Source: Sphingobacteriales bacterium
GTDB lineage: Bacteria; Bacteroidota; Bacteroidia; Sphingobacteriales; Sphingobacteriaceae
Length of the DNA: 36,361 nucleotides
Direction of reading: 5' to 3'
Assembly: GCA_947505035.1 (NCBI GenBank)
Contig: CANNIS010000007.1
Span: 1 to 36,361 of the forward strand
The translations under genes were made by a program, and so were the position numbers. Position 1 is the first letter of the stretch; the number at the start of each line of letters is the position of its first letter. A model generated the notes under the pieces. It searched no databases, was not told where the DNA came from, and saw only the letters and a list, made by a program, of their open reading frames with translations. Below are positions 1 through 36,361 of the stretch, piece by piece.

Positions 1-873
1 ATACTTGCAGCAATAGATATAGGGAGTAACGCGGCACGAATTTTGGTTTGTGAGGTAATAAAAAATGGCACAGAGGTACATTTTGAAAAGCTAAACTTAT
101 TAAGAATTCCTTTGAGATTAGGCTTCGATGTTTTTACAAAAGGCATTGTTGGTCCTAAGAAAAAGAAGATGCTTAACAATACCATTAAAACATTTGACCA
201 ATTAATGAAGGTCTATGATGTAGACCATTATATGGCTTGCGCTACCAGTGCTATGCGCGATGCAAGCAATGGTCAAGAAATCATCAACGAAATTAAACTA
301 GAAACCGACATAGAAATCGAAATAATTTCGGGGCAATTAGAAGCCGAAATAATTTACGAAAATCATATTGCCGAAATGTTAAACGACAGTACCAGTTATT
401 TATACATTGATGTGGGTGGTGGTAGTACCGAAATTACACTATACCATAATTCAAAAGTTAAATTTCAAAAATCATATAACATTGGCACCGTTAGAATTTT
501 AACGGATATGGTTAACGATGATGTTTGGCAAAAATTAAAAATAGATTTAAAAGAGATTGCTAAAAATTACCCGGGCATAGAAGCCATTGGCTCTGGGGGT
601 AACATTAATAAAATATTATCTATACAGCGAAACGATTCGAAATTAAACTATAAAGAAATTAAACAAATTTATAACGAGTTATCGCCTTTATCTATCGAAG
701 AGCGTATGGACTTATACATATTAAAGAAAGACCGCGCAGATGTAATTGTACCTGCATTGTTGATCTATTATAATATTATGAAGTGGGCAAACATAGAAGA
801 CATCAATGTGCCCAAGATTGGATTGGTAGACGGTCTAATCCATCATTTATACGAACTTGTATTAGCCGATTAA
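1..873 (+). CDS. Ppx/GppA family exopolyphosphatase/guanosine pentaphosphatase, 5' end cut by window
   Basis: This enzyme family hydrolyses terminal phosphates of polyphosphate or converts pppGpp to ppGpp, in the cytoplasm. The reading frame is open from base 1 and already shows the first ASKHA phosphate-binding motif (AAIDIGSNAARILV), so the gene starts before the window; an internal TTG at 43 is not the real start. Further family signatures are ATSAMRDASN, the second phosphate loop YIDVGGGSTEITL and a later IGSGGNINKI. The visible part, about 290 residues, matches a short Ppx/GppA protein of roughly 300 residues without the C-terminal HD-like extension. The stop overlaps the stop of the convergent gene by four bases. 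Which of the two activities it has cannot be told from sequence. Confidence 0.9.
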   Translation: MLAAIDIGSNAARILVCEVIKNGTEVHFEKLNLLRIPLRLGFDVFTKGIVGPKKKKMLNNTIKTFDQLMKVYDVDHYMACATSAMRDASNGQEIINEIKLETDIEIEIISGQLEAEIIYENHIAEMLNDSTSYLYIDVGGGSTEITLYHNSKVKFQKSYNIGTVRILTDMVNDDVWQKLKIDLKEIAKNYPGIEAIGSGGNINKILSIQRNDSKLNYKEIKQIYNELSPLSIEERMDLYILKKDRADVIVPALLIYYNIMKWANIEDINVPKIGLVDGLIHHLYELVLAD

Positions 874-1223
874 ATGATTGTAATAATTTCTTCCGAAAAC
901 TTTTGTGATTGATAGGGCTTGCCATTTACTGAAATAGCAATAGTAAAAGGTATTTCGTTTTCCGAAACTGCAAAGGCAAACAAACAGGTTTGATGATTAT
1001 AAGTTATAAAACTCACATTTAATAAGGAAGGAATGTTTTCGCGATACACCATTAGACCTGTTTCGTCTACATAATAAAGTTTTATTTTATTAATTTCATT
1101 ACCTACGGCATCTGGAGCATTTATTTGATAAGAAACATGATCGCCTAGTTTAAAAAACTGCATACTTTCTTTTATAGTTTTTTTACTACTAAATAATTTT
1201 GCTATTCGTTTTTTAAAACTCAT
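870..1223 (-). CDS. Hypothetical protein, 117 aa
   Basis: I do not recognise this protein. It is 117 residues long, has no signal peptide and no transmembrane segment, and starts with a basic stretch rich in Lys and Arg (MSFKKRIAKLFSSKKTIKES). The rest alternates short hydrophobic and polar runs that look beta-rich (KIKLYYVDETGLMVYRE), which suggests a small soluble fold. It converges on the Ppx/GppA gene with a 4-base overlap of the stop codons. A perfect 10-base palindrome (CACAATTGTG, 1238-1247) lies 15 bases before its start and could be an operator, though short palindromes are common by chance. The start ATG at 1223 is the only good one. It is real-looking because codon use resembles the neighbours and it fills the gap precisely. 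Confidence 0.6.
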   Translation of the reverse strand: MSFKKRIAKLFSSKKTIKESMQFFKLGDHVSYQINAPDAVGNEINKIKLYYVDETGLMVYRENIPSLLNVSFITYNHQTCLFAFAVSENEIPFTIAISVNGKPYQSQKFSEEIITII

Positions 1224-1393
1224 TTATATTGCTTATTCACAATTGTGTTGCAATTAAATTTATTAAATTATAGCCTAAATAAAAATTCCATTTCATACCA
1301 TTGTACTAAACAAGTGAATTACAGCACCGTGCATATTTGCTTTGCTAGCAGTTTTGAAATAGCATTATGGCTGATTCGAAATATTAATTACAT

Positions 1394-1425
1394 AAAAAAA
1401 GCGCGCTAAAATTTAGCGCGCTTTT
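1394..1425 (-). terminator. Rho-independent terminator of the M13 peptidase gene
   Basis: A GC-rich inverted repeat GCGCGCTAAA (1401-1410) / TTTAGCGCGC (1412-1421) is flanked by A7 on the left and T4 on the right. Read on the minus strand it is a GCGCGC stem followed by seven U residues, 20 bases after the stop of the peptidase gene. On the plus strand the tail is only four T, so it works mainly for the minus strand. The small gene at 870-1223 therefore needs its own promoter within 1224-1393, where I see no clear match to the Bacteroidota consensus. Confidence 0.85.
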
Positions 1426-1444
1426 AAATTTTAAAATTATTTTA

Positions 1445-3487
1445 TTACCAAACCTTTACGCGCTGCGTTGCAGGTCTAAACATTTTGTCTCCTTGCTTAA
1501 TACCAAATGCTTCGTAAAATTCTGGCATATTAGTTAACGGGCCATTGGTTCTATATTTACCTGGCGAATGCGGATCTGTTACAATTCTTTGGTTTAAATT
1601 TTCGTCAGTAATGTTTTGTCTCCAAACTTGTGCCCAACTTAAAAAGAATCTTTGATCTGCTGTAAAGCCATCAATTTTTTCTGATGATTTTCCTTGTGCT
1701 GTTCTTTTAAATGCATCGTATGCAATGTTTATTCCACCAACATCGGCAATGTTTTCGCCCAATGTTAATTCGCCATTTACATGTACATTATCTAATACGG
1801 TGTAGGCCGAATATTGATCTACTAACATTTTTGTTTTTGCTTTAAACTTATTATTGTCTTGTTCGGTCCACCAGTTTTTTAAATTTCCTTCTTTATCAAA
1901 TTGACAACCTTGGTCGTCGAAACCATGAGTCATTTCGTGTCCAATAACTGCACCTATACCACCATAATTAATGGCATCGTCTACGCTTGGATCAAAGAAA
2001 GGGAATTGTAAAATTCCTGCCGGAAATACAATCTCGTTAATGTTTGGATTATAATATGCATTGATAGTATGCGGTGTCATTCCCCACTCGGTCTTGTCTA
2101 CAGGCTTACCATATTTATTGATCATTTCTTCGAATGCAAATTCGTTTGCTGCCATTATGTTTTGCACATAAGATGTTTTGTTAATGGTTAATTTGCTGTA
2201 ATCTTTGAACTTGTCTGGGTAACCAATTTTCTTAATAAAAACGGCTAATTTTTCTATGGCTTGTTTCTTGGTCGAATCGCCCATCCAATCTAATTTTTCG
2301 ATACGCTCGCGGTAAACAATTTGCATATTATTTACCATTTCTAAACATCTTTTTTTAGCTTCTTCTGGAAAATATCTATTCACATAAACTTCACCTAATG
2401 CCTCACCTATGCCACCGTTAATATCACCTAATACTCGCTTCCATCTTGGGCGCATTTCTTTAGCACCATTCATTACCGTTCCATTAAACGCAAAACTTTC
2501 TGCAACAAAAGCTTGATTTAAATTTCCAGCAAATCCGCTTACCAAATGCCATCTTAAATAGGTTTTCCAAGCATCTATTTTTTCTGCACTCAACATATTG
2601 TCAAGTACTATAAAAAACTTAGGTTGGCTCACAATCATTTCGTTTATATTTGTTAACCCTGCTTTGGTAATAACCGTATTCCAATTAATGTTTTTGGTAA
2701 TTTTATTGGCATCTGCAACACTCATTTTATTGTAGGTTGCATATGGATCGCGCATTTCTACTCGCGTCATAGAAGCCTCAGCCAATTGGGTTTCTAGGCG
2801 AATGATGGTTGCTGCATTTGCTGTTGCGCTAGCTTGATCATCGCCCATCATACTAAACATTTTTACTAAATGAATGCGGAATTGTTTTCTAATTTCTTCC
2901 GAACGCGCATCTGTTTGTGTATAGTAATCTCTATCGGGTAAACTCAATCCACCTTGATCTGCATATGGAATATAAGCCGAACTAATTTTCATGTCTTGGT
3001 AAACATAAAAACTGTATAACGCGCTTACTCCTTTTTTCTGTAAGATGGAAATTTGGTTTAATAAATCATTTGTGTTTTGAATAGCTTGTATAGCTGTTAA
3101 GTCGTTTTGCAATGGACTTAATCCTGCTTTTTCTATAGCCAAAGAATCCATGCCACTTGCATAAAAATCACCAACTTTTTGTTCGTTACTTCCTTTTGCT
3201 GCAGCAGTATTTGCAGCCGACTCGTCTAATAAAACTTTTAATTTTTTATTGGTTTGGTCTTGTAAAATGCTGAAGGCTCCCCAACGGGTTTCGGTGCTTG
3301 GAATTGGGTTGTTTTTTAACCACAAACCATTTGCGTAAGAATAAAAATCGTCTTGCGGACGAACCGATGTGTCGATATTGGCCCCATCAATTGCTATAAT
3401 TTTTTCTCCTCCCAGGTTTGTTTTGCAAGCCGAAATGGCCATCACTAAGCCTAAGGAGACTAATAAATAATTGGCTGTTTTTTTCAT
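1445..3487 (-). CDS. M13 family (neprilysin/PepO-like) zinc metallopeptidase, lipoprotein
   Basis: This is a membrane-anchored zinc endopeptidase of the neprilysin family, 680 residues, the usual length. A lipoprotein signal peptide ends in the lipobox AISAC with the lipidated cysteine at residue 21, so the mature protein is anchored to a membrane facing the periplasm or the outside. The M13 N-terminal domain covers about residues 40-420 and the catalytic domain 470-680. The catalytic signature is GHEMTH, with zinc ligands H517 and H521 and catalytic E518; the third ligand E578 is in GENIADVGG. The substrate-binding motif NAYYNPNINEIVFPAGIL and the C-terminal VKVW are also typical. It stands alone between a terminator and a divergent spacer. 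Likely role is peptide degradation at the cell envelope; the substrate is unknown. Confidence 0.95.
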   Translation of the reverse strand: MKKTANYLLVSLGLVMAISACKTNLGGEKIIAIDGANIDTSVRPQDDFYSYANGLWLKNNPIPSTETRWGAFSILQDQTNKKLKVLLDESAANTAAAKGSNEQKVGDFYASGMDSLAIEKAGLSPLQNDLTAIQAIQNTNDLLNQISILQKKGVSALYSFYVYQDMKISSAYIPYADQGGLSLPDRDYYTQTDARSEEIRKQFRIHLVKMFSMMGDDQASATANAATIIRLETQLAEASMTRVEMRDPYATYNKMSVADANKITKNINWNTVITKAGLTNINEMIVSQPKFFIVLDNMLSAEKIDAWKTYLRWHLVSGFAGNLNQAFVAESFAFNGTVMNGAKEMRPRWKRVLGDINGGIGEALGEVYVNRYFPEEAKKRCLEMVNNMQIVYRERIEKLDWMGDSTKKQAIEKLAVFIKKIGYPDKFKDYSKLTINKTSYVQNIMAANEFAFEEMINKYGKPVDKTEWGMTPHTINAYYNPNINEIVFPAGILQFPFFDPSVDDAINYGGIGAVIGHEMTHGFDDQGCQFDKEGNLKNWWTEQDNNKFKAKTKMLVDQYSAYTVLDNVHVNGELTLGENIADVGGINIAYDAFKRTAQGKSSEKIDGFTADQRFFLSWAQVWRQNITDENLNQRIVTDPHSPGKYRTNGPLTNMPEFYEAFGIKQGDKMFRPATQRVKVW

Positions 3488-3732
3488 AATGATAATTTAG
3501 AATGCCAATATAGGGATTTTTATAGCCTAGCAACAAGCTCATTTTTTAGATTTGTTGATATCCTAAATAGGCTAAAAATGTTGATTAGGAGCTTTAATTC
3601 ATGTTTATACCCCCAAACATGTTAATTTTCCACACAAAAATGTTGAAAACAATAGTTTTTTGTTATTTTAGCGCATTAATAGCCTGAATTATAAAGAATA
3701 GGATTATAAATTTTGACCTTACGCCAAGATTA
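3488..3732. promoter_or_regulatory. Divergent intergenic region, palindrome-rich, between peptidase and motor-like operon
   Basis: This 245-base AT-rich spacer must hold promoters in both directions. For the minus-strand peptidase, TTGTTG (complement of 3531-3536) and TATATTG (complement of 3506-3512) are spaced by 18 bases, close to the Bacteroidota pattern TTTG-N19-TAnnTTTG but imperfect. For the plus-strand operon, TATAAATTTTG at 3705-3715 resembles a -7 element with one extra base, without a good -33 element. Repeats seen are: CCTAAATAGG (3562-3571); CATTTTTTAG (3540-3549) against CTAAAAATG (3572-3580), pairing with one bulge; direct repeats AAAAATGTTGA at 3574-3584 and 3636-3646; and the inverted pair TTTTCCACA (3626-3634) / TGTTGAAAA (3641-3649) with one mismatch. 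The last could bind a regulator. Promoter assignments are tentative. Confidence 0.45.
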
Positions 3733-5574
3733 ATGCTGTACAACAGAAAGAAGACTTTTATTTTATTTTTTGCACTACTAGCAAGCGTTTTGTTGCTTAA
3801 TACCGCAAACAATAGCGCTTTTGCTCAAGTAGGCACTTTGCAAGAAAATCCCTTTTCAAAAGAAAATTATACCGAAGCAAAGAAATTAGAGCGCTTGGTT
3901 TACAATACCATTTTACCTTATTTAAAAGGCACTAACTTTTTGGTTGATGTAAAAATTAAATCGCCACAATTTGTAATGGATTCGGTGGTGCCAGTCTTAG
4001 ACACTACCATGTCTATCGATTATTTACCAGGTGTAATGGATGGTTCAAATGTAGTGACCAATGACGAAGGTGTTTACGCGCCTTTCAATATTGGTAGTGG
4101 TAAACAAAAAACAGTGTTGGTAGTAATGGACACTTGCTACGATTCTAATGCACTAGGTTTTATAGATCAATTAATCAGAAACGCTATTCCATTAGATGCG
4201 GCCAATGGCGACCGACTAATTGTTCAGTCGCAAGTTTTTCCGCCATCGCCAAATGCATATCAAGATTTTCAAAAGGCAGGTGCCAATGTTGCAGCTTTAA
4301 GTCAAATGCCTCCGCAAATGATGCCGCAACCGCAACAACAACAGCCCCCTCAAACATTTCCTCAAAACAGCAAACCGGAGCCAACAGCTCCAGCAGACAA
4401 AGGTTTAAGCCTTTCTGCTTTTCTACCTTACTTAGCTATTTTGTTAATTATAATGGTGTTTGCTTTTGTATTGCTTTACTTATTGTTAAAGCCAAAGAAA
4501 AACACGAAAGCTGAAGAAGCGCTACAAATTTTACATAGTAAAGTAGAACAATTAGAAACGGCGCAGAAAAGTCCAGCTATAAATAACCAAGAGGAAAACT
4601 TAGAACAATTTGCGAGACTTGCAGAAATGCGCTCTTATGTTACCAAAGAATTTATTAGTAATAAAGCTAAAGTAGCAGACTTGTTTAATAATTGGGTGGA
4701 AGAAGACGAACGCAAAGGCTTACAAAAAATTGTCAATATTTTAAAAGCAACCAATCCAAAATTATTGCCTTTTTTAAATTCACATTTATCTAAAGACAAT
4801 TACAATTATGTAGAAATATCTTTAGATGATACCCCTACTATTGTTCCGGAAGAGCAATTGAAACAAATTGAAGAATTTAAAAAAGAGATTAATACTTTAC
4901 AATCTGCACCTAAAACAAAAGAAAGAGATATTTTTCATTTCTTAAACCAATTAAACGAACAACAAGTAATGTTCTTGATTAAAGAAGAAAGCGAAGAACT
5001 TGCTGCAATTGTTTTAGCGCAATTGCCACCGAAAAGAAGCATGGGAATTATCCGCGATTTTGATAGCACTAAACAATCTATCATTCTTCAAAAGATGAGT
5101 AGTATTAACGATTTGTCGGTAGCGGTATATAAAGAAATTGCCTCTTATTTTTCTGCCAAAGCAATGGCTATGAACGATATGAAATATGTGAGCTTAGATG
5201 GTTTAAAAACCATCACCGGCTTATTAGATACTTTGCCAACTGGCGAACAGAAAAAATACATCGACGAATTAGCTGGTTACGATTTAGACTTGGCTAGAAA
5301 AATTAAAGAGCGCTTTATTACATTCGAAGAAATTTTTGAGCAAGAAGATATATTCTTACAACGTGCATTAGAAGAGGTAGAATCTGTTATTATTGCCCGA
5401 GCTTTAATTAATGCCGACGAATCAATTGTCGAAAAACTCGTTAACCTTCGTCCTAAACGTGAGCAATTATTAATCAAATCAGAAATAGATTACAATAAAG
5501 ATTTAGCTTTAGAAGAAATCGAAAAAGCTAGAAAAATAATTCTAGACAAACTGAAAGGGAAACTTACTGCATGA
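3733..5574 (+). CDS. FliF-FliG fusion protein (flagellar MS-ring/rotor-like), 613 aa
   Basis: Domains in order: signal peptide or N-terminal anchor (1-31); periplasmic region with a FliF ring-building domain (about 67-170), best seen in IDQLIRNAIPLDAANGDRLI, the counterpart of the FliF block before its last beta strand; a Gln/Pro-rich linker (190-222); one transmembrane helix (229-253); a short coiled coil (260-300); a FliF-like cytoplasmic tail (YVTKEFISN...VADLFNNWVEED, 302-325); then FliG N (about 327-365), FliG M (396-480) and FliG C (488-610). The C domain keeps the torque-helix pattern FITFEEIFEQEDIFLQRALE and the charged helix before it (LARKIKER). In FliG M the FliM-binding EHPQ is replaced by ESEE (419-422). 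FliF RBM1 and RBM2 are absent. The stop overlaps the next start by 4 bases (ATGA). In flagellated bacteria FliF and FliG are separate proteins that bind at this junction, so the order makes structural sense. Recognition is by eye; FliG C is the firmest part and FliG N the weakest. Confidence 0.8.
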   Translation: MLYNRKKTFILFFALLASVLLLNTANNSAFAQVGTLQENPFSKENYTEAKKLERLVYNTILPYLKGTNFLVDVKIKSPQFVMDSVVPVLDTTMSIDYLPGVMDGSNVVTNDEGVYAPFNIGSGKQKTVLVVMDTCYDSNALGFIDQLIRNAIPLDAANGDRLIVQSQVFPPSPNAYQDFQKAGANVAALSQMPPQMMPQPQQQQPPQTFPQNSKPEPTAPADKGLSLSAFLPYLAILLIIMVFAFVLLYLLLKPKKNTKAEEALQILHSKVEQLETAQKSPAINNQEENLEQFARLAEMRSYVTKEFISNKAKVADLFNNWVEEDERKGLQKIVNILKATNPKLLPFLNSHLSKDNYNYVEISLDDTPTIVPEEQLKQIEEFKKEINTLQSAPKTKERDIFHFLNQLNEQQVMFLIKEESEELAAIVLAQLPPKRSMGIIRDFDSTKQSIILQKMSSINDLSVAVYKEIASYFSAKAMAMNDMKYVSLDGLKTITGLLDTLPTGEQKKYIDELAGYDLDLARKIKERFITFEEIFEQEDIFLQRALEEVESVIIARALINADESIVEKLVNLRPKREQLLIKSEIDYNKDLALEEIEKARKIILDKLKGKLTA

Positions 5575-6629
5575 AATTAGTTAAACACTTAGTTATACTG
5601 CTTATATTATTAAGTACAGAACTTGCTTGGTCGCAAAAATACGATGTGCAAACCATGTTGACAGAATACGAAGAGCTATTGCTTAATGTAGGCGCGTCGG
5701 TTAACGATATCCCCTTTTCTGCAAGAAGAATTGCACTATTTGACGTTACTTCGAAATCAGACAAGCCAATTATCATCACACAAAAATTATTGCGCTTACA
5801 ACTAGAAGATGTATTGAAGAAAAAAGCTTTCAGCGTAATTTCTGTTCCAGAGTTCGAGAAAAAAATGATATTAAAAATTGATGGTAACGATTCATTAATT
5901 AAAATTGATAACCAAAGTAATATCAGTACCTATAGACAAAACCCCGATGCACTAGATGCGGTTTGTAAAAAATATGGTGTGCAAAGTTTAGTAGACTGCA
6001 GTTTGTTTTTTGATAGCACGAATGGCTTTGTGATGAATATTAGATTTGTAAATGCCGTAAGCAGAGAAGTGCTTTGGAACGAAACATTATATACCCGATT
6101 AAAAGAATCTACATTTAAAGCGCGCAAGCAGTTAAACGTTGGGGTTGCATTTAATGGTATAAATAATTATATCGAAAACAGTAAAATATATATTGTGAAA
6201 TCGATGTCGACTTCCAATTTTGTAGAATTTATATACGATCAAAATACTTTGCCAGATAAAAGCGCTTTCTTTGGTTTATATGCAAGACTGAATTATTATA
6301 ATTTTGAATTTGCTACTACCAATGCTTCGATTGGTACCATGTTAGGAACAGCATTAATTCCATCGGTTGGATTAAGAGGTTCGAAATATTTTGCACCCAA
6401 ACAAAGGTCTACAAGCTATTGGCTAGAATATCAATATAGTGGAGGCGTTTCTTTCTATAATAAGGTATATGTGAATGCCGCTATGGCTTTCAACCTAAAC
6501 CTTACCAAAAGCTTTGGCTTTGGTGCTCAGGCTACCTATGGTTTATATCCGGCGGTATTTAAAAAAGAAACCGCTTCTGTTACTTTAAATAATTTAAATT
6601 ACGCGCTTTATTTATCTTATAAATTTTAA
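5571..6629 (+). CDS. Exported protein with FlgO/CsgG-like region and beta-rich C-terminus
   Basis: Second gene of the motor-like operon, translationally coupled to the fusion gene. A cleavable signal peptide (1-22, ending in WSQ) directs it out of the cytoplasm. Residues about 50-180 have the alternating pattern of the CsgG/FlgO/TolB-N type fold: RRIALFDVTS, then a helix LRLQLEDVLKKKAFSVISV, then KYGVQSLVDCSLF and FVMNIRFVNAVSREVLWNE. FlgO and FlgT proteins of Vibrio with related folds belong to outer-membrane structures around the flagellar basal body. Residues about 215-352 are rich in aromatic amphipathic strands and end in YALYLSYKF, as outer-membrane barrels do. I infer an outer-membrane or periplasmic partner of the inner-membrane fusion protein. 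The fold assignment is a weak similarity and needs a profile search. Confidence 0.5.
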   Translation: MKLVKHLVILLILLSTELAWSQKYDVQTMLTEYEELLLNVGASVNDIPFSARRIALFDVTSKSDKPIIITQKLLRLQLEDVLKKKAFSVISVPEFEKKMILKIDGNDSLIKIDNQSNISTYRQNPDALDAVCKKYGVQSLVDCSLFFDSTNGFVMNIRFVNAVSREVLWNETLYTRLKESTFKARKQLNVGVAFNGINNYIENSKIYIVKSMSTSNFVEFIYDQNTLPDKSAFFGLYARLNYYNFEFATTNASIGTMLGTALIPSVGLRGSKYFAPKQRSTSYWLEYQYSGGVSFYNKVYVNAAMAFNLNLTKSFGFGAQATYGLYPAVFKKETASVTLNNLNYALYLSYKF

Positions 6630-6635
6630 TTAAAG

Positions 6636-7193
6636 ATGAGGATGAAATTTTATACCAACACCTTTTGTTTTATAGTCGCATTTTTTTTATTGGGCGGAGT
6701 AGCTTTTGGCCAAGCTAATCCTTTTCAAAAAGTGGATACCACTAAAGCGCGCTTAAAAATTAAATACAAAAACCAAAACTCTGCAGTAGATTTGACTTTA
6801 GATGTAAATGAACAAGAATTTTATTTAGAATTTAACGGGAAGGATTTACAAAGTAATTTAATGAGCCCCGAAGATACGATTGTTAAAAAAGACACAAAAG
6901 CTCCCTTAGCAAAAGCAGATAAAGAACCCATTAAAAAAATCGATGCCAACAAAATGTTGCGTTTTTACCGTTTAGCGCAAGACGCTTATTCGAAAAAAAC
7001 TTACGATATTTCTTTAGCTTATATAGATAGCTCTATGTTTTATGGCGAATCATCTGATGCCCTAGGCTTAAAAGGCAGTGTGTACTTTACCAAAGGTGAA
7101 GTTGAATTAGCTAAACGCGTTTGGGAGCAGGCTAAAATAATAGACAAAGATTTTAAAGTTCCTGTTATTAATCAAAAATATATTCGCAAATGA
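6636..7193 (+). CDS. Small exported protein with TPR-like C-terminus, motor-like operon
   Basis: A 185-residue protein with an N-terminal signal peptide (about 1-25, ending AFGQ) and no further membrane segment, so it is likely periplasmic. Residues 35-70 look beta-rich, 80-105 are Lys/Asp/Ala-rich and probably disordered, and 107-178 form helices with TPR-type spacing (MLRFYRLAQDAYSKKTYDIS, then ALGLKGSVYFTKGEVELAKR). It lies six bases after the previous gene and its stop overlaps the MotA-like start by four bases, so it is almost surely made together with the motor proteins. The start could be the first ATG or the third codon. I do not recognise the family; a scaffold or assembly role in the periplasm is an inference from position and TPR shape only. 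Confidence 0.5.
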   Translation: MRMKFYTNTFCFIVAFFLLGGVAFGQANPFQKVDTTKARLKIKYKNQNSAVDLTLDVNEQEFYLEFNGKDLQSNLMSPEDTIVKKDTKAPLAKADKEPIKKIDANKMLRFYRLAQDAYSKKTYDISLAYIDSSMFYGESSDALGLKGSVYFTKGEVELAKRVWEQAKIIDKDFKVPVINQKYIRK

Positions 7194-8020
7194 GGTTTTC
7201 CATACTATCGTTTTTTTGGATAATTTTTTCTTTAAGTTTATTAATGACGGGTATCCTCGATATCATTGGCATTATTCCATTAAAAGAATATTTTCCATAT
7301 TTATTTATCAACCGGTTTTTAGACTTACCCAGTTTTTTAATTGTAATGGGTGGTTTGCTAGCTAACGCATTTATAATTTATCCAAGTAAACTCATGCGTT
7401 CGGCATTTGCCAAAATGAGTCAAACTTTTCACCAGTCCATAAACACGCAAAAAGTTTTACAAAAAGATATTGAATCTATTGTTGCTTGGAGTAACGAATA
7501 TAAGACCAACAGATTAGAGTTTTTACGTACCATTCAAGATAAGCAAAAACACGATTTTACTTCTTATTTGTTTTCTTTGATCAGTACAAACTATTCGATA
7601 GACGAGGTTAGAGTAATTGGCGAAACCAGTATAGACGAAAACTATTCGAACAGCCACAAGATTTCGGAAGTATTAAAAAATATGGGCAATTCTGGTCCAG
7701 CTTTTGGTATGTTTGGTACCTTGTTTGGGTTGGTTTATATGCTTTCGAGCTTAGACGATCCCTCTAAAATTGGACCAGGTTTAGCAACAGGTTTATTGGT
7801 TACTTTATATGGTGTAACATTTACCCATTTATTCTTTTACCCGGTTTCTAAAAAAATTATGTTGAATGCCGATTACAACAAAATTCGCGAAGAGTTAATG
7901 TTAGAAGGCGTGCAACTCATTGCCGAAAACAAATCACCGCTATTTATCAAGGATAAATTACAGACCTATTTAGATCGCTCGTATACTATCAAGCAATTAA
8001 AAGCTGAGAATAAAAAGTAA
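7190..8020 (+). CDS. MotA-family stator/proton channel protein
   Basis: MotA forms the pentameric ring of the flagellar stator and couples ion flow to torque on FliG. This 276-residue protein has the full MotA plan: TM1 (about 3-27), TM2 with DLPSFLIVMGGLLANAFIIYP (45-65), a cytoplasmic domain (66-165), TM3 with SGPAFGMFGTLFGLVYML (168-185) and TM4 GLATGLLVTLYGVTF (197-211). The two prolines important in MotA appear as P170 and P218, and LDDPSKIGPG between TM3 and TM4 matches the MotA type rather than ExbB/TolQ or GldL. It overlaps the preceding gene by four bases and is followed by a MotB-like gene five bases on. The FliG-like rotor encoded in the same operon supports a true stator role. Ion specificity cannot be read. 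Confidence 0.88.
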   Translation: MRFSILSFFWIIFSLSLLMTGILDIIGIIPLKEYFPYLFINRFLDLPSFLIVMGGLLANAFIIYPSKLMRSAFAKMSQTFHQSINTQKVLQKDIESIVAWSNEYKTNRLEFLRTIQDKQKHDFTSYLFSLISTNYSIDEVRVIGETSIDENYSNSHKISEVLKNMGNSGPAFGMFGTLFGLVYMLSSLDDPSKIGPGLATGLLVTLYGVTFTHLFFYPVSKKIMLNADYNKIREELMLEGVQLIAENKSPLFIKDKLQTYLDRSYTIKQLKAENKK

Positions 8021-8025
8021 GCGGA

Positions 8026-8679
8026 ATGGCCAGAAAAAAAATTCATTTCGAAGAAGAAAATGAGAATTGGCTGATTACTTACGCCGATACCATTACCAAT
8101 TTATTGGCCTTTTTCGTATTGATTGTTTCTGTATCTACTATCGACCAAACCGCTTGGTCTGAAGTAAACAATTCGGTAAAAGAAAAACTAAATCAAAAAG
8201 AAGTAAAATCTACTTTAGCACAAATTAAAGAAACGTTAGACTCTGTGCTGGTGCAAGAAAAAGCAGACAGTTTGGTAGATATTAAATTAGATGCCGATGG
8301 TATTAAAATGAATGTACTGAGCAAGGGTATGTTTAATTCGGGCGAAGCAGATTTATTAGACGATGGTAAAAGTGTTGTCGATAGAGTGGTGAGCGCCATT
8401 ACCAGTTCTGATATTAAAAATTTTAAAATTGATGTGGAAGGTCATACAGATGACGTGCCTATTTCAAACGATTTCTATAAATCCAATTGGGAACTCAGCA
8501 CCTCTAGGGCTTCCCATACCATTCAATATTTAATTGACAGAGGCGTTGAGCCCGCAAGGCTTAAGGCTTCTGGATATGGCGACACTAAGCCTATTAAACC
8601 AAACAAAGATGCCATAGGCAAGCCAATAGATAAAAACAGGGCTTTCAATAGAAGAGTGGTACTCCGCATTTATTATTAA
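8026..8679 (+). CDS. MotB-family stator protein with OmpA peptidoglycan-binding domain
   Basis: MotB pairs with MotA and anchors the stator to peptidoglycan. The N-terminus carries the MotB signature WLITYADTITNLLAFFVLIV (15-34); D21 corresponds to the essential proton-carrying aspartate in the single transmembrane helix. A linker that could hold the plug helix follows (45-75), then an OmpA-like domain (about 95-215) with EGHTDDVPIS, NWELSTSRA, ASGYGDTKP and NRAFNRRVVLRI, the usual peptidoglycan-contact blocks. The length of 217 residues is typical of short MotB proteins. It is the last gene of the tight operon begun by the FliF-FliG fusion. No terminator is visible in the 50 bases before the rhomboid gene, so read-through is possible. 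Confidence 0.9.
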   Translation: MARKKIHFEEENENWLITYADTITNLLAFFVLIVSVSTIDQTAWSEVNNSVKEKLNQKEVKSTLAQIKETLDSVLVQEKADSLVDIKLDADGIKMNVLSKGMFNSGEADLLDDGKSVVDRVVSAITSSDIKNFKIDVEGHTDDVPISNDFYKSNWELSTSRASHTIQYLIDRGVEPARLKASGYGDTKPIKPNKDAIGKPIDKNRAFNRRVVLRIYY

Positions 8680-8729
8680 AGTTATTTGCGTTATCCTATT
8701 TATCGCATCGAAAATAAATCTGATTACAC

Positions 8730-9344
8730 ATGGAAATAATATCGCAAAGCCCAGTTGCTACTGTAGTTTTCCTTTTTATCTTATCTACTTCTATTTATGC
8801 GTTTTACGCCAACCCCATGTTGTTGCGTAAATTAATGCTTCATCCATTTAGTATTCACCGCAACAGAAAATTACTTGGCTTGCTGAGTAGTGGATTTGCA
8901 CATGCCGATTGGAATCATTTATTGTTTAACAGTTTTACTTTCTTCTTTTTTGCATTTGAGTTAGAAAGAATAATTGGACATTGGCAATTTGCAGTTGTTT
9001 ATTTTGGCGGATTATTTTTAAGTGACATCAGTACCATTATAAAATATAAAAACAATACTGGTTATTATAGTTTAGGGGCTTCGGGCGCAATATCGGCTGT
9101 GCTTTTTAGCTACATCTTATTTTTACCCTTAACAAAGATTTATCTTTTTATAATACCTATAGGTATTCCAGCCTATATATTTGCAGGGTTGTATTTGAGC
9201 TATTGTTATGTAGCGGCTAAAAAAGCAGCAGATCATATCAATCATGATGCACATTTTTGGGGAGCTTTGGCCGGCGTGGTATTAACTATATTATTGATGC
9301 CTAAAGTTATCACTCATTTTATAGAACAAGTTTTACGCCAATAA
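8730..9344 (+). CDS. Rhomboid family intramembrane serine protease
   Basis: Rhomboids cut membrane proteins within or near their transmembrane helices. This 204-residue protein has six hydrophobic segments. The conserved GFAHADWNHLLFN (55-67) holds the oxyanion-site asparagine N67, the catalytic serine S118 is in LGASGA, and the catalytic histidine H175 is in HDAHFWGALAG. It lies 50 bases after the MotB-like gene on the same strand, with no visible terminator between, so it may be co-transcribed, though a functional tie to the motor-like proteins is not implied. Its 3' end overlaps the convergent biotin carrier gene by 12 bases. The substrate is unknown. Confidence 0.93.
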   Translation: MEIISQSPVATVVFLFILSTSIYAFYANPMLLRKLMLHPFSIHRNRKLLGLLSSGFAHADWNHLLFNSFTFFFFAFELERIIGHWQFAVVYFGGLFLSDISTIIKYKNNTGYYSLGASGAISAVLFSYILFLPLTKIYLFIIPIGIPAYIFAGLYLSYCYVAAKKAADHINHDAHFWGALAGVVLTILLMPKVITHFIEQVLRQ

Positions 9345-9833
9345 AATCATAACCTGATTTTTTTCTACTTTATCACCAGCAATAATTTTTACTGCTTTAA
9401 TGGTTGCGTCGGCTGTTGCTTTGATACTGTTTTCCATTTTCATTGCTTCTAATACCAAAAGATTATCTCCTTTTTTAATTACATCGCCATCTTTTACTAA
9501 TACCTTCAACACTAAGCCAGGCATGGGCGCCTTGATGTCGTTTATCTTTTTAGCAGCACCTGCATCTATGCCTAATGATTTTAATAAATCGTCGTATTGG
9601 TCTTTCAGTACTAAATCGTATTTGTTTCCATTTACTTTAATGCAAGCCGTTTTACTTGCAGCGTCTAAATGAATTAGCTCTGCGTTATAAGATTTTGTAC
9701 CAATTAAAATACTGAAATGATTGTCTGCAATTTTTTCAAATTGAATGTTGGATTCGTTTCCAGTAATGGTTAAATCGTTTTTACTTCCGTTTAACTCAAA
9801 AGTAAATTGATTATTAGCGGTTATATGAATCAT
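9333..9833 (-). CDS. Biotin carboxyl carrier protein (acyl-CoA carboxylase biotinyl subunit)
   Basis: This subunit carries the biotin that shuttles carboxyl groups between biotin carboxylase and carboxyltransferase in acetyl- or propionyl-CoA carboxylases. The C-terminal biotinyl domain (about 98-166) contains PMPGLVLKV and the biotinylation motif EAMKMEN, with K132 as the modified lysine. The first 90 residues form a beta-rich N-terminal region such as is found in pyruvate/propionyl-CoA-type carriers. No carboxylase or carboxyltransferase gene is in the window, so its partners are encoded elsewhere. It starts eight bases after the DUF4159 gene and is the last gene of a long minus-strand run. 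The convergent overlap with the rhomboid gene leaves no room for a separate terminator. Confidence 0.93.
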   Translation of the reverse strand: MIHITANNQFTFELNGSKNDLTITGNESNIQFEKIADNHFSILIGTKSYNAELIHLDAASKTACIKVNGNKYDLVLKDQYDDLLKSLGIDAGAAKKINDIKAPMPGLVLKVLVKDGDVIKKGDNLLVLEAMKMENSIKATADATIKAVKIIAGDKVEKNQVMILLA

Positions 9834-9841
9834 CTTAAAAA

Positions 9842-10528
9842 CTATTTAGTAAATACGTATTGTATAATATTTGCTCCCATTTTTAAAGCCTTCTCGCGTG
9901 TTTCTTCGGTGTCCGAAGGGTAAGTACCCAAATCTTCCCAGCCATTGCCTAAATCGCTTTCGTAATCGTAAAAACAAACCAACCTGCCTTGGTAAATTAA
10001 ACCAAACCCTTGTGCACGTTTGCCATCATGTTCGTGAATTTTTGGTAAGCCATTCGTAAAGTTAAACTTTTGATGATAAATTGGGTAATTAAATGGCAAT
10101 TCTACAAAGGCTAACTCTGGAAATACTTTTTTCATCGCATTGCGAATAAATGGATCCATTCCGTAATTATCACAAAAATGGATAAAACCGCCTGCCATCA
10201 AATAGTTGCGCAGGTTACTTGCTTCTTGGTTATTAAAAGTAATATTGCCATGCCCAGTTGCAAAAATATACGGATAATTAAATAGTTCGGAAGCGCCCGG
10301 TTCTACTACGCTTTCTTCTTTAGCAATATTGGTGTTTAAATTTTTATTACAATATTGAATGAGGTTGCTTAAAGCAGTTCTACTCGAATACCAATCACCT
10401 CCTCCATTATATTTTAACCGCGCAATTTTAATATCCGATGAGCTTGTATTAGCAGCAATAAAACTAATGCTTATATAGAAAACAAACAGGAGCACTAAAA
10501 ATAAAATAAAGATAGGCTGCTTTTTCAT
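9842..10528 (-). CDS. DUF4159 domain protein
   Basis: A 228-residue protein with an N-terminal signal or anchor segment (MKKQPIFILFLVLLFVFYIS) followed by a DUF4159 domain: IKIARLKYNGGGDWYS, PYIFATGHGNITF, LRNYLMAGGFIHFCDNYGMD and FGLIYQGRLVCFYDYESDLG. The domain resembles the glutamine-amidotransferase-like fold often found next to BatA/MoxR genes; its biochemical role is not known. I place the start at 10528 rather than at an ATG 33 bases upstream, because this start leads directly into the signal peptide and lies just after the rsmE stop. It probably acts on the periplasmic side of the inner membrane. No BatA or MoxR gene is nearby here. Confidence 0.82.
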   Translation of the reverse strand: MKKQPIFILFLVLLFVFYISISFIAANTSSSDIKIARLKYNGGGDWYSSRTALSNLIQYCNKNLNTNIAKEESVVEPGASELFNYPYIFATGHGNITFNNQEASNLRNYLMAGGFIHFCDNYGMDPFIRNAMKKVFPELAFVELPFNYPIYHQKFNFTNGLPKIHEHDGKRAQGFGLIYQGRLVCFYDYESDLGNGWEDLGTYPSDTEETREKALKMGANIIQYVFTK

Positions 10529-10529
10529 T

Positions 10530-11240
10530 TTAATAATTATTTGCAATAACTGTGGCTGCAATGGCAGCTGTTTCTGTTCTTAATCTGGCATTTCCTAAAG
10601 TAACTATTTGAAAATGTTGCGCCGAGGCAGCCATTATTTCTTTAGTAGAAAAATCTCCTTCTGGACCAATGAGTATTAGATTAGACAAGGGTTGTTGTTT
10701 AATTTGTAAAGCAAAAGATTGCTTTGTTGATTCGCCGCAATAGGCAATGTGTTTAAGCATGTCAGCTGCAAAAGGCTGTGTAATAAATTTCGAGAAGGGC
10801 GTAAGCTCGTGCAATATTGGATGATACGCTTTTAAGCTTTGCTTCATAGCCGACTCTATAATTTTATTGAGTCGTTCTACTTTAATATCTTTTCTTTCCG
10901 AATGATCGCATAAAATTGGGGTAATTTCGTCGATGCCAATTTCGGTTGCTTTTTCTAAAAACCATTCTAGTCTTTCTATATTTTTTGTTGGAGCAATGGC
11001 TACATGTAAGTAATTGCTGCGCTTTTCGTATGCGCGTGTAACATTTAAAACTTGCACCGTACAGCGCTTTGGATGCGCATCAATAATTTTAGTTTCGAAA
11101 AAGCCACCTACACCATCTACTAAATAAATAAGATCACCAGTTGTTAATCGCAATACACGATTACAATGTTTACTTTCTTCTTCATTTAAAGTAAAAATAT
11201 CTGCATTAATTGTGGGTGTATAAAATAAATGCATGGGCAA
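10530..11240 (-). CDS. rsmE: 16S rRNA (uracil1498-N3)-methyltransferase RsmE
   Basis: RsmE methylates N3 of U1498 in 16S rRNA, in the cytoplasm. The 236-residue protein has an N-terminal PUA-like domain (about 1-70; HLFYTPTINADIFTLNEEES) and a C-terminal SPOUT methyltransferase domain with the knot motifs LILIGPEGDFSTKE (188-201) and LGNARLRTETAAIAA (215-229), which bind S-adenosylmethionine. KATEIGIDEITPI is also characteristic. Length is as usual for the family. Its start is two bases after the stop of the CNNM gene and its stop lies next to the start of the DUF4159 gene, so translation of the three is tightly packed. The start may be codon 1 or the Met at codon 3. Confidence 0.95.
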   Translation of the reverse strand: MPMHLFYTPTINADIFTLNEEESKHCNRVLRLTTGDLIYLVDGVGGFFETKIIDAHPKRCTVQVLNVTRAYEKRSNYLHVAIAPTKNIERLEWFLEKATEIGIDEITPILCDHSERKDIKVERLNKIIESAMKQSLKAYHPILHELTPFSKFITQPFAADMLKHIAYCGESTKQSFALQIKQQPLSNLILIGPEGDFSTKEIMAASAQHFQIVTLGNARLRTETAAIAATVIANNY

Positions 11241-11242
11241 TA

Positions 11243-12556
11243 TTAATTTTCTGCTTGGTTTGATTTAGGTAATAATGTCATTTTTACAGATTCAATATTG
11301 TTTTTTCTTTTTTGAATAATGGTAAAATGATAGCCTTCAAATTCAATCTCTTCGCCTATTTCAGGGATTTTATCAAAAATAACATTCATTAAGCCCGCAA
11401 CCGAATCGTACTCGTCATGTTCGGGTAAAGGAATGGGGATAAACTCATTTACATCGCTGATTGCAGAATGTGCGTCTACCATAAACTCGTTTTCGCTTAG
11501 GCTAATTACTTTTGGTTTTTCTTCATCGTGCTCGTCTTGAATTTCGCCAACTAATTCTTCGATAATATCTTCCATAGTTACTAAGCCCGCTGTTCCACCA
11601 AACTCATCTAATACAATGGCAATATGTGGATTTTTTTTCTTGCGCATTTCCGAAAGTAAATCTGCGATTTTTTTAGATTCAGGAATAAAATAAACCGGAC
11701 GGATCATATCGCTTAAAGAAACGGTTTGATCTTTTAGTTCTTTCATTAATAAATCTTTGACGTGTATAAATCCAATGATTTCGTCTATGTTGCCTTTATA
11801 CACTGGCATACGGGTATAGCCTTCGTTGATAACCGCACTCACAAACTCCGCATATGGACTATCAATATTGATAGCTAATATTGCGGTACGGGGTACCATA
11901 ATTTTTTTAACAGTACGGTCGTTAAAATCAAAAACATTTTTTATTAATTCGTGTTCCGATGAATCTAACGCGCCACTTTCTTTTCCTTGATCTAATAATA
12001 ATTGTAATTCTTCGGAAGTATGTACTTCGTGTCCATGAATTGCAGAGACTCCTATTTTCTTTAAAATAATATTAGCAAGTCCGTTAAGCACCCAAATAAA
12101 AGGTCTAAAAATGTAATAGAAAATATTTAAAGGAATGGCTAATGCAAAGGTGGTGGTTACTGGTCTTTGTATGGCAATTGATTTTGGTGCTAGTTCTCCA
12201 AATACGATATGCAAAATGGTAATGGTTCCAAATGCAACAGGAAGTGCTATTTGATGCGCCAGCTCGGGCGAAATAGCAATGCCAAATAACGAAAGGGCCC
12301 CTAAAATAACTTCTGTTACAACCGATTCTCCAATCCAACCCAAGCCTAAAGAAGCTAAAGTAATACCCAATTGTGTCGCAGATAAATAACCATCTAGGTT
12401 TTGTAAAATGTGCTTAGCAATTTTTGCGCTTTGATTTCCGGTTTTGGCTTTAATCTCTACTTGAGAATAGCGCACTTTAACAATGGCAAATTCTGCAGCA
12501 ACAAAAAAACCGTTGAGCACTACTAATAAAAGTGTAAGAAAAATATCGAATAACAT
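11243..12556 (-). CDS. CNNM/CorC-type membrane protein with CBS domains (hemolysin family)
   Basis: A 437-residue membrane protein with an N-terminal DUF21/CNNM domain (about 1-190; several hydrophobic helices including ATQLGITLASLGLGWIGE), a pair of CBS domains (about 205-330; MVPRTAILAI, YTRMPVYKGNIDEIIGFIH and HIAIVLDEFGGTAGLVTMED) and a C-terminal CorC/HlyC domain (about 345-430; DEYDSVAGLMNVIFDKIPEIGE). The family includes magnesium/cobalt efflux proteins, and in Bacteroidota also GldE, linked to gliding; this sequence cannot be assigned to GldE by eye. CBS domains usually bind ATP and gate transport. It sits between DedA and rsmE with gaps of 19 and 2 bases. Confidence 0.92.
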   Translation of the reverse strand: MLFDIFLTLLLVVLNGFFVAAEFAIVKVRYSQVEIKAKTGNQSAKIAKHILQNLDGYLSATQLGITLASLGLGWIGESVVTEVILGALSLFGIAISPELAHQIALPVAFGTITILHIVFGELAPKSIAIQRPVTTTFALAIPLNIFYYIFRPFIWVLNGLANIILKKIGVSAIHGHEVHTSEELQLLLDQGKESGALDSSEHELIKNVFDFNDRTVKKIMVPRTAILAINIDSPYAEFVSAVINEGYTRMPVYKGNIDEIIGFIHVKDLLMKELKDQTVSLSDMIRPVYFIPESKKIADLLSEMRKKKNPHIAIVLDEFGGTAGLVTMEDIIEELVGEIQDEHDEEKPKVISLSENEFMVDAHSAISDVNEFIPIPLPEHDEYDSVAGLMNVIFDKIPEIGEEIEFEGYHFTIIQKRKNNIESVKMTLLPKSNQAEN

Positions 12557-12575
12557 AAGTTATAGTTAAATCAAA

Positions 12576-13217
12576 TCAATTATTTGATTGATTGTTGGCT
12601 CTTTTTTGTTTGAGGAAAGTTAAAACAACAGGTATCATGCTAATTAAAATAATCAGTATAACAACATATTCTAATTTCTTCTGAATGTCTGGAAAGGCCC
12701 GGCCTAAGAAGTATCCAGCTAATGTCATTGAAAAAACCCAAGAAATACAGCCTATGATATTATACCAAATAAATTTTTTAAAATCTAAAGCTACTACGCC
12801 TGCCATGATGGGTACAAAGGTTCTTACAATTGGAATAAACCTAGCCATTATAATGGCAGAGCCTCCATGTTTTTCGTAAAAATCCCTAGCATAAATGGCG
12901 TGCTTTTTCTTAAAGAAAAAAGAATCGTCTCTGCTAAAAATAACTGGCCCTGTTTTTTTGCCAAAATAATACCCCACAAAATTCCCAAATATTCCTGCAA
13001 TCGATACGCTAAATAAAAGGGTAATAATATGTACATCAAAAATGGGAGTGCCGCATAATAAGCCAGCAACAAACAATAAAGAATCGCCAGGTAAAAAGAA
13101 TCCGAAAAATAAACCAGTTTCTGCAAATACTACAAAAAGCAGTAAAGACAAGCCCCCGTAATGAATGATGCTTTGCGGGTGCAATAGGGTCTTGACAAAT
13201 TCAATTACATTTTCCAT
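12576..13217 (-). CDS. DedA family membrane protein (VTT domain)
   Basis: DedA proteins are inner-membrane proteins; some members flip undecaprenyl phosphate or phospholipids. The 213-residue sequence has the typical start (FAETGLFFGFFLPGDSLLF), the VTT core with YFGKKTGPVIF, and the signature MARFIPIVRTFVPIMAGVV, which carries the conserved arginines. It ends with a hydrophobic helix and a basic tail. It starts 29 bases after the nuoN stop and is probably read as part of the nuo transcript, with no terminator visible between. The link with complex I is only positional. The family call is firm, the transported substrate is not known. Confidence 0.93.
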   Translation of the reverse strand: MENVIEFVKTLLHPQSIIHYGGLSLLLFVVFAETGLFFGFFLPGDSLLFVAGLLCGTPIFDVHIITLLFSVSIAGIFGNFVGYYFGKKTGPVIFSRDDSFFFKKKHAIYARDFYEKHGGSAIIMARFIPIVRTFVPIMAGVVALDFKKFIWYNIIGCISWVFSMTLAGYFLGRAFPDIQKKLEYVVILIILISMIPVVLTFLKQKRANNQSNN

Positions 13218-13246
13218 AGCAGTATTTCTTCTGAAAAATAAGAAAT

Positions 13247-14626
13247 TTAAAATAAGGTTGATAATATTGAAGGGAAAATACCCAGAATAATAGTTGCCAT
13301 GGTAGTGATAAATAACACCAATGCCATATTTCCTCTAGCATCTATAGGGCTGTTGTCTAAGCTTTGTTTCATATACATAGCAATAATTACTTTGAAGTAA
13401 TACCAAATTCCAATAACAGCATTGATAATTGCCAACAATACTAAGCCATAATAATTTTGAGCCATGGCATTAGTGAAGATGTAAAACTTACCAAAAAAGC
13501 CGGCTGTTAAAGGAATGCCTGCCAAAGAACACATCGCAATGGTTAATGCCAGTGCCATGCCCGGGTTTCTTTTACCCAAACCATTGAAAGCCTCGAAACT
13601 ATCCGACTTTACAATTTCTTTCACCTTAATAAAAATAGCAAATGCGGTAATGGAAGCAATGGAATAAGCACTTGCGTATAAGAAAATTGCTTTGCTAGAA
13701 TTTGGACCAATCGCCAAAATGGCTAACAACATATAACCTGCATGTGAAATACTAGAATAGGCCAACATGCGCTTGAACGAATGTTGTTTTAATGCCGAAA
13801 GATTTCCAATGCTAATAGTTAACAAGGAAATGATCCAAAGTGTAGGAGTTAAATAAGTTGATAAAGAGGCAAAGCAGGTGATAAATAAACGAATGAACGC
13901 TGCAAAACTTGCGGTTTTGACAACCGTAGACATAAACAAAGTAATTAACGAAGGTGCACCTTCATATACATCAGGTGCCCAAAAATGAAATGGTGCAGCA
14001 GAAATTTTAAATAGCATGCCTACTAAAATAAATAAGATGCCTGTATAAAATAGCGGTGCAATAACCCCATTGCTCATCCCTATTGCAGCTGCTATTTGAT
14101 CTAAGTTAAAGGTGCCCGTAAAACCGTATATCAAAGCAATACCAAACATTAAAAATGCAGTAGCAAACGAACCCATTAAAAAATATTTTAAAGCGGCTTC
14201 GTTCGATGCCAAATCTTTTTTACGAATACCCGCTAAAGCATACATGCTGATGGACATGATTTCAACACCAATAAATAACATGGTTAAGTTTTGAAACGAC
14301 ACCATGCACAATACACCAACCAATGCAAATAAAATAAGTGCTAAATACTCTGCAACATCATTGCTAATTTTTTCGAAATACCCTTTTGATAAAATAATAA
14401 TAAGTATAGTCGTAATAATGGTAAGGCTCGAAAAAACAATGGAGAAATTATCAAACAAAACCATTTGATTGAAATAATACAAATTGGTATTCCAAGTAGC
14501 AATTTGCGAAGCCAAGGCGCCTAAAAGCCCTATAACTGCTACAGGTAAAAGAGCCGATGCTTTTTTGTAAACACCCAAAAATAGCAGCACAACTGCAAGT
14601 ATGGTGATGATAATTATACTGTTCAT
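13247..14626 (-). CDS. nuoN: NADH-quinone oxidoreductase subunit N
   Basis: NuoN is one of three antiporter-like proton-pumping subunits in the membrane arm of complex I. The 459-residue protein has about 14 hydrophobic helices. Family motifs are SLTIITTILIII in the N-terminal part, FKISAAPFHFWAPDVYEGAP around the conserved lysine and broken helix, and KRMLAYSSISHAGYML. The PLTAGFFGKFYIF block near residue 375 is also diagnostic. It is the last subunit gene of the nuo locus, 30 bases after nuoM, and is followed at once by DedA. Nothing unusual in length or motifs. Confidence 0.96.
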   Translation of the reverse strand: MNSIIIITILAVVLLFLGVYKKASALLPVAVIGLLGALASQIATWNTNLYYFNQMVLFDNFSIVFSSLTIITTILIIILSKGYFEKISNDVAEYLALILFALVGVLCMVSFQNLTMLFIGVEIMSISMYALAGIRKKDLASNEAALKYFLMGSFATAFLMFGIALIYGFTGTFNLDQIAAAIGMSNGVIAPLFYTGILFILVGMLFKISAAPFHFWAPDVYEGAPSLITLFMSTVVKTASFAAFIRLFITCFASLSTYLTPTLWIISLLTISIGNLSALKQHSFKRMLAYSSISHAGYMLLAILAIGPNSSKAIFLYASAYSIASITAFAIFIKVKEIVKSDSFEAFNGLGKRNPGMALALTIAMCSLAGIPLTAGFFGKFYIFTNAMAQNYYGLVLLAIINAVIGIWYYFKVIIAMYMKQSLDNSPIDARGNMALVLFITTMATIILGIFPSILSTLF

Positions 14627-14656
14627 TTATAAAAAAAATTAAATTAATTTAGTTAC

Positions 14657-16114
14657 TCAAACCAACTTTGAATTGACAATCGAGATTAAATTTTGAATAG
14701 CTGCATCCGAAATACTTAAAATAGTATTTGGCATAACTCCCATAACTACCACTAAAAGTACAACAATATATAAAATAGTTTTTTCGTTTCCTTGAATATC
14801 TTTGAAAGAATTCGTTAAGGTATTTGCTTCGCCTAACATAACTCTTTGGTACATTCTTAACATATACACTGCACCTAAAATAATGGTTAAGCCAGCAAAT
14901 GTGGTGGCGATCGCGCTGTATTGATACAAGCCCATAAGTAATAAGAACTCGCCTACAAAGCCATTGGTTAAAGGTAATGCAATAGACCCCATCATAATAA
15001 TGGTGAAGGTAATGGCCAGCTTAGGTGCCGAATGCACAATGCCTCCTAATAAATTCATTTGTCTAGTATCGGTACGTGATTCAATTAAATAGATGATGTA
15101 AAACAATGCAAAAACATTGACACCGTGACTCAACATTTGAATCATGGCGCCTTGTAATGCTTGTGCATTAAACACAAAAACACCTGCGGCAATTAACCCA
15201 ACGTGGGCAATAGATGAGTAAGCAATTAATCTTTTTAAATCTTTTTGATTGAATGCAATGATAGATGCGTATACAATTCCAATAACCGATAAAGTAATTG
15301 CTAACGACGACCATTCTTGAAATCCTTGCGGAACAATAGGAATCATCCATCTAATAACACCATAAACACCCATCTTTAACATAATAGCCGAAAGTAGCAT
15401 GGTTGCTGGCGTTGGCGCTTCTGTATAGGTATCTGGTTGCCATGTATGGAATGGGAAAACGGGCATTTTAATAGCAAATGCTATAAAGAAAGCCCAAAAT
15501 AAATAGCCTTGTGCTGAGTTGTTTAAAACAGTTTGATAGAATACATTGATATCGAAGGAATGTGTTCCGGGTGTTTGTAAATAAATATAAATGATAGCAG
15601 CTAACATGAGTAAGCTACCTAAAATAGTATACACAAAAAACTTTAAGGTTGCTTGTATCCTATCTGCACCACCCCAAATTGCTGCAATAAAATAAACAGG
15701 AATTAATGCTGCTTCCCAACAAGTGTAAAATAAAAATGCATCAAGGGAAACAAAGACACCAATTAATCCCGCTTGCATAAACAACATCAATGCATAAAAA
15801 GATTTTTCTGCGGTGTAAGTTTTATTAAAGGTCGACAGGATAATCAATGGAAATAAGGCGGTGGTAAGCATGACCATTAACATACTAATGCCGTCAATGC
15901 CAATTTTAAAATGAATGCCTAAAGAACTTACCCAAGCAGTATCTAATAAAAATTGTGTGGTTGCGTCTTTTTGAAAGTTTAGCAATGCATATAATGCAAC
16001 GGCTAATTCTACTATCGAAAAAAGCATTGCTGCGCGTTTTGCATCTTTAGTATTTAATACTAACAAAGCCAATGATGCTAAAGCTGGAAATAATAAAAGT
16101 AGTAGCGTAATCAT
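14657..16114 (-). CDS. nuoM: NADH-quinone oxidoreductase subunit M
   Basis: NuoM is the middle antiporter-like subunit of the complex I membrane arm and moves protons across the inner membrane. The 485-residue sequence has about 14 helices with the motifs FKIGIDGISMLMVMLTT, CWEAALIPVYFI (containing the key glutamate of helix 5), IKMPVFPFHTWQPDTYTEAP and LKRLIAYSSIAHVG. The later PLTNGFVGEFLLL corresponds to the broken helix 12. It is separated from nuoL by 10 bases and from nuoN by 30 bases, within an otherwise canonical order. Typical length, no missing key residue noted. Confidence 0.96.
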   Translation of the reverse strand: MITLLLLLFPALASLALLVLNTKDAKRAAMLFSIVELAVALYALLNFQKDATTQFLLDTAWVSSLGIHFKIGIDGISMLMVMLTTALFPLIILSTFNKTYTAEKSFYALMLFMQAGLIGVFVSLDAFLFYTCWEAALIPVYFIAAIWGGADRIQATLKFFVYTILGSLLMLAAIIYIYLQTPGTHSFDINVFYQTVLNNSAQGYLFWAFFIAFAIKMPVFPFHTWQPDTYTEAPTPATMLLSAIMLKMGVYGVIRWMIPIVPQGFQEWSSLAITLSVIGIVYASIIAFNQKDLKRLIAYSSIAHVGLIAAGVFVFNAQALQGAMIQMLSHGVNVFALFYIIYLIESRTDTRQMNLLGGIVHSAPKLAITFTIIMMGSIALPLTNGFVGEFLLLMGLYQYSAIATTFAGLTIILGAVYMLRMYQRVMLGEANTLTNSFKDIQGNEKTILYIVVLLVVVMGVMPNTILSISDAAIQNLISIVNSKLV

Positions 16115-16124
16115 TTATCGAATA

Positions 16125-18023
16125 TTAAATAAAAAAGTTTAACAACATGATGAATAAAATTCCAAGGACCATGGCAAAAATATAAAATCCGGTATAGCCT
16201 GTTTGTAATGTTTTAACTCTTTTAGATCCAGCCAAAGCCAGTCTACCTGCACCATTCACGAGGCCATCTATGCCAGCTCTATCTACAATTTGGTGTAAAT
16301 AAACTGCCAATTTATTAATTGGATTAGTAATTAAGGCGAAGTAAATTTCATCTAAATAAAATTTGTTATAAGATATTTTTTGCCAAACCGAAAGTGCTTC
16401 TTCTTGTGATGGCAATAAATAAACTTTTTTGCTGTATCGAATAAAAGCATAATACGCTACCGCTAATACCGCGATTAAAGATCCGATCATGATGCCGTAT
16501 TCTACTGCATGCGACGGAGCATCTATCAGCATTTTAGCATCAGATAAAATAAAGACCGGCGCTAAAAATGATTTTAATAAATGATGTTCAGAAAAAACTT
16601 CTGGTAAGCCTAAAAAGCCTGCAAATGTGGAGCACACAGCCAATACAATTAATGGAATGGTCATGTTTTTAGGGCTTTCGTGCAAGTTTTTTGCTTGTTC
16701 GCTGCTGCCTCTAAACGAACTATAAAAAGTTAAGAATAACATTCTAAACATATAGAAAGCTGTTAAGACAGAAGTAATGGCCATTACCGAAAATACGATT
16801 GGAGAATAATTAAATGTTGCCGCTAATATTTCGTCTTTCGAAAAGAAACCTGCAAATGGAGGTAAACCCGAAATGGCTAATGTGCCTATTAAAATAGTTA
16901 AAAATGTGATCGGTAATTTTTTCTTTAATCCACCCATATTACGCATATCCTGTTCGCCAGACATAGCGTGTATAACACTTCCAGCGCCTAAGAATAATAA
17001 GGCTTTAAAAAATGCATGAGTCATTAAATGAAAAACAGCGCCAGTAAAAGAGCCTACACCTAAAGCCACAAACATATAACCTAATTGACTCACCGTTGAA
17101 TAAGCCAAAACTTTTTTAATGTCTGTTTGGGTTAAGGCAATAATAGCTGCTACAATTGCGGTAAGCATACCCACAATGGTGATGGTTTGCATAGCAATTG
17201 GCGAAAGCACATATAATAAACTAGAGCGTGCAATCATATAGATGCCTGCAGTTACCATGGTAGCTGCATGGATCAAAGCCGAAACAGGTGTTGGTCCTGC
17301 CATTGCATCTGGCAACCAAGTATATAATGGTAGTTGCGCACTCTTACCCATTGCACCTATAAACAATAATAAAGCAATAGCAGTTATGATTACATCGCCT
17401 GTGGTAAAACCAGCAGCTTGTACCATCACCGATTTATAGTTAACAGTACCAAATGTTGTATAAATTAAAAACAAACCTAATAAGAAACCAAGGTCGCCAA
17501 TGCGATTCATGATGAATGCTTTTTTAGCTGCATTGTTATAGGCGATATTTTTAAACCAAAATCCAATCAATAAATAAGAACACAATCCAACACCTTCCCA
17601 ACCAATAAACATAATGGCATAGTTAGATCCTAATACCAATAATAACATGAAAAACACGAATAAATTGAGGTAAGCAAAATACCTTGCAAAGCTCTCATCG
17701 TGTTGCATGTAGCCAATCGAGTACACATGAATTAAAAATCCTACACCGGTAATGATCAACAACATGATCATCGATAATGGATCTATTAAAAAAGAAAATG
17801 GGATTTGCAATCCGGCAACATTTATCCAGCTAAATAAATCAAAGGTGTTTACCTCACCGTTGGGTGTGCTCAGAAAAATACCCAAACTAATCAAGAACGA
17901 AAAGAAAATGGATGCGCTACCTATTATTCCTACCCATGCTTTGGGCATACGCTTATTTGCAATGCCATTGATTAAAAATCCTAGCAATGGAAATAATGGA
18001 ATTAAGCCTACTAATTTTAACAT
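16125..18023 (-). CDS. nuoL: NADH-quinone oxidoreductase subunit L
   Basis: NuoL is the distal antiporter-like subunit of complex I and carries the long lateral helix that ties the membrane arm together. The 632-residue protein shows FLIDPLSMIMLLIITGVGFL, WEGVGLCSYLLIGFW, GKSAQLPLYTWLPDAMAGPT and KKVLAYSTVSQLGYM, all classical NuoL blocks, and LPPFAGFFSKDEIL near residue 395. The C-terminal part from about 500 on holds the amphipathic lateral helix region and a last hydrophobic anchor. It begins 21 bases after nuoK. Length is normal for the phylum. Confidence 0.97.
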   Translation of the reverse strand: MLKLVGLIPLFPLLGFLINGIANKRMPKAWVGIIGSASIFFSFLISLGIFLSTPNGEVNTFDLFSWINVAGLQIPFSFLIDPLSMIMLLIITGVGFLIHVYSIGYMQHDESFARYFAYLNLFVFFMLLLVLGSNYAIMFIGWEGVGLCSYLLIGFWFKNIAYNNAAKKAFIMNRIGDLGFLLGLFLIYTTFGTVNYKSVMVQAAGFTTGDVIITAIALLLFIGAMGKSAQLPLYTWLPDAMAGPTPVSALIHAATMVTAGIYMIARSSLLYVLSPIAMQTITIVGMLTAIVAAIIALTQTDIKKVLAYSTVSQLGYMFVALGVGSFTGAVFHLMTHAFFKALLFLGAGSVIHAMSGEQDMRNMGGLKKKLPITFLTILIGTLAISGLPPFAGFFSKDEILAATFNYSPIVFSVMAITSVLTAFYMFRMLFLTFYSSFRGSSEQAKNLHESPKNMTIPLIVLAVCSTFAGFLGLPEVFSEHHLLKSFLAPVFILSDAKMLIDAPSHAVEYGIMIGSLIAVLAVAYYAFIRYSKKVYLLPSQEEALSVWQKISYNKFYLDEIYFALITNPINKLAVYLHQIVDRAGIDGLVNGAGRLALAGSKRVKTLQTGYTGFYIFAMVLGILFIMLLNFFI

Positions 18024-18044
18024 AATATGATTTGCTGAATTAAC

Positions 18045-18374
18045 CTATCCTTTTAATTTATTTAAAATATTAATATCGATTGATCTGGTGTTTCTGTATA
18101 TCATTACAATGATAGCCAAGCCTACCGCCACTTCTGCGGCAGCTACTGCCATAATAAAAAATACAAATACCTGACCGCTTGCATCACCTCTATATGCAGA
18201 AAAAGCGGCCAATAAAATATTTACTGCATTTAACATTAATTCGATTGACATAAAAATTACAATCGCATTTCTTCTAACCAATACACCCATTACGCCAATG
18301 GTAAATAACAAAGAGGATAATAAAATATAATGATTAATTGGTACTGCTTGAATTGTTTGTGTTAGTGTTCCCAT
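18045..18374 (-). CDS. nuoK: NADH-quinone oxidoreductase subunit K
   Basis: NuoK is a small three-helix membrane subunit of complex I in the proton path next to the quinone site. The 109-residue protein has three transmembrane helices and the two buried glutamates of the family, E45 in [12 protein letters not shown] and E81 in [26 protein letters not shown] is also characteristic. Its start codon overlaps the nuoJ stop by one base (TAATG arrangement), which implies coupled translation. Length is slightly above the usual 100 residues because of a longer N-terminus. Confidence 0.96.
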
Positions 18375-18874
18375 TAGTTAATTTCTTTTTTAGCTAATAA
18401 TACTGCGCCAACCATAGCAGACAATAATAATACCGATGCTATTTCAAATGGCAATAAAAATTCGTTGAATAAAACTCTGCCTAAATTTTTAACCAATCCA
18501 ATATCTGGTTTGATTAATTCAAAAGGCACATCGCCTCCGCCTGTTTTTACAATAGCGCCAACCAGCGTAAGCATTAATAAGCCTGCAGAAATTACACCGG
18601 CGAATTTTAAAAGGCTAGATTTTTGAGGCTCGGTAGCTTGATTTAAATTTAAAAACATGATAGAGAAAAGTATCAATACCATAATAGCACCCATGTAAAC
18701 AATAAAGTTTACGATGGCTAAAAACTGTGCATTTAAAATTAAATAATGACAGGTGATTGTAAAAAATGTCATCACCATATACAATGAGCTGTGTATAGGA
18801 TTTTTTGCGAATACCACTAGTAAAGCAAAAAATAAGGTAATGAACGATAATAAGTAAAATAATGAATGACCCAT
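18374..18874 (-). CDS. nuoJ: NADH-quinone oxidoreductase subunit J
   Basis: NuoJ is a five-helix membrane subunit of complex I. The 166-residue sequence shows the conserved [14 protein letters not shown] near the N-terminus, [20 protein letters not shown] with the helix-3 pi-bulge region, and a C-terminal hydrophobic helix [19 protein letters not shown] that ends in a basic tail. It lies 22 bases after nuoI and overlaps nuoK by one base. Nothing unusual in length. Confidence 0.95.
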
Positions 18875-18896
18875 TGAATATTATTTTATTGAATGA

Positions 18897-19400
18897 TTAT
18901 TTAATAACTGGTTCGGTTAACTTATCCTTACCGAAAATAAACTCGTCTCTTATGTATCCTGCTTTTGCAATATCGCCATCTAAATAAATGGCCGCTTTAG
19001 GACATGCTTCTTCGCAGAAGCCACAAAAAATACAACGTAACATATTGATTTCGTAAACCGAAGCGTACTTTTCTTCGCGGTATAAATGCTCCTCACCAGG
19101 CTTGCGTTCTGCAGCAGTCATGGTAATGGCTTCTGCTGGGCATGAAAGCGCACAAAGGCCACATGCAGTGCAACGCTCTGCGCCATTTTCATCTCTTTTT
19201 AAAGAATGTAAGCCCCTAAAATTTTCGGAGAATGTTCTTTTTTCTTCCGGATAATAAATGGTGGTTCTCTTTTTGAAGAAATGTTTCATGGTAATACTTA
19301 AGCCATTGATAATTGCTGGAAGGTAAATGCGCTCCCAAAAATTCATTTGCTTAGATACTAAAACTTTTTTTCGATTCGTTAACGAATTCATATTTGTCAA
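18897..19400 (-). CDS. nuoI: NADH-quinone oxidoreductase subunit I (8Fe ferredoxin type)
   Basis: NuoI carries the clusters N6a and N6b, which pass electrons towards NuoB in the peripheral arm of complex I. The 167-residue protein has two full 4Fe-4S motifs: C77, C80, C83 and C87 in RCTACGLCALSCPAEA, and C123, C126, C129 and C133 in RCIFCGFCEEACPKAA. An N-terminal amphipathic stretch binds to the membrane arm. Either the first or the fourth codon (both Met) may be the start. It is 18 bases downstream of nuoH. Confidence 0.97.
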   Translation of the reverse strand: MTNMNSLTNRKKVLVSKQMNFWERIYLPAIINGLSITMKHFFKKRTTIYYPEEKRTFSENFRGLHSLKRDENGAERCTACGLCALSCPAEAITMTAAERKPGEEHLYREEKYASVYEINMLRCIFCGFCEEACPKAAIYLDGDIAKAGYIRDEFIFGKDKLTEPVIK

Positions 19401-19418
19401 TGCTTTTGATTAAAAATA

Positions 19419-20444
19419 TTATTTTCCAAAAATTAAAATGCCAGCTCCCGTTAAAGCTATATTTACAATTGCCAATGGAATTAAAACTTTCCATCCTAAC
19501 TTCATCAATTGATCATAACGGAAACGTGGTACAGTCCATCTCACCCAAATAAAGAAGAATATAAATAATAATATTTTGGTAAAAAAGGCTGCAACACCTA
19601 TTAATGCTGCAACATTTGGATTGCTAATAAGATGCATGAACGGATAATTATAACCCCCAAAATATAGAGAAGCCATAATTGCAGACGACACAAACATGTT
19701 GATGTATTCTGCGAATAAATAAAAACCTAATTTCATCGAAGAGTATTCGGTATGGTGTCCACCTACTAATTCGGTTTCGCATTCTGGTAAATCAAAAGGA
19801 GTTCTGTTGGTTTCGGCAAAAGAACAAATCATGAATATTAAAAAGCCTAATGGCTGATAAAAAATATTCCAGTTCATACCCGATTGTTGCTCCGAAATTT
19901 CTCTTAAACTTAAGGTGCCTGTCATCATTAATAAAGCGATGATAGATAAGCCCATTGCTATTTCGTAAGAAATATTTTGAGAGGCAGAGCGAACCGCTGC
20001 TAATAATGAAAACTTATTGTTAGAGGCCCAACCACCTATCATTACGCCATATACGCCTAATGAAACAACGCCAAAAACATATAATACGCCAACATTAATA
20101 TCTGCTACTTGTAAAGAAACTTGTCTGCCAAATAAAAATAAATCTTGGCCCCAAGGAATTACCGCAGTGGTAATACAAGCGGTAAACATACTGAGCGATG
20201 GGCCGAGTACAAATAAAAATGTGTTGGCATGCGTTGGAATAATTTCTTCTTTGGTAAATAATTTTACGCCATCGGCAAGTGGTTGCAATAAGCCCCAAGG
20301 TCCGGCTCTGTTAGGGCCTACACGGTCTTGGAAAAACCCTGCAAATTTTCTTTCTGCAAGGGTAGTATACATAGCAATAACCAAACTAATACCTAAGATG
20401 GCAGAGATTAAAATTAATTTTTCAATAATAAATGCGATGTCCAT
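19419..20444 (-). CDS. nuoH: NADH-quinone oxidoreductase subunit H
   Basis: NuoH links the peripheral and membrane arms of complex I and forms much of the quinone chamber. The 341-residue protein has eight helices and the conserved loop motifs ERKFAGFFQDRVGPNRAG, GLLQPLADGVKLFTKEEI and the acidic loop FAETNRTPFDLPECETELVG, followed by HHTEYSSMKLGFYLFAEY. The usual Ala-Glu in the acidic loop is Cys-Glu here, a mild change. It begins two bases after the nuoG stop, which leaves no space for a lost nuoG extension. Confidence 0.97.
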   Translation of the reverse strand: MDIAFIIEKLILISAILGISLVIAMYTTLAERKFAGFFQDRVGPNRAGPWGLLQPLADGVKLFTKEEIIPTHANTFLFVLGPSLSMFTACITTAVIPWGQDLFLFGRQVSLQVADINVGVLYVFGVVSLGVYGVMIGGWASNNKFSLLAAVRSASQNISYEIAMGLSIIALLMMTGTLSLREISEQQSGMNWNIFYQPLGFLIFMICSFAETNRTPFDLPECETELVGGHHTEYSSMKLGFYLFAEYINMFVSSAIMASLYFGGYNYPFMHLISNPNVAALIGVAAFFTKILLFIFFFIWVRWTVPRFRYDQLMKLGWKVLIPLAIVNIALTGAGILIFGK

Positions 20445-20446
20445 TT

Positions 20447-21454
20447 TTATTTAATTTTTTTATGAAACATTTTTTTATTCGCTTCAATTAATACTTCGTT
20501 TTTCTCGATAATAGGAAGCGGATGCGCCATTTCATAATGGTTTGAAGAAATAACCGAGGTGTCTTCGATTTTTCTTGGTCCTTCTATAGTCCAATCTGCT
20601 GTTGCTTTTTTCTCAAATCTACAGGTATTGCAAATAAAAGATTCTACTTCGCCGTATTGATCTTTGCGCGCAGTTACACGCAATACATCTTCACCTTTAT
20701 ACCATAAAACTACCTTACCCGAACATTTTTCGTGATCGCAATCTCTATGTGCGTCTACTGGTTTAGTAAACCAAACCCTATTTTTAAAACGAAATGTTTT
20801 ATCGGTTAATGCGCCAACTGGGCAAACATCAATCACGTTTCCAGAAAAATCATTATCTATTGCAGCGCTGATATAAGTAGATATTTCTGATTGATCTCCT
20901 CTATTTAAAACACCATGAACCCTGCCTTCAGTAATTTGATCGGCTGTATAAACGCAGCGATAGCAAAGGATACAGCGATTCATGTGCAATTGAATTTTAT
21001 CTCCAATATCCACTTTATCAAAAGTTCTTCTTTCAAATTCGTATCTAGAATTAGAAGCACCGTGTTCGAATGATAAATTTTGCAAATCGCATTCGCCCGC
21101 CTGGTCGCAAACTGGACAATCAAGTGGATGGTTTATCAATAACATTTCTACTACACCTTTTCTTGCCTCTAATACTTCTGGAGAAGTAGTGTTTTCTACC
21201 ACCATACCATCCATTACTTGAGTTTGACAAGAAGCGACTAACTTAGGCATTGGTCTAGGATCTTTTTCGGAACCTTGTGCCACTTTTACTAAACAGGTAC
21301 GGCATTTACCGCCACTACCTTTTAGCTTTGAATAATAACACATAGCCGGAGGCACAATGTCGCCGCCTATTTGACGCGCTGCATTTAATATGGTGGTTCC
21401 CGGTTCTACTTCAACAGACTGTCCGTCGATGGTTACTTTTATTTTATCTGCCAT
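20447..21454 (-). CDS. nuoG: NADH-quinone oxidoreductase subunit G, short form without molybdopterin-like domain
   Basis: NuoG carries electron-transfer clusters in the peripheral arm of complex I. At 335 residues it is less than half the length of the enterobacterial or Thermus protein. It keeps the 2Fe-2S ligands C39, C51, C54 and C76, the N5 ligands H109, C113, C116 and C122 (HPLDCPVCDQAGEC), and the N4 ligands C161, C164, C167 and C211. A further cysteine group (C239, C244, C275, C278) lies where the extra N7-type cluster domain starts in longer NuoG, then the protein ends soon after. The nuoH gene starts two bases on, so this is a designed short form and not a recent frameshift. Short NuoG is, to my knowledge, common in this phylum. 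Confidence 0.93.
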   Translation of the reverse strand: MADKIKVTIDGQSVEVEPGTTILNAARQIGGDIVPPAMCYYSKLKGSGGKCRTCLVKVAQGSEKDPRPMPKLVASCQTQVMDGMVVENTTSPEVLEARKGVVEMLLINHPLDCPVCDQAGECDLQNLSFEHGASNSRYEFERRTFDKVDIGDKIQLHMNRCILCYRCVYTADQITEGRVHGVLNRGDQSEISTYISAAIDNDFSGNVIDVCPVGALTDKTFRFKNRVWFTKPVDAHRDCDHEKCSGKVVLWYKGEDVLRVTARKDQYGEVESFICNTCRFEKKATADWTIEGPRKIEDTSVISSNHYEMAHPLPIIEKNEVLIEANKKMFHKKIK

Positions 21455-21467
21455 TTTATTAAAATAA

Positions 21468-22814
21468 TTATTTTACTAGCGCTGGGTGAGCGGCAAGTAA
21501 TCCAAAATTTCTTGATTGACTTAATGTTGCTTCTTTAATGTGCCATTCAAACTCTTCGCGGAAATGACGAATAGCGCTCGCCACAGGCCATGCAGCTGCA
21601 TCCCCTAATGGACAAATCGTATTGCCTTCAATTTTTTTAGAAACCTCTACTAATAAATCGATGTCACTTAATTTTCCGTGACCGTATTCAATGCGATGTA
21701 ATACTTTTTCCATCCATCCAGTTCCTTCTCTACAAGGAGAACATTGTCCGCATGATTCGTGGTGATAAAAGCGAGCAAAATTCCAAGTATTACGCACAAT
21801 GCAACTGTCTTCGTCGTAAACAATAAAACCACCAGATCCAAGCATGGTGCCACTTACAAAGCCTCCGTCGGAAAGTGATTCATAACTCATTAATCGCTCT
21901 TCGTTGTTTGCGGTTTTTAAAATTAAATTGGCTGGCAAAATTGGCACCGATGATCCACCTGCAACAACTGCCTTCAATTTTTTATTATTTTTAATGCCCC
22001 CACAATATTTATCAGAGTAAATAAACTCTTCTACGGGTAAGCCTAATTCGATCTCGTAAATGCCCGGATTGTTGATGTGTCCACTGGCCGAAATTAATTT
22101 TGTTCCGGTGCTTCTACCAATTCCGATTTTTGCGTATTCGTCGCCACCCATATTTACAATGGGCGCAATAGCTGCAATGGTTTCTACATTATTTACTACC
22201 GTTGGGCATGCATATAAACCAGCTATTGCAGGGAATGGAGGTTTCACTCTTGGGTTGCCTCTCTTGCCTTCTAAAGATTCTAATAATGCGGTTTCTTCTC
22301 CGCAAATGTATGCGCCTGCACCAGGATGAACATATAAATCTAAATCGTAGCCCGAGCCTAAAATATTTTTTCCTAAAAAGCCATTGGCATAGGCTTCGGC
22401 AATTGCTTTTTCTAAAATCCTCAATATATAAAAATACTCACCTCTGATATAAATATAAGAAGTGTTAGCGCCCAATGCATAACTCGAAGTAATCATTCCT
22501 TCGATCAATCCATGTGGAATTTTTTCCATTAAGTAACGGTCTTTGAAAGTGCCGGGCTCCGATTCGTCTGCATTGCAAACTAAATAACGCGGCACGCCTA
22601 CTGGTTTAGCCAAAAAGCTCCATTTCATTCCCGTAGGAAATCCCGCTCCACCTCTTCCGCGCATACCAGATTTCTTCACCTCTTCTACTACATCCTCTGG
22701 AGACATTGTTTTCAAAGCCTTTTCGACCGAACGATAGCCACCCATTTTTCGATAAGTATCAAAAGTGTTTATTCCTGGAACATCAATGTGTTCTAATAAT
22801 ATTTTGCCTGACAT
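21468..22814 (-). CDS. nuoF: NADH-quinone oxidoreductase subunit F (NADH/FMN-binding)
   Basis: NuoF binds NADH and FMN and starts electron flow in complex I. The 448-residue protein has the glycine-rich NADH/FMN loop RGRGGAGFPTGMKWSF (52-67), NADESEPGTFKDR (81-93) and the N3 4Fe-4S ligands C355, C358 and C361 in CGQCSPCREGTGW with C401 in NTICPLGDAAA. GAGAYICGEETALLESLEG is also typical. It follows the methyltransferase gene by six bases and is 13 bases before nuoG. Full-length, all key residues present. Confidence 0.97.
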   Translation of the reverse strand: MSGKILLEHIDVPGINTFDTYRKMGGYRSVEKALKTMSPEDVVEEVKKSGMRGRGGAGFPTGMKWSFLAKPVGVPRYLVCNADESEPGTFKDRYLMEKIPHGLIEGMITSSYALGANTSYIYIRGEYFYILRILEKAIAEAYANGFLGKNILGSGYDLDLYVHPGAGAYICGEETALLESLEGKRGNPRVKPPFPAIAGLYACPTVVNNVETIAAIAPIVNMGGDEYAKIGIGRSTGTKLISASGHINNPGIYEIELGLPVEEFIYSDKYCGGIKNNKKLKAVVAGGSSVPILPANLILKTANNEERLMSYESLSDGGFVSGTMLGSGGFIVYDEDSCIVRNTWNFARFYHHESCGQCSPCREGTGWMEKVLHRIEYGHGKLSDIDLLVEVSKKIEGNTICPLGDAAAWPVASAIRHFREEFEWHIKEATLSQSRNFGLLAAHPALVK

Positions 22815-22820
22815 ATTATT

Positions 22821-23468
22821 TTATTTCTTCTTTATCAATATAAATTCTGCGAAACCGAATAAATCCCAAAAAATACTCGGTAATATTTTTCCGTATTTAA
22901 TTAAATTATGAATTACCTTCAATGGCATCATTAAAATATTTGGCATATACCTTCGCGTACCGCCTTTAATAATTTCTGTATTATTTTTTAAAAATAAATT
23001 ATACAATTCTGTTAACGAATACAACCTAACATGGGTATCATCGTCGAAAAAATTCAAGGTTCCCTTCATCCTTGGAAGTCGAGTAGATCGAATGCCAGGA
23101 TACTCCACATATAAGTAGCCTCCGGGTTTGAGCTTTGCTAATAATTTTACCAATACTTCCTCTCCGTTTTTCAAATGTTCAATCACATGAGCCATCATTA
23201 TAAAATCGAAGTGTGCATTTGGAACCATGTCTAAATTTAATTCTTCTAAATTTAATTCGTAAAACGATTTCATTTGTTTAAAATCGTTTTCGTCATTATT
23301 ATAATTTTTATTTAAATCTAACCCATGGTACTCGCAATTTGGAAACCACTTTTTTGTTTTTGATGCCGAATGATTTCCTGCGCCAATATCTAACAACACA
23401 AATTCGCCTTGCTTAAATAATTTATTTAAGAAACGATATTTTGCAGGAAGCGTAATTGCGCGTAACAT
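22821..23468 (-). CDS. Class I SAM-dependent methyltransferase inside the nuo operon
   Basis: A 215-residue methyltransferase with the Rossmann-type SAM-binding motif I LLDIGAGNHS (25-34), the acidic residue after strand 2 in HGLDLN (D51), motif FDFIMMAHVIEHLKNGEEV (87-105) and motif KPGGYLYVEYPG. The C-terminus is basic and hydrophobic. It resembles the Methyltransf_11/23 type often found in glycan or lipid clusters. It sits exactly between nuoE and nuoF, with gaps of 10 and 6 bases, so it is transcribed with complex I. Complex I assembly in mitochondria uses methyltransferase-fold proteins (NDUFAF7, NDUFAF5), which makes a role in complex I maturation or quinone chemistry possible, but a chance insertion of an unrelated enzyme is just as likely. 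Substrate unknown. Confidence 0.85.
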   Translation of the reverse strand: MLRAITLPAKYRFLNKLFKQGEFVLLDIGAGNHSASKTKKWFPNCEYHGLDLNKNYNNDENDFKQMKSFYELNLEELNLDMVPNAHFDFIMMAHVIEHLKNGEEVLVKLLAKLKPGGYLYVEYPGIRSTRLPRMKGTLNFFDDDTHVRLYSLTELYNLFLKNNTEIIKGGTRRYMPNILMMPLKVIHNLIKYGKILPSIFWDLFGFAEFILIKKK

Positions 23469-23478
23469 CTATTTAAAA

Positions 23479-23997
23479 TTATTTTATATCTGTATATGAT
23501 TGTAAACGGTTTTCGGCAGTTAATTTGTTGATTAAGTCGTCTGCCTTTTCGTTCGTTAAGTTTTCGTAATAGTTTACCCCGCACTGCAACATCGGTGCTG
23601 ATCCACAAGAGCCCAAACATTCTACTGCCTTTAGCGTAAACATGCCGTCTGCGGTAGTTTGGCCAAGTTTAATATTCAATTTATTTTCTAAATAGCTAAT
23701 CAAACTTTCTGCGCCATTAATTGCACATGGACCCGTATGGCAAACTTCTAAACTACATTTGCCAACAGGTTGCATATTAAACATCGAATAAAAAGAGGCT
23801 ACCTCGTACACTTCAATTGGTTTAATACCAATAACACTTGCAACATAATCCATTGCATCCGAACTTAACCAACCATTAAATTCTGCTTGAGCAATATGCA
23901 AGATTGGAATCAATGCCGATTTATGTTTTCCTTCTGGATATCTTTTCATTAACGCTTTTGAAAGTGCTAATGCTTCTTCTGAAAATGCTAAATTCAT
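23479..23997 (-). CDS. nuoE: NADH-quinone oxidoreductase subunit E (2Fe-2S thioredoxin-like)
   Basis: NuoE holds the N1a 2Fe-2S cluster beside the FMN of NuoF. The 172-residue protein has the four ligands C86 and C91 (VCHTGPCAI) and C127 and C131 (VECLGSCGSAP) of the thioredoxin-like ferredoxin fold, preceded by the helical N-terminal domain with ILHIAQAEFNGWLS and VYEVASFYSMF. Normal length. It follows nuoD by 31 bases and, unlike the usual order, is followed by a methyltransferase gene before nuoF. Confidence 0.97.
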   Translation of the reverse strand: MNLAFSEEALALSKALMKRYPEGKHKSALIPILHIAQAEFNGWLSSDAMDYVASVIGIKPIEVYEVASFYSMFNMQPVGKCSLEVCHTGPCAINGAESLISYLENKLNIKLGQTTADGMFTLKAVECLGSCGSAPMLQCGVNYYENLTNEKADDLINKLTAENRLQSYTDIK

Positions 23998-24028
23998 TTA
24001 CTTATTTTTTATGCTTTTAAAAAATATA

Positions 24029-25237
24029 TTAAGCGTCTAATTCGCCTGCAATTACATTCAAACTACTCATCGTAACAATCGCGTCAGATAACAAAGATCC
24101 TTTCGCTATTTCTGCGAACGCTTGATAAATAATAAAACATGGCCTTCTAAAATGCAGTCGATACGGCGATCTTCCGCCTTCAGAAATTAAATAAAATCCG
24201 AGCTCTCCATTTCCACCTTCTACTGCATGGTATAATTCGCCTTTCGGCATATCCACTTCACCCATCACAATTTTAAAATGATAAATGAGTGCTTCCATGT
24301 TGGAATACACATCTTGTTTTTCGGGTAAGTAATAAGCGGGTACATCTGCATGGAAAATTCCTTTGGGTTCTTTTTCCATTTTTGCTAAAGCTTGTTCGAT
24401 TAATCTTAAGCTCTGCCAAATTTCTTCGTTCCTTACCATATACCTATCGTAAGTATCGCCGTTGGTTCCCACCGGAATTTCAAAATCAAATTCTTGATAA
24501 GAACTGTATGGATTAGCCGTACGCACATCATAGTCTATACCAGTAGCTCTTAAACATGGGCCTGTAAAGCCATAGTTTAAAGCCTTCTCCGCGCTAATAG
24601 CACCAACACCAACTGTTCTGTCAATAAATATTCTGTTTCTGTTAAAAAGCTCTTCGAAAGATCTCATCACCTTAGGAAAGGTGGCTAAAAACTTTTTGGT
24701 TTTTAAAATGGCAATGTCGTTGAAGTCTCTTTCAAAACCTCCCACACGACCAAAATTGGTAGTCAATCTTGCGCCACAAATTTCTTCGTAAATTTCGTAA
24801 ATATTTTCGCGCTCTTGCATTAAATATAAGAAGCCCGTGAAGGCGCCGGTATCTACTCCTAAAATTCCATTACAAATTAAATGATCCGAAATTCTCGCTA
24901 ATTCCATAATGATGATGCGCATGTAATCTACACGCTTAGGCGTTTCAATGTTTAATAATTTCTCTACTGTTAAATGCCAGCCAAAATTATTAATGGGCGA
25001 CGAACAATAGTTGAGTCTATCGGTTAAAGGCGTGATTTGATAATAGGGGCGATGCTCTGCAATCTTCTCAAATGCTCTGTGTATATAGCCTATAGTAGAA
25101 ACAGCACTAACAATTCTTTCGCCGTCCATTTCTAAAACGTTTTGGAAAACCCCATGCGTTGCAGGATGTGTTGGGCCAAGATTTAAAGTTGTGGTTTCTT
25201 TTTCTAATGAATCGCTGCCAAGTTGAATATGAGCCAT
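24029..25237 (-). CDS. nuoD: NADH-quinone oxidoreductase subunit D (49 kDa)
   Basis: NuoD forms the quinone-binding pocket of complex I together with NuoB; it derives from the large subunit of NiFe hydrogenases and has lost the metal. The 402-residue protein contains [16 protein letters not shown] with the quinone-site histidine, [34 protein letters not shown] and the C-terminal [16 protein letters not shown]. It is a separate gene from nuoC, 17 bases downstream of it. Length is typical of the non-fused form. Confidence 0.97.
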
Positions 25238-25254
25238 AATTCTATGTTAATTTT

Positions 25255-25752
25255 TTATCTACCGAAATAAGTGTCGTTTTTATCAATTCTGTTTGGATCT
25301 TCTAGTGGATGTTCTTTTCTCATAGGAAAAGCAACCATGTCGTCTACATTTAAAATTCTAACCAAATTTGGATGTCCTTCAAAAATTACTCCGTAGAAAT
25401 CATAGGTTTCTCGCTCTTGCCAATTAGCAGATTCATATAAAACAGTTGCAGTAGGAATTTTAGGATTTGATTCTGGAATAAATACTTTAATTCTTAAGCG
25501 AAAATTGTTTTCCATGCTTTGTACATGGTAAACAACTGCTAACTCTTTGCTTGCTGGATAATGAACGCCGCAAACATCTGTTAAAAAATGAAAACGATAG
25601 GTTTCATTTTCATTTAAATATTTTAATACCCGGATGATGCTGTCTTTATTGGTTTGAAAGGTTAACAAACCATAAGGCTGTTCAAAATTGCTCAATGCAG
25701 TTCCAAAAGTAGACTGCAAATCTGCGATCAATTTTTCTGTTGCTATTGCCAT
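25255..25752 (-). CDS. nuoC: NADH-quinone oxidoreductase subunit C (30 kDa)
   Basis: NuoC is a structural subunit of the peripheral arm of complex I and contacts NuoD. The 165-residue sequence has the signature NWQERETYDFYGVIFEGHPN and MRKEHPLED, both conserved in the 30 kDa family. It lies one base after the nuoB stop and 17 bases before nuoD, so the CD pair is not fused as it is in enterobacteria. Short but complete for this phylum. Confidence 0.96.
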   Translation of the reverse strand: MAIATEKLIADLQSTFGTALSNFEQPYGLLTFQTNKDSIIRVLKYLNENETYRFHFLTDVCGVHYPASKELAVVYHVQSMENNFRLRIKVFIPESNPKIPTATVLYESANWQERETYDFYGVIFEGHPNLVRILNVDDMVAFPMRKEHPLEDPNRIDKNDTYFGR

Positions 25753-25753
25753 T

Positions 25754-26296
25754 TTATTTAATTCCGTAATTAGTCATGAGGGCTTGGTACTCTGGCGAGT
25801 TTCTTCTGCGTCTCGATTCAGATTTTACTAAATCTTGAATGCGATTGAAGCCATCGATGATTGCTTCGGGGCGCGGCGGACATCCAGGTACATAAACATC
25901 TACTGGAATAATTTCGTCGATACCTTGCATAACACTGTAAGTATCGAAGATACCACCAGACGATGCACATGCGCCAACAGCAATTACCCAGCGTGGTTCA
26001 GCCATTTGTAAATAAACTTGTTTTAAAACAGGACCCATTTTTTTAGCGATGGTTCCCATCACCATTAATAAATCTGCTTGACGAGGTGAAAAACTTGGAC
26101 GCTCAGAACCAAATCTAGCGAAGTCGTAATGAGATCCCATGGTAGCCATAAACTCAATTCCGCAACATGAAGTTGCAAACGGTAAAGGCCATAATGAATG
26201 TGATCTTGCAAGACCTACCACTTTGTCTAATCGCGTTGCGAAAAAACCTGCACCTTCTATTCCTTCTGGTGCCGAAACAATTTTGATATCACTCAT
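25754..26296 (-). CDS. nuoB: NADH-quinone oxidoreductase subunit B
   Basis: NuoB carries cluster N2, the last iron-sulfur cluster before quinone. With the start at 26296 it has 180 residues and the ligands C44 and C45 ([13 protein letters not shown]), C110 ([10 protein letters not shown]) and C139 ([11 protein letters not shown]). An in-frame ATG 27 bases upstream (26323) is rejected, because it would add the hydrophobic piece CVLFLSIF and would start inside the hairpin described separately. The gap to nuoA is about 100 bases, by far the largest in the nuo locus, and holds that hairpin. Confidence 0.95.
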
Positions 26297-26305
26297 AAAA
26301 ATGCT

Positions 26306-26342
26306 TAAAAACAAAACGCACATCTTACCTGAAGATGTGCGT
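26306..26342 (-). terminator. Hairpin with U-rich tail between nuoA and nuoB (terminator or attenuator-like)
   Basis: Perfect 11-base arms ACGCACATCTT (26316-26326) and AAGATGTGCGT (26332-26342) enclose a 5-base loop. In the direction of nuo transcription the stem is followed by TTTTGTTTTT, so the element has the form of a Rho-independent terminator. It lies 54 bases after the nuoA stop and its tail ends only about 10 bases before the nuoB start. No space remains for a promoter behind it, so full termination would silence nuoB-N unless read-through or RNA processing occurs. Confidence 0.7.
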
Positions 26343-26396
26343 CAAATGTACAATAAATATTACTTTTTAAGGATTTAGCGACAAGAAATATCTTAA

Positions 26397-26768
26397 TTAT
26401 TCCCAGTCTAAAGCACCCTTTTTTAATAGGTAAAAGAAGCCGGCTAAAAGGAAGCCAACAAAGGTGAACATTTCTAGAAAACCAGTGATTCCAAACTCTC
26501 TAAAATTGACTGCCCAAGGGTACATAAATATAACCTCTACATCGAACAATACAAACAAGATGGCAACCAAAAAGTACTTCACAGAAATGGGAGACCTGGC
26601 ATCGCCTTGTTGCTCAATTCCACACTCAAAATTGGCTAGTTTATCGGCTGTTTTACGCTTAGGGCCAATGTAATGAGTAGCCAACATGGTTACCGCTACA
26701 AAGCCTATTGCTGCAATAAATTGCAATACGATTGGGAAGTAATCGGTTGGTATAAATGAATTTCCCAT
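26397..26768 (-). CDS. nuoA: NADH-quinone oxidoreductase subunit A
   Basis: NuoA is a three-helix membrane subunit of complex I near the quinone site. The 123-residue protein contains the conserved loop FECGIEQQGDARSPISVKYF with the ligandable cysteine, then LFVLFDVEVIFMYPWAV with the typical acidic residues, and ends in KKGALDWE. It starts 35 bases after the stop of a TPR gene, so it may be transcribed from the exbB-side promoter as well as from its own. It is parted from nuoB by a hairpin. Confidence 0.97.
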   Translation of the reverse strand: MGNSFIPTDYFPIVLQFIAAIGFVAVTMLATHYIGPKRKTADKLANFECGIEQQGDARSPISVKYFLVAILFVLFDVEVIFMYPWAVNFREFGITGFLEMFTFVGFLLAGFFYLLKKGALDWE

Positions 26769-26803
26769 ATTTTTATTGGTTAATTAGGCTATAAATTTAA
26801 TGA

Positions 26804-28417
26804 TTATTTCTTTGACTCTTTAATTAATCCCTCAATATTCAATTTTGCGTCTTTGTCGTTAGGATCAATTTCGATGACTTTTTGGAAATTACCAATTGCG
26901 GCAGTATTGTCTTTCAAAATAGTGTAGTTATAGTCTCCCAAATACTTGTAAGCCTCAATCAATTCTTTACCCGATTTTTTTAGGTCTAACTTTGGATCTG
27001 CAATAGTCAATTCAATAAACTTTTCGTAGAACGGTTTAGCCAAACCATCATTGATTTTATCTACATTATCTAACTGCACATTATTTCTAGCGCGAAATAA
27101 ATAAGCTGGTTTGTACGCTGCATTTAATTCCAAAAGTTTTGCGAAAGCAGAATCTGATTTTGCAAATTCTAATCCGAAATAATATTTTCTACCTAAATTA
27201 AAATAATCTATGGCAGTTGGTTTAATGTTCAATAATTTTAATTCGTAAGTTTCTGCAGATAGTTTATATTGCTTCATCGAGAAATAAGCATCCGATAAAT
27301 CTCCGTATAAATCTCTACTGGTGGTATCGAGCGCAATGGCGCGTGTAATGGTGTTTACACCCAATGAGTCTAACTTATTTTTGACTTGCAACTTGCCTAA
27401 ATAGGCGTAATCTTGCGGTAAAATTTTTGCCGGATTCATCGAGAAAAATTTATTCATAGCGGTTAATCCAGCTTTGTAATCTTTAACCTCGTAAGAAGAA
27501 TAACCTAATAAACGGTAGTTAATATAATCGCTAGAATCTTTCGCTACAATTTGTTTGATGATATCGATAGACTCTTGAAATTGTTTTCCATAAAATAAAA
27601 ACTTAGCATAACGCAATTGCGAATTCAAAGATTTATCGGTCAAGGCTAAATATTTTTTATAATTTTCAACCGCATTTTCGAAATGTTTTGCGGTTAATTC
27701 TAATTCACCATATTCTCTATAAATTGGCGCAAAAGTAGAGTCTATTTTAATCGCTTTATCGAAAGCAATTTTCGCTTCCCCGTAATTCAACGAACGCGTC
27801 CAAAGCTTTCCTGTACGCACGTGTGCGTTCACATAGTTAGGGTTTAACTTAAGTGCTTCTGTGTAATATTTAACCGCTTCCGACCCGTTGGCTTGTTCCA
27901 TATACACATCGCCAATGGCTACTAATAATTCGGGGCTCTTTGGATTAATTGCTTTTGCTTTTAAGAAATTATTTAAAGCTTCTTCGAAATTTCGCAAGCC
28001 TAATTCGCGGTATACTTCGCCAATGCTAATAAAGGTTTGAAAATCTTTGCCTAATGAAATAGCAATTGCTTTGTCAAAATTTACTTTAGCTTCTGTTATA
28101 TTCCCTAAGTCGTAATCTACCGAACCCAAACCTACTATGTTTAAAGTGGAGTTAGGGTTTGCGGCCAAACCTTGTTGAAAATAAAACTTGGCTGAATCAA
28201 TTTTATCTTGCTTATAATAAGCTTTTCCTAAATAATAATAGTTGTCGGCATTGCTTGGATTTGCTAGAATTAATGTGCTGAAAATTCTTTTTGCTTTTTC
28301 AAATTGCTCTACTTCAATTGCCCTAATTCCTTTAACTGCTTCTTGCGCCTTTACAATTGTAAAAGTGGAAACCACTATTATGGCAATAAGCCAAGCATTT
28401 TTTAAACTTCGATTCAT
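26804..28417 (-). CDS. TPR-repeat exported protein of the TonB/ExbBD locus
   Basis: A 537-residue protein with a signal peptide (start MNRSLKNAWL, cleavage after VKAQ at about residue 25) followed almost wholly by tetratricopeptide repeats, with recognisable copies such as NADNYYYLGKAYYKQDKIDS, YVNAHVRTGKLWTRSLNYGE and TAIDYFNLGRKYYFGLEFAK. TPR arrays mediate protein contacts; this one should lie in the periplasm. The start at 28417 is chosen over an upstream ATG at 28459 because that one overlaps the preceding gene and delays the signal peptide. It follows the PstS-like gene by 10 bases and precedes nuoA by 35. Function unknown; conservation next to tonB/exbBD in this phylum suggests work in the same system. 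Confidence 0.88.
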   Translation of the reverse strand: MNRSLKNAWLIAIIVVSTFTIVKAQEAVKGIRAIEVEQFEKAKRIFSTLILANPSNADNYYYLGKAYYKQDKIDSAKFYFQQGLAANPNSTLNIVGLGSVDYDLGNITEAKVNFDKAIAISLGKDFQTFISIGEVYRELGLRNFEEALNNFLKAKAINPKSPELLVAIGDVYMEQANGSEAVKYYTEALKLNPNYVNAHVRTGKLWTRSLNYGEAKIAFDKAIKIDSTFAPIYREYGELELTAKHFENAVENYKKYLALTDKSLNSQLRYAKFLFYGKQFQESIDIIKQIVAKDSSDYINYRLLGYSSYEVKDYKAGLTAMNKFFSMNPAKILPQDYAYLGKLQVKNKLDSLGVNTITRAIALDTTSRDLYGDLSDAYFSMKQYKLSAETYELKLLNIKPTAIDYFNLGRKYYFGLEFAKSDSAFAKLLELNAAYKPAYLFRARNNVQLDNVDKINDGLAKPFYEKFIELTIADPKLDLKKSGKELIEAYKYLGDYNYTILKDNTAAIGNFQKVIEIDPNDKDAKLNIEGLIKESKK

Positions 28418-28427
28418 GCTAATTTTT

Positions 28428-29363
28428 TTAATTTGTTTGTATAATTCTGATAGGTGCATTGGCTGGCAATATGCCAGATTTTAAAATAATTTTTTGGCCT
28501 TTATCGCTTGATATAAACGATGCAAACCCAGTGGCAAGGCCAGCCCTAGGCTCTCTACTAATACTGTATATTTCGCGCAATAAAGGGTATTGTTTAGTGG
28601 CAAAGTATGCTTGGTAGGGTTGGTAATAATAATCATCTCCCAAATCGCCTGGGTCACCCATAACACCCACTACATTAATACCGCTTTTAAATTTCATGGC
28701 CTTTGGATCGTCTTTGTCGCTAATCCAATTTACGCCCACAATTCCTAAAGAATTTTTATTTTCGCTAACATATTTAATCACTTCTTCGTTTGTTTTTAAT
28801 GCATAACCCGGTATCGCTTTTTGACCTACTAATTCGGCCATGTATCTAACGGTTCCGCTGTTCTTATTATCAAATACAAGATTGATTTTTGCAAGTGTAG
28901 ATTTTTTATCGAGTGTATTCCAATCTGTAAAATTTCCGCGCATAATTTCACGCACTTGCGCTAAAGTAAAAGTAGTATCGGTGTTTTGATTATTAACAAT
29001 TAAGGCAATGCCATCGCTTGCTATTTTATTTTGCGTATAGCTGTGTTTCCCTTTAAAATAGGCTATTTCAGAAGAGTTTAAGCCTCTTGCGGCAATCACC
29101 AAAGAGATGCTGTCTTTGATAAACAAATCCATCATGTCTAGCTCTGGCAAATAGGATGCGCTTATGTTTGCTTTAGGATAAATGGTTTCGAAAACTTGTT
29201 CTTGCGCATCGATAATAGAAAGTAAAGTTTCATCGGCTGCAATTTTTACTTCACCTGTTGTAGTGGTGCTGAGCTCTTTTCCGTTTTTATCTTTATTATT
29301 TGAGCAAGCAGAAAAGCAGATTCCAATTAGGGCAAATAATAAAAATTTATGCTTCGTCTTCAT
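28428..29363 (-). CDS. PstS-like periplasmic phosphate-binding lipoprotein
   Basis: A 311-residue lipoprotein (lipobox CFSAC, lipidated C20) of the PstS/PBP-like family. After a linker the sequence begins the binding-protein fold (VKIAADETLLSIIDAQEQVF), and has the phosphate-loop-like blocks DGIALIVNNQNTDTTFTLAQ, VREIMRGNFTDWNTL, NKNSGTVRYM and SLGIVGVNWIS. The last part (FATKQYPLLREIYSISREPR, then GLATGFASFISSDKGQKIIL) is strongly PstS-type. No pstC, pstA or pstB follows; it stands in an exbB-exbD-tonB operon. It may bind phosphate or another anion for a TonB-linked uptake route, which is an inference. Its start overlaps the previous gene by 17 bases. Confidence 0.88.
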   Translation of the reverse strand: MKTKHKFLLFALIGICFSACSNNKDKNGKELSTTTTGEVKIAADETLLSIIDAQEQVFETIYPKANISASYLPELDMMDLFIKDSISLVIAARGLNSSEIAYFKGKHSYTQNKIASDGIALIVNNQNTDTTFTLAQVREIMRGNFTDWNTLDKKSTLAKINLVFDNKNSGTVRYMAELVGQKAIPGYALKTNEEVIKYVSENKNSLGIVGVNWISDKDDPKAMKFKSGINVVGVMGDPGDLGDDYYYQPYQAYFATKQYPLLREIYSISREPRAGLATGFASFISSDKGQKIILKSGILPANAPIRIIQTN

Positions 29364-29586
29364 TGTTACTGTTTTTCCAATTGTTTAAAGATCGCCACAA
29401 TCTAAAAAAAGAATAGGCTATAAAAATACAGCCTATTCCAATCTTTACTATTTTATCATATTCAGCTAAGAAATTTCCTGTGCTGAGTAAACTCAATCCG
29501 ATTACTAAATAAACGAGCGACATAATTACTCCAAATACGAAAATCACTTTTTCTCGCATGGACCATAAATCCGCTGGTTTATTCAT
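29347..29586 (-). CDS. Small two-helix membrane protein, tonB locus
   Basis: A 79-residue protein with two hydrophobic segments (VIFVFGVIMSLVYLVIGLSL, about 14-34, and IVKIGIGCIFIAYSFFRLW, about 46-64) and an acidic, Asn-rich C-terminus. No motif known to me. It starts five bases after the tonB stop and ends inside the start region of the PstS-like gene (17-base overlap), so translational coupling is likely. Small membrane proteins of this kind occur at this spot in related bacteria, to my recollection, but no function is assigned. Confidence 0.72.
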   Translation of the reverse strand: MNKPADLWSMREKVIFVFGVIMSLVYLVIGLSLLSTGNFLAEYDKIVKIGIGCIFIAYSFFRLWRSLNNWKNSNNEDEA

Positions 29587-29591
29587 TTTTA

Positions 29592-30386
29592 TTACATCAA
29601 TTTAAATTTCACTGGCACGTTAAACTGCACACGCACTGGTCTTCCGTTTTGTCTACCAGGTGCAAAGTTTGGCAAGTTTTTAATTACACGCTTAGCCTCT
29701 TCGTCACAACCGCCGCCAATCCCTCTTAATATTTTTACATCAGAAACGCTACCATCTTTTTCTACTACGAAAGAGATAAATACAGTTCCTTCAATATTAT
29801 TTTCCCTAGCCATTGCTGGGTATTTTGTATTCTTTGCAATATATGCGATTAAAGCGCCTTCGCCTCCTCCTGGAAATTCTGGCATTTGCTCAACCGAAAT
29901 AAATGGTGCTTCTTCACCTGTAATATCTCCATCTAAACCACTTAAATCTACTTCTGCATTTGGATCACCTTGAACAGTTGTTAAACCCGCATCCACTTTT
30001 TTTAATTCATCTTGAATAGGAGGTGGTTCATCAGGCACCTGATCGTCTGGTTTAATTACCGGAGGGGTAAATTTAATCGTCGACTTTAAAGGTGGTGGTG
30101 GAGGTGGTGGTGGCGTTGGTTGGTTTTTATCAACCGGCGGCACATCCTCTAAAACATTCGTTTGGTCTACTTTTACAATTTTCTCGTCTGGAAGCGCATT
30201 GGATATTAAACGAATAATTAATGGTGCACTTACCGACAAAGTAAAAGCAACTATTGCCAGAACGATGCCAAAAAAAGCATGTTTTGGATAACTTTTACGA
30301 ATTTCAAAAGCACCATACTCCTGGTTTCTACCACGGAATACAAGCTCTATCCATTTGCCATCATATAAATCTATTTTACCTGCCAT
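29592..30386 (-). CDS. tonB: TonB energy transducer
   Basis: TonB passes the energy of the proton gradient from ExbB/ExbD to outer-membrane receptors. The 264-residue protein has a cytoplasmic N-terminus (1-36), one transmembrane helix (about 37-60), a proline-rich spacer with a run of eight prolines (92-99), an acidic stretch, and the C-terminal TonB domain (about 165-264) with YPAMARENNIEGTVFISFVV, VEKDGSVSDVKILRGIGGGC and the final NVPVKFKL. The long N-terminal extension before the helix is common in Bacteroidota TonB. It lies 21 bases after the second exbD. Confidence 0.95.
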   Translation of the reverse strand: MAGKIDLYDGKWIELVFRGRNQEYGAFEIRKSYPKHAFFGIVLAIVAFTLSVSAPLIIRLISNALPDEKIVKVDQTNVLEDVPPVDKNQPTPPPPPPPPLKSTIKFTPPVIKPDDQVPDEPPPIQDELKKVDAGLTTVQGDPNAEVDLSGLDGDITGEEAPFISVEQMPEFPGGGEGALIAYIAKNTKYPAMARENNIEGTVFISFVVEKDGSVSDVKILRGIGGGCDEEAKRVIKNLPNFAPGRQNGRPVRVQFNVPVKFKLM

Positions 30387-30407
30387 TTGCTAATTTCTTT
30401 TATAGAA

Positions 30408-31043
30408 TTATAATGTGGTTTTACTTAATAACGCTAAATCAATTGGCGTAATATCTACAATTGCATAACGACCAACATTACAGATATTCATTTCATCTAA
30501 GATGTCAACTAAATTTCCGTATCTCGAATTATCGTCTGCCTTAATAATCACAATTAAACCATCTTTAAAAGATTTGATGGCATATACTTTTGCCCTGAAA
30601 TCTTCTTCTGTAATTTTATTGGTTTGTAATTGCTCTTTGTAAATTCCAATGGAATCTACGCTAGCATTTCTAATTTTATTTTCTTGTAATAAAACTTTAC
30701 GAATGCCATCTTTACCATAGTCTGTAACCGTTGTAAGGCCTGGCTCACCAGTTTTTTCATCAACAAAATAATAAACAACTTTATTTTCTTTAGTAAGCAA
30801 CACCGTCAAAGTTTGGGATGCTTTTACTTTAGTTTGTTGATCTTCGGTTAAGTTTTTATCCTTAACTGGCATATTGATTTCCATGGTTTGCGGCTTATTC
30901 ATGGAAGTGGTTAACATAAAAAAAGTAATCAATAAAAAACCTAAGTCAACCATGGGTGTAAAATCCACCCTTGTTGACATTTTTTTACCTTTCTTTTTGC
31001 CTTTATGGGCTCCACCGCCGCCGCCACTTTCTATCTCTGACAT
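30408..31043 (-). CDS. exbD: ExbD-family biopolymer transport protein, second copy
   Basis: ExbD works with ExbB as the proton channel that drives TonB. This 211-residue protein has a Gly- and Lys-rich cytoplasmic N-terminus (GGGGGAHKGKKKGKK, 7-21), then the transmembrane signature VDFTPMVDLGFLLITFFML with the essential aspartate D33. The periplasmic part (about 55-211) is longer than the E. coli ExbD and ends with DDNSRYGNLVDILDEMNICN, the usual C-terminal block. It differs clearly from the copy just upstream, from which it is separated by 22 bases. Confidence 0.92.
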   Translation of the reverse strand: MSEIESGGGGGAHKGKKKGKKMSTRVDFTPMVDLGFLLITFFMLTTSMNKPQTMEINMPVKDKNLTEDQQTKVKASQTLTVLLTKENKVVYYFVDEKTGEPGLTTVTDYGKDGIRKVLLQENKIRNASVDSIGIYKEQLQTNKITEEDFRAKVYAIKSFKDGLIVIIKADDNSRYGNLVDILDEMNICNVGRYAIVDITPIDLALLSKTTL

Positions 31044-31065
31044 CGCTAATTTTTTTTATGAATTA

Positions 31066-31665
31066 TTAATTCTCAGCTTTTTCCAAGCTTGTAATAAAGT
31101 TGAAACGGTCTACTTTTTTATCTTGCAAAGTTGCGATCACTTGCTTTACTACAGGAAAGCCTGCATTTTGATCGCCTTTAACAGCAACCCTTAAAGCCTT
31201 ATTCGTAAAACGTGCTTGCAATACCCAATCAGCTAATTCGTTGTTGGTAGAATCCGAAGGGATTCCAGTTTGTGCGAATTTTTTTCTGCCTTCTGCATCT
31301 AAGTCTAAATACTGCCCTAGATTTTTAATCGACACGCCAAATGAACTCAATAAAGAGAATTCTTTTTTCTGTTTGTCGTTAAATGTTAATTGGTATTTAG
31401 TAGCCATTTTATCTAACAATTCAAATCTGTTCGCTTCTCCATCTAATGCAAAAAACACGCGCGAATCTTTATCTATCGTTAATAATAAAATGTCTGTTTC
31501 TGGTAACTTTATTTCTGAGATCGAGGAAGGTGTTGTCACCGTCACAGGCTCATCAGGTTTAAACTTGGTAGCCAACATAAAGAACGTAAGCAGCAAGAAT
31601 GCCACGTCGGTCATTGCCGTCATGTCTACTACTGTACTCTTACGAGGAACCTTTACTTTTGACAT
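31066..31665 (-). CDS. exbD: ExbD-family biopolymer transport protein, first copy
   Basis: First of two adjacent ExbD genes, 199 residues. The transmembrane signature is VDMTAMTDVAFLLLTFFMLA with the channel aspartate D20. The periplasmic domain carries an insertion (about 85-140, with FGVSIKNLGQYLDLDAEGRK) before the C-terminal VKGDQNAGFPVVKQVIATLQ block, so it is longer than ExbD of Proteobacteria. It follows exbB by 39 bases. Two different ExbD genes side by side are usual in Bacteroidota and may form mixed dimers in the ExbB ring. Confidence 0.92.
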   Translation of the reverse strand: MSKVKVPRKSTVVDMTAMTDVAFLLLTFFMLATKFKPDEPVTVTTPSSISEIKLPETDILLLTIDKDSRVFFALDGEANRFELLDKMATKYQLTFNDKQKKEFSLLSSFGVSIKNLGQYLDLDAEGRKKFAQTGIPSDSTNNELADWVLQARFTNKALRVAVKGDQNAGFPVVKQVIATLQDKKVDRFNFITSLEKAEN

Positions 31666-31704
31666 TGTATTTGTTATTTATGTTTAAATATTGCTTATCA
31701 ATTA

Positions 31705-32547
31705 TTATCTGTTTTTAGCAGCAAATGTTTGTACGATACTGTAACCAGCTTCGTCGATTGCATAAGTAATTGCATCAATTTTACTAGTAAATACATTATA
31801 CATAATTGTTGCAATAGCAGAGTTACCAATACCTAAAGCAGTATTAATTAAGGCCTCAGAAATACCGGTTGCTAAAGCTACAGAGTCTGGAGAACCAGCG
31901 GTTGCTAATGCAGAGAACGCTTTAATCATACCCAATACCGTTCCTAATAAAGCGATTAAGGTAGAAACCGAAGCCATAGTTGCAATAACAACTAAGTTTT
32001 TCTCTAAACCTGGTAATTCTAAAGTAACCGACTCTTCAATTTCTTTTTGAATTGAAATGATTCTTTGGTCTACAGGCATAGTAGTTAAGCCTTGCATTTC
32101 TTTGTATTTTAAAAGCGTAGAACGCATAACATTTGCAACAGAACCTCTTTGTGCATCACACTCTTTAATTGCGCCTTCTATATCGTTTTGGTCTAATTTT
32201 GCTCTGATTTTTCTAACAAATGCTTCTGCATTTCCTGTTCCTTGTGCTTTACCAATTGTTAAGAAACGCTCAATAGAAAAAGTAATGTTCATTAAAACCA
32301 ATGACAATAAAATAGGTACGATATAACCACCTTTGTGGATCAAACCTAATACGTGTCCTGCACCTTCTTGAACTGGGTGATTCGCTGGATCATTTCCTTC
32401 AAAGTTTGAAGGCGCACCCATCACAAATGTGAAAATTAAGATACCCACCAATAAACATAGTGGAATAGTAAATGATGCGAAAAAAGTACTCAATCCATTC
32501 CCTTTTTCAACTTTTGCAGCAGCAGCTACTTTTGCTTCGTTTGCCAT
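31705..32547 (-). CDS. exbB: ExbB/TolQ family proton channel protein
   Basis: ExbB forms the membrane pentamer in which ExbD sits and powers TonB. The 280-residue protein has an extra N-terminal helix (about 21-43, FTIPLCLLVGILIFTFVMG), then the core: KGGYIVPILLSLVLMNITFS with the ERFLTI motif, a cytoplasmic domain (about 100-185) and the paired helices LVVIATMASVSTLIALLGTV and ALATGISEALINTALGIGNS. It is the ExbB type by the GTVLGMIKAFSALA block, in contrast to the MotA-family protein at 7190-8020. First gene of the exb-ton operon, preceded by a 205-base spacer with a possible promoter. Confidence 0.95.
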   Translation of the reverse strand: MANEAKVAAAAKVEKGNGLSTFFASFTIPLCLLVGILIFTFVMGAPSNFEGNDPANHPVQEGAGHVLGLIHKGGYIVPILLSLVLMNITFSIERFLTIGKAQGTGNAEAFVRKIRAKLDQNDIEGAIKECDAQRGSVANVMRSTLLKYKEMQGLTTMPVDQRIISIQKEIEESVTLELPGLEKNLVVIATMASVSTLIALLGTVLGMIKAFSALATAGSPDSVALATGISEALINTALGIGNSAIATIMYNVFTSKIDAITYAIDEAGYSIVQTFAAKNR

Positions 32548-32629
32548 TGTTTTATTAATTAGTTTTTATTTTTAAGATTTAACGTTACTGTTTAGATAAA
32601 AATTGCCTTTTAATGTATTAAGAGGCACA

Positions 32630-32637
32630 CAAAAATA
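32630..32637 (-). promoter_or_regulatory. Possible -7 promoter element for the exbB operon
   Basis: On the minus strand this reads TATTTTTG, a match to the Bacteroidota -7 consensus TAnnTTTG, about 83 bases before the exbB start. At the expected -33 distance there is only AT-rich sequence and no clear TTTG, so the match is partial. The rest of the spacer 32548-32752 shows the hairpin described next and nothing else recognisable. Confidence 0.35.
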
Positions 32638-32685
32638 GAATATTTTAGGGATAAAAAAATTATGAAATCATTTATTAATGTAAAA

Positions 32686-32714
32686 TTAACCTAAAACTTT
32701 TAGTTTAAGGTTAA
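32686..32714 (-). terminator. Weak hairpin after the DUF3127 gene, possible terminator
   Basis: Arms TTAACCTAAAAC (32686-32697) and GTTTAAGGTTAA (32703-32714) pair with one mismatch around a 5-base loop. Read on the minus strand the stem is followed by TTTTACATT, about 39 bases after the stop of the DUF3127 gene. The stem has only three G-C pairs, so it is weak, but its place between two transcription units fits a terminator. Confidence 0.4.
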
Positions 32715-32752
32715 GTAAATGATAGCCAATGTTTTAAGCCTAAAATTCCTTT

Positions 32753-33136
32753 TTAGAATGGAAGCGAATCATCTGTTCCGTCTGCAGTTCCAATATTAAA
32801 TGCGGGTGGTTCTGTTGGCATGGGTGCTGCGGATGCACTTGCACCAGCTCCTGCGCCTACGCGCTCTAGTCTCCAAGCAACCACATTAGTGATATAATCT
32901 AATTCGCCTGTTTTACGTGTAAACTGGCGTCCTGTTAAATTAAAAGAAACTTTAATTTGGTCGCCAATTTGATAAGCATCTACTAAACTGCATTTATCTT
33001 GATTCAATTGAAATTTTACATGTTGTAAATATCCATTGTCATCTATTTCCACTACAAATTCTCTTTTTTTGAATCGCTCTGTAATTTGTTGCGGATCAAA
33101 AATCTCATGTAATTTTCCTTGTGTTTCTAAAGCCAT
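32753..33136 (-). CDS. DUF3127 domain protein
   Basis: A 127-residue cytoplasmic protein of the DUF3127 family, found mainly in Bacteroidota. Recognisable blocks are GKLHEIFDPQQITERFKKRE, FVVEIDDNGYLQHVKFQLNQ and VSFNLTGRQFTRKTGELDYI, ending the folded part at VVAWRLERV (about residue 93). The last 35 residues are Ala/Gly/Pro-rich and end in an acidic DGTDDSLPF, very like the acidic tips of single-stranded DNA-binding proteins. The beta-rich core with this tail suggests an OB-fold nucleic-acid binder, an inference not tested. It starts 24 bases after the pckA stop. Confidence 0.85.
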   Translation of the reverse strand: MALETQGKLHEIFDPQQITERFKKREFVVEIDDNGYLQHVKFQLNQDKCSLVDAYQIGDQIKVSFNLTGRQFTRKTGELDYITNVVAWRLERVGAGAGASASAAPMPTEPPAFNIGTADGTDDSLPF

Positions 33137-33160
33137 CTTTTTTATATTTTGATTGTTTTT

Positions 33161-34771
33161 TTATGATTTTACGATTGGTGCTGCTGCTACTATTTCGGGA
33201 GAAACACCATCGGCATATTGTTCGAAATTCTTGATAAATTTTTGGGCTAATTCATTTGCCTTTTGATCGTAATCTGCTGCGCTGCCCCAAGTGTTTCTTG
33301 GATTTAAAATTTCTGAAGGCACATTTGGGCAAGTAGTTGGCATTTGCAATCCAAAAACTGGATGCTGCTCAAACTCAACGCCAGCAAGTGCTCCGTTCAA
33401 TGCTGCTGTAATCATTGCGCGTGTATAACTTAATTTCATTCTTGAGCCAGTACCATAAGCACCTCCGGTCCAGCCGGTATTTACTAACCAAACATTTACT
33501 TGGTGTTCTTTCATTTTATTGCCCAACATTTCTGCATATTTTGCAGGATGTAGTGGTAAAAATACTTTTCCAAAACAAGCAGAGAATGTGATTTGTGGTT
33601 CGGTAACTCCTGCTTCTGTTCCAGCTACTTTTGCAGTATAACCAGAAATAAAATGATACATCGCTTGGCCTGCATCTAACTTAGCAATAGGTGGCAAAAC
33701 GCCATATGCATCACAGGTTAAAAAGAAAATATTTTTAGGATTGCTTGCGATAGAAGGTTCTACCGCATTCACTATGTGGTGGATTGGATAAGCAACTCGC
33801 GTGTTTTCTGTTTTAGAAATATTAGAAAAATCTACCGTGCTGGTTTCCTCGTAACAAACAATATTTTCTAGTAAAGCGCCAAATTTAATAGCCTCCCAAA
33901 TTTCTGGTTCTTTTTCTTTGGTTAAGTCTACACATTTTGCATAACAACCACCTTCTAAATTAAATACTGTATCGGTTGCCCATCCATGTTCATCATCGCC
34001 AATTAAACCTCTGTTTGGATCGGCAGATAATGTAGTTTTACCTGTACCCGATAAACCAAAGAAAATAGCCGTGTCGCCATCTTTGCCAATGTTTGCCGAA
34101 CAATGCATCGACAATACATTTTTATCATGCGGTAAAACAAAATTTAATACCCCGAAAATTCCTTTTTTAATTTCACCTGTATAACCGGTTCCACCTATTA
34201 AAATAATTTTTTTGGTAAAATTTAAAATGGCGAAATTGTGTTGGCGTGTTCCATCAATGGCCGGATCGGCTTTAAAACCAGGTGCGTTAACGATGGTCCA
34301 CTCTGGCGAAAAGTTTAATACTTCTTCTTTACTTGGACGCAAAAATAAATTATTTGCAAAAATATTATGATAAGCTTGCTCAGTAACAACACGAATATTC
34401 GTGCGGAATTTTGGATCCGCACAAGCATAAGCATCTCTTACAAAAATTTCTTTGCCTGCTAAATAGGCGCAAACTCTATGGTATAATAAATCAAATTTTT
34501 GGCTATCAAATGGAATGTTTACATCTCCCCACCAAACTGTATTTTCGGTAATGGCATCTTTAACAATAAATCTGTCTTTAGGTGATCTTCCGGTAAACTC
34601 GCCAGTGTCTGCGGCTAATGCGCCAGAATCAACTAGTCTACCTTCGCCTCTAAGAATTGCCTCTTCCACTAATTCTGCGGGTGTCATATTCCAATAGGCA
34701 GCCGCAACATTTTCTAATCCTAAAGTAGCAACACTTGCATTGCTTGCTCTCAATCCAAATTCATTATTCAT
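33161..34771 (-). CDS. pckA: Phosphoenolpyruvate carboxykinase (ATP)
   Basis: PckA interconverts oxaloacetate and PEP with ATP/ADP and is the entry to gluconeogenesis. The 536-residue protein shows GRSPKDRFIV (61-70, substrate site), the P-loop GLSGTGKTTLSADP (239-252), the kinase-2 motif GDDEHGW (258-264) with metal-binding aspartates, and NTGWTGGAYGTGSRMKL near residue 435. It is the ATP type by its P-loop and length; the GTP enzyme is longer and different. It is likely transcribed with the DUF3127 gene downstream. A 64-base spacer parts it from the SUI1 gene; no clear promoter consensus is seen there. Confidence 0.97.
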   Translation of the reverse strand: MNNEFGLRASNASVATLGLENVAAAYWNMTPAELVEEAILRGEGRLVDSGALAADTGEFTGRSPKDRFIVKDAITENTVWWGDVNIPFDSQKFDLLYHRVCAYLAGKEIFVRDAYACADPKFRTNIRVVTEQAYHNIFANNLFLRPSKEEVLNFSPEWTIVNAPGFKADPAIDGTRQHNFAILNFTKKIILIGGTGYTGEIKKGIFGVLNFVLPHDKNVLSMHCSANIGKDGDTAIFFGLSGTGKTTLSADPNRGLIGDDEHGWATDTVFNLEGGCYAKCVDLTKEKEPEIWEAIKFGALLENIVCYEETSTVDFSNISKTENTRVAYPIHHIVNAVEPSIASNPKNIFFLTCDAYGVLPPIAKLDAGQAMYHFISGYTAKVAGTEAGVTEPQITFSACFGKVFLPLHPAKYAEMLGNKMKEHQVNVWLVNTGWTGGAYGTGSRMKLSYTRAMITAALNGALAGVEFEQHPVFGLQMPTTCPNVPSEILNPRNTWGSAADYDQKANELAQKFIKNFEQYADGVSPEIVAAAPIVKS

Positions 34772-34835
34772 TTAATGCTGTTTTTCGATGTTAATAGATA
34801 CATAAATAGGTGGCGCAAATTACTAAAAACAATGT

Positions 34836-35177
34836 TTATCCGCCAATTCTTTTTACTTTATAGCCTTCTGCTTGCAGTATTTGAATGATTTTTTCTCTAA
34901 AATCTCCTTGTATGATAATTTCGCCATCCTTTACCGTACCCCCTACGCCACATTTCGATTTTAATTTTTTGCCCAAATCGAGCAAGTCAGAGCCTAAACC
35001 AACAAAACCGGTAATTAAAGTAACCGCCTTGCCCGCTCTTTGCTTTTTATCTAATTGTACACGTAAATCTTGTTGGTTGTTTGCTGGTGTACTACTTATT
35101 TCTTCCGATTCTTGTTGAAATTCGAAATCTGGATTGGTAGAATACATAATGCCACCACTGCTATTTTTTTTTGACAT
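34836..35177 (-). CDS. SUI1/YciH family translation initiation factor-like protein
   Basis: A 113-residue protein of the SUI1 (eIF1-like) family, present in many bacteria as YciH. The folded domain (about 40-113) has RVQLDKKQRAGKAVTLITGF, LKSKCGVGGTVKDGEIIIQG and the final IIQILQAEGYKVKRIGG, all typical of SUI1. In E. coli the protein influences initiation fidelity; its exact role is uncertain. The start at 35177 (MSKKNSSGG) is preferred over one 12 bases upstream, because that one lies within the end of the lipid kinase gene. The stop of the kinase gene overlaps this start region closely. Confidence 0.92.
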   Translation of the reverse strand: MSKKNSSGGIMYSTNPDFEFQQESEEISSTPANNQQDLRVQLDKKQRAGKAVTLITGFVGLGSDLLDLGKKLKSKCGVGGTVKDGEIIIQGDFREKIIQILQAEGYKVKRIGG

Positions 35178-35178
35178 G

Positions 35179-36051
35179 TTAAGGAACAATTACATTTATA
35201 GCCTTAGCTAAAATTTGAATTTTAATATTTTCGCTTACCAATTTTGGTTCTCCATCTAAATGAATTACATTGTTGTTACGATTAATTAATATCGATTTTC
35301 CTTGTAAACTAATTAAGTATTTTGATTGATCGGCTGTCTTCAAAAACATTCGCAGCGCCAACAGTGGCATTAAGTATAATGGGAATGGTTTTACAATTAC
35401 TAAATCTAATAAGCCGTCTTGTAATTCGGCCCGAGGTGCTATGTGGGCTTCGTTTCCGTATTGGCTAGAATTGGCCACACTTAAAATAAAAGCTTCTTCT
35501 TCTAGTGTTTTTCCATCAATAATAATTTCATAATTTTTACTGCGGTAATTTTTTAATTCACTAAAAGTAGCTTTAACGTATCCTAGCAACCCTCTGTTTT
35601 TATCCTTTGCAAAAACATGACTAATGTGCGCATCAAATCCCATACCCGACATATTGAAAAAATAATGTTCATTCAGTTTTGCGGCATCAATTTTAGCCGT
35701 TTTAAATTGATTAATTAATTTAACAGCTTGAATAGTGTTCATTGGAATTTTTAAGGATCTGGCCAAACCATTACCAGAACCATAAGGTATAATGGCTAAG
35801 GTTCCTGCACTACCTATTAATGCCGATCCGATTTCGTTGATGGTGCCGTCTCCTCCAACAGCAACAACTATCTCAGCACCATTTAATATTGCTGCTTTGG
35901 TTAATTCGTAGGCGTGTTTTTCACTTTCGGTTTGAATAAGTTCATACTCAAATTTTGATACGTTTAAATGACTGGCAATTACTTTAGAGAAATGATTTTT
36001 GTTTTTCCCTCCTGCAATTGGATTAATGATGAATACTATTTTTATCTTCAA
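35179..36051 (-). CDS. Diacylglycerol/sphingosine kinase-like lipid kinase (YegS/DagK family)
   Basis: A 290-residue soluble lipid kinase that transfers phosphate from ATP to a lipid hydroxyl. It has the family motifs NPIAGGKNKNHF (10-21), VAVGGDGTINEIG (63-75, the nucleotide-binding GGDGT) and PYGSGNGLARSL (89-100), and the C-terminal beta domain with AELQDGLLDLVIVKPFP. The natural lipid substrate is not evident from sequence. The end of the upstream gene overlaps its start by 29 bases and the SUI1 gene begins right after its stop, so all three are probably one transcript. Confidence 0.94.
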   Translation of the reverse strand: MKIKIVFIINPIAGGKNKNHFSKVIASHLNVSKFEYELIQTESEKHAYELTKAAILNGAEIVVAVGGDGTINEIGSALIGSAGTLAIIPYGSGNGLARSLKIPMNTIQAVKLINQFKTAKIDAAKLNEHYFFNMSGMGFDAHISHVFAKDKNRGLLGYVKATFSELKNYRSKNYEIIIDGKTLEEEAFILSVANSSQYGNEAHIAPRAELQDGLLDLVIVKPFPLYLMPLLALRMFLKTADQSKYLISLQGKSILINRNNNVIHLDGEPKLVSENIKIQILAKAINVIVP

Positions 36052-36361
36052 TTGTTTGGTACTTGTTTTCTATTAATGCGTCATTAAACTGTTGTATATA
36101 TGCCGCTGTAAATTCTTTCATTTTATTTTCTTTCGCATCGGTTTTGTTGCGCAAATTATTTTTTAAATAAGGGTCTATTTGATAATTATAAAATGCCAAG
36201 GTTTGATCTTCAGCAAACTGTATAACATGAGTAGAATCAATAGTTTGATAGATTCCATCTCTATAGTTTATGGCGTATGGATATTGTTTTTTTCGCAAGG
36301 CGCTTTCTCCAAAAGCCATAAATGGATGATCGAAATGTAGGTAATCTAAAACCGTCGGCAT
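36023..36361 (-). CDS. C-terminal end of a probable LTA-synthase/sulfatase family enzyme, cut by window
   Basis: Only the last 112 residues are visible; the frame runs to the window edge. MPTVLDYLHFDHPFMAFGES matches the region after the catalytic core of LTA-synthase-like and other alkaline-phosphatase-superfamily sulfatases, where the pattern is a Pro-Thr-Val/Leu-Leu-Asp followed by a Phe-Gly-Ser/Glu. The Met at the edge is probably internal and not the start. The metal-binding residues lie outside the window, so the substrate cannot be guessed. Its 3' end overlaps the lipid kinase start by 29 bases. Confidence 0.65.
   Translation of the reverse strand: MPTVLDYLHFDHPFMAFGESALRKKQYPYAINYRDGIYQTIDSTHVIQFAEDQTLAFYNYQIDPYLKNNLRNKTDAKENKMKEFTAAYIQQFNDALIENKYQTIEDKNSIHH

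Follow-up and report, generated by a model that had tools for sequence, protein, structure and literature searches.

A natural FliF-FliG fusion in a five-gene operon of Bacteroidota that appears to encode an undescribed kind of rotary machine

The genome of a lake bacterium, Sphingobacteriales bacterium, was found to carry five adjacent genes that probably encode a non-flagellar, ion-driven, envelope-spanning rotary machine delivering torque to an outer-membrane component. The genes occupy positions 3733-8679 of the window, the 36,361 nt stretch of contig CANNIS010000007.1 analysed here, and all are on the + strand, as are the features located below. The machine appears to be of an undescribed kind, and no earlier description of the system was found in the open-access literature searched. 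We infer its rotation, its output and its physiological role.

Gene 1 (3733-5574, 613 aa) encodes a FliF-FliG fusion rotor protein, recognised from its open reading frame, Pfam, hhalign, Foldseek and a tree. It overlaps by 4 bases (5571-5574) with gene 2 (5571-6629, 352 aa), the gene for an outer-membrane protein, assigned from an AF2 model, Foldseek, a family alignment and a remote homologue in the type C operons described below. After 6 bases follows gene 3 (6636-7193, 185 aa), for an exported TPR protein, which has a weak TPR match in Pfam and homology to the TPR of type B ushers. A second 4-base overlap (7190-7193) leads into gene 4 (7190-8020, 276 aa), for a MotA/PomA-type stator subunit, and 5 bases separate this from gene 5 (8026-8679, 217 aa), for a MotB-type stator subunit, both assigned from Pfam and motif alignment. 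These coordinates bear out the open reading frames and tight spacing of the initial annotation. An M14-like peptidase was considered as a sixth operon gene and ruled out, being lost or truncated in two of the six species of the genus. Rfam gave no match in the window or in either of two relatives.

The fusion begins with a signal-peptide-like N-terminus (3733-3825, from sequence) that ends in SAFA, directly before Q, and the N-terminal hydrophobic stretch has a similar ending in most of the 38 fusions compared. Residues 55-174 (3895-4254) correspond to the periplasmic RBM3/beta-collar (S-ring) domain of FliF, aligning with residues 245-406 of canonical FliF in hhalign (prob 97.4, E 1.3e-11) and matching FliF S-ring structures in Foldseek (prob 0.98-1.00). 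A transmembrane helix equivalent to FliF TM2 (residues 231-252, 4423-4488) was located from the AF2 helix and hydrophobicity, and the middle and C-terminal (torque) domains of FliG (residues 401-605, 4933-5547) from Pfam, alignment and Foldseek. Pfam scored FliG_C at 1.2e-13 and FliG_M at 3.7e-9, with a weak FliF_C match (0.11). Foldseek recovered FliG (E 3.5e-9) and the FliF S-ring separately in one fusion model, the AF2 models of the fusion and of the outer-membrane protein being of low confidence (pLDDT 53.9 and 61.2) and built from 6-7 sequences each. With a profile of the 38 fusions, E values were 1e-6 to 3e-10 for canonical FliF, matched over RBM3b-TM2-tail, and 1e-31 to 1e-39 for canonical FliG, and the order FliF then FliG was kept along the chain. 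RBM1, RBM2 and the other of the two transmembrane segments of FliF had no match in the fusion, only RBM3 and one transmembrane segment being matched. The proposal of a FliF-FliG rotor thus stands as to the fusion and falls as to a whole FliF, since the FliF part consists of RBM3 and the second transmembrane segment alone.

The FliM-binding EHPQ motif, present in all 13 canonical FliG sequences, occurs in none of the 38 fusions, and the window protein has EESEE in its place. The equivalents of Arg281 and of the acidic residue 289 are retained in the window FliG, the MotA contact residues are partly conserved and the FliG N domain gives a weak match. In the FliG tree the fusions form one clade (support 100/99) apart from canonical FliG, and types A, B and C fall in separate clades; fusion and canonical FliG coexist within some genomes. 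Confusion of FliG with MgtE was ruled out for the operon, the MgtE_N match of gene 1 being weak (0.0012) and FliG_C exceeding its cut-off. Frames about 450-470 aa long gave weak matches near profile positions 406-527; these looked MgtE-like and were set aside by length and position. A plasmid search returned partial matches to the FliG part alone, in unrelated bacteria.

The stator genes gave clear Pfam matches, MotA_ExbB for gene 4 (5e-16) and MotB_plug (6e-14) and OmpA (4e-18) for gene 5. The channel motifs of TM3 and TM4 are conserved in MotA, while MotB has the channel aspartate, the plug and the OmpA peptidoglycan-binding domain; the codon for Asp21 lies at 8086-8088 (sequence and alignment) and this residue is conserved in every operon MotB aligned, as the annotation of a D21 channel and OmpA domain had proposed. 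The product of gene 4 is the sole MotA-class protein found in the window genome. In the MotA tree, whose only ExbB outgroup sat on a very long branch, type C stators were not united with those of types A and B, although a single clade was not rejected (p-AU 0.24).

The two remaining products, initially described as exported envelope proteins, are indeed so and can be specified further. Gene 2 belongs to no Pfam family; its product has a signal peptide, a TolB-N/LpoB-like alpha/beta periplasmic domain (residues 53-174, 5727-6092) and an 8-strand beta-barrel (residues 184-352, 6120-6626) with a terminal Phe, both domains being placed by AF2 and Foldseek. Profile searches of PDB found no significant match for this outer-membrane family, nor for the usher-like and chaperone-like families of the type B operons. 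The TPR protein of gene 3 shares homology with the TPR at the C-terminus of type B ushers (99.3%, 2.4e-20), and most of its homologues have a lipobox, being mostly lipoproteins.

FlhA (PF00771) is absent from the window genome and from all six species of the genus, and FliM/FliN (PF01052) from the same six species and from all eight carriers in the GTDB family; two of the six genus genomes are 99% complete. The lack of FliM, FliN and FlhA noted in the window therefore extends to the genome and its congeners, and a flagellum encoded elsewhere in the genome was ruled out on the absence of these genes. No rod, hook or filament gene was seen in the window, and such proteins could not be exported without FlhA. 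Both FlhA and FliM/FliN are missing from 27 of 35 fusion carriers, and FliM/FliN was found only in the eight that have FlhA as well (two of f51 and six of f44). The RBM2 ring of FliF touches the export gate (PMC11481574), and the loss of RBM1 and RBM2 together with export fits this contact. A rotor protein without a filament is retained in 11% of non-motile species (PMC12199754).

Co-conservation of the five genes, set beforehand as a test of the proposal, was found at several depths. All five occur in identical order in the six species of the genus, and in a second genus the order is shared up to the contig end at 24-39% identity. Type A operons, with the five genes, are found also in another class-level lineage of Bacteroidota, and in type C the five genes recur in permuted order. 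All five are under strong purifying selection (dN/dS 0.02-0.10); given this and the constant order in six of six species, the operon is not a chance arrangement.

In each operon type across the phylum the core FliFG-TPR-MotA-MotB comes with a single outer-membrane module: types A and C have the barrel protein and type B a chaperone-usher pilus set. The type B usher matched six E. coli K-12 ushers in hhalign (95%, 4e-8, 544 columns; controls at least 0.02) and bears at its C-terminus the TPR domain that is also found in the stand-alone protein. The chaperone-like gene gave a weak match (1.5e-4, prob 51), and the pilin-like genes are mutually homologous, one set matching FimA at 1.3e-4; DUF4402 was matched as well. 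The type B genes had no match in NCBIfam. No usher was found in the window genus, where the usher profile matches the TPR gene alone. That the type B usher has its own copy of this domain suggests a coupling role for the TPR, with the outer-membrane module as an interchangeable load. That Bacteroidota hold one phylum-wide family, with a single core and interchangeable modules (the barrel protein, or a chaperone-usher pilus rotated or assembled by ion-motive power), is a reading for which the case is evenly balanced.

In the proposed machine FliFG would form a ring in the inner membrane through RBM3, and the inflow of ions would drive peptidoglycan-anchored MotA5MotB2 units to push the FliG ring on its cytoplasmic side. 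The PomA-like sequence hints at Na+ as the driving ion, H+ being also possible. With no switch, the ring would turn in one direction only, and its periplasmic part would act through the TPR protein to bring torque to the outer-membrane protein, a transfer we infer from gene co-occurrence and the usher TPR. In the window organism the machine likely moves or does work on an outer-membrane structure, serving surface attachment, envelope movement or motility, with surface motility a possible role.

The same genes could instead make a non-rotary transducer of the TolQR/ExbBD kind, in which stator and FliFG pull or push the outer membrane for envelope order or transport with no continuous rotation. 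The TolB-N/LpoB-like domain, a fold used in Tol-Pal and in envelope synthesis, and the ExbB/ExbD/TonB genes nearby in the window speak for it. However, ExbBD and TolQR function without FliF or FliG, whereas here a ring-building RBM3 and a FliG torque domain are conserved partners in the operon, and the plug and OmpA domain of the operon MotB are of flagellar type and reportedly missing from non-flagellar transporters (PMC12505986); such a transducer is rather unlikely. Less probable still is an accessory to type IX secretion and gliding, with the motor adding force to existing machinery: GldM is encoded in the window genome and in other carriers of its class, but carriers in f44 and f51 possess the motor and gave no GldM match, and no gld or spr gene was seen adjoining the operons.

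Flagellar stators are load-sensitive, and the stator-rotor pair might accordingly read mechanical load at a surface and signal rather than work; no signalling gene is constant beside the operons, and this is improbable. A decaying relic, left over from a flagellum since lost, would fit the lack of other flagellar genes and the presence of FlhA and FliM/FliN in the eight f51 and f44 carriers. It is contradicted by selection on all five genes and by conservation of the gene set across the phylum, as well as by the fusion itself, the two non-flagellar envelope genes and a fusion FliG that forms a separate clade and occurs alongside canonical FliG within single genomes, so that a relic is very improbable indeed.

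If the rotary machine is real, flagellar rotor and stator live independently outside flagella, and a partial flagellar motor gains a concrete candidate use that would bear on the persistence of rotor proteins in bacteria without flagella. One more kind of ion-driven rotary machine would then be known, offering, with one rotor chain and two stator proteins, a minimal natural rotor-stator for structural work. The type B relatives would suggest a powered chaperone-usher pilus; to our knowledge chaperone-usher assembly is otherwise unpowered at the outer membrane.

With the flagellar motor the operon shares homologous RBM3, FliG middle and C-terminal domains, and MotA/MotB with channel Asp, plug and OmpA domain, but its FliF is cut to RBM3 and one transmembrane segment and fused to FliG, it is without FliM/FliN, EHPQ and FlhA, and it has outer-membrane and TPR partners of its own. 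Engineered FliF-FliG fusions of Salmonella and Vibrio likewise join the MS-ring covalently to FliG, and such artificial proteins form rings and are functional (PMC11481574); they use full-length FliF and serve flagella, whereas the operon fusion is natural, minimal and non-flagellar. The GldLM motor of type IX secretion is also ion-driven, acts across the envelope and occurs in Bacteroidota, yet it resembles MotAB without being homologous (PMC13104615) and is without FliF/FliG. Both systems occur in the window genome: the operon proteins match MotA/MotB and not GldM, which is encoded elsewhere, confirming the distinction from GldL/GldM drawn at the outset. The distinction from ExbB/ExbD/TonB holds as well, these being encoded apart from the operon at 29592-32547; ExbBD-TonB and TolQR are channels of the MotA/MotB superfamily that have no rotor protein. 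The AglRQS-Glt gliding motor of Myxococcus is likewise a non-flagellar stator-type motor, coupled to the outer membrane, but it has no FliF/FliG rotor such as the operon provides. Zorya has a MotAB-like pair, ZorAB, and the operon MotB matches ZorB models at 6e-20; the operon differs in having FliF-FliG, and Zorya defence was ruled out, with no match to ZorA, ZorC or ZorD and the ZorB models matched by MotB alone. Chaperone-usher pili resemble the type B relatives only, in their usher, chaperone-like and pilin-like genes, and differ in that the type B usher carries a C-terminal TPR and is encoded together with rotary-motor genes in one operon.

The operon at 3733-8679 encodes, in order, a FliF-FliG fusion (FliFG), an outer-membrane protein, a TPR protein, MotA and MotB, and the layout described by the initial annotation was confirmed: neighbouring genes overlap by 4 bases at 5571-5574 and 7190-7193 and are elsewhere spaced by 6 and 5 bases. 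In Pfam, gene 1 exceeded the curated cut-offs for FliG_M and FliG_C, genes 4 and 5 belong to MotA_ExbB and to MotB_plug plus OmpA, respectively, gene 3 gave a weak TPR match and gene 2 matched no family. The nearest NCBIfam models for genes 4 and 5 were flagellar MotA/PomA/MotP and MotB/MotD, all under the equivalog cut-offs, as expected of a divergent branch. ExbB, TonB and two ExbD genes are clustered apart from the operon, at 29592-32547 on the minus strand. In four relatives, a zinc-carboxypeptidase-like gene (~577 aa, M14-type as judged by eye) lies between motB and a rhomboid gene; it is cut to 164 aa in a relative's genome, G002, and window positions 8680-8729 hold its remnant, a scar of ~15 codons (..SYLRYPIYRIENKSD).

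A profile built from 38 fusions (31 non-redundant) matched canonical FliF at ~353-546 (RBM3b, TM2 and C-tail; E 1e-6 to 3e-10, seven FliFs) and then canonical FliG (E 1e-31 to 1e-39), the order of a head-to-tail fusion. Fusion residues 55-174 aligned with FliF 245-406, namely RBM3 and the beta-collar (HHalign 97.4%, 1.3e-11; this and the following hhalign E-values are pairwise, not database-wide). The AF2 model of the rotor, of low confidence and resting, like all those used here, on a shallow alignment, displays helix-strand-[collar]-strand-helix-strand, a TM helix and then an all-helical rest, and Foldseek matched it to FliG (E 3.5e-9) and the FliF S-ring (prob 0.98-1.00). The FliG motif EHPQ, which contacts FliM, occurs in 13/13 canonical FliGs of flagellated Bacteroidota but in 0/38 fusions. 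Profile, HHalign and model comparison disclosed no RBM1, RBM2 or TM1 in the fusion, which has a signal-peptide-like start in their place. In flagella it is the RBM2 ring that touches the export gate (PMC11481574), so the loss of RBM2 fits the lack of export genes.

A lack of co-conservation of the five genes, which would have refuted the initial annotation, was not observed: the same operon with the same flanking genes is present in 6/6 species of the window genus, and the genes recur in permuted order in a distant family, f51. A second genus, g23, carries FliFG, outer-membrane protein, TPR and MotA genes in the window order (24-39% identity) as far as the contig end. Hits were found in 9/351 family genomes, one of them weak, so that the operon is rare within the family, and this patchiness may reflect horizontal transfer or repeated loss. 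Purifying selection is strong on all five genes, as on their neighbours. In the phylum sample, a frame of ~590-704 aa matches FliG_C in 23/395 genomes, eight of which also have canonical FliG; within the class, the fusion is carried by family f98.

Across Bacteroidota, type A operons (FliFG-OMP-TPR-MotA-MotB) occur in the window genus, g23 and family f44, and type C (OMP-TPR-MotA-MotB-FliFG) in f51. Type B (small exported proteins, chaperone-like, usher-like, FliFG, TPR, MotA, MotB) occurs in f44, f42 and f98, coexisting with type A in several f44 genomes. Type C opens with a gene whose product is remotely homologous to the outer-membrane protein of type A (hhalign 96.3%, 1.8e-9), and the same five genes permuted in a distant lineage are strong evidence of one unit. 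By hhalign, the ~1000-aa type B protein aligned with E. coli K-12 ushers (544 columns, 95%, 4e-8); for the 277-aa protein the match was to chaperones and was weaker (1.5e-4), cross-controls giving 0.02 or more. The three or four small exported proteins encoded 5' of these genes at loci L083, L085 and L092 are mutually homologous, some matching DUF4402, and may be the pilins of a chaperone-usher pilus not yet described in Bacteroidota. The C-terminal TPR of the type B usher is homologous to gene 3 (hhalign 99.3%, 2.4e-20), the only match of a whole-genome usher-profile search in the window genus.

In the FliG tree the fusions form one clade against canonical FliG (100/99), and each of the types A, B and C is a clade, as are the window genus and g23. 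In the MotA tree the window genus and type A group together (93/83); type C stators are not united with the rest, nor is a single clade rejected (p-AU 0.24). Very divergent fusions occur at L094-L096 (f98) and L081-L082 (f42), the f98 g275 FliG having a branch length >4; a census requires a fusion-specific profile rather than PF01706.

Asp21 and its TYAD/TYSD/SYLD/SYID context are kept in every operon MotB aligned, and operon MotA retains the TM3 proline, the GTL/GTT motif and the PomA-typical TLYG/TFYG motif. Type A fusions and most of those of type B retain the torque-helix arginine and acidic residue of FliG (E. coli R281 and D289, roles from PMC12505986). Most homologues of the gene 3 protein have a lipobox. 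In f44, type B MotB is lengthened to about 500-627 aa (e.g. L083:11256-13019), and C-terminal SPOR domains form a second peptidoglycan-binding module in the one checked.

A full flagellar gene set elsewhere in the genome, a MAG 84% complete, would have refuted the initial annotation; none of the eight family carriers and none of the class carriers has FlhA or FliM/FliN, and both are lacking in 27/35 carriers overall, the remaining 8 having both. The window genome has GldM, of the gliding motor GldLM, as do the class carriers, but f44 and f51 lack it; thus the motor does not depend on GldLM. The operon parts and their conservation are established by sequence; FliFG would form a ring rotated by ion flow in one sense and, via the TPR protein, hand torque to a putative load at the outer membrane. 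Among the alternatives, a Tol-like non-rotary transducer is the most worth keeping. In the AF2 model of gene 2, Foldseek likened an alpha/beta domain to TolB-N and LpoB (4q6l, TM 0.61 by target) and matched OmpA and PagL to an 8-strand barrel.

To our knowledge, no other rotary system contains FliF/FliG. Since assignment of the proposed rotary motor to flagella failed as well, the machine is, within the open-access literature searched, categorically new as a whole and not in its parts, which are clearly homologous to flagellar ones.
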